From: Halobellus sp. LT62 | GTDB taxonomy: Archaea > Halobacteriota > Halobacteria > Halobacteriales > Haloferacaceae | Direction: 5' to 3' | Assembly: GCF_037031285.1 (NCBI RefSeq) | Contig: NZ_JAYEZO010000001.1 | Coordinates: 1,364,001 to 1,428,000 of the forward strand | DNA length: 64,000 nt | Position numbers and translations under genes: made by a program | The notes under the pieces: model-generated | What the model saw: only the letters and a program-made list of their open reading frames with translations | What the model was told of the DNA's origin: nothing | Database searches by the model: none | Shown here: positions 1 to 64,000 of the stretch, in pieces | Position numbering within the stretch: position 1 is the stretch's first letter | Layout of the letters: each line of letters begins with the position of its first letter

Positions 1-617
1 TCGTCCGCGAACTAGCTGACGGCAGCCTCGACGAGTCGGCGTTCCGAGTGTGGCTCGAACAGGACTACCGCTACCTGCTCGATTACGCGCGGACGTTCGC
101 GACGCTCGGGACGAAGGCGGCCGACGAGCCGACGATGGCCCACTGCTTCGAGGTGGCCAACGCCATCGTCGACGAGGAGATGGATCTCCACCGGTCGTTC
201 GCCGCGGACTACGGTCTCACCGCGGACGACTTGGCCGCCGTCGAGAAGTCGCCCACGTGTGAAGCCTATACCAACTTCCTCCTCCGAACGGCTCAACAGC
301 GCCCGTTCCCGGTGGGAGCGGCCGCGATCTACCCCTGCGGCCAAGGATACCTCGACGTCGCCGATCACATGGCCGATCTCGCGGACGGCGAACACCGCTA
401 CACGCCGTTCATCGAGAAGTACACGAGCGACGCCTTCCGCGAATCGGTCGCGTGGATGGGCGAGTTGGTCGACCGCTCTGCCGAGGCCCACCCGTCGCTT
501 CGCGACGATATGAAGGCGGCCTTCCGTCGGAGCGCCGAACTGGAATACGCCTTCTGGGAGATGGCCCACACCGAAGAGGAATGGCCCAGCGAGCGCGCGA
601 GCGCGGAGGTGGTGTGA
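1..617 (+). CDS. tenA: TenA/thiaminase II family protein, 5' end outside window
   Basis: Open from the first bases (frame beginning at 3) to TGA at 615-617, so the N-terminus is missing. The fragment shows the TenA all-helical pattern: a DGSLDESAF...WLEQDYRYL segment, then PCGQGYL with the expected active-site cysteine near the middle, and a C-terminal LEYAFWEMAH helix that carries the conserved glutamate. In the family this enzyme hydrolyses thiamine or aminopyrimidine breakdown products, returning HMP to thiamine synthesis in the cytoplasm. The next gene begins directly after its stop and makes thiamine phosphate, so the two probably form one operon. An internal ATG/GTG start is possible but would remove the conserved first helix. 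Confidence 0.88.
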   Translation, partial: VRELADGSLDESAFRVWLEQDYRYLLDYARTFATLGTKAADEPTMAHCFEVANAIVDEEMDLHRSFAADYGLTADDLAAVEKSPTCEAYTNFLLRTAQQRPFPVGAAAIYPCGQGYLDVADHMADLADGEHRYTPFIEKYTSDAFRESVAWMGELVDRSAEAHPSLRDDMKAAFRRSAELEYAFWEMAHTEEEWPSERASAEVV

Positions 618-1976
618 GTGACGGCTCCCCCGATCGCCCTGACGGTCGCGGGCTCCGACAGCGGCGGCGGTGCCGGCGTCCAAGCGGACCTCAAGACGAT
701 GGAGGCGCTGGGCGTCTTCGGCACCAGCGCCGTGACCAGCGTCACCGCGCAGAACACGCGAGGGGTCGACGCGATCGGCGACGTCGACGCGGACGTCGTC
801 GAAGCCCAGATCCGAGCCGTCACAGAGGACTTCGACGTCGGTGCCGCGAAGACGGGAATGCTCAGTTCCGCTTCGATCGTCGAGACGGTGTCAGACTGCC
901 TCGCCGAGTGCGACTTCCCGCTGGTGGTCGACCCCGTGATGGTCGCCCAGAGCGGCGACCGACTCCTCGCGGCGGAGGCAGAGGAGACGCTCCGAGATCA
1001 ACTGCTCCCCCGGGCGACGCTCGTCACGCCGAACCTCCCCGAAGCGGAAGTCCTCACAGGGAGAGAAATCACGGACGAGCGCGAGATGCGGGCGGCCGCC
1101 GAGTCCATCGTCGATGCGGGGCCCGCGGCGGCCCTCGTGACCGGGGGGCACCTCGACGACGACGAACTCGTGGACGTCCTCCACACCGACGACGAGACGC
1201 GAACGTATCGGAAGCGCCCTCAGGACACCGAGAACACCCACGGCAGCGGCTGTACCCTCTCGTCGGCCGTTGCCGCCGGTCTCGCTGCCGGCGACGACCT
1301 GCCGAGGGCCGTCGACCGCGCGGAGGCGATCATCGACCGGGCGATTCGCTACGGCCTCGACGTCGGCGACGGTGCCGGCCCCGTTCATCACTCCGTGGCG
1401 ATCCGCAACGACGCCGCCCGGCACGACGCGGTCGAGGGCGTTCGCGAGGTGGTCAGAGCGCTCCGGGAACACGACGCGTCCGCGCTCGTTCCCGAGGTCG
1501 GACTGAACGTCGCCGTGGCGACGCCGTACGCGACGGGAGCCGACGAGGTGGCCGCCGTGGAGGGCCGACTCCACCGGACCGCCGACGGGATGACGCCGAC
1601 CGGCGACGTTCGGCTCGGGGCGTCGAGCCACGTCGCGCGGCTCCTGCTCGCGGTTCGCTCGTACGATCCGAGCGTCGCCGCGGCGGCGAACGTCCGCCTC
1701 GACGACGCCGTCGCCGCCGCCGTCGACGAGCGGTTGGACGCCGTCGAGGTGGACCGCACAGCCGAACCCGACGCCGATCCGACCGAGGGACGGGACGGCG
1801 GGACGATGGCGTGGACGGTCGAGCGCGCGATGACCGACCGCGAGGCGGTCCCCGACGGGATCTACGACCGCGGGGCCGTCGGAAAGGAGGCGATGTGCCG
1901 GCTGTTCGCCGACTCGGCGGCCGAACTGCGGAACGAACTGCTGCGAGTGAACGCCGCAGTCGTCGCGGCGGAGTAA
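618..1976 (+). CDS. thiD: HMP/HMP-P kinase fused to thiamine-phosphate synthase (ThiD-ThiN)
   Basis: 452 aa, GTG start directly abutting the tenA stop. Residues about 6-255 are a ribokinase-fold ThiD: AGSDSGGGAG near residue 11, VVDPVM in the middle and the THGSGCT anion hole near residue 215. Residues about 270-445 match ThiN, with a VGLNVAVATPYA segment, a VEGRLHR stretch and GASSHVARLL near residue 334. ThiD phosphorylates hydroxymethylpyrimidine twice; archaeal ThiN replaces ThiE in joining HMP-PP to thiazole phosphate. The fusion is known in archaea. A linker rich in Asp/Glu/Gly separates the last ThiN strands from the C-terminal helix. The tenA link supports pyrimidine salvage into thiamine. 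Confidence 0.93.
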   Translation: MTAPPIALTVAGSDSGGGAGVQADLKTMEALGVFGTSAVTSVTAQNTRGVDAIGDVDADVVEAQIRAVTEDFDVGAAKTGMLSSASIVETVSDCLAECDFPLVVDPVMVAQSGDRLLAAEAEETLRDQLLPRATLVTPNLPEAEVLTGREITDEREMRAAAESIVDAGPAAALVTGGHLDDDELVDVLHTDDETRTYRKRPQDTENTHGSGCTLSSAVAAGLAAGDDLPRAVDRAEAIIDRAIRYGLDVGDGAGPVHHSVAIRNDAARHDAVEGVREVVRALREHDASALVPEVGLNVAVATPYATGADEVAAVEGRLHRTADGMTPTGDVRLGASSHVARLLLAVRSYDPSVAAAANVRLDDAVAAAVDERLDAVEVDRTAEPDADPTEGRDGGTMAWTVERAMTDREAVPDGIYDRGAVGKEAMCRLFADSAAELRNELLRVNAAVVAAE

Positions 1977-2015
1977 CACCTCGCCCGGAGGTCACCGCGA
2001 TTCCTCGCTCGGAGA

Positions 2016-3392
2016 TCACTCGTTCGCGGATTCTCGCTCCGAGATCATCCGCGCGGCGAGCGCCGTCCAGTCGTCCCCGAGAATCTCGCGGCCGACGATG
2101 GCGGCGCGGGCGACGTACGAGAGCACGATCCCGACGAAGACGCCGGACAGCCCGAGCCCGAGCGTGATCGCGAGCAGGTACGACGCCCCGAGGAGGAACA
2201 CGTACGAGCCGACGACGCCCGCGTAGAACGGCGTTCGCGTGTCGCCAGCACCCTTCAGCGTGCCCGAGAGCGGGAAGTAGACGCCGATGAAGACCATCGA
2301 GACCGCGAACGCGCGGTTGAACTCGGTTGCGAAGCCGATCGTCGCGGCGTCGCGAGTGAAAAGCGTCGCGAGCGGTTCCGCGGCGACGAACAGCAGCGCG
2401 CCGATCGTCCCGAGCGTCGCGAGGCTGAACAGGGCGACGAGAGTCGCCGTCTCGCGCGCCTCGCCCGGCTCTCCCGCGCCGAGCGCCTGCCCGACGAGGA
2501 TGCTCGAAACGGTCCGAAACGCGCGGAAGAACGGGGCCGCGAACTGCTGGTAGATGCGGTTGGCGATGTGGTAGGCGGCGTTGGCCTCGGTGCCGAAGAG
2601 CAGCACCAGAGAGTTGAACGGGAAGTTCGCGATCTCGGTGCTCAATCCGCCGAGGATGTCGGGAACGCTCACGCCGAGCAGTTGGCGGGTGAGAAGCAGT
2701 CCCCGCGGCCGCGCGATCGACACCGCCGAGCGGCCGCTGAGAAAGACGCCGACGACGAGCAACGCTTCGACCGTCCGACCGACCGCTGTCGCGATCCCGA
2801 CGCCGACGATTCCCAACCGAGGCGCGCCGGCGAGACCCAACCCGAGTGTCAGGGAGAGAAGGATGTTCAGGCCGGTCGCGCCGCCGTTGATCGCCATCGG
2901 CGTGCGGGTGTCGCCGGTCCCCTGCAACGCCCGCGCGCCGACGAACCCGACGATGCGCATCGGCGCGGCGGCGAAGATGATCGTCAAGTAGCGACCGCCC
3001 TCGCGGACGACCGCGGACTCCGCTCCGAGCAGCCCGATCAGCGCCTCGCTGAACCCGAACCCGACGAGAACGAGCGGAAACCCACAGAGCAGACCGATGA
3101 GCAGCGCCTGCGTGACGGCGCGGTCGCGGGTGACGGAGTCACCGCGCCCGGTCTCCTGACTGGAGAGCGCGATCGCCCCGCTGCCGAGACCCATCCCGAT
3201 GCGGAGCGGGATCCGCGAGTAGAGGTCCGCGAGCCCGATCGCCGCGACGGCGACGGGCGAGAAGAAGCCCGTGACGAGGATGTCGACCGTCCGCATCAGC
3301 GTGTTGAGCGTCTGCTGGACGGCGACGGGCCACCCGAGATCGAGCGTTCGTTCGCCGACGGAGCGGACGCGCTCACGGGGTACTGAGAGCAA
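2016..3392 (-). CDS. MATE family multidrug/Na+ efflux transporter
   Basis: About 458 aa with roughly twelve hydrophobic segments in the two-fold MATE arrangement. Typical motifs are present: WPVAVQQTLNTLMRTVDILV in helix 1, a GLGSGAIALSSQ stretch and GALQGTGDTRTPMAIN at the end of the first half, mirrored by GTLKGAGDTRTPFYAG in the second half. MATE proteins export organic cations or metabolites in exchange for Na+ or H+. The first codon available is TTG at 3390-3392; no ATG or GTG lies near the first helix, so the start is uncertain. It converges with thiD and has no obvious operon partner. A second, only distantly similar MATE gene lies at 29433-30857. Confidence 0.9.
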   Translation of the reverse strand: MLSVPRERVRSVGERTLDLGWPVAVQQTLNTLMRTVDILVTGFFSPVAVAAIGLADLYSRIPLRIGMGLGSGAIALSSQETGRGDSVTRDRAVTQALLIGLLCGFPLVLVGFGFSEALIGLLGAESAVVREGGRYLTIIFAAAPMRIVGFVGARALQGTGDTRTPMAINGGATGLNILLSLTLGLGLAGAPRLGIVGVGIATAVGRTVEALLVVGVFLSGRSAVSIARPRGLLLTRQLLGVSVPDILGGLSTEIANFPFNSLVLLFGTEANAAYHIANRIYQQFAAPFFRAFRTVSSILVGQALGAGEPGEARETATLVALFSLATLGTIGALLFVAAEPLATLFTRDAATIGFATEFNRAFAVSMVFIGVYFPLSGTLKGAGDTRTPFYAGVVGSYVFLLGASYLLAITLGLGLSGVFVGIVLSYVARAAIVGREILGDDWTALAARMISERESANE

Positions 3393-3496
3393 CGAGTGGG
3401 CCTGCGAGTGCTCGGAGCAAATAGGTTTCCGTGGGTTCGGTGCGTCGCCGTCGGCTGTCAGACCGGTAGCCGTGCGAAGCTACCCGTGCGGCCGCC

Positions 3497-4690
3497 TCAG
3501 AGATAGCCGTGCTCGACGAGTCGGTCGACAGCCTCGCGGAGCCGTTCCTCGCTCGCGGCGTAGGAGATCCGCGCGTAGCCGGGCGAGCCGAACGCCGAGC
3601 CCGGGACGGTCGCGACGTGGGCGTCCTCGATCGCGCCCGCACACCACTCCTGATCGTCCGCTCGCGGCCCCTCGCCGCTCGCGCTTTCCGAGGCGCTTTG
3701 CGCCTCGCCGACTGGCAACATCATATAGAACGCGCCGTCTCCGACCGGGACGTCGACGCCGTGCTCTGCGAACAGGTCGGCGAGCATATCGCGGCGCTCG
3801 CGGAAGGCGTCGCGCATCTCCGTGACGGCCTCGTCGGTGTTCTGGATCGCCTCGACCCCGGCGTGCTGGACGAAGTTCACCGCACAGGAGACCGAATGGG
3901 AGTGCAGCTTCGCGGCCTGCGAGACCAACGACTCGGGCGCGTGGAGGTAGCCGAGCCGCCAGCCGGTCATCGAGTACGCTTTCGAGAAGCCGTTGATGGT
4001 GACCGTTCGGTCCTCCATCCCCTCCAGCGAGCCGAGGCTCGTCGGCTCGACGCCGTAGGTGATCTCCTGATAGATCTCGTCGGAGATGACCGTGATGTCG
4101 TGCTCGACGGCGAGGTCGCGGACGCCCTCCAGCGCCGCGTCCGAGTAGACCGCGCCGGTCGGGTTCGACGGCGAGTTGACGACGAGCAGTTCGGTGTCGT
4201 CGGAGACCGATTCTGAAAGGTCGTCGAGGGCGGGTTCGAGCTGGAAATCGTACGGGGCGAGATCGACGCGGTTGAGCGAGCCGCCCGAGAGCTTCACCAT
4301 CGCCTCGTAGGAGACCCACGCGGGGTCGAGTAAGGCGACCTCGTCTCCGTCATCGATGAGCGTTTGGATCGTCTCGAAGAGCGCCTGCTTGCCGCCGGGC
4401 GTGACGATCACCTCGTCGCTCTCGGCGTCGATGCCGTCGTCGCGGAGCTTCGCCGCGATCGCTTCTTTGAGCGCCGGGATCCCGTTCGAGGGCGTGTAGC
4501 TGGTGTGGCCGGCGTCCATCGCCGCTTTTCCGGCCTCAACGATGTTCTCCGGCGTCGGGAAGTCGGGCGCGCCGACCGAGAGGTCGACGACGTCGACGCC
4601 TTCCGCTTCCAGTTCGCTCGCCTTGTTGCTGATCGCCAGCGTCGCGCTCGGTTCGACCCGTTCGACGCGGGCTGCGAAGTCGAAACTCAT
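3497..4690 (-). CDS. Class I/II pyridoxal-phosphate aminotransferase (aspartate aminotransferase type)
   Basis: 397 aa. The PLP lysine lies in NGFSKAYSMTGWRLGY, preceded by a YQEITYG strand and NSPSNPTGAVYS, all typical of the AspC-like fold type I subfamily. The amino donor is likely aspartate or an aromatic amino acid; the sequence alone cannot decide. Start ATG at 4690 overlaps the ribH stop by four bases (ATGA), so the pair is translationally coupled. Near residue 330 there is a Ser/Glu/Gly-rich insertion (SASESASGEG) at a surface loop, coded by low-complexity DNA unlike the flanks. Confidence 0.9.
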   Translation of the reverse strand: MSFDFAARVERVEPSATLAISNKASELEAEGVDVVDLSVGAPDFPTPENIVEAGKAAMDAGHTSYTPSNGIPALKEAIAAKLRDDGIDAESDEVIVTPGGKQALFETIQTLIDDGDEVALLDPAWVSYEAMVKLSGGSLNRVDLAPYDFQLEPALDDLSESVSDDTELLVVNSPSNPTGAVYSDAALEGVRDLAVEHDITVISDEIYQEITYGVEPTSLGSLEGMEDRTVTINGFSKAYSMTGWRLGYLHAPESLVSQAAKLHSHSVSCAVNFVQHAGVEAIQNTDEAVTEMRDAFRERRDMLADLFAEHGVDVPVGDGAFYMMLPVGEAQSASESASGEGPRADDQEWCAGAIEDAHVATVPGSAFGSPGYARISYAASEERLREAVDRLVEHGYL

Positions 4691-5091
4691 GCCAACGTCT
4701 CCACCATATCGACCGCGGCGTTTACCGCTTCCGCACCTTTCTCGACTCGCTCTCTCGCCTCGGCCCCGCTCTGTCCGGGGCCGGAGACGCCGAACGTGAC
4801 CGGAACGTCCCGATCGAGACTGACCTCCGTGAGCGATTGGGCCGTCGCGTCCGCGATGACGCGGTCGTGGTCGGTGTCGCCGGTGACGATCGCGCCGACG
4901 ACGGCGACGGCGTCGACCTCGTCGCGTCGGGCGAGTCGGTCAGCGGCCAGCGGCGAGTCGTAGACGCCGGGTACCGAGAGCTCCGTCCCGATGTCGGCGT
5001 CACGTTCCGCGGCCGCCTCGCGTGCGGCCGCTTCCATTCGTTCGGTGACCGAGGCGTTGAATTCGGCCACCACTAATCCGAGCGTTACCAT
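4687..5091 (-). CDS. ribH: 6,7-dimethyl-8-ribityllumazine synthase
   Basis: 134 aa from ATG at 5091; an upstream TTG at 5118 would add nine residues but lacks support because the family starts at the first beta-strand (VTLGLVVAEFN). Conserved features are VPGVYDSPLAA, VVGAIVTGDTDHDRVI and FGVSGPGQSGAEAR. The enzyme condenses 5-amino-6-ribitylaminouracil with dihydroxybutanone phosphate in riboflavin synthesis, normally as an icosahedral or pentameric shell. It is followed by an aminotransferase with a four-base overlap, and is divergent from the Agl23-like gene. Confidence 0.93.
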   Translation of the reverse strand: MVTLGLVVAEFNASVTERMEAAAREAAAERDADIGTELSVPGVYDSPLAADRLARRDEVDAVAVVGAIVTGDTDHDRVIADATAQSLTEVSLDRDVPVTFGVSGPGQSGAEARERVEKGAEAVNAAVDMVETLA

Positions 5092-5273
5092 ACCGAAGCG
5101 GTTCCGCGGGGACGTCAAAGAGGTGTCGGCACGGCGGCGTGCTCATAGCCCTGTCGACACGGCCGCGCACAAGTTATCGGATGTGTGATGCGTTGAGTCG
5201 CCGCTGCCCCGCGAGGAGAGTTTCCCAATCGCAAACACAAGAGTTGTAACGAACTGGCGTGCACACTTCGGCA

Positions 5274-7343
5274 ATGAGCCCTGACGAGGGCCCCCGCGAG
5301 ACGGACGAACCCTCCTCGGAAGCGACGCGACCGGCGGATTCGGTCGATATCGATGTCGATACCGACACTGAGAGCGACGTCGACACCGACATCGCGAGCG
5401 ACGCTGACAACGCCGCCGGTGCCGGCGATGACGCCGACGCGATTGCCGATTCCGATACGACGCCGAACCGTCGAGACGAACGCGACGATGCGATAGAGCA
5501 CGTCGACCTCGCCGACGACGCGTCACAGAGCGCGGAATCCGGATCGCCGTCTCGGCCGTCGAACGGGGACGGCGAGGACGACTCCGGATCGACCCGACGG
5601 CACGCGCTGTTCGGCGTCCTCGGGTTCACCGCAGTCGCGCTCGTGCTCCGTCTCGTCGCGCTCGGTGGTCGGATCTTCCACTGGGACGAGGGCCGCGTCG
5701 GCTACTGGATCCTCCGCTACCACGAGACGGGGGTGCACACGTATCGGCCGATCGTTCACGGGCCGTTCCTCCCGATCGTCAACGACTGGCTGTTCGTGCT
5801 CCTTCCGGTCTCGGACTTCGCGGCGCGCCTCCCGGTCGCTCTCGTCGGCGGGCTGTTCCCGCTGGCGGCGTGGCTGTTCCGCGAGCGGCTCCGGGACACC
5901 GAACTCGTCGCGCTCGCGGCGCTGCTCGCGCTGAACCCCCTCGTCGTCTATTACTCGCGGTTCATGCGCAACGACGTCCTCGTGGCCGCGTTCTCCGTCG
6001 TCGCGCTCGGCCTCGTCGTCCGCGGCTTCGACACCGGCCGACTGCGGTACGCCTTCCCCACGACCGCATTCTTCGCGCTCGCGTTCACGACGAAGGCGAA
6101 CGCGCTGCTGTACGTGCTCTGCTTCCTCGGGGCGGGAGCGCTGATCGCCGACCACCGGCTGCTCGCCTCACGGGCGCGAGGCGAGTCCGCTCGCACCGTC
6201 GTCGGGCGGTGGCGCACCTCGGTTTCGCGGAGCCTGACGGCGCACGGCCCGACCGCGAAGGCCTCGCTCGCCCGCGTGCTCGCCACCGGGGGCGGCGCGC
6301 TCGTCCTGTTTCTGGCGATCACCGTGTTCTTCTACGCGCCGCGGCCGGACCTCTGGCAGGCGCTCTCGAACCCCGCACAGCTTCCGAACGTGCTCGACGC
6401 GGGGACGGTCGGCGCGGCCGAGAAACTGACCGAAACGTGGGGCGGCGGCGGCCATCAGGACCACCCGTATCTGCCGTATCTCGTCGACCTCGTCGAGTCG
6501 CTCGTCTACGGCGCGCCGGCGCTCATCGCGTTCGGCCTCTTGGGCGTCGTCGCGGACCGGTACGGGCTCTTCGGCGACGGGCCGCGCGAACTCGTCACGT
6601 TCGCGACGTACTGGGCGGTCGCGTCGCTGTTCGGCTACCCGATCGCGACCGACATCGAAGCGCCGTGGGCGGCGATCCACGTGATCGTGCCGCTGGCGAT
6701 TCCGGGGGCGGTCGGCGTCGCGTTCATCGTCGACGCCGCGCGCGACGCGCTCGACTCACGAGACGCGGTGAGCGTCGGGCTCGCGGCGCTCATTCTCCTC
6801 TCCGCTATCGGGGGCGTCGCCGGCGCGAACGCCGCGTACTTCAACTCCACCGACGAGGCCGACAAACAGGTGCTTCAGTGGGCACAGCCGGAGAACTCGC
6901 TGAAGCCGACGATCGAAGTCGTCGGCGACGTCGCGGCCGAAAACGACGAGGGTGCCGACGTCCTCTTCGTCGGGACGAGTCCGCCGGGCAGCGACGAGAC
7001 GCTGTTCTACGTGCGCGACGAATCGTCGCTGAATACGGCACCGCCCGGGGGGCCAGCGTGGCACGACCGGCTGCCGCTGCCGTGGTATCTCGAACGCGCC
7101 GACGCGAACGTAACGAGTTCGCCGCCCGACGCCGACCTGAGCGAGACGCTCTCGGACCCGCCGCCGGTCGTGATCGCGAAGGGCTACGACCGAAACGAAG
7201 TCTCCAGAGAGCTGTCCGGATACGCCGCCTTCGAGCACAAGTTCCGACTGTGGAGCGACAGCGTCGTCGTCTTCATCGATCGCGAGGAACTCCGGCGCGT
7301 CGCGCCGGAGTACGAGTCCGAATCGTCGGCTGCGACGTCGTAA
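5274..7343 (+). CDS. Polytopic membrane protein of the TIGR03663/Agl23-like family
   Basis: 689 aa from ATG at 5274 (a GTG at 5259 is also in frame). The first about 105 residues are disordered, extremely acidic and contain repeated Asp-Thr/Asp-Val steps (VDIDVDTDTESDVDTD). Then about ten transmembrane helices follow. HWDEGRVGYW near residue 135 and HGPFLP near 160 are the kind of acidic loop motif seen in PMT/ArnT-like GT-C transferases, and the pattern fits the haloarchaeal family named flippase-activity-associated Agl23. Such proteins act at the membrane in N-glycosylation or lipid-linked sugar handling. The assignment to the family is from memory of the motif pattern. Confidence 0.75.
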   Translation: MSPDEGPRETDEPSSEATRPADSVDIDVDTDTESDVDTDIASDADNAAGAGDDADAIADSDTTPNRRDERDDAIEHVDLADDASQSAESGSPSRPSNGDGEDDSGSTRRHALFGVLGFTAVALVLRLVALGGRIFHWDEGRVGYWILRYHETGVHTYRPIVHGPFLPIVNDWLFVLLPVSDFAARLPVALVGGLFPLAAWLFRERLRDTELVALAALLALNPLVVYYSRFMRNDVLVAAFSVVALGLVVRGFDTGRLRYAFPTTAFFALAFTTKANALLYVLCFLGAGALIADHRLLASRARGESARTVVGRWRTSVSRSLTAHGPTAKASLARVLATGGGALVLFLAITVFFYAPRPDLWQALSNPAQLPNVLDAGTVGAAEKLTETWGGGGHQDHPYLPYLVDLVESLVYGAPALIAFGLLGVVADRYGLFGDGPRELVTFATYWAVASLFGYPIATDIEAPWAAIHVIVPLAIPGAVGVAFIVDAARDALDSRDAVSVGLAALILLSAIGGVAGANAAYFNSTDEADKQVLQWAQPENSLKPTIEVVGDVAAENDEGADVLFVGTSPPGSDETLFYVRDESSLNTAPPGGPAWHDRLPLPWYLERADANVTSSPPDADLSETLSDPPPVVIAKGYDRNEVSRELSGYAAFEHKFRLWSDSVVVFIDREELRRVAPEYESESSAATS

Positions 7344-7490
7344 TCACGGTTCGACGACGACGGTCGAAACCGTGGTCTGTCGACGGCGCACGCTCGGGGT
7401 CGATGACGGCGGTCGCAGTCGCGGTTCACCGACGACGTACTTCCGGTTTGTGAGCATATATGTGTATAACCATCTGTGAGATTCGGCAAA

Positions 7491-7497
7491 CTTTATT
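7491..7497 (+). promoter_or_regulatory. TATA-like box for purK
   Basis: CTTTATT lies 25 nt before the GTG start of purK, in an AT-rich stretch within GC-rich flanks. The spacing is that of a leaderless haloarchaeal transcript. A second AT-rich patch (CATATATGTG) about 30 nt further upstream could be an alternative box. Confidence 0.5.
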
Positions 7498-7521
7498 CAG
7501 TATCGTCCAGTATCCTCGCCC

Positions 7522-8718
7522 GTGACCGTCACCGTACCCGGACCCACGCTCGGCGTCGTCGGCGGCGGCCAACTCGGCCGGATGCTCGCCGAGGCGGCCG
7601 CCCCGCTCGGCGTCGACGTGGTCGTTCTCGATCCGACGCCGGAGTGTCCCGCCTCGCCCGTCGCCCGCGAACAGGTCGTCGGCGACTTCGACGACCCCGA
7701 GGCGTTCCGCGAACTCGCCTCGAAGGTCGACGCGCTGACCTTCGAGATCGAACTCGCAGACGCCGACCTGCTGGATGAAGTCGCCGACGAGTTCGACCTC
7801 TCGGTGAACCCCGACCCGGCGACGCTCTCGATGATCGAAGACAAGCTCGTCCAGAAGCGCGCGCTCGAAGACGCGGGCGTGCCCGTCCCGCCGTTCCGGA
7901 AGGTCGACGACGCCGACGACCTCCGAGACGCGCTCGATGAGTTCGGCTCGGTGATGCTGAAAGCCCGAACCGGCGGCTACGACGGCCGGGGGAACGTCCC
8001 GGTGACCGACCCCGCCGAGGCCGACGAGGCGATCGAGGCCGTCGGCGGTCCCGCGATGGCCGAGACGTTCGTCGACTTCGCGCGGGAGCTGTCGGTGATC
8101 GCCGTGCAGGGCGACGGCGAGGTCCGCACGTTCCCCGCCGGCGAGAACGTCCACGAGGAGGAGATCCTCAGAGAAACGATCCTCCCTGCGCGCACGAGTG
8201 ATGAGATACTGGAGCGCGCCGACGAGGTCGCCCGCGACGTCCTCTCGACGCTCTCGGGCCGCGGCGTCTTCGGGATCGAGCTGTTCGAGACCCCTGATGG
8301 CGACATCTCGGTCAACGAGATCGCGCCGCGCCCGCACAACTCCGGACACTGGACGATCGAGGGCGCGCGCACCTCGCAGTTCGAACAGCACGTCCGCGCC
8401 GTCCTCGGGTGGCCGCTGGGATCGACCCGCCTGCGCTGTCCCACTGTGATGGCGAACGTCCTTGGAACCGTCGAGGAGTCCAAGCCGGCGCGACTCGGAA
8501 CCGTCGAGGCTGTCCTCGAAAATCAGGACGCCTCGTTGCACTGGTACGGCAAGAGCGAGGTGCGCCCGCTGCGGAAGATGGGACACGTCACCGTGACCGG
8601 TGACGGCGACAGTGAGCGAAGCGACACCGCGTGCGCCGATACCGACGCCGGCGACGGCGACAGCGAAAGGCTCCTCGCGCACGCGAGAGAAATCAGGGAC
8701 GCGCTGACGTTCGAGTGA
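7522..8718 (+). CDS. purK: 5-(carboxyamino)imidazole ribonucleotide synthase
   Basis: 398 aa, GTG start. An ATP-grasp enzyme: GVVGGGQLGRMLAEAA at the N-terminus, KARTGGYDGRGN for ATP binding near residue 150, and EIAPRPHNSGHWTIE with the metal ligands near residue 272. It carboxylates AIR with ATP and bicarbonate in purine synthesis and passes N5-CAIR to PurE, the next gene 37 nt downstream. Near residue 360 there is an insertion rich in Gly, Asp and Ser (GDGDSERSD) in DNA containing a duplicated ggcgacag unit, between the last core strand and the C-terminal helix. Confidence 0.95.
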   Translation: MTVTVPGPTLGVVGGGQLGRMLAEAAAPLGVDVVVLDPTPECPASPVAREQVVGDFDDPEAFRELASKVDALTFEIELADADLLDEVADEFDLSVNPDPATLSMIEDKLVQKRALEDAGVPVPPFRKVDDADDLRDALDEFGSVMLKARTGGYDGRGNVPVTDPAEADEAIEAVGGPAMAETFVDFARELSVIAVQGDGEVRTFPAGENVHEEEILRETILPARTSDEILERADEVARDVLSTLSGRGVFGIELFETPDGDISVNEIAPRPHNSGHWTIEGARTSQFEQHVRAVLGWPLGSTRLRCPTVMANVLGTVEESKPARLGTVEAVLENQDASLHWYGKSEVRPLRKMGHVTVTGDGDSERSDTACADTDAGDGDSERLLAHAREIRDALTFE

Positions 8719-8755
8719 TCGAGTCGCGTCCGAACCAACCATCCCAGAGACAGCA

Positions 8756-9406
8756 ATGACCGATTACACGCCAGCCGACGAAAGCGACGTGACCGTACAG
8801 GACCTGATCGACCGACTCCGCGCCGAAGCCGACGCCGACGTCGATCCCGAAACGACCCCCGACGTCGGGATCATCATGGGGTCGGACTCGGATCTGGAGA
8901 CGATGTCGGGCGCGCACGACGCGCTCTCGGAACTCGGCTTCGCCGAGCAGACGGACTTCCGCGACGCGCCCGACTCGCGCTTTACCTACGAGACGTACGT
9001 CGTCTCCGCGCACCGGACGCCGGAGCTGATGTACGCCTACGGCGAGACTGCCGAGGCGCGCGGACTCGACGTCGTGATCGCGGGCGCGGGCGGCAAGTCC
9101 GCGGACCTGCCGAACATGACTGCCTCGATCGCGTACCCGATCCCGGTCGTCGGCGTCCCCGTCCAAGAGAAGTCCGTCGACTCCGTGATCGGGATGCCGA
9201 CCGGCGCGCCCATCGTCGCCGTCGACGCGGGCAAATCGTTCAACGCCGCGCTGTCGGCCGCACAGATTCTCTCTCGCGAGCACGACGTGCTGCGAGAGCG
9301 GCTCGTCGAGTACCACGAGGGACTGGTCGGCGGCGTCGCCCGCGACTCGCGCGACCTCCACGATCTCGGCGTCGACGCGTACGTCGAGAGCCGACGCGAA
9401 GAGTAA
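8756..9406 (+). CDS. purE: N5-carboxyaminoimidazole ribonucleotide mutase
   Basis: 216 aa from ATG at 8756. The core starts near residue 37 with VGIIMGSDSDLETM and contains VVSAHRTPELM, AGAGGKSADLPNM and GVPVQ, all PurE hallmarks. The enzyme rearranges N5-CAIR to CAIR in purine synthesis; presence of PurK upstream points to the class I reaction. About 36 extra acidic N-terminal residues and about 40 C-terminal ones exceed the usual 160-170 aa bacterial length. Confidence 0.95.
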   Translation: MTDYTPADESDVTVQDLIDRLRAEADADVDPETTPDVGIIMGSDSDLETMSGAHDALSELGFAEQTDFRDAPDSRFTYETYVVSAHRTPELMYAYGETAEARGLDVVIAGAGGKSADLPNMTASIAYPIPVVGVPVQEKSVDSVIGMPTGAPIVAVDAGKSFNAALSAAQILSREHDVLRERLVEYHEGLVGGVARDSRDLHDLGVDAYVESRREE

Positions 9407-9438
9407 CTGACGTCTCGGCCGTCGGGGACGCCGCGGCG

Positions 9439-9446
9439 GTATAAAT
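9439..9446 (+). promoter_or_regulatory. TATA box of the nuo operon
   Basis: GTATAAAT stands out in GC-rich sequence, about 60 nt before nuoA. Transcription from about 25 nt downstream would give a leader of roughly 30 nt. AGGGAG at 9485-9490, eight nt before the ATG, could serve as a Shine-Dalgarno site, so this transcript is probably not leaderless. Confidence 0.6.
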
Positions 9447-9498
9447 CAACGCTTATGGGGGGGCGCTTCTAACCTGCGAACGTCAGGGAGACTACGGA

Positions 9499-9912
9499 AT
9501 GAGTGAATGGATAGCAATCGGGGCACTCGGGCTCGTCGCCGTCGGCATCCCGCTCGGGATGATGGCGGTCTCGGCGATCCTTCGCCCGTCGGTCCCCGAA
9601 CAAGGCAAACGCGCCACCTACGAGAGCGGTGAGGTACCGACCGGCACGGCACGCGTCCAGTTTAACATCCAGTACTATATGGTCGCGCTGCTGTTCGTCG
9701 TGTTCGACGTCGAAACCGTTCTCATCTTCCCGTGGGCCGTCATCTACCGGCCCGCACTGGATCAGGGAGTCGCCCTCTCGACGGTACTGCTGCCGATGCT
9801 CGCATTCGTCGGCATCCTCGTCGTCGGACTGGTCTGGGCGTGGCGCAACGGCGCGGTCAAGTGGGTCAAAAGCCCGCTGGCTAACCGCCGGAAGACGGAG
9901 AGAAACGCATGA
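9499..9912 (+). CDS. nuoA: NADH-quinone oxidoreductase-type complex, subunit A
   Basis: 137 aa with three transmembrane helices. YESGEVPTGTARVQFNIQYY and VVFDVETVLIFPWAV are the conserved NuoA loop and helix 2. NuoA sits beside NuoH/J/K in the membrane arm near the quinone site. It is the first gene of the operon; its stop overlaps nuoB by ATGA. Confidence 0.96.
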   Translation: MSEWIAIGALGLVAVGIPLGMMAVSAILRPSVPEQGKRATYESGEVPTGTARVQFNIQYYMVALLFVVFDVETVLIFPWAVIYRPALDQGVALSTVLLPMLAFVGILVVGLVWAWRNGAVKWVKSPLANRRKTERNA

Positions 9913-10619
9913 GTAGCGAACGAGACACACCATTCGTCACGGACGACACGCAGGTACAGACCGACACGCGGGACGCCCGGATGACGGGCGCTGGCGCGGA
10001 CAACCGCTTCAACTCGAAGCTTCGGGAGGCGTTCGGCTCCTCGCCGTTCATCCTCACGAAGTTCGACCAGTTCATGAACTGGGTCCGCGGCTCCTCGATG
10101 TTTATGCTGCAGTTCGGAATCGCCTGCTGCAGCATCGAGATGATGCACACGTACTCGGTGAAACACGACCTCGACCGGTTCGCGGCCGGGGTGCCCCGCG
10201 CGTCGCCGCGACAGGCTGACGTCATCATCGTCCCCGGAACGATCGTCTCGAAGTTCGCCCCGCGGATGAAGCGCGTCTACGACCAGATGCCCGAGCCGAA
10301 GTTCGTCGTTGGGATGGGCTCCTGTACGATTTCGGGCGGTCCGTTCCAAGAGGGCTACAACGTCATCAAGGGCGCAGAGGAGGTCATCCCGGTCGACATC
10401 CACGTCCCCGGTTGCCCCCCGCGTCCTGAGGCGCTCATCTACGGCGTCGCGAAGCTGCAACAGCGCATCGCCGAGGGCGAGTCGAGTCCGGTGACGGTGA
10501 AGCCGTACGAGCTCGAACAGTTCAACGACCTCGAACAGGACGAAATCGTCGAGAAACTCGCCGAGCAGATCGACGAGGACGATCTGGTGATGCGCTACAA
10601 CTGGGCTGATTCGCCATGA
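9909..10619 (+). CDS. nuoB: NADH-quinone oxidoreductase-type complex, subunit B (N2 cluster)
   Basis: 236 aa. ACCSIEMMH supplies the adjacent cysteine pair, GMGSCTISGGPF and HVPGCPPRPEAL the other two ligands of the 4Fe-4S cluster N2 that passes electrons to quinone. An acidic N-terminal tail of about 45 residues precedes the fold. It overlaps nuoA and nuoCD by four bases on each side, so the three are translationally coupled. Confidence 0.97.
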   Translation: MSSERDTPFVTDDTQVQTDTRDARMTGAGADNRFNSKLREAFGSSPFILTKFDQFMNWVRGSSMFMLQFGIACCSIEMMHTYSVKHDLDRFAAGVPRASPRQADVIIVPGTIVSKFAPRMKRVYDQMPEPKFVVGMGSCTISGGPFQEGYNVIKGAEEVIPVDIHVPGCPPRPEALIYGVAKLQQRIAEGESSPVTVKPYELEQFNDLEQDEIVEKLAEQIDEDDLVMRYNWADSP

Positions 10620-12286
10620 GCCTCGAAGAACCGACCCCAGAAGAGGGCGCGGTCGAGGTGCTGCCGACCGAGGGTGACGAGATCGCCGAACTGCTCGGCG
10701 ACCTCGTCGTCGACCGCGAGGAGCACGTCAACGCGCCCGGGTTCGTCATCCGACCGGACAGCGTCCAAGAGACGCTCACGCTGCTCCGCGATGAGGCCGG
10801 GTTCGATCACCTCTCGTGTGTCACCGCCGAGGAGCGCGAGGACCGCTACGAGTCGATCTACCACCTCACGAGCTTCGACGACCGACAGCGCGAAGTGAGC
10901 GTCGTCGTGCCGACGACGAAGGACGATCCCGTCAGCGAGTCCGCCGAACCGGTGTTCCGGACGGCCGACTGGCACGAGCGGGAGGCCTACGACCTGATCG
11001 GCATCGACTACGACGACCACCCGGACCTGCGTCGGATCCTGCTGCCGGACACGTGGCAGGGACACCCACTCTCGCAGAACTACGATCAGGACCGGCCGCA
11101 GATCGTCACGCTCAAAGAGTGGGAGAACCCCCTCGCCGAGGATCACCGCGAGGAGGAGGGCGACACCATGTACGTCAACATCGGCCCGCACCACCCCGCG
11201 ACACACGGGGTGCTGCACATCAAGACGGTCCTCGACGGCGAGCAGGTCGCAGACGTCGACCCCGACATCGGCTACCTCCACCGCTGCGAGGAGCAGATGT
11301 GCCAGACGAAGACGTATCGTCACCAGATTATGCCGTACCCGGACCGCTGGGACTACGCGTCGTCGGGGCTCCTCAACGAGTGGGCGTACGCCCGCGCGGC
11401 GGAGGACCTCAACGACATCGAGGTACCGGAGTACGCCCAGATCATCCGGACGATGGGCGCGGAGTTCTGCCGCATCGCCTCCCATATGCTCGCCGTCGGC
11501 ACGTTCGCACTCGACGTCTACGGCGACTTCACCGCGATCTTTATGTACGCGATGCGGGACCGCGAGAAAGTGCAGAGCGTCCTCGAAGAGCTCACGGGCC
11601 AGCGGATGATGTTCAACTACTTCCGCTTGGGCGGCGTCGTCTGGGACCTCCCCGAGCCGCGCGATGAGTTCTTCGAGCTGATCCGCGACTTCCTCGACGA
11701 TCTCCCGGAGGCCGTCGAGGAGTACCACGACCTCATCACCTCGAACGAGATCCTGCAGTCGCGGACGATCGGCACGGGCGTCCTCCCGCCGGAGGTCGCG
11801 AAGTCCTACGGCGCGACCGGCCCCGTCGCCCGCGGTTCCGGAATCGACTACGACCTCCGCCGCGACGACCCCTACGGCTACTACGACGAGTTGGAGTGGG
11901 ACGTCATCACCGAGGACGGCTGCGACAACTTCAGTCGCCTGCTCGTTCGCCTCAGAGAGGTCGAAGAGTCGGCGAAGATCATCGAACAGTGTGTCGACCT
12001 GCTCGAAGACTGGCCCGAGGAGGAGCGGAACATCCAGGCCAACGTGCCCCGGACGCTCCGCCCCGACGACGACAAAGAGATCTACCGTGCCGTCGAGGCC
12101 GCGAAGGGCGAACTCGGCATCTACATCCGAGCGGACGGCACCGAGAAGCCGGGTCGCTTCAAGATCCGCAGTCCGTGCTTCTCGAATCTCCAGACGCTAC
12201 CCGAGATGAGTAACGGCGAGTACATCCCGGACATGGTCGCCTCGCTCGGTAGCCTCGACATCGTCCTCGGCGAGGTGGACCGCTGA
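10616..12286 (+). CDS. nuoCD: NADH-quinone oxidoreductase-type complex, fused subunits C and D
   Basis: 556 aa. Residues about 25-165 are NuoC (ADWHEREAYDLIGIDY, the C-terminal LPDTWQGHPL box); residues about 185-556 are NuoD, beginning NIGPHHPATHGVLH and containing GYLHRCEE, EFCRIASHM and the terminal GSLDIVLGEVDR. NuoD shapes the quinone cavity together with NuoB. C-D fusion is common. The start overlaps nuoB and the stop shares one base with nuoH. Confidence 0.97.
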   Translation: MSLEEPTPEEGAVEVLPTEGDEIAELLGDLVVDREEHVNAPGFVIRPDSVQETLTLLRDEAGFDHLSCVTAEEREDRYESIYHLTSFDDRQREVSVVVPTTKDDPVSESAEPVFRTADWHEREAYDLIGIDYDDHPDLRRILLPDTWQGHPLSQNYDQDRPQIVTLKEWENPLAEDHREEEGDTMYVNIGPHHPATHGVLHIKTVLDGEQVADVDPDIGYLHRCEEQMCQTKTYRHQIMPYPDRWDYASSGLLNEWAYARAAEDLNDIEVPEYAQIIRTMGAEFCRIASHMLAVGTFALDVYGDFTAIFMYAMRDREKVQSVLEELTGQRMMFNYFRLGGVVWDLPEPRDEFFELIRDFLDDLPEAVEEYHDLITSNEILQSRTIGTGVLPPEVAKSYGATGPVARGSGIDYDLRRDDPYGYYDELEWDVITEDGCDNFSRLLVRLREVEESAKIIEQCVDLLEDWPEEERNIQANVPRTLRPDDDKEIYRAVEAAKGELGIYIRADGTEKPGRFKIRSPCFSNLQTLPEMSNGEYIPDMVASLGSLDIVLGEVDR

Positions 12287-13344
12287 TGCTCCCCCTGCAG
12301 TCTGAGGTGCTCCTCCCCGAGCGGATCGCGGGCCTCCTCGGCCTCTCCGGGACGGTCGGAGAGATCGTCGGCGGCTTACTCGGCGCGTTCCTGATCGCGA
12401 ACATCCTCTTGATCCAGACGGCCATCGCCGGCCCGTGGGCCAAGCGGAAGATCACCGCCGCGTTCACGGACCGAATCGCGGTCAACCGCGTCGGCCCGTT
12501 CGGCCTCCTCGTGATCGTCGCCGACGCCGTCCGACTGCTCTCGAAGGAACTCGTGATTCCGGAGGGCGTCGATCGACCGGCGTACGACCTCGGTCCGCTT
12601 CTCGTTCCCTTCTCGGCGCTGCTCGGTTTCGCCGTCATCCCGATGGGGAACGGCATCCATCTCGCCGACCCCGAGACCGGCGCGGTGTTCGCCTTCGCGG
12701 CGTCCTCTATCGCGTCGCTCGGACTGGTGATGATGGGCTACGCGTCGAACAACAAGTACTCGCTGCTCGGCGGGCTTCGGGCGATCGCCTCCAACATCGC
12801 CTACGAGATCCCGCTTATCGTCACCGCGGCGTCGGTGATCATCTTCACCGGCACGCTGCAGATGAGCGAGATCGTCGCCCAGCAGACCGAGCCGCTCTTG
12901 ACGATCGCGGGCGTGACGATCCCGCAGTGGTTCGCGTTCGTCAACCCCTTCGCGTTCGTGCTGTTCGTCGTCGCGAATCTCGCCGAAGTCGGCCGCAACC
13001 CCTTCGATGTGCCGGAAGCGCCGACCGAGATCGTCGCCGGGTACCAGACCGAGTATTCCTCTGTGTACTTTGTGCTGATCTACCTCGGCGAGTTCATCCA
13101 CATCTTCCTCGGCGGCGCGCTCGCGGCGACGCTGTTCCTCGGCGGCCCGGCCGGACCGGTCCTGCCGGGATTCGTGTGGTTCCTGATCAAGATCTGGGGG
13201 TTCTACCTGTTCACCCAGTGGGCGCGTTCGGCGATTCCCCGGCTCCGCATCGATCAGTTCCTCGATGTCGGCTGGAAGGGAATGCTCGTGCTCTCGTTCG
13301 CTAACTTGGTGCTCACGGCCGTAATCGTGGGAGTGATAGCATGA
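12286..13344 (+). CDS. nuoH: NADH-quinone oxidoreductase-type complex, subunit H
   Basis: 352 aa with about eight transmembrane helices. Conserved NuoH features include DRIAVNRVGPFGLL, EIPLIVTAAS, RNPFDVPEAPTEIVAGY and the EFIHIF helix. This subunit links the quinone chamber to the proton or ion channels of the membrane arm. The start overlaps the nuoCD stop by one base (TGATG) and the stop overlaps nuoI by ATGA. Confidence 0.96.
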   Translation: MLPLQSEVLLPERIAGLLGLSGTVGEIVGGLLGAFLIANILLIQTAIAGPWAKRKITAAFTDRIAVNRVGPFGLLVIVADAVRLLSKELVIPEGVDRPAYDLGPLLVPFSALLGFAVIPMGNGIHLADPETGAVFAFAASSIASLGLVMMGYASNNKYSLLGGLRAIASNIAYEIPLIVTAASVIIFTGTLQMSEIVAQQTEPLLTIAGVTIPQWFAFVNPFAFVLFVVANLAEVGRNPFDVPEAPTEIVAGYQTEYSSVYFVLIYLGEFIHIFLGGALAATLFLGGPAGPVLPGFVWFLIKIWGFYLFTQWARSAIPRLRIDQFLDVGWKGMLVLSFANLVLTAVIVGVIA

Positions 13345-13802
13345 TCGGCGTACTCAAATCGATGGCGACGACGATGAAACACGCGCTGGACGGCGAGACG
13401 TTCACGGTCGAGTACCCGGACGTCGCGCCCGAGGTGAGCCCCCGATTCCGCGGGGTCCACAAGTTCAGCCAAGAGCGCTGTATCTGGTGTCGACAGTGCG
13501 AGAACGTCTGTCCGAACGACACGATCCAGATCGTGATGGACGAACAGCGCAACGGCGAGCAGTACAACCTCCACATCGGCCAGTGTATCTACTGCCGGCT
13601 CTGCGAGGAGGTCTGCCCCGTCGACGCCATTCTGCTGACGCAGAACTTCGAGTTCGTCGCCGACACGAAAGACGACTTCGTCTACAACAAAGAGCAGCTG
13701 AAGAACGTCCCGTGGTACAAGGACATCGACCCGCTCAACTCCCGCGAACCCGACCGCGGCGCGTGGATCGGCGAGGGAGAGGGCGAGGTGGACTACCAGT
13801 GA
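13341..13802 (+). CDS. nuoI: NADH-quinone oxidoreductase-type complex, subunit I (two 4Fe-4S clusters)
   Basis: 153 aa. Two ferredoxin motifs, CIWCRQCENVCP and CIYCRLCEEVCP, carry clusters N6a and N6b, which relay electrons to N2. As nuoE, nuoF and nuoG are absent here, NuoI is the likely docking point for the unknown donor, presumably ferredoxin or another soluble carrier. A 113-nt gap follows before nuoJ, the largest in the operon, with AAGGAG near 13900. Confidence 0.96.
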   Translation: MIGVLKSMATTMKHALDGETFTVEYPDVAPEVSPRFRGVHKFSQERCIWCRQCENVCPNDTIQIVMDEQRNGEQYNLHIGQCIYCRLCEEVCPVDAILLTQNFEFVADTKDDFVYNKEQLKNVPWYKDIDPLNSREPDRGAWIGEGEGEVDYQ

Positions 13803-13915
13803 GGTGAGTCCGCGGCAAGCGGGACAGACCGCCGATCAAAGTCCGGTCGGCCGGGACGGGCCCGGGCGCGGACTTCTCGAAATCTTCAAAGGGATACCTC
13901 AAGGAGACACACACA

Positions 13916-14176
13916 ATGGTTTATGAGACCATCGCGTTCGCGCTGTTCGCCCTCGTGACCGTGGGCTGCAGCCTGGGCGTCGTCCTCGTGCGGGACATCT
14001 GGCACTCCGCACTCCTGCTCGGGGGCGCGCTCTTGAGCGTCGCGGTGCACTACGTGATGTTGCAGGCGGAGTTTCTCGCCGCAATGCAGATCCTCGTCTA
14101 CGTCGGCGGGGTTCTCATCCTCATCACGTTCGCCGTGATGCTGACGCGTACACAACCGGAGGTGAGTAGCACATGA
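13916..14176 (+). CDS. nuoJ1: NADH-quinone oxidoreductase-type complex, subunit J, N-terminal part
   Basis: 86 aa, corresponding to the first three helices of NuoJ, with IWHSALLLGGALLSVAVHY and the conserved QILVYVGGVLILITFAVML helix. The rest of NuoJ is a separate gene overlapping by four bases. The split form is usual in haloarchaea, so I treat both halves as functional and not as a broken gene. Confidence 0.92.
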   Translation: MVYETIAFALFALVTVGCSLGVVLVRDIWHSALLLGGALLSVAVHYVMLQAEFLAAMQILVYVGGVLILITFAVMLTRTQPEVSST

Positions 14177-14526
14177 CCACGAAACCCGAACTGAAGCTGG
14201 GTTCGCATCTCGTTCCCGGCCTCGCCGCGGCGGCGCTGTTCGTCGTGATGGCCGCGGCGATCCTCTCGTCGTCGATGCCGGAACCGCAGGGCTTCGCCGA
14301 GGGGGCGAACATCACGGCCAGTATCGGCTATGCGATGTTCAATTTGGATCTCGGAGACGTCGCCGGCGAGAGCTTCCTCGTCGCGTTCCTCGTGATCGCG
14401 ATCACGCTCGACGTCGCACTCGACGGTGCCGTGCACCTCGCTCGTCGCGAGGACGGCGGCGGTCGGGGACTCGTCACCGACGGCGGCCGAGCGCTCAAAG
14501 AACAGCTGTTCGGAGGTGAGGAGTAA
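14173..14526 (+). CDS. nuoJ2: NADH-quinone oxidoreductase-type complex, subunit J, C-terminal part
   Basis: 117 aa with two hydrophobic helices ([20 protein letters not shown] and [20 protein letters not shown]). Placement between nuoJ1 and nuoK, four-base overlap with nuoJ1 and a one-base overlap with nuoK identify it as the remaining NuoJ helices. Little of the sequence itself is diagnostic. Confidence 0.85.
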
Positions 14527-14828
14527 TGGTGCCACCGGAGTACTATCTGCTTCTCTCCGCCGCGGTCTTCTGCATCGGACTGTTCGGCATCCTGACGCGA
14601 CGCAACGCGCTGTTGTTCCTGATGTCGGTCGAACTGATGCTGAACGCCGCGAACATCAATCTCGTCGCGTTCTCCCACGTCTGGGGGAACGTCACGGGGC
14701 AGACGTTCGCGCTGTTCACGATGGCGCTCGCCGCCGCCGAGGTCGCGATCGGGATCGGTATCATCCTCGTACTGTACCGCAACTTCGACGGCGTCGACGT
14801 CACCGACGCGACGACGATGAGGTGGTAA
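14526..14828 (+). CDS. nuoK: NADH-quinone oxidoreductase-type complex, subunit K
   Basis: 100 aa with three helices. [20 protein letters not shown] carries the conserved membrane glutamate and [16 protein letters not shown] the second one, both used in ion translocation. One nucleotide separates its stop from the nuoL start. Confidence 0.95.
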
Positions 14829-14829
14829 G

Positions 14830-16848
14830 ATGGCAGGAATACTCGACTTCGCACCCGCGATCGTGTTGTTGCCGTTCGTCTCGTTCCTCGTCGCTCTCTC
14901 GGTGGGTGACCGCCTGCCGAAAGGCGGTGCCTACGCGGGCATCGCCGCGACGGCGGGATCGCTGCTCCTGTCGATCGCGACGGTGCTCACCGTGGCCGGG
15001 GGACAGACGTACGATGCGACCATTTACACGTGGGCGGAGGGCCTCGACGCGGTCGATCTGACGTTCGGCGTCCTGATCGATCCGCTGTCGGCGATGATGC
15101 TGCTCATCGTGACGCTCATCGCGTTCCTCGTCCACGTCTTCAGTCTCGGCTATATGAACGACGAGGGCGAGACCGGTCTCCCGCGGTACTACGCCGGGCT
15201 CGGTCTGTTCACGGCGTCGATGCTCGGTTTCGTCGTCGCTGACAACCTCCTGATGGCGTTCATGTTCTTCGAGCTGGTCGGGCTGTGCTCGTACCTGCTC
15301 ATCGGCTTCCACTTCCGGGAGCCGGGGCCGCCGAGCGCCGCGAAGAAGGCGTTCCTCGTCACTCGCTTCGGTGACTACTTCTTCCTCGTCGGCGTCGTCG
15401 CCGTCTTCGCGACGTTCGGCACGGCGGCGTTCGCCGGCTCGGAGTCGTTCCCCGCGCTCGCGGAGGCCGCACTCAACGGTGAGGCGAGCGTGACTACGTT
15501 CGGCTTCGACCCGCAGACGTGGTTCACGATCGTCGGCCTGCTCGTGCTCGGCGGCGTGATCGGCAAGTCCGCGCAGTTCCCGCTGCACACGTGGCTGCCG
15601 GACGCGATGGAGGGCCCGACGCCGGTCTCTGCGCTCATCCACGCCGCGACGATGGTCGCCGCCGGGGTCTACCTCGTCGCGCGGATGTACGGCTTCTACG
15701 CCATCTCGCCGACCGCGCTCGCGATCATCGCGTTCATCGGCGGCTTCACTGCGCTGTTCGCCGCGACGATGGGGCTGGTCAAGCGCGAGATCAAACAGGT
15801 GCTGGCGTACTCGACGATCTCCCAGTACGGGTATATGATGCTCGCACTCGGCGGGGGCGGCTACGTCGCCGCGACCTTCCACCTGATGACGCACGCCTTC
15901 TTCAAAGCGCTGCTCTTCCTCGGGGCCGGGTCGGTCATCATCGCGATGCACCACAACGAGAACATGTGGGACATGGGCGGGCTGAAAGACAAGATGCCCG
16001 TCACCTACTACACGTTCCTCGCGGGGTCGCTCGCGCTGGCGGGCATCTTCCCGTTCGCCGGCTTCTGGTCGAAAGACGAGGTCCTGTATGAGACGCTCAT
16101 CCACGGCCTTGGCGGAAATCCGCTGCTCTTGGGCGCGTACGCGATGGGGCTGCTCGCCGTCTTCTTCACCGGGTTCTACACCTTCCGGATGGTCTTCTTA
16201 ACGTTCCACGGCAACCCACGGTCACAGACCGCGCGCGACCCGCACAGCGTGCGCTGGAACGTCAAGGGACCGCTCGTGGTCCTCGGGATCCTCGCCACCG
16301 TGGCCGGCGTCGTCAATATGGTGCCGATCGAGAAGCTCCTCGGAATCGCGGGGATCGACTTCCTCCACCAGTGGCTCGACGGCGGATTCGAGGGGCTAAC
16401 CGCGCACCACTACGCCGACCTCATCCCGTACAGTTCGTCGTACATCGGCTCTGAGGCGACGACAGTCGCGGTCGGAGCCGCAGTTTCTCTCGGCCTCGCG
16501 CTCGCGGGCTCCGGGCTCGCGTACCTCCTGTACAACGTCCCCGAGCCGATCCGTCACACCGATCGGCTCGGTCGCATCAAGGCCCTGCTGTACAACAACT
16601 ACTACCAAGACGAATACCAGGTCTGGCTGGCGAACGGCGTCACCCGACCCGTCGCCCGCGCCGCAAACAAGTTCGACGGCGGCGTCGTCGACGGCGTCGT
16701 CAACGGCGTTTCGAGCGTTAGTCTGTTCACCGGCGGTCGCGTCCGCCGGATCCAGACGGGCGTCGTCAGTAACTACGCGGCGCTGTTGACGCTCGGACTG
16801 ACGGCGCTGCTCTTGGCCTTCGGGGTTCTCGGAGGGTGGTTCGTATGA
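14830..16848 (+). CDS. nuoL: NADH-quinone oxidoreductase-type complex, subunit L
   Basis: 672 aa with about 16 helices. The antiporter-like core has FELVGLCSYLLIGFHF, KSAQFPLHTWLPDAMEGPTP and LAYSTISQYGYMMLA, which include the conserved Glu, Lys and His/Lys residues of the ion half-channels. The C-terminal part includes the long lateral helix region. Its last four bases overlap nuoM (ATGA). Confidence 0.97.
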   Translation: MAGILDFAPAIVLLPFVSFLVALSVGDRLPKGGAYAGIAATAGSLLLSIATVLTVAGGQTYDATIYTWAEGLDAVDLTFGVLIDPLSAMMLLIVTLIAFLVHVFSLGYMNDEGETGLPRYYAGLGLFTASMLGFVVADNLLMAFMFFELVGLCSYLLIGFHFREPGPPSAAKKAFLVTRFGDYFFLVGVVAVFATFGTAAFAGSESFPALAEAALNGEASVTTFGFDPQTWFTIVGLLVLGGVIGKSAQFPLHTWLPDAMEGPTPVSALIHAATMVAAGVYLVARMYGFYAISPTALAIIAFIGGFTALFAATMGLVKREIKQVLAYSTISQYGYMMLALGGGGYVAATFHLMTHAFFKALLFLGAGSVIIAMHHNENMWDMGGLKDKMPVTYYTFLAGSLALAGIFPFAGFWSKDEVLYETLIHGLGGNPLLLGAYAMGLLAVFFTGFYTFRMVFLTFHGNPRSQTARDPHSVRWNVKGPLVVLGILATVAGVVNMVPIEKLLGIAGIDFLHQWLDGGFEGLTAHHYADLIPYSSSYIGSEATTVAVGAAVSLGLALAGSGLAYLLYNVPEPIRHTDRLGRIKALLYNNYYQDEYQVWLANGVTRPVARAANKFDGGVVDGVVNGVSSVSLFTGGRVRRIQTGVVSNYAALLTLGLTALLLAFGVLGGWFV

Positions 16849-18371
16849 TTATTGAAGCGCTCATTGCGGTCACGTTCCTCGCCGCGCTGGTCGTGTTCGT
16901 CGCTCCCGACGAGTACGCCGGTCGACTCGCGGCGGCACTCAGCGCGCTCCCGATCCTCGGGAGCCTCTGGATGTGGGCACAGTACGACGCGAGCGGGAAC
17001 GCCTTACTCGGCGGTTCCATCGCGTTCGAGACGGACGTCGTCTGGCTGACGCTCGGCGGCCTCGACTTACACTGGTTCGTCGGCGTCGACGGAATTAGCC
17101 TGCCGCTGGTCGTCCTCACGACGATCCTCACGACGCTTGCGATCATCAGCGCGTGGACGCCGATCGCCGAACGGCAGTCACAGTTCTACGGGCTGATGCT
17201 CTTTATGGAGGCGAACCTCCTCGGCGTGTTCACCGCCTTGGACTTCTTCGCGTGGTTCGTCTTCTGGGAGGCCGTCCTCGTCCCGATGTACTTCCTCATC
17301 GGCGTCTGGGGCGGTCCGAACCGCCGCTACGCGGCGATCAAGTTCTTCGTGTACACGAACATCGCGTCGCTCGTGATGTTCATCGGCTTTATCGCACTCG
17401 TGTTCGGCCTCGGCGACTCGGTGTCGTCGATGCGCCTGCCCGAGATCGCCCAAGCGTTACGGGCGGGCGAACTCGGCGGCTTCGCCGGACTCGACACCGC
17501 GACACTGAAGACCGTCGCCTTCGTGGCGACGTTCCTCGGCTTCGCGGTGAAGGTGCCCGTCGCGCCGCTGCACACGTGGCTGCCCGACGCTCACGTCGAA
17601 GCGCCGACGCCGGTGTCGGTGATGCTGGCGGGCGTTCTCCTGAAGATGGGTACGTACGCGCTGCTGCGGTTCAACTTCACGATGATGCCCGACGTCGCCA
17701 CCGCGCTGGTCGTCCCGATTGCGGGTATCGCCGTCATCAGCGTCATCTACGGCGCGATGTTGGCGCTCGCACAGGAGGACCTCAAGCGCATCGTCGCGTA
17801 CTCCTCCGTCTCGTCGATGGGCTACGTCATCCTCGGCCTCGTCGCGTACACGACCTACGGGGTCGGCGGCGCGACGTTCCAGATGATCGCCCACGGCCTC
17901 ATCTCGGGGCTGATGTTCATGGCGGTCGGCGTCATCTACAACACGACGCACACGCGGATGGTCGGCGATATGTCCGGCATCGCAGACCGGATGCCCGTCA
18001 CCGCGGGCATCTTCGTCGCCGGCGCGTTCGGCTATATGGGACTGCCCCTGATGGCCGGCTTCGCGGGCGAGTTCTTCATCTTCAAGGGCTCCTTCGAGTC
18101 GACCGTCCACGCCGGAATGCCGCTGTTCACGGCGGCGGCGATGTTCGGAATCGTCATCGTCGCGGGCTATCTGCTCTTCGCGATGCAGCGGACGCTGTTC
18201 GGGCCGTTCAGTTTCGACGGCGAGTACGAGATTACGAACGCGCCGTTCCACGACGTCGCGCCGCTGGCGGTGCTGCTGCTCTTGACGATCGTGCTCGGCG
18301 TCGCGCCCGACCTGTTCTTCGGGATGATCCAAGACGCCGTTAATCCGATCCTCAACGGGGGTGGGCTGTGA
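16845..18371 (+). CDS. nuoM: NADH-quinone oxidoreductase-type complex, subunit M
   Basis: 508 aa from ATG at 16845, chosen because it makes the usual ATGA overlap with nuoL; a GTG at 16836 is also open. WEAVLVPMYFLIGVWGG, KVPVAPLHTWLPDAHVEAP and AYSSVSSMGYVILG are the antiporter-type motifs with the conserved Glu and Lys residues. One of three pumping subunits of the membrane arm. Confidence 0.96.
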   Translation: MIIEALIAVTFLAALVVFVAPDEYAGRLAAALSALPILGSLWMWAQYDASGNALLGGSIAFETDVVWLTLGGLDLHWFVGVDGISLPLVVLTTILTTLAIISAWTPIAERQSQFYGLMLFMEANLLGVFTALDFFAWFVFWEAVLVPMYFLIGVWGGPNRRYAAIKFFVYTNIASLVMFIGFIALVFGLGDSVSSMRLPEIAQALRAGELGGFAGLDTATLKTVAFVATFLGFAVKVPVAPLHTWLPDAHVEAPTPVSVMLAGVLLKMGTYALLRFNFTMMPDVATALVVPIAGIAVISVIYGAMLALAQEDLKRIVAYSSVSSMGYVILGLVAYTTYGVGGATFQMIAHGLISGLMFMAVGVIYNTTHTRMVGDMSGIADRMPVTAGIFVAGAFGYMGLPLMAGFAGEFFIFKGSFESTVHAGMPLFTAAAMFGIVIVAGYLLFAMQRTLFGPFSFDGEYEITNAPFHDVAPLAVLLLLTIVLGVAPDLFFGMIQDAVNPILNGGGL

Positions 18372-19885
18372 TGTTCGACGTTGCACTCCAGTCTGAACCG
18401 GTCGCCGCGTGGACCGCGATGCTGCCGGCAATCTTGCTCGGGCTGACCGGTCTCGTCCTGCTCGGGATCGACACGCTGTATCCCGAGGAAACGTCCAATA
18501 CACTGTTGGCCGCCGTCTCCGCGGCCGGGTCGCTGCTGGCCTTCGCCGTCGCGGCGTGGTTCCTCGTCGCGGGCACCGGACAGGAACACACCGGCGGTGC
18601 GATATCGCTGTTCGGCGACACGATGGTCGTCGACGGGATGAGCCTCTTTTTCACGCTCATCTTCACCGTCGTCACCGCGATGGTCGCCGTCGCGGCCTAC
18701 GACTACCTCGCGGATCACGCCCATCGCGCGGAGTTCTACTCGCTTGTGCTCTTCGCGGCGACCGGGATGACGCTGATGTCGATGGCGAACTCGCTGGCGA
18801 CGATCTTCATCAGCCTCGAACTCGCCTCGCTGCCCTCGTACGCGCTCGTCGCGTTCCTCAAGAAGAACCGCGGCAGCGTCGAGTCGGGGCTGAAGTACTT
18901 CCTCATCGGCTCGGTCTCATCGGGCGTGATGCTCTTCGGCATCAGCCTCGTGTACGCCACCACGGGATCGCTCATCCTCGGTGACGTCGCCAGCGCGCTC
19001 GGCGAGGGAACCGAGATGGTCGGCGTTCTCGGCGTCGGCGTGCTGATGATCGCCGGCGGCGTCGCCTACAAGACCGCCTCCGTGCCGTTCCACTTCTGGG
19101 CACCGGAGGCCTACGAGGGCGCGCCCGCCCCGATCTCGGCGTTCCTCTCGTCGGCCTCGAAGGCCGCCGGCTTCGCGGTCGGGTTCCGCATCTTCGTCGA
19201 GGCCTTCCCGCTCGGAGCGATTCCGGCGGGCGTCGACTGGGTGCTCGCCTTCCAAGTGCTTGCCGTCGTCACGATGACGCTCGGCAACTTCGCCGCGGCG
19301 ACCCAAGAGAACGTCAAGCGGATGCTCGCGTACTCCTCGATCGGGCACGCGGGCTACGCCCTGATCGGTCTCGCGGCGCTGACTGCCGGTGGACCGAACG
19401 GGGACGTCCTCGGGGCGTCGATGGCGCACCTGCTCGTCTACGGCTTTATGAACACCGGCGCGTTCCTGTTCATCGCGATGGTCGAACACTGGGGCGTCGG
19501 CCGGACGTTCGAGGACTACAACGGCCTCGCGTCCGTCGCGCCCATCGCCGCCGTCGCGATGACGGTGTTTATGTTCAGCCTCGCGGGTCTGCCGCCATTC
19601 GGGGGCTTCCTCTCGAAGTACGCCCTCTTCTTCTCGGCCATCGAGGCCGGGTTCTGGTGGCTCGCCGCAGTCGGCGCGATCAACAGCGCGCTGTCGCTGT
19701 TCTACTACAGCCGCGTCGTCAAGGCGATGTGGATCGAATCGCCCGCGAAGGACCTCGAGATCGAGAGCCGACCCGTCGGCCTCTACGCCGCGGTCCTGTT
19801 CGCGGGGCTCGGCACGCTGCTGCTGCTCCCCGGCTTCGGCCCGGTCATCGAGACCGCCCAGTCGGTCGCCGCGGCGCTGTTCTAA
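18371..19885 (+). CDS. nuoN: NADH-quinone oxidoreductase-type complex, subunit N
   Basis: 504 aa from ATG at 18371; a GTG at 18368 would add one residue. SLELASLPSYALVAFLKKN, KTASVPFHFWAPEAYEGAPA and LAYSSIGHAGYALIGLA are typical NuoN motifs. Last gene of the operon; a long hairpin follows immediately after the stop. Confidence 0.96.
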   Translation: MFDVALQSEPVAAWTAMLPAILLGLTGLVLLGIDTLYPEETSNTLLAAVSAAGSLLAFAVAAWFLVAGTGQEHTGGAISLFGDTMVVDGMSLFFTLIFTVVTAMVAVAAYDYLADHAHRAEFYSLVLFAATGMTLMSMANSLATIFISLELASLPSYALVAFLKKNRGSVESGLKYFLIGSVSSGVMLFGISLVYATTGSLILGDVASALGEGTEMVGVLGVGVLMIAGGVAYKTASVPFHFWAPEAYEGAPAPISAFLSSASKAAGFAVGFRIFVEAFPLGAIPAGVDWVLAFQVLAVVTMTLGNFAAATQENVKRMLAYSSIGHAGYALIGLAALTAGGPNGDVLGASMAHLLVYGFMNTGAFLFIAMVEHWGVGRTFEDYNGLASVAPIAAVAMTVFMFSLAGLPPFGGFLSKYALFFSAIEAGFWWLAAVGAINSALSLFYYSRVVKAMWIESPAKDLEIESRPVGLYAAVLFAGLGTLLLLPGFGPVIETAQSVAAALF

Positions 19886-19886
19886 A

Positions 19887-19942
19887 CCCACCTTTTTCCA
19901 CGGAGGGGTCCTACGGACCCCTCCGCGCAAAAACCTGGTGGG
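19887..19942. terminator. Nested palindrome after nuoN, likely terminator or dispersed repeat
   Basis: An 11-bp perfect stem CGGAGGGGTCC / GGACCCCTCCG (19901-19911 and 19915-19925) with a three-base loop is enclosed by TTTTT / AAAAA and an outer CCCACC / GGTGGG (19887-19892 and 19937-19942). The T tract lies before the hairpin on the plus strand, so on the minus strand it would follow it. It is followed by another palindromic patch (GCCGAGCTCGCGGC). Such strings recur between haloarchaeal genes, so it may be a dispersed element as well as a terminator. Confidence 0.6.
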
Positions 19943-19980
19943 AAAAAACCGCCGAGCTCGCGGCCTGCGGCTACGGGTCA

Positions 19981-20196
19981 GGCGGTGAAGTGCTCGCTTC
20001 GTCGCCGGCGGTAGTCGACGATACCGTCTACGTCGGGAGCAGGGACGGCTACGTCTACGCGCTGGCCGCCAGCGATGGCACCGAACGGTGGCGCTACCGG
20101 ACAGACGGATCCGTGTCGTCGTCGTCGATGGCGGTAGTGGACGGCACCGTCTACGTCGGGAGTAGCGAACACGTCTACGCGCTTTCCGAGGAGTGA
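19981..20196 (+). pseudogene. Relic of a PQQ-type beta-propeller protein
   Basis: Seventy-one codons to TGA at 20194 read as nearly two beta-propeller blades: LASSPAVVDDTVYVGSRDGY, VYALAASDGTERWRY, then a second AVVDGTVYVGSSEHVYAL. This is the repeat of haloarchaeal BamB-like secreted propellers, which have seven or eight blades and a signal peptide. No start codon or N-terminal part exists; upstream in this frame lies the palindrome and then nuoN. I read it as the 3' stump of a deleted gene. Confidence 0.75.
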
Positions 20197-20240
20197 CCGT
20201 CAAAGCATCTATTTCTACAGGCCGAGTAGTCCGGAACGAA

Positions 20241-20564
20241 ATGAGTCGGACGCTCGACGTCTCGGGCGACTCGCTCGGTCGGCTTCTCTCGGTACTCCAA
20301 CTGGCCGCGCTGCTTGCGGCCCTGTTTTTCGTCGCGCTGCCGCTCGATAGCCCCGCCAGCGTCCTGTTGGCGGTCGCGTTCGGGTCGTTGGCGATCGCAA
20401 CGGTGGTCGGGCTGTGGCGCGGAGAGCGCGACGCCGACGGCGGATCGCACCTCGACACCGCCGAGGACATCACGTACGATCCGTTCGCGGACCCCGGGCA
20501 GGCGGCCAAGGACACGTGGAAGAAAGCGGTTCGCCGCCTTCCGCGTAGGCACGACGAGCGGTGA
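20241..20564 (+). CDS. Small two-helix membrane protein, unknown function
   Basis: 107 aa from ATG at 20241; an in-frame GTG at 20193 overlaps the propeller relic and is less likely. Two adjacent hydrophobic helices (LLSVLQLAALLAALFFVALP and SVLLAVAFGSLAIATVVGLW) are followed by an acidic then basic tail (KDTWKKAVRRLPRRH). I recognise no family. It sits 51 nt before the DHH gene on the same strand and may be co-transcribed. Confidence 0.7.
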   Translation: MSRTLDVSGDSLGRLLSVLQLAALLAALFFVALPLDSPASVLLAVAFGSLAIATVVGLWRGERDADGGSHLDTAEDITYDPFADPGQAAKDTWKKAVRRLPRRHDER

Positions 20565-20615
20565 GAGCCCGCGTGACCCGACGAAGTGAAATGGTGGGGA
20601 CCCGGATAACAGACT

Positions 20616-22091
20616 ATGCAACGGCGGCTGGTTCTCGGCTGCGGGTCGCCCGTCCGCGGAACCATCAAGCGACTCGCCGAGTGGCCGGGTGAGCTGACGG
20701 TCGTCGGCGAGTGCGACCGAGACGCGCTTGGGACCGGTATCGGCGGTGTCAACCTCACGCAAGCCGCCCCCGACGACGCGGACGCATACCCGTCACGGGC
20801 GGATCTGGTATTCGTCGGGAGCGACGACGACGAGATGAACGCGGCCGCCGCGACGGCCGCCAGATCGAGGTATCCGAACGCGGAACTGATCGCGTACGTC
20901 GGTCTCGACGCCGACGAGGCGGTGCGAGACCGGATCGGCTCAGTCACAGATCGGATCGTCGACGCCGAGCGAGCGCTCCACGATCGGTTTCGAGATCTGA
21001 CGATCGGGCTCGGTGCGAGCCGCCTGCAGCGGCTGTTCGCGGCGCTGCGACAGATCGACGGCCGGTTGGCCGTCGTGATGCACGACAACCCCGACCCAGA
21101 CGCCATCGCGAGCGCGCTCGCGCTGTCCCGCGTCGCCGCGGCCGTCGGCGTCGACGCAGACCCCTGCTACTTCGGTGAGATCTCCCACCAAGAGAACCGC
21201 GCGCTGGTCAACCTCTTGGGACTCGATCTGGTCGAACTCGACGAGGCGGAGGACATCTCGACGTACGGCGGTGTCGCGCTCGTCGATCACTCTCGCCCCG
21301 GCGTCAATGACGGACTCCCCGAGGAGACGGACGTCGACATCGTCATCGATCATCACCCGCCGCGTGCACCCGTGTCGGCGCACTTCGTCGATCTGCGACG
21401 CGACGTCGGCTCGACGAGCACGCTCCTCGCCGAATACCTTCGACGGGCGGGAATCGACCCCGACGAATCGCTCGCGACGGCGCTGCTTTTCGGCATCCGG
21501 ATCGACACGAACGATTTCTCGCGGGAGGTCTCGGCGGTCGATTTCGAGGCCGCCGCGTGGCTGCTCGAACACGCCGATCTCTCGCTGCTCGACCGAGTGG
21601 AATCGCCCAGTATGACCTCCGCGGTGGTCGAGACGCTGGCTCGGGCGATCCGAAACCGCGACGTCCGCGGCGACGCGCTGGCGTCGAACGTCGGCGCGAT
21701 CACCGACCGCGACGCCCTCGCACAGGCGGCCGACCGCCTCCTGAATATGGAGGGCGTCCGCATCGCCGTCGTCTACGGGTTCAAAGACGGAACCGTCTAC
21801 GTCTCTGGCCGGGCTCGGGGGACCGACGTCGACCTCGGCGAGACGCTCAGGGACGCGCTCGACGCGATCGGCAGCGCCGGCGGCCACGCGGATATGGCCG
21901 GGGCACAGATTCCGCTCGGGATCCTCGCGGAGGCGGACGAGGACTCCGACGCGGAGCTGGCAACGATCGTCACAGACGTCATCGCCGGACGGTTCTTCGA
22001 AACGCTCGACGACGCGACGACGCTTCTAGACGTCGGTGACGAAGGGACGGAGTGGACGTACGAATCGCCGTTCGAGTCGCTCGAAAAGTGA
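20616..22091 (+). CDS. DHH-family phosphoesterase with N-terminal TrkA-N-like domain
   Basis: 491 aa. Residues 1-130 look like a Rossmann TrkA-N fold (LVLGCGSPVRGTIKRLAEWP). Residues about 150-330 are DHH: HDNPDPDAIASALAL, VALVDHS and DIVIDHHPP supply the metal ligands. A DHHA1-like domain follows, ending in GSAGGHADMAGAQIP. Haloarchaea have several such fusions; the likely substrates are nanoRNA or cyclic/linear dinucleotides, but the sequence does not say which. The N-terminal domain might bind a nucleotide that regulates the esterase. Confidence 0.9.
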   Translation: MQRRLVLGCGSPVRGTIKRLAEWPGELTVVGECDRDALGTGIGGVNLTQAAPDDADAYPSRADLVFVGSDDDEMNAAAATAARSRYPNAELIAYVGLDADEAVRDRIGSVTDRIVDAERALHDRFRDLTIGLGASRLQRLFAALRQIDGRLAVVMHDNPDPDAIASALALSRVAAAVGVDADPCYFGEISHQENRALVNLLGLDLVELDEAEDISTYGGVALVDHSRPGVNDGLPEETDVDIVIDHHPPRAPVSAHFVDLRRDVGSTSTLLAEYLRRAGIDPDESLATALLFGIRIDTNDFSREVSAVDFEAAAWLLEHADLSLLDRVESPSMTSAVVETLARAIRNRDVRGDALASNVGAITDRDALAQAADRLLNMEGVRIAVVYGFKDGTVYVSGRARGTDVDLGETLRDALDAIGSAGGHADMAGAQIPLGILAEADEDSDAELATIVTDVIAGRFFETLDDATTLLDVGDEGTEWTYESPFESLEK

Positions 22092-22179
22092 GTCGATGCC
22101 GGTCTGGCGGCGGTCACCGACGGAGTGGACCGCCGAGTGATGCCGCACGTTTTTGCGCTCTCGCCCCGTAGTGGCGACG

Positions 22180-22965
22180 ATGAGTGGGCGACCGAAAGTC
22201 AAGGAGTATATGACGCGCGAGGTCCAGACGGTCGCGCCGACTGATACCGTCGCAGACGTCGCGCGCCGGATCAAAGAGAGCGAGGGTCACAACGGGTTTC
22301 CGGTCGCTGAGAGTCGGAAAGTCGAGGGGTTCGTCACCGCCAGCGACCTGTTGTTAGTCGACGACGACGCCCCGATATTCACCGTGATGACCGAAGACAT
22401 CATCGTCGCCCATCCGGAGATGGACGTGATCGACGCCGCGAGAGTGATCTTACGCTCGGGGATTCAGAAGCTCCCGGTCGTCGACGACGCGGATAACCTC
22501 GTCGGCATCATCTCGAACACGGACGTCGTCCGCTCGCAGATCGAGCGTGCGACGCCCGAGAAGGTCGGGAAGTTGATGCGAACGCTCGAACAGATCCACG
22601 AGGTGCAACTGCACCAAGAACCTCGCCTCATCGAACTCGCCGACCTCACGCCGACGCAGGGGCGCGTCTACGCCGACGAACTCGAAGGGCGCAAGTACGA
22701 ACTCGAACGGGGGCTCGCGGAGCCGCTGGTCGTCATCGACAACGGGGGAAAACTGCTCCTCGCGGACGGTCACCACCGCGTGATGGCCGCCCACCAGCTC
22801 GGCATCGAGGAGATGGACGCCTCAGTGATCGTCTTATCGGAGCCGGTCGAGTTGGGAATGCAACGCACCGCCGACAACGAGGGGCTCCGAACGATCGGAG
22901 ACATCGAGGTCGAAGACTACGGCCGACATCCGCTGATCGAGACGACGCATCGACTCCAAGAGTAG
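22180..22965 (+). CDS. Two CBS domains plus ParB-like nuclease-fold domain
   Basis: 261 aa from ATG at 22180. Residues about 8-125 form a CBS pair (VKEYMTREVQTVAPTDTVAD and GIQKLPVVDDADNLVGIIS). Residues about 150-225 resemble the ParB/sulfiredoxin-like domain, with EPLVVIDNGGKLLLADGHHR as the characteristic ADGHHR motif. The combination is known in archaea as a CBS-ParB regulatory protein; the bound ligand (adenine nucleotide is typical) and the target are unknown. Upstream GTG/ATG codons are possible but the conserved part starts here. Confidence 0.85.
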   Translation: MSGRPKVKEYMTREVQTVAPTDTVADVARRIKESEGHNGFPVAESRKVEGFVTASDLLLVDDDAPIFTVMTEDIIVAHPEMDVIDAARVILRSGIQKLPVVDDADNLVGIISNTDVVRSQIERATPEKVGKLMRTLEQIHEVQLHQEPRLIELADLTPTQGRVYADELEGRKYELERGLAEPLVVIDNGGKLLLADGHHRVMAAHQLGIEEMDASVIVLSEPVELGMQRTADNEGLRTIGDIEVEDYGRHPLIETTHRLQE

Positions 22966-23027
22966 CGAGTCCGTCGCGGTCTGCCCACTCGCGCCGTCAG
23001 TCGCAATCGGGAGTTCCCCCCGCGGCG

Positions 23028-23255
23028 TCACTCCATCGGATCCGAGGCTTGCCACGCTTCGACCAGTTCGGTGGCCGCGTCGAGGTCGTCGACGCGTTCG
23101 CGGTGGTAGCCACTCCCCTCAGACGCCTGATAGAGCCGATCGTAGTGGACGATCCACCCGCCGTCGGCGTGTCGTCGACGACGGATCGTCGCGTGGCCGT
23201 CCTCGCGCGTCCACTCGGCGAACTCCTCGCGCTCTTGACTCCGTGACCACTCCAT
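23028..23255 (-). CDS. Small conserved-type haloarchaeal protein, unknown function
   Basis: 75 aa from ATG at 23255. Alternating charged residues and Trp/Tyr (EFAEWTREDGHATIR, GGWIVHYDRLYQ) suggest a small beta-sheet domain. The acidic composition and codon positions behave like real coding sequence. No recognised motif. Lies 63 nt downstream of the zinc-ribbon gene on the same strand, perhaps in one transcript. Confidence 0.6.
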   Translation of the reverse strand: MEWSRSQEREEFAEWTREDGHATIRRRRHADGGWIVHYDRLYQASEGSGYHRERVDDLDAATELVEAWQASDPME

Positions 23256-23318
23256 ACAGACGGCTCTCCGTTCGGCTGCCTGTATCTTCCGACTTCGCGG
23301 TCGAGTCGAAGAGCGCGG

Positions 23319-23495
23319 TCAGTCCGCGATTTCGGGTTTGGGGGTCTCGACGGCTTCGAGGGTCGCGAGCGGCCCAGTCCGCGCCGCACACTCCGGGCAC
23401 TCGGGATACCCCAAATCGTCGTAGCCGACCGCGTCCGCGGGAAACTCCGCGCCGCACGCGGCGCACTCGAAGTACGTCGGCCAGTCGAAATCCAT
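23319..23495 (-). CDS. Small zinc-ribbon protein (58 aa)
   Basis: ATG at 23495 to TGA at 23319. Two CxxC pairs, FECAACGAEFP and YPECPECAA, about 23 residues apart, form a rubredoxin-like zinc ribbon; the rest is short linkers and an acidic-Pro tail. Such zinc-finger micro-proteins are numerous in haloarchaea and mostly uncharacterised. A TATA-like stretch (AACTATTATC on the minus strand, about 23516-23526) lies 22-32 nt upstream, giving a leaderless message. Confidence 0.75.
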   Translation of the reverse strand: MDFDWPTYFECAACGAEFPADAVGYDDLGYPECPECAARTGPLATLEAVETPKPEIAD

Positions 23496-23674
23496 ACGCG
23501 TACCTCCGAGCGTATGATAATAGTTAATGACAGGTTACTCGTCCGAGAAGTCCCGCTGCCGACGAACCTGACGGAATCAGAACGACGGAATTCAGCCGCG
23601 TCGTTGCGGCCGCAGCGTGCGATTAGGTTCTGGACGCTGGCAGCTTCCGTTCGTTGTACATCGATCACGGCATC

Positions 23675-24826
23675 CTAGGCGTCGCGTCCGTCGTCGCTCT
23701 GACCGCCATCCCCCCGATCGCGGCCATTCTCCTCGCGCGCTGTTCCGTCGTCGTCATCGACGCCTGCGGATCCGAGAATCGCATCGATGTCGGCGTGATC
23801 GTGCAGGAGACGTCGCATTCGCGAGATCGTCTCCTCGTCTCGCGCGCGGCCCGTATTGACGACCGCTTCCGCGCGATCAACGACAGAGAGCGTATCGCCA
23901 GTCGCGAGGAGGATCGGAACACCCCGCTTCTCCGCTTCGCCGAGGATCGCCCCGGTCGGTCGGTGTCCGCCGGTGAGAATGATCGCGTTGACGCCCGGCG
24001 CTTCCAGTGCCGCCGTGATGATCTCCGAGCGGTCGCCGCCGGTGATGACCGCCGCGTTCTTGGTCCGGCGGAAGTACCGCAGCGCGGCGTCGCCGCCCAT
24101 CGCGCCGACCAAGAAACGCTCGACGTACCCGCCTACATCGCCCTCGGTGACGACCTCCGCCCCCAACTCCGCGGCGAGGTCGTCGACGCGGACGCCGGCG
24201 AGGTCGCGCTCTCGCGGAACGACGCCGAGGACGGGGACGCCGCGGTCTTCGAGGAAGGGGACGGCTTCGCTCTCGAGTTCGTCGAAGACGGCTTCGCTCA
24301 CGCCGTTGAACAGGACGCCAGCAAGTCGGTCCCCGAAGGCCTCGGCGGCCGCGACGACGTCGTCGAGATCGTTCGCACGCTCGTAGGTCGCCACGAGCAG
24401 CACGCCCGCGTCGAGGCGTTCGGCGACGTCGACGTCGGTCAGATCGACGATCCCGCCGGTCGTCCACGTGCCGCCGCCCTCGACGAGCATCAGGTCGGTC
24501 TCCGCCGCCAGTTCCGCAAAGCGCTTCTCGACGATTTCGCCGAGTTCGTCGGGATCTTCCTGCCCGCGGAGCACTCCCTGAACGAACGTCGGCGAGTAGA
24601 CGATCGGCTCCATCTGATGCATCTCGCTGTCCAATCCGAGGAGCTCGCGGGCGAGCATCGGGTCCTCGTCGAGCGTCTTGCCGACGTTCGACTGGAGGCG
24701 CGTTCCCTTCGGCTTCATGTAGCCCACGCGGCGACCGCGCTCCTGTGCGAGCCGCCCGAGCGCGAGGGTAACTGCCGTCTTGCCGGTGCTGTCTTCGATC
24801 GAGGTCACGAGTAGGGTGTTGTGCAT
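23675..24826 (-). CDS. BioD-like P-loop domain plus DRTGG domain, phosphotransacetylase-family protein
   Basis: 383 aa. The N-terminal 210 residues resemble dethiobiotin synthetase/CobB P-loop proteins (LLVTSIEDSTGKTAVTLALG, VEGGGTWTTGG); residues about 215-330 form a DRTGG domain (NAAVITGGDRSEIITAALE). Bacterial Pta carries the same two modules before its catalytic domain; here the catalytic part is absent, so this is probably a sensor or regulator of acetate metabolism and not an acetyltransferase. AAGGAG lies directly upstream and the ADP-forming acetyl-CoA synthetase is 12 nt before it on the same strand. The tail after residue 350 is disordered and acidic. Confidence 0.88.
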   Translation of the reverse strand: MHNTLLVTSIEDSTGKTAVTLALGRLAQERGRRVGYMKPKGTRLQSNVGKTLDEDPMLARELLGLDSEMHQMEPIVYSPTFVQGVLRGQEDPDELGEIVEKRFAELAAETDLMLVEGGGTWTTGGIVDLTDVDVAERLDAGVLLVATYERANDLDDVVAAAEAFGDRLAGVLFNGVSEAVFDELESEAVPFLEDRGVPVLGVVPRERDLAGVRVDDLAAELGAEVVTEGDVGGYVERFLVGAMGGDAALRYFRRTKNAAVITGGDRSEIITAALEAPGVNAIILTGGHRPTGAILGEAEKRGVPILLATGDTLSVVDRAEAVVNTGRARDEETISRMRRLLHDHADIDAILGSAGVDDDDGTAREENGRDRGDGGQSDDGRDA

Positions 24827-24838
24827 TGGTGGGGCTCC

Positions 24839-26932
24839 TTAGGGTTCGTCGGGATCGACGGTGAGTCGCACGTCGACGGCCTCGACGCCGTCCGGGGTGG
24901 CGACGAGCGGGTTGATGTCCAGTTCGAGGATGGCCGGGAAGTCCGTCACGAGCTGTGAGAGGCGCTGGATCGTCTCGACGACGCCCGCCACGTCGACGGG
25001 GTCGCGGCCGCGCGCCCCGCGCAGCAGCGGCGCGGCGTCGATCTCGCGGGTCATCGACTCGGCGTCGGACTCCGACACCGGCGCGACGCGGAACGTCGTG
25101 TCTTCGAGCGTCTCGACGAAGATACCGCCGAGACCGAAGAGCAGGAGCGGTCCGAACTGCGGGTCGCGGTTCATCCCGACGATCGTCTCGACCCCGCGGT
25201 CGAGGTCGACCATCTCCTGTACCTGTACGCCGATGATCGTCGCGTCGGGCTGGTAGTTGCGAGCGCGCGAGACGAGGTCCTCGTAGGCGTCCTCGACGTC
25301 CGCGTCGGCGACGCCGACTTTCACGCCGCCGATGTCGGATTTGTGCAGGATGTCCGGGCTGACGATCTTCATCACGACGTCGCCGTCGATGGCTTCGGCG
25401 ACCTCGCGCGCGTCCGCGGGCGAGTCGACGATCTCTCCCGCCGGCGTCGGAATGCCGTAGGCGTCGAGCAGTCCCATCGCCTCGACGCCGAGTCGGTTGT
25501 CGGATCGCCCCTCGACCGACGAGAGGATCTCGCGGGCGCGCTCGCGGTCGACGTCGAACGTCGCCGGCGACTCGTACTCGCGGTCGGTGATCTCGCGGAA
25601 GCGCGAGAGCGCGTCGAGACCCAGCACCGCCCGCGAGGGGTCGAAGTAGTTCGGAATCCCGGCTTCCGAGAGGATCTCCGCGGCGGGATCGACCCGATCG
25701 CCGCCCATGAAGCAGGCCGCGACCGGTTTTCCGTATCTCGCCTGCAGTTCGACGGTGTCCTCGGCCAACTGCCCGTAATCGAGCACCGCGGTCGGACACG
25801 AGAGTACGAGCGCGCTGCCGACGTGTTCGTCGCCGAGTGCCACGTCCAGCGCGTCTCTGAAGCGCTCGTTGTCGGCGTCGCCGACGATGTCGACGGGGTT
25901 GTAGATGTTCCCCTCCGCGGGCAGTGCCTCCGAGAACGCCTCGAGCGTCTTCTCGGTGAAAGAGGCCATCGAGAGCCGGGAGTCGCCGATCGCGTCGGTG
26001 CTCATCACGCCCGGGCCGCCCGCGTTCGTGATGACGGCGACGTCGTCGCGCTCCGGGAGCGGTTGGTTCTCCAGTACGCGCGCGGCGTCGAACAGTTCCT
26101 GGACCGAGTCCGCGCGAATCACGCCGGCCTGTTCGAGCCCCGCCTCGTAGGCCTCGTCGGAGCCGGCGATCGTTCCCGTGTGACTGGACGCGGCTTGCGC
26201 GCCGGCGTCGGTCCGCCCGGATTTCACGAGGACGATCGGCGTCTCACGGGTGACTTCGCGAGCGGTCTCGATGAACGCTTGGCCGTCGTCGATGCCTTCG
26301 AGGTAGCCGATGATGACGTCGGTGTCCTCGTCGTCGCCCCACTCCTCGATGAAATCCGACTCGTCGAGGACGGCCTTGTTGCCGAGCGAGACCACGTCCT
26401 TGAAACCGATTCCCTCGGCGTTCGCCCAGTCGAGGACCGCCGTGATGAACGCCCCCGACTGGCTCATAAACGACATCCGACCGGATCGGGCGTTCTCGGG
26501 GCCGAACGTGGCGTTCATTCCGACCGGCGTCGACATAATTCCGAGGCTGTTCGGACCGACGAGGTCGATGTCGTACGTCTCGGCGACCTCGATCAGTTCT
26601 TCCTCTCGGGTCGCGCCCTCGCTGCCGGTCTCGCCGAACCCGGCGGTGATGACGACCACGCTCTCGACCCCCGCCTCGCCCGCCTCTCGGACGACGTCGA
26701 CGGCGATTCCGGGCGGGACGACCACCACTGCGAGATCGGCGTTCGCCTCGCCGATCGCGTCGACCGCCGGGAGGTCGAACACCGACGTTTTGCTGGGGTT
26801 CACCGGAACGACCTCCCCCTCGAACGCGTCGAGGAGGTTCTCCATAATCGCTCGCCCGACCGAGCCCTCGCGCTCGGTCGCACCGACGACGGCGATGCGT
26901 TCGGGCGCGAACAACGCGGATAGCTCTCCCAT
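24839..26932 (-). CDS. acd: ADP-forming acetate--CoA ligase, fused alpha and beta subunits
   Basis: 697 aa. Residues 1-455 are the alpha part: a CoA-binding Rossmann fold (IAVVGATEREGSVG) and the succinyl-CoA ligase-like domain, with SSHTGTIAGSD carrying the phospho-His near residue 257. Residues about 480-697 are the ATP-grasp beta part (DVVMKIVSPDILHKSDIGGV with the second His). The enzyme makes acetate and ATP from acetyl-CoA, ADP and phosphate and is the usual haloarchaeal overflow route. ATTTAAC (minus strand, 26959-26965) about 27-33 nt before the ATG is a likely TATA box. Confidence 0.94.
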   Translation of the reverse strand: MGELSALFAPERIAVVGATEREGSVGRAIMENLLDAFEGEVVPVNPSKTSVFDLPAVDAIGEANADLAVVVVPPGIAVDVVREAGEAGVESVVVITAGFGETGSEGATREEELIEVAETYDIDLVGPNSLGIMSTPVGMNATFGPENARSGRMSFMSQSGAFITAVLDWANAEGIGFKDVVSLGNKAVLDESDFIEEWGDDEDTDVIIGYLEGIDDGQAFIETAREVTRETPIVLVKSGRTDAGAQAASSHTGTIAGSDEAYEAGLEQAGVIRADSVQELFDAARVLENQPLPERDDVAVITNAGGPGVMSTDAIGDSRLSMASFTEKTLEAFSEALPAEGNIYNPVDIVGDADNERFRDALDVALGDEHVGSALVLSCPTAVLDYGQLAEDTVELQARYGKPVAACFMGGDRVDPAAEILSEAGIPNYFDPSRAVLGLDALSRFREITDREYESPATFDVDRERAREILSSVEGRSDNRLGVEAMGLLDAYGIPTPAGEIVDSPADAREVAEAIDGDVVMKIVSPDILHKSDIGGVKVGVADADVEDAYEDLVSRARNYQPDATIIGVQVQEMVDLDRGVETIVGMNRDPQFGPLLLFGLGGIFVETLEDTTFRVAPVSESDAESMTREIDAAPLLRGARGRDPVDVAGVVETIQRLSQLVTDFPAILELDINPLVATPDGVEAVDVRLTVDPDEP

Positions 26933-27018
26933 TACGTCCCTCTACGCACGGTCGACGGTTAAATTCGGGTATTCGTTACTCGACACCGAGTACCTGTTCG
27001 GGTCACTCTCGAAGGCGG

Positions 27019-27408
27019 TCATATCCGCTCGCCGGGGTCGTATCGTTCACGCGTTCGCTGGGCCTCCGCGGCGTAATGCGCTCGGTCCTCGGGATCGGTG
27101 ACCGGCCCGAGACTCGATTCGCGGGCGAGCACGGCCGCCGTGGTGTCGCGCGCGTCGTCGAAACTCGTCAGCGCGCGCTCCTTGCGGAGGTATCGCGAAC
27201 CGTCGAGCGTCGCGTACACGAGGATGACGATGTTCTGCTCGTCGTCGGAGTAAGTCCGTTCGACGAGCCAGACCCGCTCGCGTTCGTCGTCGGCGCTCTT
27301 AGAGGAATCGTCGTCGGTATCGGCCGAGTCGTGATCGACGTTCTCTGCAGAGTCGTCGTCGACGAGTTCCTTCGGATCGTCGTGGGGGACTCCAGTCTCG
27401 GTCGTCAT
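27019..27408 (-). CDS. Acidic haloarchaeal protein, unknown function
   Basis: 129 aa from ATG at 27408; a longer frame opens at 27459 but its first 17 residues are unlike the rest. Residues 10-45 are a run of Asp/Ser (disordered). The folded part has VWLVERTYSDDEQNIVILVY, then RYLRKERALTSF and ends with an alpha-helical RTRERYD tail. No recognised family. It lies between acd and the YbaK gene, separated by 79 nt from the latter. Confidence 0.6.
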   Translation of the reverse strand: MTTETGVPHDDPKELVDDDSAENVDHDSADTDDDSSKSADDERERVWLVERTYSDDEQNIVILVYATLDGSRYLRKERALTSFDDARDTTAAVLARESSLGPVTDPEDRAHYAAEAQRTRERYDPGERI

Positions 27409-27486
27409 ACCCAGAGGTAGGTGCGCCCGAAAGGAAACCGTGTCGACGACTCTGAACATCCGGTAACCGGGCGGTTCCCTCAGTAG

Positions 27487-27951
27487 CTATACCTCGACCG
27501 GCGTCGCGTCGGCGAGCTGTCGAAGCTCGGTCGGTTCGATCGAGAACACCGCCGAGGGCGTCCCGGCTGCAGCCCAGACGGTATCGTACTCCAAGAGCGA
27601 CTCGTCGAGGAGCACCGGAACGGCCGAGTCGTGACAGACCGGCGGGACGCCACCGATGCTCCAGCCGACGACGTCGCTGATCGCGTCGGGGTCGGCCATC
27701 GAGACGTCGTCGACGTCTAGATACGCTGCGAGTCGATCCTCGTCGACGTGGTTGGCCCCGCTGGTCACGACGACGACGAGTTCGTCCTCGGCGGCGAAGA
27801 CGAGACTGCTCGCGATCTGGCCCACGTCGCAGCCGACGGCCTCGGCGGCGGCGGCGGCCGTTTTCGTTCCCTCCGGAAACTCCTCGACGGTCGGTTCGAG
27901 GTCGTAGCGCTCCCGCGCTCGCTCGACGAACTCCGCGGCTCGGCGATGCAT
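27487..27951 (-). CDS. YbaK/EbsC-type aminoacyl-tRNA deacylase
   Basis: 154 aa. A small single-domain YbaK fold: AAEAVGCDVGQIASSLVF near residue 35, VVTSGANHVDEDRL, and GWSIGGVPPVCH with the glycine-rich active loop near residue 97. These proteins hydrolyse mischarged tRNA in trans, usually Cys- or Ala-tRNA-Pro. Substrate cannot be told from the sequence. Confidence 0.88.
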   Translation of the reverse strand: MHRRAAEFVERARERYDLEPTVEEFPEGTKTAAAAAEAVGCDVGQIASSLVFAAEDELVVVVTSGANHVDEDRLAAYLDVDDVSMADPDAISDVVGWSIGGVPPVCHDSAVPVLLDESLLEYDTVWAAAGTPSAVFSIEPTELRQLADATPVEV

Positions 27952-28090
27952 ACGGCCTCCTCAGCTTACCGCCCCAAGAGGGCTTCGACACGGCCGACTC
28001 CTGTTGATGCGCCGCGCTTCGGTGACGCGATTAATGAACGGTGACTGACTAATTCCTGAGTGTTGGATCGGTTTCGCCGAGATGGACGCG

Positions 28091-28111
28091 TATTTTAGGC
28101 CGGCCAAAATA
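28091..28111. promoter_or_regulatory. Palindromic operator candidate upstream of the ZIP transporter
   Basis: TATTTTAGGCCGGCCAAAATA has arms TATTTT/AAAATA around the self-complementary GGCCGGCC, with one extra base in the left arm. The left half-site TTAGGC resembles DtxR/SirR-type metal-regulator boxes of haloarchaea (TTAGG...CCTAA). The palindrome ends 12 nt before the TATA box, where a regulator could block or assist transcription-factor binding. Confidence 0.55.
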
Positions 28112-28123
28112 CTCAGAAATATG

Positions 28124-28133
28124 AAATATTTAT
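28124..28133 (+). promoter_or_regulatory. TATA box of the ZIP transporter gene
   Basis: AAATATTTAT lies 24 nt before the ATG at 28158 in an AT-rich pocket. Spacing indicates a leaderless transcript. Confidence 0.65.
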
Positions 28134-28157
28134 CCCCGTCCGACGCCAACCGCCGAT

Positions 28158-29003
28158 ATGGTCGAGTTGGGGTCGCTGGGATTCGTCTTCGTCGCGGGGC
28201 TGATCACCGCGCTCGCGACCGGGTTGGGCGCGCTCCCGTTCTTCTTCGTCTCGGAGGTCAGCGACCGCTGGAACGTGGCGCTGTGGGGGATCGCCTCGGG
28301 GATTATGCTCTCGGCGTCGGTGTTCGGGCTCGTCTTGGAAGCACTCGGCGCGTACGTACGGGTATCGTTGCGCGGCGTCGCGATCGATCCGATCCCGCAG
28401 CGGCAGTTGCTGCTGCTCGGCGTCGGACTCGCGGCCGGCGTCGTCCTCGTGTACGTCGCCCACGACGTCATCGAAGCGGCGGAGGTCGACCCGCAGCAGT
28501 ACGCCGAGGCCGACTTCAAGAAGCTGGTGTTGATCCTCGGCGTGCTGACGGTGCACTCTTTCCCCGAGGGCGTCGCCGTCGGCGTCTCCTTCGCCGACCT
28601 CGGAATTCAGGGCGGGACTCAGCTATTCGGATTCGTCGTCCCGCTGCTCGCGATCTTTATGACCGTCGCGATCTCGATTCACAACGTCCCCGAGGGCGTC
28701 GCGATCTCGATTCCGCTGCGCTCGATGGGCGTGGCCAACTGGAAGCTCGTCTGGTGGTCGATCTTTTCGAGCCTCCCACAGCCGATCGGCGCGGTGATCG
28801 CCTTCTACTTCGTCCGCGTCGCCCGGGAGTTCCTCCCCGCTGGCTTCGGCTTCGCCGCCGGGGCGATGATCTACCTAGTGCTCACCGAGTTCATCCCGGA
28901 GGCCCGCGACGTCGGGAAGTCGCTCCCGGACGACGGGCGTCGAGAACTGTTCGGTGGGCTTGTCGCCGGCGTTGCGGTGATGATTCCGCTGGCGTTCATC
29001 TGA
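28158..29003 (+). CDS. ZIP family divalent metal transporter
   Basis: 281 aa with about eight helices. The two metal-binding helices are obvious: HSFPEGVAVGVSFADLG (near residue 135) and HNVPEGVAISIPL (near 174), with the His and Glu ligands. ZIP proteins import Zn2+, Fe2+ or Mn2+ into the cytoplasm. The palindrome upstream suggests metal-responsive control. The loop at about residues 70-110 has been extended compared with short bacterial ZupT forms. Confidence 0.93.
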   Translation: MVELGSLGFVFVAGLITALATGLGALPFFFVSEVSDRWNVALWGIASGIMLSASVFGLVLEALGAYVRVSLRGVAIDPIPQRQLLLLGVGLAAGVVLVYVAHDVIEAAEVDPQQYAEADFKKLVLILGVLTVHSFPEGVAVGVSFADLGIQGGTQLFGFVVPLLAIFMTVAISIHNVPEGVAISIPLRSMGVANWKLVWWSIFSSLPQPIGAVIAFYFVRVAREFLPAGFGFAAGAMIYLVLTEFIPEARDVGKSLPDDGRRELFGGLVAGVAVMIPLAFI

Positions 29004-29036
29004 GGCGCGAACAGGAACGTCGCGGTTTCGCCGACC

Positions 29037-29321
29037 TCAGTGACTGTGGCCCATCGCGTCGCTGAGCGAGACGCCGAAGCGCTCCTCGAAGAGCTCCTCC
29101 ATCTTCTCGTTGAGCGCTTCCAGATCGGCGGGCGTTTCGCCCTGACCGTGGTGAACGACGCCGTGGGCCTGCTGGGCGAACGACTGGATCAGGAGGTCGC
29201 CGACGACGGCCGTCGTTGATTCGCCCTGCTCGGTGAAGACGTCCGCGAGTCCCTCCGGCAGTTCGATCTCTTCTGTATCTCCGTTCGGCGCTTCGATGGT
29301 GTAGGTCTCGGTTTCAACCAT
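29037..29321 (-). CDS. Small conserved-type haloarchaeal protein, unknown function
   Basis: 94 aa from ATG at 29321; an upstream ATG at 29345 is in frame but adds only arginines. Starts with a short beta hairpin (VETETYTIEAPNGDTEEIEL), then a helical region with QSFAQQAHGVVHHGQG and a His-ending tail (AMGHSH). The several histidines could bind metal, fitting the neighbouring convergent ZIP gene, but that is only a guess from position. Confidence 0.65.
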   Translation of the reverse strand: MVETETYTIEAPNGDTEEIELPEGLADVFTEQGESTTAVVGDLLIQSFAQQAHGVVHHGQGETPADLEALNEKMEELFEERFGVSLSDAMGHSH

Positions 29322-29432
29322 ACCGACACTGCGACGCCTCCGCATAAGGGTCTGTGGGAATCGGCTGACCGTCTGTTGGGGTCGGCTAGCCGTCTGTGGA
29401 ATCCGGGTCGATTCGCAGTGTCGTCTTCGGCC

Positions 29433-30857
29433 TCAATCTCCCGGCGTCGGACGGTACGATCGGCTGACCTCCTTCCAACGGTCCGAGCGGAACCGCCAGA
29501 GGTTCACCGCCATCGGGACGGCGGTCTCGGCGAGCAGGGCGAGCAGTAATCCGGAAATACCGAGCGCGGGGACGACGGTCCCCAGCCACGCGAGCGGAAG
29601 CGCCGCGAGATACAGCCCCGCGAGCGCGGCGACGAACGGGATCTGCGTGTCGCCCGCACCGCGGAGCGCCCCGGTTATGGAGCCGTCGACACCGAGCGCG
29701 ACGACGCTGATCGCCGCGACTCGGACGAATCGCGCCGACAGCGCTTGGTGTTCGGGCTCGTTCACGAACACCGACGCGATGGGCCCGGCGAAGACGACCA
29801 CGACCCCGGCGGCGAGTACGTACACCACCGCCGAGAGGCGGATGATTCCCCAGCCGTAGGCCGCCGCGTCGCCTTCGTCGCCCGCGCCGAGTTTCTGCCC
29901 GACGAGCGTCGACGCCGCGATCGAGAAGCCCCACGAGAAGCTTTCGAGCAGCGCGCGGACCTGTCGCCCGACGCCGATGGCCGCGACGGCGATCGGACCG
30001 AACGTCGCCGCGATGGCGAGTAAGGGGAAGACGACCAGTCCCTGCGCGGCCCGCCGAGCGACTAGCGGCGTGGAGACCCGCGCGATCTGCCGGAGTAGGT
30101 CGTAATCGACGAGCGGCCCGGAGAACGTGAGCGGAACCGGGCTCGCGCCGCGTCCGCGGACGTAGTTCCGACCGGTCATCCCCCACGCGAAGACGACCGT
30201 CACCAGGAACGTCGCCAGCGCGGTTCCGAGCGCCGCGCCCGCGACGCCCATATCGAGGCCGAGGACGAACGTCGCCGACAGCGCGATGTTGGCGAGCCCG
30301 CCGCCCGCGCGGACCGCCATCGGGGTGACGGTGTCGCCGATGCCCGCGTACGTGCGGCTGGCGATCAGATTGAGAAACTCGAACAGCAGTCCCGGCGCGA
30401 CGACGGCGAGGTAGACCGCGCCGTGACCGATGCTCTCGGGGTCGTCGCCGACGAGGCCGACGAGCGCCTCCGCGCCGAAGCCGAAGAGCGCGACGACCGG
30501 TATCCCGAGTGCGATCGAGAGTACCACGCTCAGTCGCACGATCGCCGCCGCGCGGTCGTTGTCGCCGCCGCCGTAGTTCTGCGAGACGAGCGCGACCGTG
30601 CCGCCGGCGAGCCCGATCGCGAGGAACTTCGCGACCATCCAGAAGGCGCGGGCGAGCGTCAGCCCCGCCACCGCGGTCGGGCCGATCACCAGTCCGACGA
30701 GCGCCATATCGACCGTCTGCTTCGACATTATCGCGAGGCCGGTGACGATCCGCGGCCACGCGAGGTCGACGGTCGGACGCAGTCGGGACTCCTCGATGAT
30801 GCCCGCCTCCTCCAGCGTTCGGGCGAGCGCGGAACCGCTCCGACGGAGCCGTGACAC
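29433..30857 (-). CDS. MATE family efflux transporter (second copy)
   Basis: 474 aa with about twelve helices. SKQTVDMALVGLVIGPTAVA in helix 1, SRTYAGIGDTVTPMAVRAGG at the end of the first half and TGALRGAGDTQIPFVAAL in the second are the MATE signatures. GTG start at 30857. Only the general MATE pattern is shared with the gene at 2016-3392, so they are old paralogues. It exports an unknown organic cation, drug or metabolite. Confidence 0.9.
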   Translation of the reverse strand: MSRLRRSGSALARTLEEAGIIEESRLRPTVDLAWPRIVTGLAIMSKQTVDMALVGLVIGPTAVAGLTLARAFWMVAKFLAIGLAGGTVALVSQNYGGGDNDRAAAIVRLSVVLSIALGIPVVALFGFGAEALVGLVGDDPESIGHGAVYLAVVAPGLLFEFLNLIASRTYAGIGDTVTPMAVRAGGGLANIALSATFVLGLDMGVAGAALGTALATFLVTVVFAWGMTGRNYVRGRGASPVPLTFSGPLVDYDLLRQIARVSTPLVARRAAQGLVVFPLLAIAATFGPIAVAAIGVGRQVRALLESFSWGFSIAASTLVGQKLGAGDEGDAAAYGWGIIRLSAVVYVLAAGVVVVFAGPIASVFVNEPEHQALSARFVRVAAISVVALGVDGSITGALRGAGDTQIPFVAALAGLYLAALPLAWLGTVVPALGISGLLLALLAETAVPMAVNLWRFRSDRWKEVSRSYRPTPGD

Positions 30858-30942
30858 GGTTACGGCGACGGCCTCACGGGGCTAATCGCTTCCGCTCTCG
30901 GGCGGCGGTCGTCTACGCGGACCCGGTCAACGGGTCACGCTG

Positions 30943-31131
30943 TTATTTGACCGCCTCGCGGAGCCGATCTAAGAGATCCGGCTCGTACGTTTCGAGGACC
31001 GTCACGCCGTCCTCCAGACGTTGCAGTCGGCGGCGGAGTCGGGTCCGAACCGTCGACCGATACGCGTCGCTCCCGCGCGCTCGCGTCAACACCTCTCGTT
31101 CCGTTCTCGTCAGCAACGCGCGTCCTGTCAT
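30943..31131 (-). CDS. Small haloarchaeal protein (62 aa), unknown function
   Basis: ATG at 31131; an almost wholly helical, Arg-rich peptide (LTRTEREVLTRARGSDAYRS, then RRRLQRLEDGVTVLETYEPD). Unusually basic for this proteome. A TATA-like AGTATATGC lies about 25-33 nt upstream on the minus strand, which supports real, leaderless expression. No recognised family; a small nucleic-acid-binding role would fit the charge but is untested. Confidence 0.55.
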   Translation of the reverse strand: MTGRALLTRTEREVLTRARGSDAYRSTVRTRLRRRLQRLEDGVTVLETYEPDLLDRLREAVK

Positions 31132-31202
31132 ACATCCTCTACGAGTAGGGAGAGCATATACTGTGCTACCGTTCTGAGAACGCTGGACACCTCGCTCGGA
31201 GA

Positions 31203-31243
31203 TAACGGAATACCGTTAGCACCGGAAACATCTGTCGCGGTGC
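31203..31243. promoter_or_regulatory. Two adjacent inverted repeats between divergent small genes
   Basis: TAACGG-AATA-CCGTTA (31203-31218) is a perfect six-base-arm palindrome, followed directly by GCACCG...CGGTGC (31219-31243) as a possible hairpin. They sit 41 nt before the 62-aa zinc-finger gene. An operator for that gene is possible. Confidence 0.35.
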
Positions 31244-31283
31244 GTGGGATCATTTCCCCTCCAGAAAGAGTGCGAATACTGAA

Positions 31284-31472
31284 ATGAGCGAGCCGACGGA
31301 CAGAGAGGAACCCGAAATCGGAAACTCCAGCGATCTGGTATTCACGTGCGGCGAGTGCGGTGGGCGGGTCGCCTGCGAAGGGATCGGTGAAGAGGGGACT
31401 CAGCGGCCGGTCTGTGACTGCGGAACGCGATATATCGTCACTATCTCGGTGTTAGATCTCGGGAGCACATAG
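31284..31472 (+). CDS. Small zinc-finger protein (62 aa)
   Basis: ATG at 31284. An acidic N-terminal stretch is followed by FTCGECGGRVACEG and PVCDCGTRY, together offering four or five cysteines for one zinc site. Resembles the haloarchaeal zinc-finger micro-proteins; no function can be named from the sequence. Confidence 0.65.
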   Translation: MSEPTDREEPEIGNSSDLVFTCGECGGRVACEGIGEEGTQRPVCDCGTRYIVTISVLDLGST

Positions 31473-31497
31473 AGCGGTCACCGCCTTCCGGGAATCC

Positions 31498-32565
31498 CTA
31501 ATCGTCGCTCTCGGCTGCCGCGACCTCGCTCTTCGCGGCGGCCTTCTGCTCGCGCTTCAGCTCTTCGAGGTAGTCGTCGGCGTCGAGCGCGGCCATCACG
31601 CCCATCCCGCCGGCTGTCGCCGCCTGCTGGTAGTGGGAGTCGACGACGTCGCCCGCGCCGAAGATGCCGGGGACGTCCGTCGCGGTCTGGTTGCCGCCGG
31701 AGCCACCCTGCGCGATCAGGTAGTTCTCGTCGTCGAGTTCGACGCCCGTGCCTTCGAGATACGACGTGTTCGGCGTGTGGCCGATAGCGTAGAACACCGC
31801 GCCGACGTCGAAGTCGAACTCCTCGGTCTCTGGGTCGTCGAGCTTGGCGGTCGGGTGTCCCTCGGGGTGGCTGACGAGGGTGACGTGGTCGACGCCCTCC
31901 TCCCTGCTCCCGTGGAGCTCCGTCACCTCGGTATTTCGCATAATCTCGATCTCGCCCTCCTCGACTTTCTCCATCACGCGGTCGATCCAGTAGTCCTCCG
32001 CGCGGAACTCCTCGCGGCGGTGGACGAGGTACACGGTAGAAGCGAACTTGGTGAGGAAGTTCGCCTCCTCCATCGCGGCGTCGCCGCCGCCGACGACCAT
32101 AATCTTCTCGTCGCGGAAGAACGCGCCGTCGCAGGTCGCACACGTCGAGAGACCGTATCCCATCAGGTCGTCCTCGCCGGGGATGCCGAGCGTGCGGGCG
32201 GACGCGCCCGAGGCCGCGATGATCGCGTCGGCGGTGTAGACGTCGCCGTTTTTCAGTTTGACCGTGAACGGTCGATCTTCGGCCTCTACGGACTCGGTGA
32301 TGCCGTTTTTGATCTCCGCGCCGAAGCGCTGGGCCTGTTTCTTCATATTCTGCACCAGCTCCGGGCCGGAGATGCCCTCGGGGAAGCCCGGATAGTTGTC
32401 GACCTCGGTAGTGAGCGTGAGCTGCCCGCCGGGCTCGTCGCCCTCAAAGACCAGCGGTTCGTTGTTCGATCGACCCGCGTAGATCGCGGCCGAGAGCCCG
32501 GCGATGCCCGAGCCGGCCACGATCAACGGTCGATGCTCGACGACGTCGTCAGCGTTGTCTGTCAT
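31498..32565 (-). CDS. trxB: Thioredoxin-disulfide reductase-like flavoprotein
   Basis: 355 aa. FAD-binding GSGIAGLSAAIYAGRS at residue 17, the redox-active CATCDGAFF near 141, the NAD(P) fold VVGGGDAAMEEANFL near 160 and GIFGAGDVVD for FAD near 305 are all in the TrxB order. The enzyme passes electrons from NAD(P)H (or F420/ferredoxin in some archaea) to thioredoxin. N-terminal extension of about 12 residues and a C-terminal Lys/Glu helix are slightly longer than bacterial TrxB. Confidence 0.93.
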   Translation of the reverse strand: MTDNADDVVEHRPLIVAGSGIAGLSAAIYAGRSNNEPLVFEGDEPGGQLTLTTEVDNYPGFPEGISGPELVQNMKKQAQRFGAEIKNGITESVEAEDRPFTVKLKNGDVYTADAIIAASGASARTLGIPGEDDLMGYGLSTCATCDGAFFRDEKIMVVGGGDAAMEEANFLTKFASTVYLVHRREEFRAEDYWIDRVMEKVEEGEIEIMRNTEVTELHGSREEGVDHVTLVSHPEGHPTAKLDDPETEEFDFDVGAVFYAIGHTPNTSYLEGTGVELDDENYLIAQGGSGGNQTATDVPGIFGAGDVVDSHYQQAATAGGMGVMAALDADDYLEELKREQKAAAKSEVAAAESDD

Positions 32566-32697
32566 ATCCGCCTCTTGGTTCGACCGGCCCTTTTAGATTC
32601 CGCTGTCGTGCGCGGCCCTCACTCGACTGTATTGTTATACCTTAGCAATACTGGCTCTGTCGGGGAGATACTTACCGTCGGAACGACGAGAGGGGGT

Positions 32698-32985
32698 ATG
32701 CCCGCGGATCTGATCGAGAAGACGGATCGGTACGAGGGGATGTTCGCCGACGCGCTCGCGGAGGCCGAAATCGCGGTCCCGGCGTCGACGCCGCTGGGTG
32801 AGGCGGCGGCTGAGATCCGAGAGATGGCGCTGTCGTACCTCGAAGACGGCCGCCACTTCCGCGAGAACGACGACCCCGTCAACGCCTTGGCGTCCTTCTC
32901 GTACGGCTACGGGTGGCTCGATGCCGGCGTTCGGATGGGGCTGTTCGAGATTCCCGACGAGACGCATCTGTTCACGACGGAGTAG
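32698..32985 (+). CDS. DUF357-type small helical protein
   Basis: 95 aa from ATG at 32698, with GATACTTA (32667-32674) about 24 nt upstream as a likely TATA box. ALSYLEDGRHFRENDDPVNA then LASFSYGYGWLDAGVRMGLF matches the archaeal DUF357 pattern of paired helices with an FSYGYGWLD core. These proteins occur across archaea and have no known function. Divergent from trxB. Confidence 0.85.
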   Translation: MPADLIEKTDRYEGMFADALAEAEIAVPASTPLGEAAAEIREMALSYLEDGRHFRENDDPVNALASFSYGYGWLDAGVRMGLFEIPDETHLFTTE

Positions 32986-33031
32986 CGGCTTGGCGAACGT
33001 CCCAGCCGACGACTGATACGCTACCTGAGCG

Positions 33032-34522
<1,491 letters not shown>

Positions 34523-34640
34523 CGCCGGTTCTACTCGCGTGGTCGTTGTTAAATCGTCGGAACGGAACCGGGACGTCGATCACGTCACTGGACGGGGTCG
34601 GGACGTCGGTTCCCGCGTTCGAACGGAGCCGAGGGGTCGA

Positions 34641-35168
34641 TCAACTCGTGGGGACGGATTCGAGCGCCGACTCCACGTGCCGGAGCGCGTTCGCGCCGTC
34701 GCGCCGCGGGACGACCACCACCAGTTCGTCGCCCGCGACGCCCGCGGCGTCGACGAGGACGTTCTCCGCGGCGAGCCTGTCGACGACGGCCGAGAGCGCC
34801 CGCGCGTCCACGTTGCCGTCGACGACGATCGCGGTGAGGCTGCCGTCGGCGGTGACGACGGCGCTCTCGCCGACAGAGAGGAGCGCGTCGACGTCGCCCC
34901 CGGCATCCATCGCCGAGTCGTTCCCATCGACGTCGACGCCCGCGAGACCGACGCCGCTTCGCATCCGGACCGTGACGTCTCGGCCGGTCGATTCCAGTTC
35001 CGAGAGGTCGTCGGCGAAGCGCCGCAGCGCGGTCGCAACGGAGTCGGTATCGCCGTCGACGTCCAGCGACTCCGCGGCGGCCGCGTAGTTGACGACGCCC
35101 GCGCGGAGGGCTCGGAGCAGCCACGGGCGGGCGCGAACGGCGGCCCGCGTCTCGGCGGCCAGTGACAT
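34641..35168 (-). CDS. Haloarchaeal protein with ACT-like C-terminal half, unknown function
   Basis: 175 aa from ATG at 35168 (an upstream TTG/ATG would add four residues). The first 60 residues form helices (RAAVRARPWLLRALRAGVV); the rest alternates strands with conserved-looking glycines (GSLTAIVVDGNVDARALS, DELVVVVPRRDGAN), consistent with two ACT/ferredoxin-like units. I recall such proteins only as uncharacterised haloarchaeal ones. The ORF is in phase with high-GC third positions, so it is real. Confidence 0.65.
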   Translation of the reverse strand: MSLAAETRAAVRARPWLLRALRAGVVNYAAAAESLDVDGDTDSVATALRRFADDLSELESTGRDVTVRMRSGVGLAGVDVDGNDSAMDAGGDVDALLSVGESAVVTADGSLTAIVVDGNVDARALSAVVDRLAAENVLVDAAGVAGDELVVVVPRRDGANALRHVESALESVPTS

Positions 35169-35242
35169 ATCACCGAGCACGCAGGAGAAGGAGAAAAATC
35201 CGGGGGGTCGCTACGCGGTAAGCTTTCCGAGATGGCCGAAAC

Positions 35243-36043
35243 TCACTCAGGACTCTCGGTTGAGGATGACTCATCCGCTACGCTGATGACTCCGCCCGAC
35301 TCTCCTGCCGAGGTTCGAACGTCGTAGCTGATATCCACCCCCGGCTTGGCCGACTCGATACTCGCAGACATCGTTTCATCAGCCGATTCTCCGGGCTGTA
35401 GCACGATTTCGAACTTCCTCGAAGTGGGCGTCGGGCTCGAGAAGACCACCGACCCGCGGAACGTTCCTAGACCCTTGCCGACATTCTCGCCGGTCACGGT
35501 GACGTAGAAATCCTCGCCATACGTGATGGTCTCGGGGGCAGTCATCGTCCACTCCCACGCGGGCGGCGGTGCCGTCGCACTTTCGAGATCGAGGTCCCAC
35601 TGCCACGAGCCGTTGTCGCCTTGTAACCGCAGCGATGGTGCGGTGTTGAGTGGTGCGGGTACGTCGAACAGCAGCCATCCCCGCGGTTCGGCTTCCACGT
35701 ATTCGGGTTTGATCGGGTACTCCCTCCTAGTCGGCATCCCGGTATCGGTCGGAATATGATCGACGGCTTGGTGGTCGTAGCGTTCGCCGTCGGCGACGAG
35801 CGAAAAGTCCTCTCGACTCGGGAGTGGGTCCACCTCGTTCGTGTCCACCGCGACGAACACGAACTGCCCGTCCGCCGACCGGACCCCGATCGAATCCACG
35901 TTCACGATGCGATGGTAGGAGTGCTGGACGGTCGCGGCCTCGATAGTCATCGCAGGCCGCGGAGATGTGCCGGGCAGGCTGCCGACGCAGCCGGCGAGAC
36001 CGGCGGCTGCGAGCGTAGCGAGATACCCGCGTCTTGAGGGCAT
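35243..36043 (-). CDS. Tat-exported lipoprotein, unknown function
   Basis: 266 aa. The N-terminus SRRGYLATLAAAGLAGC carries a twin-arginine signal and a lipobox with Cys19, so the protein should be exported folded and anchored to the membrane. The remainder is beta-rich, with two Ig-like strands sets: an ESIGVRSADGQFVFVAVDTN-like region and, after residue 170, a CARDB-like segment (YVTVTGENVGKGLGTFRGSV). The C-terminus ends in an acidic Ser tail. The upstream CDS runs divergently. Confidence 0.75.
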   Translation of the reverse strand: MPSRRGYLATLAAAGLAGCVGSLPGTSPRPAMTIEAATVQHSYHRIVNVDSIGVRSADGQFVFVAVDTNEVDPLPSREDFSLVADGERYDHQAVDHIPTDTGMPTRREYPIKPEYVEAEPRGWLLFDVPAPLNTAPSLRLQGDNGSWQWDLDLESATAPPPAWEWTMTAPETITYGEDFYVTVTGENVGKGLGTFRGSVVFSSPTPTSRKFEIVLQPGESADETMSASIESAKPGVDISYDVRTSAGESGGVISVADESSSTESPE

Positions 36044-36202
36044 TACGCGACGTTCGCTTGTTCGTGTTAAGTGCTTTCTGCGACACAGATCCCCTGTGAT
36101 CGGGGGATGCCGGCCGGATAACTTCCGTAGAGTGGGGCCTCAGCGATGTTTGCACACCCGCGGGCCGAAGTCCATAAGGGCGTTCCGTCCCCCCTCCTAC
36201 CT

Positions 36203-37114
36203 ATGCAAGCGCTGGTCATCGTGGCGCACGGGTCACACCTCAACCCGGACTCGTCGGCACCGACGCACCGCCACGCGGACACCATCCGCGCGACGGGCGC
36301 GTTCGACGAGGTCAAGACGGGGTTCTGGAAGGAAGAGCCCTCCCTCAGAGAGGTGCTCCGTACCGTCGAATCCGACGAGGTGTACGTCGTCCCGCTGTTC
36401 GTCAGCGAGGGGTACTTCACCGAGCAGGTGATTCCCCGCGAACTCCGGCTGTCGGGATGGGACGTCTCCGAGTGGGACTCGGACGGGCTGAGTGCCGACA
36501 CGGCGACGCTGTCGGCCAAAGACACCGGCCAGACGGTCCACTACTGCGGGCCCGTCGGCACCCACGAGGCGATGACGGACGTGCTCGTCCGCCGCGCCGA
36601 GACGGTGACCGGCGATCCCGACGTCGGAGAGGACTTCGGCCTCGCGGTCGTCGGCCACGGTACCGAGCGCAACGAGAACTCCGCGAAGGCCATCGAGTAC
36701 CACGCCGAGCGAGTTCGCGAGATGGGTCGCTTCGACGAGGTGCAGGCGCTCTATATGGACGAAGAGCCGGAGGTCGACGACGTCACCGACTACTTCGAGA
36801 GCGAGGACGTCGTCGTCGTGCCGCTTTTCATCGCCGACGGCTTCCACACCCAAGAGGACATCCCGGAGGATGTGGGCCTGACCGACGACTACCGCACGGG
36901 CTACGACGTGCCTAGCGAGGTCGACGGGCACAGAATCTGGTACGCGGGGGCCGTCGGCACCGAGGGCCTGATGGCCGACGTGATCCTCGAACGCGCCGCC
37001 GACGCGGGCGCGGAGATCGAGGCGGCGATCGACACCGTGCGGGAGGAGACCCGCGACGCGGAGGCTACTGGCGACGTCGCCCTCGACCGCGAGACGGGGA
37101 CGGCAGGTGACTGA
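36203..37114 (+). CDS. cbiX: Double-domain CbiX-type sirohydrochlorin cobaltochelatase
   Basis: 303 aa from ATG at 36203. Two CbiX halves are visible: VIVAHGSHLNPDS at residue 5 and LAVVGHGTERNENS near 150, each with the metal-binding His, followed by VPLFVSEGYF and VPLFIADGFHT. These enzymes insert Co2+ (or Ni2+, Fe2+) into sirohydrochlorin at the start of the anaerobic cobalamin pathway. The next gene overlaps by eight bases. Sequence position alone does not tell the metal. Confidence 0.9.
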   Translation: MQALVIVAHGSHLNPDSSAPTHRHADTIRATGAFDEVKTGFWKEEPSLREVLRTVESDEVYVVPLFVSEGYFTEQVIPRELRLSGWDVSEWDSDGLSADTATLSAKDTGQTVHYCGPVGTHEAMTDVLVRRAETVTGDPDVGEDFGLAVVGHGTERNENSAKAIEYHAERVREMGRFDEVQALYMDEEPEVDDVTDYFESEDVVVVPLFIADGFHTQEDIPEDVGLTDDYRTGYDVPSEVDGHRIWYAGAVGTEGLMADVILERAADAGAEIEAAIDTVREETRDAEATGDVALDRETGTAGD

Positions 37115-38258
37115 CGTGCGCGACGAGCAGATCGAGGCGCTCGTCGAGCAGCTGACGAGCGGCTCCGACCCAATCGATTTCGACGGCCTCCACGCGGCCG
37201 CAACCGAGGACGGCTACGCGCTGTCGACGCCCGAGGGGGGCGAATACGAGGGGCTCAGCGAGGCCGACCTCCGGGCGGCCGCCGGCGACGGCGGCGTCGC
37301 GCCGTACGTCACGAACTGGTACTACTGGGAGGAGGTCGTCGGCCACCGCGGTCGACACCGACGGGCGTTTCTCCGGCACGCCGAGGCGGCACACGAACAG
37401 ACGGTTCCCGAGCGATACGCCGCGCTCGAAGACGGGATGCGAACCGAGTGGGGTGAGGTCGTCGTGACCGCGACGCTCGGCGCGCACGGCGAGCGACGGT
37501 ACGAGATCCGCCACACCGACGACGCCGGCGTCGACTCCGGGCCACTGAACGTCGACTCAGATACGCCCGACGCCGATTCCGAGGCGCTGGACCGCTACGA
37601 CGACCCACTCGACGCCCGCGAGTTGGCGACCTACGACGACCGGGGGCGGTATCGACCCCTCAAGAGCGCCCCGTCGCTCGTCTCGGGTTGGGTTTTCGAT
37701 GACCTCGACGGCCGCGACGCCGTCGAGACGCTAGACGTGTTCTACCCCGCCTCCGTCGCTAACTGGAACCGCGAACGCGAGGGTGACCTCGACGTGACCC
37801 ACTGGCGCGAGACCGCCGAGCGACAGACCGGGATCTACGACATCGTCGAGGACCTTCCCCGAGAGGCAGTCGAGTGGGTCGCGCAGGCCTGCTGCGTCGA
37901 TTCCCAGTGTCTGAAGCGCCGCGAGTGGCAGTACGAGGAGGGCGACGACCTCGCCGCCGACGGCGGGGCTGGCGCGTTCCCCTGTCGGGAGCCGTGCTCG
38001 CTCGTCGTCGCCGCCGCGCGCAAGTGGACCAAGTTAGCGGAAGAGGAGACGCACACCTACGAGTTCGAGCTGACGCCCTCCGAGAAAGAGCAGATCGAGG
38101 CGATCATCGACGCGGTCGCCGACGGCCGCGTCGACGAGATCCGCGAGGCCGACGTCTACGAGGGCGCGAATCGCTACCGAACGCGGTACCTCCGCGCGAA
38201 GCGCTTCGACGACAAGGGGAACCTCTCGGGGACGCCGACGCACCCCAACGAGGAGTGA
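37107..38258 (+). CDS. DR2241-like iron-sulfur protein
   Basis: 383 aa with GTG start at 37107 (or 37116). The C-terminal third has ACCVDSQCLKRREWQYE and FPCREPCSL, five cysteines in a pattern typical of the DR2241 4Fe-4S domain, and the middle carries an acidic insertion (VDSDTPDADSEALDRYDD). Members occur beside CbiX and are thought to support cobaltochelatase or tetrapyrrole reactions; the function is unproven. Overlap with cbiX indicates co-translation. Confidence 0.8.
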   Translation: MTDVRDEQIEALVEQLTSGSDPIDFDGLHAAATEDGYALSTPEGGEYEGLSEADLRAAAGDGGVAPYVTNWYYWEEVVGHRGRHRRAFLRHAEAAHEQTVPERYAALEDGMRTEWGEVVVTATLGAHGERRYEIRHTDDAGVDSGPLNVDSDTPDADSEALDRYDDPLDARELATYDDRGRYRPLKSAPSLVSGWVFDDLDGRDAVETLDVFYPASVANWNREREGDLDVTHWRETAERQTGIYDIVEDLPREAVEWVAQACCVDSQCLKRREWQYEEGDDLAADGGAGAFPCREPCSLVVAAARKWTKLAEEETHTYEFELTPSEKEQIEAIIDAVADGRVDEIREADVYEGANRYRTRYLRAKRFDDKGNLSGTPTHPNEE

Positions 38259-38279
38259 CAGACCGACCGCGAGAACGGC

Positions 38280-38510
38280 TTACCGTTCTTCGAGCAATCG
38301 CTCGGCGTGTTCGAGCGACTGCGCGCGTTGCCACCGCACCTGTGCCGCGTCGCCGTAGGACAGCTCCTCGCGGAGTTCGTCCGGGAGAAAGCCCGCGACG
38401 GCGTCGACGACGTCGCCCTCACCGTCCCCGAACTCGATCAGCGCGTACGCCGCCGGAGCGCCGCCGACGGTCTCGCGTGTCAGCGGCTTCCAGCGTTTGC
38501 TGAGTGCCAT
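38280..38510 (-). CDS. Small haloarchaeal protein (76 aa), unknown function
   Basis: ATG at 38510; the stop is TAA at 38280. LSKRWKPLTRETVGGAPAAY then YALIEFGDGEGDVVDAVAGF suggests a mixed alpha/beta fold. It overlaps the end of the upstream DUF5796-like gene by one base, so the two are co-translated. No recognised motif. Confidence 0.7.
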   Translation of the reverse strand: MALSKRWKPLTRETVGGAPAAYALIEFGDGEGDVVDAVAGFLPDELREELSYGDAAQVRWQRAQSLEHAERLLEER

Positions 38511-38974
38511 TATTCCTCGGTAGCGGTATCGGACCCGTCGGCCTCGCCGTCGTTCACGAACTCGTAGGACTGTTCGCTCCAATCGTCCTCGACGAAGACG
38601 AACACCCGACCGCGTGCGATCTCGGGATCCGCCTCGACTTCGGTTCGCATCCCGCCGGGGCGTCTGACCGTCACCCCGGGGAAGATCTCCTCTTCTTCGC
38701 CATCCTCGAGGATGATTCGACCGACACCCGTCGATTCGAGAATGTCGTCGTGGGTCTTGAGATCGTTGACGTACAGCATCACGCCCTCGGTCTCGGTCGG
38801 ATCGGTCACGAGGACGTGCGTCTCCTTCTTCGGGGGCGTGGTGAGCGTGTCAGAGACCGGCTCGGGAACGCCCCGGTAGACCGTTTTCCGCCCGTCGGAG
38901 TACTCTACCTCGACCCCGTAGTCGAGCAGTTCGACGCCGACGGTGCTCGGTGGGACGTCGTTGCGCGCGCTCAT
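38510..38974 (-). CDS. DUF5796-like haloarchaeal protein
   Basis: 154 aa from ATG at 38974 (an in-frame longer ORF begins at 39124 but lies in the MaoC promoter). Begins with VGVELLDYGVEVEYSDGRKT, includes VLVTDPTETEGVMLYVNDLK and a Gly/Pro-rich strand IFPGVTVRRPGGMRTEVEAD, ending in an acidic tail. I place it in DUF5796 from memory of this pattern; function unknown. Confidence 0.7.
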   Translation of the reverse strand: MSARNDVPPSTVGVELLDYGVEVEYSDGRKTVYRGVPEPVSDTLTTPPKKETHVLVTDPTETEGVMLYVNDLKTHDDILESTGVGRIILEDGEEEEIFPGVTVRRPGGMRTEVEADPEIARGRVFVFVEDDWSEQSYEFVNDGEADGSDTATEE

Positions 38975-39137
38975 ACTCGGAGCGACGGGCGGCCGACCCA
39001 AAAGGGACGCGATGGCGACGTCAGCGGCAGGGTGGTTGGTCGGTGTCCGGCGACGACGCCTAGGCAGAGTACTCGCCGGGACCCCGACGACCACGGCGAG
39101 CGCAGCGGTTTTCACCACGCTCACCGACGGCTACGGT

Positions 39138-39740
39138 ATGACTGATCGCGACCCGGCGGACGCCGACGCGGGGGCGGTTCCGCGACCGGACGAACCGCTG
39201 ATCTACGAGGACCTCTCGGTCGGAGACCGCTTCGAGGCGGATCGAACGGTGACGTTCACGCGCGAGGAGATCATCGAGTTCGCGTCCGCGTACGACCCGC
39301 AGCCGTTCCACCTCGGCGACGACGTCGACGACGCGTCGCCCTTCGACGGCCTCGTCGCGAGCGGCCTGCACAGCTACTGCGCGTGTAACCGGCTCGCGAC
39401 GGAGGCGTTCTTCTCTCGCGTCGCGTTCCTCGGCGGCCGCGGCGTCGACGATCTGCGGTGGTTCCGGCCGGTCGAGCCCGGTGACGAGCTCTCGGTCGAC
39501 GTCGAAGTGGTGGCGAAGCGGCCGTCGGACTCGGATCCGCGGCGCGGGTACGTCGATGTCGACGTGACCGGACGCGGGGTCGGTGACACGTCAAGACGTG
39601 CAGTCGACGGCGAACCGGTGGTCTCGTGGCGCGTGCTGGGGATGATCCGGCGCGCGGCGGCGGACCCAGATCCGAACTCGAAACCGGAAGCGGACCCAGA
39701 TCCAAGCCCGAACTCGGAAGCGGACCCAAGCCCGGACTGA
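39138..39740 (+). CDS. MaoC-like hydratase/dehydratase with repetitive acidic tail
   Basis: 200 aa from ATG at 39138. A hot-dog fold: DRTVTFTREEIIEFASAYDP, then FHLGDDVDDASPFDGLVASG with the MaoC D-x5-H-like active loop near residue 60, LRWFRPVEPGDEL. The family hydrates enoyl-CoA or mesaconyl-type thioesters. From residue about 178 the protein ends in imperfect repeats (DPDPNSKPEADPDPSPN) coded by repeated ggacccagatcc-type units, which look like recent tandem duplication. Confidence 0.88.
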   Translation: MTDRDPADADAGAVPRPDEPLIYEDLSVGDRFEADRTVTFTREEIIEFASAYDPQPFHLGDDVDDASPFDGLVASGLHSYCACNRLATEAFFSRVAFLGGRGVDDLRWFRPVEPGDELSVDVEVVAKRPSDSDPRRGYVDVDVTGRGVGDTSRRAVDGEPVVSWRVLGMIRRAAADPDPNSKPEADPDPSPNSEADPSPD

Positions 39741-39820
39741 GATTCGAACTCGATCGAATGAACCGTCAGTCTGCAACGAACAATCGCTACACCTTTCCCT
39801 TCGGTCGACAGTCTGCGAGT

Positions 39821-40672
39821 ATGTACGGCCGTGCAGTCGCCTTGGGGGCGGGCACCGTGCTGAACGCCCTCTCGACGGGCGTCGGCTCCGCGTTCGCGAT
39901 CGACGCCGAGACGACGGCGACCGTCGAACTCGACGGTTCTGCGACCGTCACCGGTTCGGTCGCCGAGGACGCCGACGCCGACACCCGACTGATCGAGCGG
40001 TGCGTCGAACTCGCGATCGAGGCGTACGGGGACGACGCGAGCGACGGGGGCACCGTCCGAACCGAGAGCGACGTCCCGATGGCCGCGGGCTTGAAAAGCT
40101 CCAGCGCCGCCGCCAACGCGGCCGTGCTGGCGACAGCCGACGCGCTCGATGTCGAGCCGGATCGATTGGAAGCGTGTCGCTTGGGCGTCGAGGCCGCCCG
40201 CGACGTCGGCGTGACCGTCACCGGGGCGTTCGACGACGCGTCCGCGTCGATGCTCGGCGGCGTGACCGTCACCGACAACGAGGTCGACGAGGTGCTCGCC
40301 CGCGACGAAGTTGAGTGGGACGTCCTCGTGTGGACGCCCGCCGAGCGCGCCTACAGCGCCGACGCGGACGTGGAACGCTGCGCGAACGTCGCGCCGATGG
40401 CCGAACTCGTCGCCGATCTCGCGCTCGACGGCCGGTACGCCGAGGCGATGACGGTGAACGGACTGGCCTTTTCGGCCGCGCTGGGCTTCTCCGCCGAGCC
40501 GGCCGTCGAGGCGATGCCGCACGTCGCCGGCGTGTCGCTCTCGGGAACCGGCCCGAGCGTCGTGGCCGTCGGCGACGACGAGGGACTCGACGCGGTCCGA
40601 GAGCTGTGGGACGCACGCAGCGGTCACACGTGGCGAACGACGACAAGAACTGACGGAGCACGCATTCTATGA
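39821..40672 (+). CDS. aroK: Archaeal GHMP-type shikimate kinase
   Basis: 283 aa from ATG at 39821. The GHMP kinase motif DVPMAAGLKSSSAAANAAV lies near residue 85, with the N-terminal LGAGTVLNALSTGVGSAFAI and the C-terminal GVSLSGTGPSVVAVGDDEG completing the fold. Archaea use this GHMP family in place of bacterial AroK to phosphorylate shikimate. ATGA overlap with the chorismate mutase gene downstream makes an aromatic amino-acid pair. Confidence 0.93.
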   Translation: MYGRAVALGAGTVLNALSTGVGSAFAIDAETTATVELDGSATVTGSVAEDADADTRLIERCVELAIEAYGDDASDGGTVRTESDVPMAAGLKSSSAAANAAVLATADALDVEPDRLEACRLGVEAARDVGVTVTGAFDDASASMLGGVTVTDNEVDEVLARDEVEWDVLVWTPAERAYSADADVERCANVAPMAELVADLALDGRYAEAMTVNGLAFSAALGFSAEPAVEAMPHVAGVSLSGTGPSVVAVGDDEGLDAVRELWDARSGHTWRTTTRTDGARIL

Positions 40673-40983
40673 GCCGAGACACACCCGAATCGAGTATCGA
40701 TGCGACCGGTGAAGAGGCCTCACTGGACGAACTGCGCGAGGAGATCGAAGACATCGATCGGGAGATCGTCGAACTGATCGCCCGACGGACCTACGTCGCG
40801 GACTCCGTCGCGCAAGTGAAAGCCGAACGGGATCTGCCGACCACCGACGAAGGACAGGAAGAGCGCGTGATGGAACGCGCGGGTCGAAACGCCGAACAGT
40901 TCGACGTCGACTCGAACTTGGTCAAGGCGGTGTTCCGACTGCTCATTGAGTTGAACAAAGTGGAGCAGCGGGAGAGTAGGTAG
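40669..40983 (+). CDS. aroQ: AroQ-class chorismate mutase
   Basis: 104 aa. LDELREEIEDIDREIVELIARR followed by TYVADSVAQVKAER and VMERAGRNAEQFDVD has the three-helix AroQ pattern with the conserved Arg and Lys residues. It converts chorismate to prephenate. A four-base overlap with the shikimate kinase indicates translational coupling. Stop at 40983 is followed by MITE copy 1. Confidence 0.93.
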   Translation: MSRDTPESSIDATGEEASLDELREEIEDIDREIVELIARRTYVADSVAQVKAERDLPTTDEGQEERVMERAGRNAEQFDVDSNLVKAVFRLLIELNKVEQRESR

Positions 40984-41093
40984 TCGACTCCGGGGGCTTC
41001 AGGACCTCTATCTCGTTCCAGTCGGTCGGGACGAATGCCCCGGGGCGTGACGAACGGGGACCGCTGCCCGTCGGTGCACCACGATTTAGAATA

Positions 41094-41175
41094 TAGTAGC
41101 GCTTACAAGTCTTCACCCACTCGATCGCACGACAGCGTTCGAACGGATGAGAGGTCAGTTACAAACCCTACGATA
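41094..41175. mobile_element. MITE-like repeat copy 1 (degenerate ends)
   Basis: About 80 bp running TAGTAGCGCTTACAAGTCTT... to ...GGTCAGTTACAAACCCTAC, about 75% alike in the middle with copy 2 (for example CACTCGATCGCACGAC). The ends are imperfect inverted repeats. No coding capacity. Lies between aroQ and the antiporter stop. Confidence 0.6.
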
Positions 41176-41177
41176 GG

Positions 41178-42164
41178 TTATCCAACCAGCCCAAGTATAC
41201 CCAGAATCCACCGAGCAATTTCAGAGGTGGTGAACAAAGCTCCCTCCAAGCGAGAAAGGGCTCTTCCCGTCCAGAGGGCAGCAACAATCAGTAGAGAGAT
41301 TCCAGCCAACCAAGCTACTGTTTCCAGTGCTAGGCCGCTCACTTCGAGTGGACGAACGAGCGCCGCAAGACCGAGAATTCCCGTGATATTGAATATGTTG
41401 CTGCCGACGACGTTTCCGACCGAGACGCCGAGGCTCCCCCGCTGGATTGCCACCAACGATACGGCGAACTCCGGTGTCGACGTCCCCGCTGCGACGATCG
41501 TCCCGCCGATAACCCACTCGGAGATGCCGACGCCGCGGGCCAACTCCGCGGCGGCTACCACCATAAAGTCGCCACTCACCAGTACCAGCGCTAACCCACC
41601 CAAGAGGAGTACGGAATCACGCCCGCGGAAGCTCACACGTTCGGTCACTGAGCTGGCCACCCCTCCGTCTCCGAACGGTTGAGTGGTGGTTACCGTCGAG
41701 GAAGACCGGTTGGAACGGAGTAGATAGACCGTATAGACGACGAGCACTCCCACCAAGAGTGCCCCTTCGAGCCTCGTAATCTGGAGATCGAAAATCGCGA
41801 TCCCACCGATGAGGGTGCTCGCCAGCAGAGCGATGCCGTCACGGTGAACGAGTGATTTTTCGATCGGGATCATTTTGAGTAACGAGATCACGCCCAGAAT
41901 AAACGCCAGATTGTAGATGTTCGATCCGAGGACGTTTGCGACCGCGAGATCACCCGCGCCTTTGAGCGCAGCATCGACCGAAACCGCGAGTTCCGGTGTG
42001 GACGTTCCCATCGCGACGATCGTCAGTCCGATCACAAGATCCGAGAGTCCGAACTGCCGAGCCAGCCGTACGACGGCGTCGACGAGGAGCCGTGCACCAA
42101 TCCACAGCCCCAATATGGAGAAAAGAATCACGCTGATTTGAACAATCGGGCCGCCTTGAACCAT
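41178..42164 (-). CDS. Sodium/calcium exchanger family (CaCA) transporter
   Basis: 328 aa with about ten helices. The two alpha repeats are clear: LTIVAMGTSTPELAVSVDAA near residue 47 and IVAAGTSTPEFAVSLVAIQR near 226, with NVLGSNIYNLAFILG and NVVGSNIFNITGILG. Such proteins exchange Na+ or H+ for Ca2+ across the membrane. A short hydrophilic loop separates the halves (residues about 150-170). ATG at 42164. MITE-like repeats lie on both sides. Confidence 0.92.
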   Translation of the reverse strand: MVQGGPIVQISVILFSILGLWIGARLLVDAVVRLARQFGLSDLVIGLTIVAMGTSTPELAVSVDAALKGAGDLAVANVLGSNIYNLAFILGVISLLKMIPIEKSLVHRDGIALLASTLIGGIAIFDLQITRLEGALLVGVLVVYTVYLLRSNRSSSTVTTTQPFGDGGVASSVTERVSFRGRDSVLLLGGLALVLVSGDFMVVAAAELARGVGISEWVIGGTIVAAGTSTPEFAVSLVAIQRGSLGVSVGNVVGSNIFNITGILGLAALVRPLEVSGLALETVAWLAGISLLIVAALWTGRALSRLEGALFTTSEIARWILGILGLVG

Positions 42165-42390
42165 CGTATAGGTCTACTACGGGTCGGTCAATTAAATTTG
42201 GGCACCCAGTTTTCACTCCCAGTGGCGCACACTGATTGTTATTTGGTCCCGTGAGAGCGCTTATTTGTCGTGTGCTCCGGGGTCAAAATCATTCACAGAG
42301 GAGTTATTCCACTGGTTTGTATCACGGATTTCAGCTACATCCACAATGCCGAGCATCGAGAGAGTCGGTAGCGTTCAAAACGCAGGGGTT

Positions 42391-42474
42391 ATACTAGCAT
42401 TTGCAAGTCTTCACTCACTCGATCGCACGACTGCGTGCGATCGGATGACAGGTCAGTTGCAAATGCTACTATAG
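42391..42474. mobile_element. MITE-like repeat copy 2 with 16-bp terminal inverted repeats
   Basis: 84 bp. The ends ATACTAGCATTTGCAA and TTGCAAATGCTACTAT are inverted repeats with one mismatch (15 of 16). An internal palindrome, CGATCGCACGACTGCGTGCGATCG-like, lies in the middle. Same core as copy 1 at 41094, in the same orientation. Non-autonomous, no ORF; a parent transposase is not in the window. Confidence 0.7.
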
Positions 42475-42571
42475 ATACGCCAACACTCGCACAAAGGCCC
42501 TCGCAGTGGTCGAGTTTGTGACCGAGAGTTTCGATGGCCGCGCAGTGACACCCACGCCGCAAATCCGTGGG

Positions 42572-42577
42572 TTTAAA
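42572..42577 (+). promoter_or_regulatory. TATA box of tRNA-Arg, inside an inverted repeat
   Basis: TTTAAA lies 33 nt before the mature tRNA 5' end. It is flanked by CGTGGGT and ACCCACG, which pair around it, an unusual arrangement that may be coincidence. Confidence 0.5.
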
Positions 42578-42604
42578 CGGACCCACGCGATTATTCCGTA
42601 GTGA

Positions 42605-42679
42605 GGGCGCTTAGCTCAGTTTGGACAGAGTGCTTGGCTTCGGACCAAGTTGTCGCGGGTTCAAATCCTGCAGCGCCCA
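42605..42679 (+). tRNA. tRNA-Arg (anticodon TCG)
   Basis: Cloverleaf read by eye: acceptor GGGCGCT / AGCGCCC with discriminator A, D-arm with GCTC...GAGT, anticodon stem CTTGG / CCAAG around CTTCGGA, giving anticodon TCG (positions 34-36), and T-arm CGCGGGTTCAAATCCTGCAG. No intron and no encoded CCA. The anticodon reads CGA. Its 3' end is the boundary to the low-GC island. Confidence 0.93.
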
Positions 42680-43128
42680 TTCGTTTTCGTGATGGTCGTG
42701 ATACACAGGACAGCGGTGGGTTCCTTTTAAAGGAACGGCCGTTTTCGCTGTAGAGTCCATTATGTTTCCGAATGGACCGTGCATTGGGGTGTCGCCGTCT
42801 TGTGGTTCGCAAAATACAAGATGGAGGCTAGTGGCTTAGGCTTTGGGCTGCTGGAGGAACAATCTGATAGAAGTTCGGATTGAATCGCCCCAACCCAGCC
42901 GTAATCCGCACGATTGGTAACAATCCCGTTTTCTTGCTTTTCAATGCTTGCAGCGTCGGAATTGAATTCACAACGGGTGTTTAAGCGCCCGCTGAATTTT
43001 CGGAACCCATGCGGATTGTGTGCGGCCGTCACCTCCGTCCGGGACTCGTACCTATCAAAATCGTTGAGGGTTATAAGTTAACGGGCAGATTGAAGGATTA
43101 TCCTTCTACCTCGTTCAGAGTGAGATTC
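42680..43128. other. Non-coding leader between tRNA-Arg and the recombinase
   Basis: No credible gene. It has a near-perfect palindrome GTTCCTTTTAAAGGAAC (42719-42735), then mixed AT-rich sequence before the recombinase start. The palindrome could be a core site or regulatory box. No second copy of the tRNA 3' end is seen in the window. Confidence 0.5.
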
Positions 43129-43797
43129 ATGGCACCGACCCGAGAAAAGTCGCTTAGTGAACGCGAGTTTGAATTACTGCTGGAAGGCGCAGGACGTATT
43201 GACGACCCTACTCAACGACTCGAAGCACGGGCTGCTATTCTAATTGGAGGCCGGCTCGGACTGAGACCTGGAGAGACAACACATCTGAGCGCATCGTGGA
43301 TCGACCAAGAGCGACAGATGATTCGAATCCCCGAACATCACACGTGTACCAAGGGACAAGATGGGGATCTCTGCGGTTATTGTCGCCAGGCAATCGAACA
43401 AAGGCTACGACATAACCCAGATAGTGAATTCGATGATTTTGCTGACCTCTATTGGCTTCCCAAAACAGAAGCGGCCGCTCGAACAATTCCATTCCACTTC
43501 TCGTATCGAGTTAGAGTAGCAATTGACCTCCTGATCACGGAACACGGTGGCTGGCCGTATTCATTCTCAACATTACAGCGAAGATTGAATACTGCCCTTG
43601 ACCTCGCACCGAGTCTCTCCAGAAATGCTACGTCCTTACATGGATTACGTGCAACAGCTGCTTCCCATCACGCAAGTAGAGGGTTAGACCTAGCAGCACT
43701 CCGAGCAATGTTTGGTTGGGAGGACATTGCTACAGCTCGTCAATATCTCAACGTAGATGGAGCGATGACTCGTCGGGCTCTTAACGATATTCACTAG
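43129..43797 (+). CDS. Tyrosine recombinase (integrase) catalytic domain
   Basis: 222 aa from ATG at 43129; the open frame extends upstream to 43009 with non-conserved sequence. Catalytic residues are all visible: Arg46 in GGRLGLRPGE, Lys112 in LPKTEAAARTI, His171 and Arg174 in LHGLRATAASHHA, Trp197 in FGWED and the nucleophile Tyr206 in ARQYLNVDG. A Cys/His cluster (HHTCTKGQDGDLCGYC) may bind zinc. The usual N-terminal SAM-like arm-binding domain is missing or atypical. It stands 450 bp from tRNA-Arg, as an island integrase would, but it also converges on the methyltransferase gene (44 bp gap), so it could serve as the invertase for the repeats there. Confidence 0.88.
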   Translation: MAPTREKSLSEREFELLLEGAGRIDDPTQRLEARAAILIGGRLGLRPGETTHLSASWIDQERQMIRIPEHHTCTKGQDGDLCGYCRQAIEQRLRHNPDSEFDDFADLYWLPKTEAAARTIPFHFSYRVRVAIDLLITEHGGWPYSFSTLQRRLNTALDLAPSLSRNATSLHGLRATAASHHASRGLDLAALRAMFGWEDIATARQYLNVDGAMTRRALNDIH

Positions 43798-43841
43798 CGT
43801 GAATTGGTCAGTTAGCTCTTGAAACCTCGGAAAATGTGGTT

Positions 43842-46800
43842 CTATGGTTTGGGACCTTCTTCTTCGAGGTTCTTGTATTTCTCAAATACTGTATCGAAGT
43901 AGTCTTCAGTCATAATTCGGGGATTCGTGACCCTGTGGAAATCCTTGAGCACAAATTCTGCTTCCTCAGGTTCTAGTCCGTATGCATGGAATGCCGCTGC
44001 ATCAAGTTCGGCTTGAGCCAGCATCCGTTCTTCTTCAGAAGTGGCGGGTTCGATACCGCCCAAACGGGATCTCATCTCAGCAAAGTCGTCCCCATAACAA
44101 TTCAGCTTCGCTGCCCGGTTAGAAACAAACTGGAACCAATTGTCTCCCTTCGTTAGTCGGGGAACCTGTGTTTCCTCAACTTTGTACTTCACCATATTTG
44201 TCTCAATTTTTGTTCGCATCAGGAAATCGAACGGGATACTGTTGATTAGTCCAACAGCGCAGAACAATTCACGGTCAGTGAAGATACGTTCGTATGCGTT
44301 ATGCAGATTTTCTTGTTCCAGGTGCTGCTCCTCTGGATTGAGTTCGTATGGTCTGAAGAGCTGCACTGACTCGATGCATACAGCCCCCTTGGGTATTACC
44401 GTTGCAACCATCGTTCGCTCGTTGGTCGAATTGGAAATCTTCCGGTATCCTATCCGATACTCTGTATAATCTGGGAGGATGTCCGTCTCAGAAAGCTCCT
44501 TACCTCGTTTTTCCTCAAGTAGTTCATCAACGAACTGGATTTGGGACTTGCTGGTTGATTTACCGCCAAATGACTCGTAAATGGATTTCTTCAGGTAACC
44601 TTTGTTGAACGCCTTCTCCCGAACACGGGCACGAGCACTATCTTCAGGATCATCGGTGTCTTTGCTCCAATAACGGGGGGAGGCTAAGTCATCGACGAAT
44701 CTCGAAGTATGGCTAAATTGGTATATATTTTCACCCTCAAGAACCGGATAGTCACCTTCTTCGGGGGATTCAACAAAACGACCCCGGTCCGTCGGTTCAT
44801 GAAGTTCTTTGGTCATTAAGTCAGCCCACCAATCAAACCCATCTCTATTTCCAATTGGCGGATGAGATAGAATTTTATACAGCACATCAGCTTCCCGTTG
44901 AGACGTGATGCCCGGGAAGATTCCAGCTTCAGGGGAGTAATTCGCTAGAACACGCTTTGGTATTTCTACTGCTTCCGCGTCAATTGTTTTTAAAATGTCT
45001 AAATTATTCTGACCAAATAGACCTCGAACATAGTCGGTACTACCGCTATTTTTGAACGTGAGGATTCCAAAGCGGTACCGGTCATCAATATTGTCAAATA
45101 TCCCTTTATTTTCAAACCCGACTATTGTTGCTAGCGATGTGTTTTCCAACAACCAGCTCCGCAGATCCTTCGCAATGGCACCGTTGAAGACAAATCCAGG
45201 GAGAATGAGGCTCACCTCGCCATTTGATGACGCCAACTCAAAAGTCCGCTCAAGAAACAGTGCAGATAGGTCATTTTCGCTTGCAACGGCCCTGCCTGCC
45301 ACTGTAGGGGATTGTAGCGTATATTGTTGGGATTTGTTGAAGTAGTCTGCTCGCCTCTCCATTGTCTGTTTGTGTTTCTTCCACTCCTCAGCGATTTCAG
45401 GATCTTGAAGCAGGTTTTCTTCTACAGCGTCTTTTTGATTCGCATTGTATTGACGGAAGGTCTCGTCATACCGAGAGAAAAAGTCGTGCCTGTTCGGGCT
45501 CAAAACCTCCCACGGTGGATTCCCAATTACCACATCAAATCCTCCATCACGATAAACCGGTGCGAACTCCAGAACCCAATGAAAGGGATAGTACTGTTCC
45601 AGAGTTTGTTCATCAACATCTTCAACACCGGCATTATGAAACTGCTCCAGGATTTTCTGGTCTAGTCTCTTGCTGTGTCCTTCAATTCTGGATTCAGCTA
45701 ACCGCCTAGCGTTCGTTGCATCCTGCGAACTTGTTGCCGACTGATGGCGTTCAATTGCTTCAATAACATCGTTGTACATTTCTTTGACGCCGGTTCCTGC
45801 ACCGCCGCCATAATTTGATAGGGAGGCATCTCCTTCCTCAGTAGCCACCTCGTCAACCTTCGTGAATCCGATGAGTGAGTTGCCCTGTCGGATGTTGAAG
45901 TCGATGTTCGGCAGGGGTTCAACCTCGCTCGGTTCGTCTTCGATATCCGCGACCATCGACAGCCAGAGCCGGAGCTTACAGATTTCGACCGCCCCCTGGT
46001 CAATGTCTACCCCGTAGAGATTATTCAGAATGACCGTCCGCTTCGCGTACAGCGATGCTCCTCCCTGTCCTTTATTGACCTCTTCCAGTTCATCACGTGT
46101 TCGAGAATCTAACTCCCATCCCTTACCTTCGCTTTCGAGTTGCTGGAAGTACTCGATGCACTGCATATAGATATCCACCAACACGTCCTGTGCAGCAAGC
46201 AGGAACGCACCACTACCGACCGCCGGATCAAGAACGTGTACCTCCTTTAGGATGTCATGATACAGCGTTTCGACGTGTTTCGTCTCCACGTTCTCAGTGG
46301 GGACCTGTCGAGTCATCGTTCCGCCATCTGCTAACGCCGCTTCACCACTGCCACCAGCTTCTACGGTAGGGAATCCGAACACGTCGTCAACCTCGCTGTA
46401 TTCGGCGTCAACCGTGTCGTTGAGCTGGTCAAGCAGATACGGATGGATCGTCCGGCGAGACATGAAGCCGGTGATCTCCTCGGGCGTGTAGTACGCACCC
46501 ATCTCTTTCTGGTTGACCGTCTGCTCGAAGATATGCCCGAGAATAGCGGGCGAGAGGTTCTTTGGATCAACGATATCAAGCCGTTCGTCTACGTTCCAGT
46601 TCCACCCAGACAGGAAGTCCAAAATGTCGTCGAACAGTTCGTTTGTTTCTTCGGCAGACTCCCCTAGCTTTGCATCCGAGAAGTCTTCCTCAACAGGATT
46701 CTTGGCAAACAAACCACCGTTCAAGTATGGAAGACTCCCGAAATCGGGGTTCTGCTTGTCTTCTGCAAGGTAGTCAAAGAACAGTGGCCGGTAGAAGTTC

Positions 46801-47474
46801 TCGTACCGATCTTCGCCATCATCTACGACTTCCCCAGGCTGTTCGTGGAGGTAGTTCGGGTTTCGGTCCAGAAGACGCTTTTCCTGAATGAAGTACAGGA
46901 AGATCATCCGATCAAGAACGACCTGCACGTAGCGTTGCTTCGCATCACCACGGTCATCAGGGATACCAGAGACCTCCTGAACGAGATCAGTACGAAGACC
47001 TTCAAACTCCTCGTAAAATTCTTCGACCACCTGTTGTGTATCGTACAGTGTGTCGTAAATTGCCGTAGAGGAGCCGTACTCGATGGAGTTCAGCTTCTTT
47101 AGGACGGTGTTCTTTTCCCCGCTGTCACGCGTGAACTGGTCCTTAGTGAAGGAAATTTTCTGGTGCTTGATTCGACCGTGCTGTTGTCCTTCCCACGTCC
47201 TCATTCGAGTGAGGAAGGTGAACTCATCAAAGTCGTTCGTAGCGACAAGGTTCGTATGCCGGGAACGATTATCCGGCTTGAAGTCTGTGGCTGATTCACC
47301 GGGGCCTGCGTTGACGAGTACAACAAATTCGTCGTCAGCTAGTTGAAGAACGAGTTGGTTGTCTTCTCCAAGGTTCGGACGCGGCTTTAACCCGCGTTTC
47401 TCGAACGAGTTAGCGATGTCTTGGAGGGAGTCCCAGCCTGCAATATCATTCGCGGTGATCTGCTGGAGAGTCAT
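43842..47474 (-). CDS. Eco57I-like N6-adenine DNA methyltransferase, large, with C-terminal recognition region
   Basis: 1210 aa, ATG at 47474. The first 340 residues form an N-terminal domain with no recognised motif beyond RM-like helices. AdoMet motif I is VLDPAVGSGAFLLAA (Asp416), motif IV GNPPWEVL (NPPW at 652-655). The about 500 residues after it hold the presumed target recognition domain and a helical C-terminus that ends EEEGPKP. Eco57I-type enzymes often combine methylation and specificity; no PD-(D/E)XK or other nuclease is obvious, so cutting may come from the PLD-helicase. Codons 488-500 (GVDIDQGAVEIC) fall in the 38-bp inverted repeat, which divides the gene. Gene body is much lower in GC than the core genome. 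Confidence 0.88.
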   Translation of the reverse strand: MTLQQITANDIAGWDSLQDIANSFEKRGLKPRPNLGEDNQLVLQLADDEFVVLVNAGPGESATDFKPDNRSRHTNLVATNDFDEFTFLTRMRTWEGQQHGRIKHQKISFTKDQFTRDSGEKNTVLKKLNSIEYGSSTAIYDTLYDTQQVVEEFYEEFEGLRTDLVQEVSGIPDDRGDAKQRYVQVVLDRMIFLYFIQEKRLLDRNPNYLHEQPGEVVDDGEDRYENFYRPLFFDYLAEDKQNPDFGSLPYLNGGLFAKNPVEEDFSDAKLGESAEETNELFDDILDFLSGWNWNVDERLDIVDPKNLSPAILGHIFEQTVNQKEMGAYYTPEEITGFMSRRTIHPYLLDQLNDTVDAEYSEVDDVFGFPTVEAGGSGEAALADGGTMTRQVPTENVETKHVETLYHDILKEVHVLDPAVGSGAFLLAAQDVLVDIYMQCIEYFQQLESEGKGWELDSRTRDELEEVNKGQGGASLYAKRTVILNNLYGVDIDQGAVEICKLRLWLSMVADIEDEPSEVEPLPNIDFNIRQGNSLIGFTKVDEVATEEGDASLSNYGGGAGTGVKEMYNDVIEAIERHQSATSSQDATNARRLAESRIEGHSKRLDQKILEQFHNAGVEDVDEQTLEQYYPFHWVLEFAPVYRDGGFDVVIGNPPWEVLSPNRHDFFSRYDETFRQYNANQKDAVEENLLQDPEIAEEWKKHKQTMERRADYFNKSQQYTLQSPTVAGRAVASENDLSALFLERTFELASSNGEVSLILPGFVFNGAIAKDLRSWLLENTSLATIVGFENKGIFDNIDDRYRFGILTFKNSGSTDYVRGLFGQNNLDILKTIDAEAVEIPKRVLANYSPEAGIFPGITSQREADVLYKILSHPPIGNRDGFDWWADLMTKELHEPTDRGRFVESPEEGDYPVLEGENIYQFSHTSRFVDDLASPRYWSKDTDDPEDSARARVREKAFNKGYLKKSIYESFGGKSTSKSQIQFVDELLEEKRGKELSETDILPDYTEYRIGYRKISNSTNERTMVATVIPKGAVCIESVQLFRPYELNPEEQHLEQENLHNAYERIFTDRELFCAVGLINSIPFDFLMRTKIETNMVKYKVEETQVPRLTKGDNWFQFVSNRAAKLNCYGDDFAEMRSRLGGIEPATSEEERMLAQAELDAAAFHAYGLEPEEAEFVLKDFHRVTNPRIMTEDYFDTVFEKYKNLEEEGPKP
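45976..46013. repeat. 38-bp inverted repeat, copy A (inside the methyltransferase gene)
   Basis: Perfect match, in the opposite orientation, to 47639-47676. Read on the minus strand it starts GGGGTAGACATTGACCAG and codes GVDIDQGAVEIC at residues 488-500, just after AdoMet motif I. Confidence 0.9.
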
Positions 47475-47638
47475 ACTCTATTGAAACTCCTCTTTTGTGA
47501 TAAGTGATGGTCACTCTATCCGCCTATTCGCTCTGAATTGATTTTTACTGTGTAGAGGAGATATTCGTGATGTTGTGGAGTAAGTCAGCTCTGTCAGTAG
47601 TTTCTTTGTATTTCTGTGAGGGAAGTCACGATTACTGG
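46014..47638. other. Predicted invertible segment (promoter plus 5' half of the methyltransferase)
   Basis: The 1.6-kb interval between the two repeats includes 487 codons and about 160 bp upstream, where the promoter must lie. Recombination between the repeats would reverse this interval and put the 5' half on the plus strand, in frame with the 3' half at 47639-49813. At present the 5' half reads into the left 3' half. Confidence 0.75.
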
Positions 47639-47676
47639 GGGGTAGACATTGACCAGGGGGCGGTCGAAATCTGTAA
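47639..47676. repeat. 38-bp inverted repeat, copy B (start of the silent 3' half)
   Basis: Perfect match to copy A on the other strand. After 38 bases the two regions fall to paralogous similarity, and before it they are unrelated, so the border is sharp. The reading frame through it is the same as in copy A. Confidence 0.9.
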
Positions 47677-49813
47677 ACTTCGATTATGGCTTTCAATGGT
47701 TGCGGACATCGAAGACGAGCCCAACGAGGTCGAACCGCTTCCGAATATCGATTTCAATATCCGACAGGGGAATACACTCATCGGGTTCACGGATGTTGAA
47801 GAAGTAGCCACTGAGAGTGGGGATGCATCTCTTTCGAACTACGGGGGTGGAACTGGGACTGGCATCAAAGAGATGTACGAAGGGGTGATCGAAGCCATTG
47901 AACGTCACCAAGATGCGACAAGCTCTAAAGTTGCTACAAACGCGAGGAAGCTGGCAGAATCACGGATTGATTCTCACAGTGAGAAGCTGAATGAAAAAAT
48001 CCTCAAGCAGTTCCACGATGCTGGTATCGAGAAGGTTGATGAAAAGACGCTAGAAGAATATCACCCGTTCCATTGGGTGATTGAATTTCCTACAATCTAC
48101 CGGGATGGTGGGTTCGACATCATCATCGGGAACCCACCCTGGGACGTACTCACACCTGATCGAAGTCACTTCTTTCCCAAATACGACGAGCGGTTCAGAA
48201 CCCGACCACCAAGTGAAAAAGACCGAAAAGAGGAGGAGCTTCTATCGAATCCTGACATCGCAGCCGAGTATGAAGAATTCAAGAAAAATATGCAGATTCG
48301 GTCTGATTATTATAACTCATCAGACCAGTATGAACTACAGAAACCCACTGTCGGTGGTCAGACCGTTGCCACTGAAACGGACCTTTCACTCCTGTTTTTT
48401 GAGCGAGTTACCCAGTTAGCTGGAGACCAATCATATGTTACCCAGATTATGCCGGGTAATTTCTTCCTTGGAGCGACGGCCAAGGACCTTCGGGAGTATA
48501 TTATCAATAAAACTGAATTGGAGCACTTCGTCCAGTTTGAAAATAAAGACCTTTTCAACAATGTGGATGACCGCTATCATTTTGCCATCTGTACTTTCCG
48601 AAATTCCGGCTCTACGGAAGTAGTAAACGGCGGCTTTGCAAGCGGAGATGCCTCCATACTTATCAATTTCGACAGAGATTCAATTGATATCCCATCAGAA
48701 GTTCTTGCTGAATACTCACCCGAATCACGTATCTTCCCTTTCTTCCGGTCACAAGAATTGATCGACTCGCTGTCTAAATTCGTAGACCATCCTCCAATTG
48801 GAGAGAAAGTTGGGGACGATTGGTTTGTCTCTCTGTACATGAAGGAACTTGACCGGGCAAATGACTCCGATCTCCTCATAGAACAACAAGAGGACGGCGA
48901 TTACCCAATCTACGAAGGGAAGAATATGCACCAGTTCGCCTATGATGACACCTCCGTCTTCGACATCAATCCTATATCTCTCTGGGGAGTGGACGAAGAC
49001 GACCCAGGCCGAAGTGCGAAACACAGAGTTCGGATGAAGAACTTCCGGTCACGTGATCCTGATGCGAGTTTGAAAAAGGCGATCTACAACAAGTTCGGTG
49101 GGTCAGGCTCGCAGAAGTCGTTCGTCAACGATCTGCTTGAGCAACATAGTCGACCAGAGCTATCGAAGGAAGATGTGCTGCTGGACTGCACGAAGTACCG
49201 AATCGCTATTCGAAAGATTACGAATAGCACCAATGAGCGAACATTAATCGCTGGTGTCATTCCAAAGGACACCGTCACTGTACACAGCATCGCCACAGTT
49301 CGCCCCCATGTTGTGGAACCGACAGAGGATGATCTAGGTAATTACCCGATGCACAGCGCCTACGAAGAGGTGTTTACCGATGAAGAATTATTCGTCGTCC
49401 TTGGATTATTGAATAGCATCCCCATCGACTACCTGATGAGGACGAAGATCGACACCAATATCGTCCAATACAAACTTAATGAGACGCAACTTCCTCGACT
49501 CACTGCCAGTGACAACTGGTTTAATTGGATTTCTCAGCGTGCGGCGAGACTGAATTGCTATGGAGACGAATTCTCCGAAATGCGCGACCGCCTAGGAGGT
49601 ATTGACCCAGCTACTGATGCGCAAAAACGCCGGGAGTTACAAGCAGAGATCGACGCTGCTGCATTCCATGCCTATGGGATGAACGAGGAAGAGACAAAAT
49701 TCATCCTCAGTGACTTTTACCAGGTAGACAATCCAAAGCTAATGGATGATCCCTATTTCGATCTCGTGTTTGAGAAGTACTCCGATTTAGATGAAGAGGG
49801 GCCTTACCCGTAG
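47639..49813 (+). pseudogene. Silent alternative 3' half of the DNA methyltransferase
   Basis: About 724 codons to TAG at 49811, open without a stop. It aligns with residues 488-1210 of the neighbouring enzyme: GVDIDQGAVEIC, IGNPPWDVL (NPPW), DCTKYRIAIRKITNSTNERT and the end DLDEEGPYP. The middle, where target recognition is expected, diverges most. It lacks AdoMet motif I and the N-terminal domain, so it cannot act alone; an ATG at 47567 precedes the repeat but gives only unrelated sequence. The intact frame suggests it is kept as an alternative cassette rather than decaying. It is convergent with the PLD-helicase. Confidence 0.85.
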
Positions 49814-49843
49814 GTTCCCTCACTACAGGTTACCGAACATTGG

Positions 49844-52800
49844 TCAGGTGCCGATAACGCCCCAACACATTAACCGGGCTTGCACCTCACTTTCTCCGAC
49901 CAACTTAGCTTGGTACTCCGTCGATTCTTCCACGTTCTCCTCCAGGAACGATTCTAACTCTTCTAAGAACTCCACCGGTGGCCAATCTGGGAACGAATCA
50001 TACTGCTCGTTATGCCGGAAGGTCTCCCGAAGGATACGATCTTCATCAGTATTGGCTAACTTCACGTCCTGTAAGTGTTCTCGTAAGTCTTCAGCCCATT
50101 CTTCAAGCGTTTCGTGCTCGTCTACAGGAGCGGATATCTCACCGTGGTTCGGTTGTAAGTAGCGATCGATAAAGTCTAGAATCGTTTCTTGCTCTTTCGA
50201 GAACTTTGCCCCATCCTTGAATATTTGCTCAGTCTGACTGCTCCGAATCGCTTCAAGCCGGTCGTCAAGGACATCTTGGATTGCCTCCCGGTTGGACAAG
50301 ACATTGTCGGCATTCCTGGTGATGGGTTCTCCACCCACCTCAGGGTCGATTTTAAGCGTGCCGACAGGCCGTTCCTTAACTTCGTCTGTGAACGGCTTGT
50401 AGTAGAAGGCCCGTCGGACACGCCCCAGTGGCGATTCGCGGTCGTCATCATCGAACCAGAGGTGTGCAAGTCCGAACACACCCGGGCGTGGACCGGAATC
50501 GTGATCGGTGATATTCGTGTACAGGCGTTCGCGTTCCTCGGGGGACTCCTCAAAGTAGTCTGCGGCGTACTCGAAGTCGTCTTCTGAGAGCCCGAACTCC
50601 TCGTTCAATTCCTTCTTGAGCAGGAACCGCTCGTACGCGGCGTGCTCGTTACTCCCCGCATTTCGAAGGAGCGGGTTCTTACTCGTATCATCGAGTTCGT
50701 TCACGTCCTCGATCTCTCGTGACTTCTGTAGCGAGTCTTCGATCTCGTCCACCTGCAACTCGCCAATCGTCTTTTCGGTTTCTACACCGGTCTTCTCCAG
50801 TATCTGGTCCTCGTTCGGGTCCAGGATGTTGTTCTCTTTCCCAACAATGAGTGCGATGTCGTTGATCTTCGCCTGTAGCCGCTTCAGGAGCTTAATGGCG
50901 GCTTCGATGTCTCCATCAGGGTAGAAGTTGTGGACGTACTTCTCTTCGGTACTCCCAATCCGGTCGATACGCCCTACGCGCTGAACGATCCGCATCGGAT
51001 TCCACGGCAGATCGAACGATATTTGGACAGACACGTCCTGGAGATTGACCCCCTCCGACAGGGTGTCGGTTGCTATGACGTACTGTAGTTCGGATTCACC
51101 GGATTCGGCCAGTGTTTGCTGGTACCCCGAGGCTTCGGGGGCGAATCGCTGAATGACGTCTTGCTTGTTTTCATCACCGCCTTTGACGACAGCACTATTG
51201 GCCTCTGTGAGTGGCGAGTCAGGGTCGTTGAGAAGCGTTCGGTGGACGTAGTCTGCCGTGGCACGGTATTGGGTGAAGACAAGGATCTTCTCGTTATCGT
51301 ATCCGTTGAGAACATCTGCGAGCCGCTCGACCTTCGGGTCACGAAACTCCCGTAACGAGAACACCGCCTCGTAGAACTCTCGTGTCGCCTCATCAACGTC
51401 ACTCAGGTCACTTCGCGGGTAGAGAATCGGGTTTAGTTCCTCTTCGGGAACGTCTGGGAGGACACCGGCATTATGATCGTGAAGCCACTGTCGTGTCGCA
51501 ACAGCTTGGTCGCTCACATCGCCGGAGTCCTGTGCGATATCACCAATAAACTGCGACAAGAAGTACGCCAGCAGCGTCAGATCCTCTCGAATATACGTCT
51601 TCACCTCACCAATTGTTGCATCTGCTAATTCGTCCGTACTGTCACTCTCAGCGTCTTCATCGGCACGGACCGCGGTCGCATCGAATCCAAACTCTTCCAG
51701 CGTCTGTTCGAGGTCTTCGGCGGCATCATCTCCTTCTACAAAGTCATCAAGTGTCTCCGATTCTTCGTCGTCCTGAGCAGCACGCAGCCCATCGATCTGC
51801 TCATCTTCTGGAAGCCCATCAAGAAGGCCGAGGAGTTGGCGTTCGCTACGGTGTAGCGTTTCGATTGACTGTACGAACGCGTACGTCGAAGACTCCAACC
51901 GCTTGAGCAGGTTCAGCTTATACAGCGCCTTCAGTGTCCCACCAGCTTTCGGGTTCTTCACCGTGATGTGCGGAAGGTGGAGCGCGTCCATCACGTCCGG
52001 CAGCATCCGGTACACTGGCTGGTATGCCGCCGGGAGCGAGTACTGCTCCTTGCTGAGCGTTGGCGGCTTGAAACTCATCTCGAAGTCCTCCTCATCCTGG
52101 ATTTGGTCTTTGACGTGCTTCCGCGTCCGGAGCACCATTACCTCATTCAGAATCTTCGAGATCTCTTCCGAATGCCGCTGGAGTTGTTCGGTGATTTTTC
52201 GTTGTTCCTCTTCGGTGGCTTCCTCCTTCCCCGCGGCGATCTTCTTTCGCGTCTCAGAAAGCTCGATGTATTCTTCGAAGGCGTCGAAGTCCAGTGATGC
52301 CTTGTTCCGAAGTTCTTCCGGGCTGGTGAACAGGCTGATGAGGTTCTCTAAGTCGGTCGCGGAGTTGTTGATCGGCGTCGCCGTCAGCATTATCATTGTT
52401 TTCCCACGGAGCTGCCGCAGGTTCGCATGCCGACGCGTTCCTTTGTAGTCGTCTTCGTCGTCCGGGTTCGGTCGCCACTTCCCGTGATTCCGGAAGCGGT
52501 GGGCTTCGTCAATCAGGACGACGTCGAACGCGTCTTTGAGATCCTGTACCTCATCGTAGGTGAGGTTCTGAAACTTGCTAATGCTCATCACGTCCAAGTG
52601 TGTCCCATCGATTTCGAGTCCGAAGTATGGATTCCCGTCTTCGTCTGTGTCGTCTTGGAGGAGGTCTTCCCACTGTTCGGTGAGATTCGCAGGCACGACG
52701 AGGAGACAATGGTCACCACGTTGGCGGTAGTCATGCAGGAGTTCACCGCCGATGAATGATTTTCCGAGCCCGACAGAGTCGGAGATTATGCAGCCGTTGA

Positions 52801-53677
52801 ACCGAGAGAGTTTCTCCTTCGCGCTTTCGTATCCGAGTGTCTGGAAGTAGTACAGCGGGCTGTCGCGGATGTTGACGTTCCCGCTCAGTTCGTCGTACGC
52901 CAGAAGCTTGTACAGTTCGAACGGCTCGATGTACGTCCCTAGGTCAGCAGGCGTGTCTGCATCATCCGTCTCGTCTTCTTGTTGGTCCTGCCAGTCTTGG
53001 TACTTCTCGCTATTCTCGATGATTCGGATAATCTCCTCGCTGAAGTCTTCAGCATTCGCCCACTGGTTATCGTACCAGTCTTCGAATGCCTCTGCATCAG
53101 GCCGGTCTTGGCTTGTGAGATTCAGTTCAATGTTGTTCCGGTGGCCACTCGCGGTGAAGTTTGAGGATCCGACGATCGTTGCACATGGGCGTGTGTCTGT
53201 GTTCTCGCCAGTTGCCCAGTCGTCATCATCTTGCGGAGCTCTAAACGAGGCTCCTTTGGCGTGGAAGTAGCCGTTTTCTGGATTTCGCACACGGACGCTA
53301 ACCTTGTCTTCGGCTATGAAGTCTCGTAGCCGATCCAACCGGCCTAACTGCGCGTTGTTGAGTTCCTCGATGCTCTCCTCGACCTCGCCCCTGAGTTCGT
53401 CGCGTAGGCTTTGACCCTCCCCGATCTCCTCTGCTGTACTGCGGTTCGTTTGCCGCCCCATTAATATACGAAGTGGGGCGTGGCCAAGTTCGTCTGAGTC
53501 GGCAAGTTGTTCGAGGTCTTTGCGGTACAGGTCGAATCCAGAGAGATAGAAGTAGCCGGTGGCGATACGTGCTTCTTCGATTTGCGGGATGATTTTCTTG
53601 TAGACGTCTTCGACCGTCCGATCAGCGTTATCGACGAGGGGAGGGAGAGAAATCATCGTGTTGCCGAATATAACCAT
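49844..53677 (-). CDS. PLD-nuclease-like and SNF2 helicase fusion
   Basis: 1277 aa, ATG at 53677. Residues about 10-200 are a phospholipase-D-like fold with one HKD motif (GYFHAKGASF, His139 and Lys141, and GSSNFTASGH). Residues about 270-900 form an SNF2/SF2 helicase: GLGKS at 303-307, DEAH at 390-393, MLTATPINNS and QRVGRIDRIGS for motif VI. The long C-terminus is acidic and helical. Such PLD-helicases are frequent in phage-defence loci, usually next to a methyltransferase. It is on the same strand as the methyltransferase but separated from it by the silent cassette. Confidence 0.88.
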   Translation of the reverse strand: MVIFGNTMISLPPLVDNADRTVEDVYKKIIPQIEEARIATGYFYLSGFDLYRKDLEQLADSDELGHAPLRILMGRQTNRSTAEEIGEGQSLRDELRGEVEESIEELNNAQLGRLDRLRDFIAEDKVSVRVRNPENGYFHAKGASFRAPQDDDDWATGENTDTRPCATIVGSSNFTASGHRNNIELNLTSQDRPDAEAFEDWYDNQWANAEDFSEEIIRIIENSEKYQDWQDQQEDETDDADTPADLGTYIEPFELYKLLAYDELSGNVNIRDSPLYYFQTLGYESAKEKLSRFNGCIISDSVGLGKSFIGGELLHDYRQRGDHCLLVVPANLTEQWEDLLQDDTDEDGNPYFGLEIDGTHLDVMSISKFQNLTYDEVQDLKDAFDVVLIDEAHRFRNHGKWRPNPDDEDDYKGTRRHANLRQLRGKTMIMLTATPINNSATDLENLISLFTSPEELRNKASLDFDAFEEYIELSETRKKIAAGKEEATEEEQRKITEQLQRHSEEISKILNEVMVLRTRKHVKDQIQDEEDFEMSFKPPTLSKEQYSLPAAYQPVYRMLPDVMDALHLPHITVKNPKAGGTLKALYKLNLLKRLESSTYAFVQSIETLHRSERQLLGLLDGLPEDEQIDGLRAAQDDEESETLDDFVEGDDAAEDLEQTLEEFGFDATAVRADEDAESDSTDELADATIGEVKTYIREDLTLLAYFLSQFIGDIAQDSGDVSDQAVATRQWLHDHNAGVLPDVPEEELNPILYPRSDLSDVDEATREFYEAVFSLREFRDPKVERLADVLNGYDNEKILVFTQYRATADYVHRTLLNDPDSPLTEANSAVVKGGDENKQDVIQRFAPEASGYQQTLAESGESELQYVIATDTLSEGVNLQDVSVQISFDLPWNPMRIVQRVGRIDRIGSTEEKYVHNFYPDGDIEAAIKLLKRLQAKINDIALIVGKENNILDPNEDQILEKTGVETEKTIGELQVDEIEDSLQKSREIEDVNELDDTSKNPLLRNAGSNEHAAYERFLLKKELNEEFGLSEDDFEYAADYFEESPEERERLYTNITDHDSGPRPGVFGLAHLWFDDDDRESPLGRVRRAFYYKPFTDEVKERPVGTLKIDPEVGGEPITRNADNVLSNREAIQDVLDDRLEAIRSSQTEQIFKDGAKFSKEQETILDFIDRYLQPNHGEISAPVDEHETLEEWAEDLREHLQDVKLANTDEDRILRETFRHNEQYDSFPDWPPVEFLEELESFLEENVEESTEYQAKLVGESEVQARLMCWGVIGT

Positions 53678-53891
53678 TATGGTGACTTAGTGTTTAGTGA
53701 CCAAAGGCCTGTGCTGTCTTTCAGATTATACGTATGAGTAGCCGATCAGGACGTGTTTGAATGTGAATCGGGAATTTTGGAAATCAAGAGTACCGTTCTA
53801 TTGGGGCTCCTCCGAAGATAGAATCAGACACATATGTGAGGTCGATCAATCCGAAGGTTCTTGCCCACCCGTAAGGAATTATTACGCAACT

Positions 53892-54155
53892 GTGAGCACT
53901 GATAACCCGGAAATCACGACCGTAACGTCCAAGGGCCAGATTACAATCCCGAGTCGCCTTCGAGAAGAGTTCGGTCTGGAACAAGGGACGAAGCTGATGG
54001 TCGTTCCCACCGACTACGGCCTCGTGCTGAAGAAGGTCGAACTCCCCTCCGTCGAAGAGTTCCAACAGCGTGTCGAAGAGCGCGCTGACGAGAACGAGCT
54101 CTCGATGGACGACGTAAACGAGCTCGTCCATGAAGCGCGGAGCAGCGCTGAATGA
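53892..54155 (+). CDS. AbrB/MazE-type antitoxin
   Basis: 87 aa from GTG at 53892; the longer frame to TTG 53757 is not conserved-looking. TTVTSKGQITIPSRLREEFG, then EQGTKLMVVPTDYGLVLKKV is the swapped-hairpin AbrB DNA-binding domain. The C-terminal helix should hold the partner. The toxin gene overlaps it by ATGA, and it probably represses its own promoter. Lies in the island and opposite to the PLD-helicase. Confidence 0.85.
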   Translation: MSTDNPEITTVTSKGQITIPSRLREEFGLEQGTKLMVVPTDYGLVLKKVELPSVEEFQQRVEERADENELSMDDVNELVHEARSSAE

Positions 54156-54568
54156 AAGCGGTACTCGACACCAACGTCTTGATTTCGGGTGTTATCTCGA
54201 CCGGCGTTCCCCACAAGGTGCTCGTCGCTGGATTGGGAGGAGACTACCAACTCGTTGTCTCGGTCGCAACCTTGACCGAATTCCGGGAGACACTGCTCAA
54301 ATACCCGGAAAAGTTCCACATGACCGAAGCGGATATCCAAACGGAAGTCGAGACCATCCGCTATTTCGCGGAGTTCGTTGCTCCCGAAGAGGACATTACA
54401 GCTGTCGAAGACGACCCGGACGACGACAAATTCCTTGAGGCGGCTGCCGCGGGTAACGTAGACTATCTGGTCTCGGGCGATAGCCACCTGCTCGATCTTG
54501 GTTCCTTCCGTGGATTCGATATTGTCGAACCCCGAACGTTCTACGAGTATCTAGTGATTGGCGAATAG
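54152..54568 (+). CDS. PIN-domain toxin (VapC-type)
   Basis: 138 aa. LDTNVLISGV (first Asp), LTEFRET near residue 48, DDDKFLEAA near 90 and GDSHLLDL near 110 give the four acidic residues of a PIN ribonuclease. Usually cleaves tRNA or rRNA when the antitoxin is lost. ATGA overlap with the AbrB-type gene. Confidence 0.88.
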   Translation: MKAVLDTNVLISGVISTGVPHKVLVAGLGGDYQLVVSVATLTEFRETLLKYPEKFHMTEADIQTEVETIRYFAEFVAPEEDITAVEDDPDDDKFLEAAAAGNVDYLVSGDSHLLDLGSFRGFDIVEPRTFYEYLVIGE

Positions 54569-54576
54569 GAATTTGT

Positions 54577-54589
54577 GGCTCTGTTGAAA
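54577..54589. repeat. IS-end fragment
   Basis: GGCTCTGTTGAAA, matching the left end of the element starting at 54654, 77 bp upstream of it and in the same orientation. A remnant of an older insertion. Confidence 0.6.
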
Positions 54590-54653
54590 CTGTTTGGTTC
54601 GTCATCCTTTCTACTAAACCAACGTTTGATAGACCTGCGAGATACGCAGCATC

Positions 54654-56116
54654 GGCTCTGTTGAAATCCTCAATTGGTGATATGTTCTCGGCGTCCTGCT
54701 GAATTCAGGGCGCGAATGTGGCGCGAGATGGAGTTAATTTCACGAAGGGCAGTACGCTCAGTACAGAGGGAGCAATCGGTGAATCAGTGTTCTTTCGTCT
54801 CGTAGTCGATTTTGTTGTAGTCGGGCTTTCCTATATTCCCGGTTCGACGCTCTCCTATAGAGAGAACTTCTACTCCAAGCTCTTCAGGGACTGTGATATT
54901 CCGCCTCGGTTTTCTGCGAAGTTTTTCTCCGACTATCTCGTAGGAAACCTCGAAATCGCTCAGCTCTGCGCCTGGCTGGTAGAAGAAGTCTTCGAGGTCA
55001 AGTGGTTCGTAATTCTGAACTTGGCCCATTACCGGTACTTTCTCTTCCCGCATATGGCCGTTGATCTCCAACTGTATTTCCTCTTCGTATGTTTCAGCTG
55101 GAACATCCAGTACGTCGACGAGAGCAAGCCTACAGATTTCCGCCATTTCATCTACGTATTCTCGGGCGTCCTTGAGTGGCCCGCCGTGGAACAGTGAGCC
55201 TCTGATGTCTCGGAGTTCGGAGTAGGTCAGCGAGGTCTTGTCGCACTGGTGGAGGAAGTGACTCATTCCTGCACTGTGGTCAGGACTGGTGCTGATCGCC
55301 CCGCATTCTTCGCACTGGTGCTCCCTGATTGCGTCGAGACTGTACTTCTCTACGAAGAGGTCTTCCAGTGCGTCGAAGGCGATGAACAGCCAGACGAACT
55401 GGTCTGTGGCGGTTTGTTGTCGGAGTGCGCTTGCGAAGCGGTCGAGAGACCTGAATATTTTCCTTCGGTCTGATTCGGTGAAGTCGTCGGAGTAGATCCG
55501 TTCGTACAGATCGATAAAGAAATCCTCGTTAATGCGCCGGACTGTACCTACAGTGGGTTTCTGTTCCTCTTGTTCAAGGATCTGCCTGTAGTCTCTGGAT
55601 TCAAGGCCTTCGTCATATTCGATGATCATCCCTTCTTCAGTGAGAGATACTTCGGTATTAGTGCAGAAAGAGATTAGACTGTAGAGAAGGTTGAGGCTGC
55701 TTCCTCCTTGGTCAGCTGCATCTTCGAGAGAATCGGCTTCGACGATGACGTCCATCCCGATTCCGTGGTGGAAATACTGGTCGTTGAGGGGTAGAACTCG
55801 GTCGTAGACTACGGCTCCCTGGTGATAGTCTGGGAGTTTGAACCAACCGTATCCGTGTTCTTGTTGCATATCTCGGTTGATACAGGCGGCCAAGGTCTTT
55901 GCCTTGTAGCGGACGAAGTACTTGCTCATTCACTGTGATTTTTGAGATTATCGTATTAAGTATCGGGTTTGAATCGATAATCCAACTATGTGATTAGCAG
56001 GTATTCTGAGCGATTGGTTCGCAGGTTTCGGTACGAAATGATAGGCCTTCTTGCTGAACTTTTCCTCTGTATTCAGCAACCAGTACCTATCAGTCTCTTA
56101 GGATTTCAACAGAGCC
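54654..56116. mobile_element. 1.46-kb element with 17-bp terminal inverted repeats and no transposase
   Basis: GGCTCTGTTGAAATCCT at 54654-54670 and its exact reverse complement AGGATTTCAACAGAGCC at 56100-56116 bound a segment with one gene, the HEPN-like protein. The end sequence resembles IS6-type ends (GGCTCTGTTGCAAA). No target-site duplication is visible. The subterminal parts are also alike (TGCTGAAT...CAG), so these are two IS ends in opposite orientation that enclose a passenger gene. Confidence 0.7.
54784..55929 (-). CDS. HEPN-like protein with a Cys cluster, passenger of the IS-bounded element
   Basis: 381 aa, ATG at 55929. The middle has a long helix DQFVWLFIAFDALEDLF (about 176-192), then a treble-clef-like CEECG...C (206-229) and IRGSLFHGG with R243 and H248, the R-x4-H motif of HEPN ribonucleases. 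The C-terminal 130 residues are strands and acidic helices without recognised motif; the N-terminus may be a substrate-sensing domain, as in ApeA-like proteins. Possible abortive-infection RNase. Codon usage is lower in GC than core genes. Confidence 0.72.
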   Translation of the reverse strand: MSKYFVRYKAKTLAACINRDMQQEHGYGWFKLPDYHQGAVVYDRVLPLNDQYFHHGIGMDVIVEADSLEDAADQGGSSLNLLYSLISFCTNTEVSLTEEGMIIEYDEGLESRDYRQILEQEEQKPTVGTVRRINEDFFIDLYERIYSDDFTESDRRKIFRSLDRFASALRQQTATDQFVWLFIAFDALEDLFVEKYSLDAIREHQCEECGAISTSPDHSAGMSHFLHQCDKTSLTYSELRDIRGSLFHGGPLKDAREYVDEMAEICRLALVDVLDVPAETYEEEIQLEINGHMREEKVPVMGQVQNYEPLDLEDFFYQPGAELSDFEVSYEIVGEKLRRKPRRNITVPEELGVEVLSIGERRTGNIGKPDYNKIDYETKEH

Positions 56117-56153
56117 ATTCCCGTTAAAATCGCACCTTGCGTTTCAAACGAAA

Positions 56154-57584
56154 CTAAAACTCGATGTAGGGATTCTTCGAGTCCTTGAGGTACTCACGGG
56201 CCGGTTGGCTCACACCATCCTCGGATTCCTCGCGGAACTGCTGTGCTTCTTGGACGTGGGCGAGACGTCGAGGTTTGCCGAACGTCCGACGGAACTCTGG
56301 TGCCGTCCCATATCGCTCATTCATTGTCGATCCATCAGAATCGAATGTGGGCGGCGTGTCGGGTAGCGTACCGAACGCCGGGAGATCTCCATTCGCCTCA
56401 AGATACCCAACGAGGTCTTGATTTTCGTCAGCTTCAAGTTTGAGTGCCCGGGCTTCGTTCGGAATCATCGTTCGGCCATATTGATCCGTTCCTGTCGGTC
56501 CACCGTCAGAGGAATACCGTTGATACTGCCATGCCCCGTTTAGTAACGAGCTGAATGCGTCCACTCCATAATCGGTGCTGTATGATCCGAACCATTCTGA
56601 CCGCGGCGCAACAACGGGGACTCGATATTCCCTCCGCACCCGACTGAGATTATTGAGGAATGTGGTTACACGTGCAGCCCGGCCCGTCTGCCAAATCCGA
56701 TTTGGGTGATGAATAGTCAGGGCGATTCCAGCGAACTCTCCCGTCGCAACTTGTTCTTCGACCACGCCAAGAGCATCTTCTGCATTATCGTGTGCTGCGT
56801 CGGGATCGAACGCATTGTAATTTAAATAGATATGGTAATATGAGTCAACCTCGCTTTCGGCTGTGAGATCTGCCATAATCTGGTTCGTTGTTGTCCACCT
56901 GTCGATGATACTATCCGACAGATCTGAGTCAAGCTGCGGGACAGGGGGAACCATCACCGCACTCGGCCACGTGCTCGCGTCGGCGACGATATCACTGAAG
57001 TAGCTCTGGATAGCCTCGTCGGTTTGTTCTGCCCAAGCTTCTTTTGTCGTCGAAATTTGTTTCTCGTCAGGAGAGATTTGATTTGCACCGTCCGTTTCCT
57101 CAAGGACCCGGTTGATGTTCGCATGAAGAAATGGATGGTGGAATTGTGGCAGTATTCTGAATGCATCGGCGTGGTTCCCGGCGATAAGTTCAGCTTCGAA
57201 TGCGTCTTTCTCGTATGCAGAATATTTGAAGACGTAGTTGACGAGTGTCTTCGTCAGTCTGTAGTTGTAGAGCTCCGGTGGATCGTAAAACAACAGCGGG
57301 TGGTTTTCCTCCAGTGATTTGACTTCCTCCTCCCCGATATCGTTCCCATCCTCGTCCGTCCGATTCTTGATGTTCTGCATATTGGAAATTTTCTCCCACG
57401 CTGCTGCTGGCACGACAATAGGATTGTGGTCGTCGAGAGACTGAATGTGATCGAGAATAACGTGGAGACCCTCGTAGCCTTTCAGTTCAGGCAGATAGGT
57501 GGGTGAGGGGATACCGGCGTGGTCGCCCATTCGATAGGTGACGGTGTCTGCGTCTGGGCCGCTGAGGTATTGGGTACTGGACAT
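56154..57584 (-). CDS. Unknown protein, island-encoded
   Basis: 476 aa from ATG at 57584 (frame opens at 57644). I recognise no family. The protein alternates strands and helices; residues about 250-370 contain VDSYYHIYLNYNAFD, then GEFAGIALTIHHPNR and YRVPVVAPRSEWFG, which could be part of a TIM-barrel-like core. Neighbour 57680-58240 lies upstream on the same strand with a 95-bp gap, so the two may be co-transcribed. It sits between an IS end (56116) and the repeat tract. Confidence 0.7.
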   Translation of the reverse strand: MSSTQYLSGPDADTVTYRMGDHAGIPSPTYLPELKGYEGLHVILDHIQSLDDHNPIVVPAAAWEKISNMQNIKNRTDEDGNDIGEEEVKSLEENHPLLFYDPPELYNYRLTKTLVNYVFKYSAYEKDAFEAELIAGNHADAFRILPQFHHPFLHANINRVLEETDGANQISPDEKQISTTKEAWAEQTDEAIQSYFSDIVADASTWPSAVMVPPVPQLDSDLSDSIIDRWTTTNQIMADLTAESEVDSYYHIYLNYNAFDPDAAHDNAEDALGVVEEQVATGEFAGIALTIHHPNRIWQTGRAARVTTFLNNLSRVRREYRVPVVAPRSEWFGSYSTDYGVDAFSSLLNGAWQYQRYSSDGGPTGTDQYGRTMIPNEARALKLEADENQDLVGYLEANGDLPAFGTLPDTPPTFDSDGSTMNERYGTAPEFRRTFGKPRRLAHVQEAQQFREESEDGVSQPAREYLKDSKNPYIEF

Positions 57585-57679
57585 GGGTAGTAAAGTCTCT
57601 ATACTGTCAATAAGGATGGGATACCGGTTTAAGGTCCGGTACAAAGTGAAAGTAAAACAAGAAGTACATAGAGACGTGG

Positions 57680-58240
57680 TTAGAAATTTCGACCTGTCGA
57701 GACGCCAGCGGATGGCGTCGGTCCAATGGGCTCCGGGCCCCCGTCATCCACTACCTTATAGAATTTTAGCGTGCGCTCCGTGTCGTCATGATACCGAATA
57801 TCCCCAAGTTGCATCTCTTCGTCGATGAACTCCCCTACCCGTACCTGATGCACTCCTTTCGAGATCGTGGGTGGATCGTAGGCGTGAATATGGACGTGAT
57901 ACACTGTGGAAGTGCCTTGCACGCCATTTGCCGTATAATTCGCATCCTGATTGTATGATTCATCGACTCCAACAAACTCGATTTCAGTCCCTGAGATGGT
58001 TACAGTTAACCGATCCTCCTTCGGAGCCCGCACCTTCCGAAAGGAGGTCGCTTTCGACGCCGGTAAAACGCCCGTCGCGATCTCTTCTTCGATATCACAC
58101 CGCTCACATCGAAACGTCGTCTGAACACGTTTCGAGACTGTCGACCGCGGCATCGTCTTCGCCGACGACTTCCGTACTTTCTCTACTCGGACACACCCGT
58201 CCTCCAATCCGCCACACGCTATACACTCCACACGAAACAT
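57680..58240 (-). CDS. Unknown protein with N-terminal zinc-finger pairs
   Basis: 186 aa, ATG at 58240. FRVECIACGGLEDGCVR and FRCERCDIEEE supply CxxC pairs that could bind one or two zinc ions. Residues 80-150 are beta-rich (RLTVTISGTEIEFVGVDESY, VYHVHIHAYDPP). Probably acts with the 476-aa protein downstream. No recognised family. Confidence 0.65.
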   Translation of the reverse strand: MFRVECIACGGLEDGCVRVEKVRKSSAKTMPRSTVSKRVQTTFRCERCDIEEEIATGVLPASKATSFRKVRAPKEDRLTVTISGTEIEFVGVDESYNQDANYTANGVQGTSTVYHVHIHAYDPPTISKGVHQVRVGEFIDEEMQLGDIRYHDDTERTLKFYKVVDDGGPEPIGPTPSAGVSTGRNF

Positions 58241-59621
58241 AGGCTAATTCTAATCCCCAATTGAGAAATAGCTTGGTCAGACATCTGTCCGACCCCTTCC
58301 CGACCATTGTGGTCGTTCATCTCGAGAAGACAGCCAATCATCCGGAGAATATTGTGTCCGACGAGCCGGGGGGTGAGAGCGACAGCGCCTACCTCGAACG
58401 GAACACCATTGCGTTCGTGAGAACTACGGTAAAGCCCCGGTTGACCCCCGGCCGAATGGGTGGCTCGGCACCGATAGCTAGAGTTAGAAAATTCGAAAGT
58501 CAGAGCTCTCGGACTCAACCACGTCGACGAGTCCTACGACCCGACCTGTCTCGACCAATTGGCCGGGGCTATCGAGGAGATCAAACTCCTGTAACAGAGC
58601 TCCAACGATTTCATCCTCTATTGAGTCCAGTGGCCCGTGGGAAGCCCCGAATTTTATTGATAATTGGTCGGGGTTGGCCGGGGTATCGTAACGATGTCTC
58701 CGGGGGACTCCAAAAATTGGTCGGGGATCCAATGAAGAGTTGGTCGGGGAGTGAGGGGAGCGAGTATCACACGTGGACACAAGTCAAAAGCTTAAACGAG
58801 AAACGCTCAAATCCCGGACGTCCCCGACCAATTAGGGAGCTTCCCCGACCAATTAGGGAGCTTCCCCGGCCAATTTCGCGGCTTACACTCCGCCCAGACA
58901 CCCAGCGACTCGAGTACCGACCCTCACAGTCTACCGACCATGTATACGCGAAATATTAGCTGCCCCGACCATTGGGGTCCATTCGCGTCGGGGAGACCCG
59001 ACCAATTACTCACTCGGCTCTTTCGATTCCACTTCCGATCATCGAGGGCTTGAGTCGAGACCCCGACGATCAGGATTGAATCCAATCCTGAAAACTAACC
59101 TCGCCCCGGTGCTCCATCGGTGGAGCCCCGACAGACGAACACTTGATGCCCCCGAAAGTTTTGAATCCTTCTTGGCCGTGCATCTAGAGCTGATCAACAA
59201 TTGGGGAAATTATAGGCAGAGATGTATTCTACCTGCCATCTCGCTTTTATCTCTCCCGACTAATTGATGAGCAACCCCCGACCAATTTACCGGCTCATAC
59301 CCCGTCGAGACGTGGATCGACTCGAGGTACGAGCCTTCACAGTACGTAGTCCCACCCTAGAAAGACGGTGCACATTTGCTGTACTCCTCACATTGTGGCT
59401 CGTTCACCTCGGTGAGCCTCGACCAATTGTTCGGATACCGGTGGGCTCGATGATACGTCGAACTCGCAAAATATAATTCGGTCGACGACATCCTGATCAG
59501 ATTCGGAACACCCCAAAGACTCCGGATCGTTCCAACCTTCGAATGTTACAGCAATTATGCGACGTATTGGCGAAATTGAGAATTTCACCAGGACCGACCA
59601 ATTCATCATTATCTCTCCGAT
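58241..59621. repeat. Gene-free tract with about fifteen CCCCGACCAATT motifs
   Basis: No credible gene, though short ORFs exist. The motif CCCCGACCAATT or close variants occur at 58299, 58552, 58822, 58843, 58864, 58963, 58997, 59255, 59276, 59421 and 59593 on the plus strand and, as AATTGGTCGGGG, at 58662, 58674, 58715 and 58738. Three copies at 58822-58875 form a 21-bp tandem. Spacing is otherwise irregular, so it is not CRISPR. Function unknown. Confidence 0.75.
58821..58883. repeat. 21-bp tandem repeat, three units
   Basis: TCCCCGACCAATTAGGGAGCT is repeated at 58821, 58842 and 58863, the third unit with two or more changes. Part of the wider motif tract. Confidence 0.85.
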
Positions 59622-59639
59622 ATGAATTGGCATAGACCA

Positions 59640-60406
59640 ATGTCGGCTGAAACAGTTGCCGGGGTAGATTGGGCGAGTGAAGACTGGCTTGCCGTCGTAA
59701 TAGAGAACGGAGATCCGGTAGATTATCTTCTTGAAAACGATTTCTCGTCAATCTGGGAATCCGATCGAGACTTCAATCGGATCTTGATTGACGTGCCGAT
59801 TGGGTACCCCACAATAACGAGACACTCGAAAAACGCGAAAAGCTCGACTCCGTTGCTCGAACTGCAACTGGACGGTCGAGTTGTGTGTTTCCTGTCCCGT
59901 CGAGAACGGTATGTCAAAAGGCGAAAAATGGACAAGACTACCAGACAGTAGTAGATATAAATCAAGAGGACCTAAGGAAGGGGCTCACCTGGCAGTCATA
60001 CTATATTGCCCCAAGTATCGGCGAAATTGATGAGTTTCTCGAGAACAACGAGACAGCAAAAGAGACGATCATAGAATCTCACCCTGAGGTCTGCTTTTGG
60101 GGGCTGCTCGGTGACCAACCCAGCCACTCGAAAATGAGTGCCCAGGGAATCGGTGAGCGACTTGATGCACTCGACAGACATCTAGATGCCCCCGAGGCGG
60201 TATTCGGGCAGATCTGCCGAGACCTTGTGGGTGAGCAGACCGACATTGATCCCGATGATGTAGTGGACGCGCTCGGTCTGGCTGTCGTCGCTTGTCACTC
60301 TAGAGAGGAACTTCGGTTTCTGCCAGACGGCGAGGAGTATTGCGATGGAGTAGGAATTCCGATACAGATGGCGTACTGGAGCGAAGAGAGTTTGTTGAAA
60401 CACTGA
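59640..60406 (+). pseudogene. DUF429 family protein split by a frameshift
   Basis: The first part (VAGVDWASEDWLAVVIENG, then ILIDVPIGYP) is the DUF429 N-terminus. After codon about 59 the reading continues in the frame of 59822 onward: TLEKREKLDSVARTATGRSS, VFPVPSRT, then ESHPEVCFWGLLG, DDVVDALGLAVVA. In the family these lie in one protein of about 250 aa. A one-base change at about 59810-59822 breaks it. The DUF429 fold is RNase H-like but its role is unknown. Confidence 0.8.
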
Positions 60407-60430
60407 GCGACAGTCAATGACTATTGAGTG

Positions 60431-60500
60431 CACTAGCATTGCTGAAGCCCTCAGTTGTTGGTAAGTGTGGAAAGCCGTGCTGAATACACAGCGCGAATGC
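60431..60500. repeat. Degenerate IS-end sequence
   Basis: TGCTGAAGCCCTCAGTTGTT...GTGCTGAATACACAGCGCGAATG resembles the left end of the element at 54654 (TGTTGAAATCCTCAATTGGT...CTGCTGAATTCAGGGCGCGAATG). An old insertion scar. Confidence 0.6.
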
Positions 60501-60530
60501 AGCAGGCGTATATCATACCCAAGTTGAGCC

Positions 60531-60650
60531 TATGAGTGCCGGAACTGCGGGAAAACCTTGGATGAAGAAGCGGAGCAGTGTCCTCAGTGTGGACGCGGAG
60601 AAATCGACAGCTATACTCTCGATCAGCTGGGGGAGTCCGAACTCATTCTG
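60531..60650 (+). pseudogene. Zinc-ribbon gene fragment
   Basis: YECRNCGKTLDEEAEQCPQC is a clear double CxxC ribbon, but the frame has a stop directly upstream and no start, and it begins next to the IS-end scar. Likely a 3' fragment of a small zinc-finger gene. Confidence 0.5.
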
Positions 60651-62590
60651 AAAACAACTCCGTCAAGTCCTCGATTATCTATGAATCCCCGGAGACGTAC
60701 CTCTAACTGTACGAAATCATAGGGTGCGTTGGTATAGGGAACTGACTTCAAAGGCTGATTCGGCATGTCAAAAACATCAGTTTCCTCACCTGGTGTAGCC
60801 GTCACCGTCAGAACCCGTCCATCTTCAATATACTCCACACCGTGACTCTCGCTCTCCAACAGCAGTAAAGCGGTATAGTGGTCCGTGGCTTCGGTGAGAA
60901 CAGGCCGATCCATAAACGAAAAATGTGCATCATCCATATCACTGCCCCGTTCGAATCTTTCATCTTCCAAAAACTGCCTGCGGTGCTCACCAGTCTGAAG
61001 AAGAACAATCGACGGATTTCTCTTCTTGACCTCGCTATCCATCTCATCGATCAGCTCTTCTATACTCTCTACAGTACGCTCCTCAAGAGTCAGCCTTCTC
61101 AATACATACTCACGATAACCCTCGAGAATACGGCGAAAATTGGTGGTCACAGGCTTATCCACTTGATCCTCAGGTACGAAACTGCGTTTCTGCGGATACC
61201 CCACTGAAACCTTCACACCGTCAAGATCCGGAGGAAACCTTTTTTGTTTCAACACGCCGACCTCCTTCAACGCCCGTCTCAACTGGCAAGAGCTATCGAA
61301 CTGGTCGTTCATCTCCTGCTCCCAAGAATCGACATAATCAGGGTCAATAGAGTGGTTACGCACCCGCATAATCGCCTGTTTCTCTGCATGGGAAAACGCC
61401 CGGTCAAGAACCTCAGACAGCGCCTCTATCCTCTCACCGATATCTGTCTGACCATCCAAGAGGAATTCCAAGGGATAGTCATCTTCAAACTCCTCAATGG
61501 AATCTAACAAGCTGTCGAGATCCAAGCGGTCGTCCTCTGTTGTCGGAAAAGGAAGCTCCTCAGGTCCAGAGTCCAGGAAGACTTCCTGCTCACCTTCATC
61601 AAACAAGTACAGTGAGAAAGCCAGATAGAAAGACGGTATCCAGCTGTTCGACCCCATGGAAGTCATAACAGGTCCTCCTCTCGACTCCTCCAGCTGGCGC
61701 TCCATTTCCCAGTCATCCCAGTAAGGAAGACCCTCTAAGACAGTTCGGATGTCGAAGTAAGTTTCAGTCAGGGATTTGACCGTGGAGAACTCTTCTTCAG
61801 CGTGATCCTGAAACAGATCTTTGAGAAAGTCCTCCGAGAGTACATCTTTCACGTAGAGATTGTATGCCCACGAATATGCGGCGAACTTCTGGATCTGGAT
61901 CCGTTTCCTAACAGCGTCAGCCACCTCCTGTTTCTCCTCCAAGAACTCCTCACTGTACTGATTTTCAGGCCTTCCCAGAGGCAGGTACCGAGCTTGCTCA
62001 AACGCCCTTACCTCCTTCAGGTTCTCATGAAGCCGGAGAACAGACTCTCTGCACTCATACTCAACGGCATACCTCCACACCTCACGATAATACCCGAGGA
62101 ATGTGTCGATAAGATTACTGCTCTTAGCCAGCCTGTCGACGCTGTCAACCTTTTCGAAATTCTGTGCAATCCCCCGTTGATTAACGTTCAACCTTTCGAA
62201 AAAGTCCTCTAAGGCCTCGTCGAAACCAGGATTAGGAAATGAGCGGATGTAACAATTGACAAGTGCGTTAAGTAGCTGGTCGAAGGCCTCCAAGTCGTTC
62301 GACTGTCTGGCATATCTAACGTTCACAGATATCGAATTGAAAATGCTCGATCTCAAATCCTCGTCAGCACCGTTCTCAAGCACGTCGTTGTAAAGCTGTA
62401 GGTATCGACGTCTGCAGAAGGCGTAGATAGACCTGAACCGGGTTGGGGAGTCTACTTCTCTGTTGATCAGTTCACCGATTAGTTCCGCGATGTGAGAGAG
62501 GTTATCTGAAAGCTCCTGACCTTTTCCTTCCCGGATAGCGGCCTCCGCATCTGTGAAGAAGTGCTCCAAGTAGTCTTCGTAGTTGGGCAT
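60623..62590 (-). CDS. Large soluble protein of unknown function, operon with a membrane protein
   Basis: 655 aa, ATG at 62590. Nearly all helical and acidic: TPR-like or armadillo-like repeats are possible in residues 1-330 (EAFDQLLNALVNCYIRSF and similar). No catalytic motif is recognised. C-terminal 100 residues are strands (YTALLLLESESHGVEYIEDG). The start shares one base with the stop of the upstream membrane gene, so the two proteins are translated together and probably form one complex. Confidence 0.75.
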   Translation of the reverse strand: MPNYEDYLEHFFTDAEAAIREGKGQELSDNLSHIAELIGELINREVDSPTRFRSIYAFCRRRYLQLYNDVLENGADEDLRSSIFNSISVNVRYARQSNDLEAFDQLLNALVNCYIRSFPNPGFDEALEDFFERLNVNQRGIAQNFEKVDSVDRLAKSSNLIDTFLGYYREVWRYAVEYECRESVLRLHENLKEVRAFEQARYLPLGRPENQYSEEFLEEKQEVADAVRKRIQIQKFAAYSWAYNLYVKDVLSEDFLKDLFQDHAEEEFSTVKSLTETYFDIRTVLEGLPYWDDWEMERQLEESRGGPVMTSMGSNSWIPSFYLAFSLYLFDEGEQEVFLDSGPEELPFPTTEDDRLDLDSLLDSIEEFEDDYPLEFLLDGQTDIGERIEALSEVLDRAFSHAEKQAIMRVRNHSIDPDYVDSWEQEMNDQFDSSCQLRRALKEVGVLKQKRFPPDLDGVKVSVGYPQKRSFVPEDQVDKPVTTNFRRILEGYREYVLRRLTLEERTVESIEELIDEMDSEVKKRNPSIVLLQTGEHRRQFLEDERFERGSDMDDAHFSFMDRPVLTEATDHYTALLLLESESHGVEYIEDGRVLTVTATPGEETDVFDMPNQPLKSVPYTNAPYDFVQLEVRLRGFIDNRGLDGVVFRMSSDSPS

Positions 62591-63726
62591 CAGTTCTCCC
62601 TCCGTGTCCGTATCCCTCGACGTAGTTGTCGTTCGATCTCCTCCAAGGCTTCCTCAGAGACGTCTCCATCCAAGGAAAGAACTGTGGTGTCTTCAGCCAG
62701 CGAGGTACCGACGGAAGGGCTCCGGCCTATACTGACGCCGGGTTCCTCTTCGACGGTTTGAGAGATCCGTCTCATATTCTTTAGGTTGATATCCGTGACA
62801 TTGCCGGTCTTGTCTATGTCTCTTGATAGAATAGAGGTTCTTTCCAGTCCAAAATCCATAACTCCCGCTGAGATATGTTCAAATCCGGGTACAGACTCTG
62901 AGAGAACTCTGTTCGGATTAGAAAATTCATTCACCATTTCTTTCTCCAAATCTTCCTTTGCGTATACTTTTACTTCTTCGTCAAAATCGGTGTAAAACAG
63001 TAGATCAAGTGCATCCAAGAACCGGGTGGCAACAGCATATATTGAGGAAGCAAACAGTACAGCGGTGACGTATACCGGTAGATAGCCTGCGTTCTCTGCG
63101 GAGGAGTGTACGAAAGCTATGAGGCCTATAAACAGGTTTGAAGTGAATACGAAAGTTACTGTCCAAATAGATCCTATATCTTCGATAAACAGCCTCGTCA
63201 ATTCATCGTTTAACGGGTTACTGTATATTTCTTCCCAGGCAAAGGTCAAAGCAACGAAACTGAAGCCGATGATGACTGCATGGACCTGCCAAGTCGTGGA
63301 CAGCACCCCTCCTTGGACGGTGAAAGGAGGATCTCCGAAGATAACTGACTGTATCAGGTAGATTGAGGCACCTACAACGACGGCCAGAAGAGATCTGAAA
63401 ACTCCTTTGAGGATTTCTACTCGTTTCTTCTCCCGGGATTTGAGCAGCCTAAGCAAGGGGAGTAGGCCCGTGTATCTGTATTTTTGATACAGGGATCTCA
63501 GTCTCAGAGACCAAGGTGATATGAAGATACCTCGCCACCATATCGTTCCTAAGAGGAGTGCCAGGGTAGCGACACTCACCAAGGAGATGATCCACCAGTT
63601 GACGTTGAGAAACTGGTTAAGGAATACGAGTGAAGCGGATAGAACCGCGATAAAGGCCCCGAAGCGCGTCACTGAGGAAACCAGTGACCGAAAGCTCTTG
63701 TTGTATATCTGTCTCCGGGATGGCAT
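62590..63726 (-). CDS. Six-helix membrane protein with cytoplasmic tail, unknown function
   Basis: 378 aa, ATG at 63726. Hydrophobic helices at about 22-38, 44-63, 111-129, 148-164, 186-206 and 215-235, then an acidic soluble tail of about 130 residues (GVSIGRSPSVGTSLAEDTTV). Not recognised. Together with the 655-aa protein it makes a two-gene operon in the island; a membrane effector plus a large sensor would be one possible reading. Confidence 0.75.
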   Translation of the reverse strand: MPSRRQIYNKSFRSLVSSVTRFGAFIAVLSASLVFLNQFLNVNWWIISLVSVATLALLLGTIWWRGIFISPWSLRLRSLYQKYRYTGLLPLLRLLKSREKKRVEILKGVFRSLLAVVVGASIYLIQSVIFGDPPFTVQGGVLSTTWQVHAVIIGFSFVALTFAWEEIYSNPLNDELTRLFIEDIGSIWTVTFVFTSNLFIGLIAFVHSSAENAGYLPVYVTAVLFASSIYAVATRFLDALDLLFYTDFDEEVKVYAKEDLEKEMVNEFSNPNRVLSESVPGFEHISAGVMDFGLERTSILSRDIDKTGNVTDINLKNMRRISQTVEEEPGVSIGRSPSVGTSLAEDTTVLSLDGDVSEEALEEIERQLRRGIRTRREN

Positions 63727-63911
63727 TCTTCTTAGAGGGATAATTCAAGGCATCGGTTAAAGAATGACTGTTCTGTTCTCTGATGCCGTCATCAACCGCT
63801 GAAATCGTCAAAACCTGCTTGGACGGTGTTGTCTTCATCTTCTTCGTCTTCTCCCGGGGCTTCCATGTCGTCTCTGTGGTCTGGGACGTGCAGATTCCCG
63901 GCCTCTGAGCT

Positions 63912-64000
63912 CTACTCGTTGCGGTAGACATCCGCGTCTCCGAGGGCCTTGAAGAACTCGTGGGCGTCGAGGTCGTACTTGTTTTCGAGGTGTTCGACGT
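63912..64000 (-). CDS. 3' end of an unknown gene, partial at window end
   Basis: The fragment reads VEHLENKYDLDAHEFFKALG and ends RNE before TAG at 63912-63914. In the same frame after this TAG the sequence goes on with acidic haloarchaeal-like residues (AGNLHVPDHRDDMEAPGEDE) for 39 codons to TGA at 63792. Either a real C-terminus with a following small ORF or a gene with an in-frame stop. The C-terminal pattern (KYDLDAHEFF) resembles small antitoxins, but this is weak. Confidence 0.5.
   Translation of the reverse strand, partial: VEHLENKYDLDAHEFFKALGDADVYRNE

Follow-up and report, generated by a model that had tools for sequence, protein, structure and literature searches.

An array of short sites inside a haloarchaeal tRNA-Arg island: probably the partly decayed docking region of a recombination system rather than a replication origin

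What is the array of short, closely related sites that lies in the middle of a low-GC island of the haloarchaeon Halobellus sp. LT62, and does it serve any purpose there at present? The stretch of DNA analysed here, henceforth the window, comprises 64,000 nucleotides (C1:1364001-1428000 of the 3.23-Mb genome), and coordinates are window positions unless another locus is named. Within the tract 58241-59621 the 12-mer CCCCGACCAATT occurs 5 times exactly, 10 times with at most one mismatch, 14 times with at most two and 18 times with at most three, as against means of 0.00, 0.02, 0.17 and 1.73 in dinucleotide shuffles of the same tract. At the two-mismatch threshold no shuffle contained more than 2 copies. 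An earlier sequence-only reading, which had proposed about fifteen copies of such a motif on both strands, is confirmed by these counts.

The motif is asymmetric and, in contrast to the parS sites that go with a parA/parB operon, not palindromic. Its 14 sites with at most two mismatches (58549..59603) start at 58549, 58557, 58662, 58715, 58738, 58822, 58843, 58864, 58963, 58996, 59254, 59276, 59417 and 59592, and fall into blocks of one site on the plus strand, four on the minus strand and nine on the plus strand, with only weak matches in the first 300 bp of the tract. The first two overlap in opposite orientations at 58549..58568 (TCTCGACCAATT on the plus strand, CCCCGGCCAATT on the minus strand), and it is this pair that had been noticed as the self-complementary CGACCAATTGGCCGGGG at 58552-58568. 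On the minus strand follow an exact site succeeded by a half copy, AATTGGTCGGGGTTGGCCGGGG (58662..58683), 21 of whose 22 bases recur in the array of L022, likewise a Halobellus locus, a second exact site (58715..58726), and a site with one mismatch (58738..58749). The plus-strand block includes a 21-bp tandem at 58821..58883, which the sequence-only reading had also recognized and which indeed holds three copies (sites 58822, 58843 and 58864), two of them identical and the third at 76%. Beyond it lie two sites 33 bp apart (58963..59007), with two mismatches at 58963 and one at 58996, a site with one mismatch at 59417..59428, and a site with two mismatches at 59592..59603, 18 bp ahead of a DUF429-type gene. 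The plus-strand segments 58844..58930 and 59255..59343, the latter with the sites 59254 and 59276, form a diverged segmental duplication (72% identity) which accounts for a few of the motif copies, and a short inverted repeat, TCAGGATTG-AATC-CAATCCTGA, was found by self-match inside the array at 59070..59091. With intervals between sites of 21 to 258 bp and both orientations represented, the array lacks the regular repeats and constant-length unique spacers of a CRISPR, which had rightly been excluded from the outset.

The description of the tract as non-coding needs to be qualified at 58354..58580 on the plus strand, where the 3' end of a gene, now decayed, runs into the array. The intact homologue of this gene is an open frame of 239 residues from a different Halobellus genome (L037/L084), to which the remnant is 66% identical at the DNA level over about 222 bp. 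The intact frame matched no Pfam family, and its designation as GIY-YIG was unsupported by this search. The overlapping pair of sites lies within this remnant, and the DNA that it occupies is equal in length to the homologous coding DNA of L037. The tract is thus, as judged from the alignment, partly decayed coding DNA. It is flanked on the left by a minus-strand gene for a 186-aa protein with no family found (57680..58240) and on the right by the gene for the DUF429 protein (59622..60406, plus strand), which is present as two overlapping frames and is apparently frameshifted. An Rfam search returned the tRNA described below as its only match.

The motif is rare elsewhere in the genome. The 3.2-Mb sequence contains 7 exact copies, 5 in the tract and 2 in a single second cluster at C2:550 kb, where they lie 450 bp apart, and 10 of the 27 genome-wide copies with at most one mismatch are in the tract. 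This excludes an even spread over the chromosome, the pattern that the sequence-only reading had set against its own proposal, and the small number of copies in two clusters is likewise at odds with a DNA uptake sequence, which is present in many copies throughout a genome. Plasmid and phage collections searched with the tract yielded no similar tract, with a single 32-base chance match, and viral contigs contained neither close pairs of the motif nor a match to the two recombinases searched; the suggestions of a partition or packaging site are accordingly unsupported.

The same reading had offered the replication origin of an integrated plasmid as an option. Inverted, repeated sites with a G-run at the end do recall the ORBs of haloarchaeal origins (PMC3528665): AATTGGTCGGGG has an ORB-like G-string end (GGGG), the sites invert around 58750-58820, and one array of the motif resides on a plasmid, p163 of Halorubrum sp. 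BOL3-1. However, haloarchaeal ORB origins are recognised by their adjacency to orc/cdc6 genes (PMC3528665), whereas the nearest of the four Orc/Cdc6 genes of this genome lies 339 kb from the tract, and over 500 kb separate the second cluster from every one of them. No replication genes were recognised among the scanned neighbours of the tract, whose GC content of 53%, in an island of about 50%, comes without an AT-rich core between the inverted sites. Hence, an origin or partition site is the weakest of the explanations considered and highly improbable.

The tract is set in a virus-defence island of 29 kb at a tRNA-Arg gene, which carries three tyrosine recombinases. GC content drops from about 67% to about 50% past 42 kb of the window, and the tRNA-Arg gene is at 42605..42679 (plus strand). 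The last 15 bp of its 3' end (TCCTGCAGCGCCCAT) recur beyond the window at window coordinate 71756, which defines the ends of the island; it thus comprises window positions 42605-64000 and L019 up to 8771. The only recombinase gene of the island within the window (43009..43797, plus strand, PF00589) is at its left end, and the other two lie to the right of the window at 64590-65843 and 70632-71681, the latter next to the repeat at 71756. The cargo consists of a type IIG restriction-modification protein (43842..47474, minus strand), a truncated paralogue of it, a PLD-helicase (HKD+Snf2) defence protein (49844..53677, minus strand), an AbrB/PIN pair, and unnamed genes. The truncated paralogue (47567-49813) is encoded on the opposite strand, is 58% identical to the longer protein and is missing the N-terminal part. 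The tract lies inside this island and not at an end of it, the closest known recombinase genes being at distances of about 5 kb on its right side, beyond the window edge, and 15 kb on its left side, and neither the tRNA-Arg gene nor its repeat is accompanied by motif copies.

A survey of the exact 12-mer in 170 genomes of the Haloferacaceae recovered mostly single copies. Clusters were found at 15 loci, which fall into about five homologous families. Besides the present genome, they come from two further genomes of Halobellus and from a few more members of the Haloferacaceae. Family (a) (L021, L023, L070, L071, L072) is flanked on one side by an unnamed 216-aa protein and on the other by a recombinase of about 450 aa, with the arrays partly within the first codons of the latter; in L021 and L023 some sites are coding and correspond to Pro-Asp-Gln heptads at the N terminus of the recombinase. 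In Halobellus captivus the L021 recombinase (8593-9986) is broken up into two frames, and its L023 homologue is intact. Family (b) unites L018, the second cluster of the present genome, with L020 of H. captivus at 88% identity. Family (c) (L022, L033, L101) adjoins genes for nucleotidyltransferases (MNT) and partly also hicAB genes. Family (d) (L075, L092, L093, L103) has units of about 250 bp that extend up to the stop codon of a recombinase of about 200 aa, and two of its members, L092 and L103, also have short tandems of 34-58 bp. These motif-bearing tandems lie at the recombinase stop codon (L092 12129-12340, L103 9449-9707) and differ in number between homologous loci. The window tract constitutes family (e). 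Type I-B cas-like genes, identified by eye, are present near motif clusters in two genera (L020 12328-19901, L075 1-1511).

With the motif masked, the window tract resembles none of the other array families, and the copying around of a single repeat element is thereby ruled out. Descent of the 21-bp tandem of the window from the Pro-Asp-Gln heptads of the L021 recombinase is conceivable, given a match of 37% over 46 residues; the similarity of the underlying DNA vanishes once the motif is masked. L092 is the array of plasmid p163, and beside it lie homologues, each 59% identical, of the PLD-helicase and the type IIG enzyme of the window island. The unnamed 216-aa protein (L021 10540-11190 and homologues; 'RPRGILTPTDREYLCG') belongs to a family without a Pfam match that is present in 103 of 167 family genomes, often near recombinases. 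As a candidate binder of the motif it was rejected, being widespread and missing near several arrays.

The most consistent companions of the clusters are tyrosine recombinases, a link beyond the reach of the sequence-only reading. By means of a profile of nine recombinases, we located a gene of this kind no farther than about 5.5 kb from the centre of the cluster at 13 of 15 cluster loci, compared to 4 of 27 loci picked solely for one copy of the 12-mer, counts that are weakened by the grouping of the 15 loci into about five homologous families and by the commonness of recombinases in islands. The two cluster loci without a match are L093, where a recombinase remnant lies beside the array, and the window. 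A reverse test, in which the Haloferacaceae were searched for the recombinase of about 200 aa and the motifs around each gene were counted, is more telling than this association. In the subfamily of these recombinases, whose members are about 90% identical or more and come from two genera, the motif lies 3' of the gene at five of five loci (p163 among them), each with several 3' sites at the two-mismatch threshold and at most one weak 5' copy. Relatives at 65-74% identity have a cluster in none of 26 cases, one single weak match aside. The homology between such loci takes in recombinase and array together as a single block, which in most comparisons (L092 standing for p163) starts abruptly on the left, 126-129 bp ahead of the start codon. 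In L103, L115 and L116 the shared block runs on into a convergent nuclease gene.

The arrangement of the sites suggests recognition by a protein. Gaps between same-strand neighbours, where they do not exceed 60 bp, concentrate at 10-12, 21-23 and 31-34 bp, on whole turns of the helix as in protein-binding arrays, and for the 13 gaps obtained with one locus per family the phasing is significant (Rayleigh p = 5e-5; best period 10.5-11), with the qualification that two gaps in each of two loci stem from 21-bp tandem copies and are non-independent. The sites also appear to be conserved. A two-sequence comparison was dropped, given that choosing sites by consensus in one sequence roughly halves the expected divergence, and in its place a test with a third sequence was used: when sites were picked in one locus, its homologues agreed with each other at 0.73 against 0.645 at random positions, and none of 300 resamplings was as high. 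A looser site definition gave 0.69 against 0.64 (p = 0.003). The signal comes mainly from family (d), and the Halobellus part is weak. In view of the near-helical spacing and the conservation in homologous loci we favour a protein-binding array, which was among the options of the sequence-only reading.

A protein that binds the sites would not have to be part of a recombination system, as helical spacing is compatible with any DNA-binding protein. The sites might be operators for a transcription factor, or for an island toxin-antitoxin or nuclease regulator, which silences or controls the neighbouring genes, with the recombinases as fellow travellers. Arrays do adjoin MNT and hicAB genes (L022, L033, L101) or a convergent Mrr-type nuclease (L103, L115, L116), and others are situated at the divergent promoters of the unnamed protein and a recombinase (L021, L023, L070-L072). 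Nevertheless, the array of the recombinase block sits between convergent 3' ends and not at a promoter, the flanking genes vary from locus to locus while recombinases recur, and 14 sites over 1 kb would make a long operator; we regard a regulatory array as rather unlikely.

The first of the alternatives is that the array does nothing at present, the motif having multiplied in the past, as the island DNA decayed, through slippage, duplication and exchange between repeats. It is in keeping with the decayed genes in the tract and its sister tracts, the diverged segmental duplication, the dissimilarity of the window tract to other families outside the motif, and the fact that the homologous tracts L018 (9350-9371) and L020 (10415-10540) differ in length by about 104 bp, with motif copies exactly at the bounds of the difference. 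On the other hand, a neutral relic would predict neither the helical phasing, nor the conservation of sites, nor the fixed position 3' of one recombinase subfamily. The L018 cluster is also instructive in this regard, as it holds a decayed Mrr-type nuclease gene that is intact in L101, L115 and L116. A perfect site of L018 replaces 12 bases of the intact gene with no change in length and shares 4 of 12 bases with it, which is in the lowest 2% of windows; for another site the number is 7 of 12, nothing out of the ordinary. The perfect site is one clear case in which a copy of the motif has arisen in place, without insertion, and it speaks against a relic and for the recombination-linked array set out below. 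We therefore consider a functionless relic unlikely, and place it ahead of operators, exchange sites and an origin, in this order.

Taken together, these observations point to an array of short putative protein-binding sites of an island site-specific recombination system, comparable to arm-type sites, of which the window array would be an orphan and decaying member: no recombinase adjoins it, it lies inside the island, and it is interleaved with decayed genes. We put the probability of this reading, tentatively, at roughly two in five. Under it, the recombinase or a partner protein would occupy several CCCCGACCAATT sites that face the same side of the helix and build a looped complex, the array acting as an arm-type accessory to an adjacent attachment or control region. 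Such binding, we infer, would serve recombination or its control. The window array may have lost, or never had, an adjacent recombinase, and might still be usable in trans. Weighing against this interpretation are the very absence of a recombinase beside the window tract and of motif copies at the island ends, the possibility that a shared location in islands accounts for part of the recombinase association, the coding nature of some sites in L021 and L023, and the lack, in the recombinases of about 200 aa, of the N-terminal domain through which lambda Int binds its arm sites.

A further-reaching version of this interpretation, which we consider quite improbable as a whole, would posit an undescribed haloarchaeal module of a tyrosine recombinase and a dedicated CCCCGACCAATT array that travels with nuclease, toxin and restriction genes through defence islands, gains sites in place in decaying neighbours, and leaves orphan arrays as exchange or docking points in trans. 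How the islands that house archaeal defence genes are assembled is poorly understood, and an island-marking motif that travels with particular recombinases could offer a handle on how defence modules are joined. A compact recombinase-plus-array block for the bench is available in Halorubrum sp. BOL3-1 p163 (int EKH57_RS18005, array 3'). Even as a relic the array would be a useful marker in the islands of Halobellus and its relatives.

Among known systems, the integrons and CALINs, including the archaeal ones (PMC9668308, in the part covered here), resemble the present loci in having a recombinase beside an array of repeated sites and in the occurrence of orphan arrays. This likeness raises the alternative of an integron-like array without its integrase, in which the motif would be part of each recombination site and a recombinase would exchange the intervening segments in trans. 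The position of the array at the 3' side of a recombinase, the gain or loss of the 104-bp segment exactly between motif copies, and one site of L075 framed by CCCGGGAG and CTCCCGGG are all compatible with it. In contrast to integrons, there are no gene cassettes between the sites, the intervals of the tract being devoid of credible genes, the recombinases of about 200 aa match, among the profiles searched, the plain Phage_integrase domain (PF00589) only, and arms of the CCCGGGAG/CTCCCGGG type are absent around the window sites, all of which make an exchange-site array very unlikely. A term search of the integron survey found no mention of haloarchaea in the part covered.

The integrase-bearing defence islands of haloarchaea (PMC11078007) share with the present island the low GC content, the integrases and the restriction-modification genes; no repeat array is reported for them, the word 'repeat' occurring nowhere in that text. 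The closest parallel to the recombination-linked array that we favour is attP of the lambda type, which likewise has many short, asymmetric sites in both orientations, some adjacent at 10-12 bp, near a tyrosine recombinase gene, and helically phased short repeats are common to both. In most sister loci the recombinase is adjacent, as in lambda, whereas in the window the distances are 5 and 15 kb. The arrays differ from lambda attP in having up to 14 sites over 1 kb, or units of about 250 bp in Halorubrum, in the small partner recombinases without an arm-binding domain, and in that no core site was identified beside the sites, the island att repeat TCCTGCAGCGCCCAT being 16 and 12 kb off. In the portion of the review of archaeal tyrosine recombinases considered here, the lambdoid multi-site attP is treated as an exceptional case, and no example from archaea was encountered (PMC8371274). 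Neither there nor in the covered part of the survey PMC9668308 is a comparable haloarchaeal array described, and CCCCGACCAATT was not found in the literature searched. Thus, relative to these sources, the motif, its architecture and its distribution in islands appear to be new, while arrays of binding sites linked to recombinases are in principle already known.
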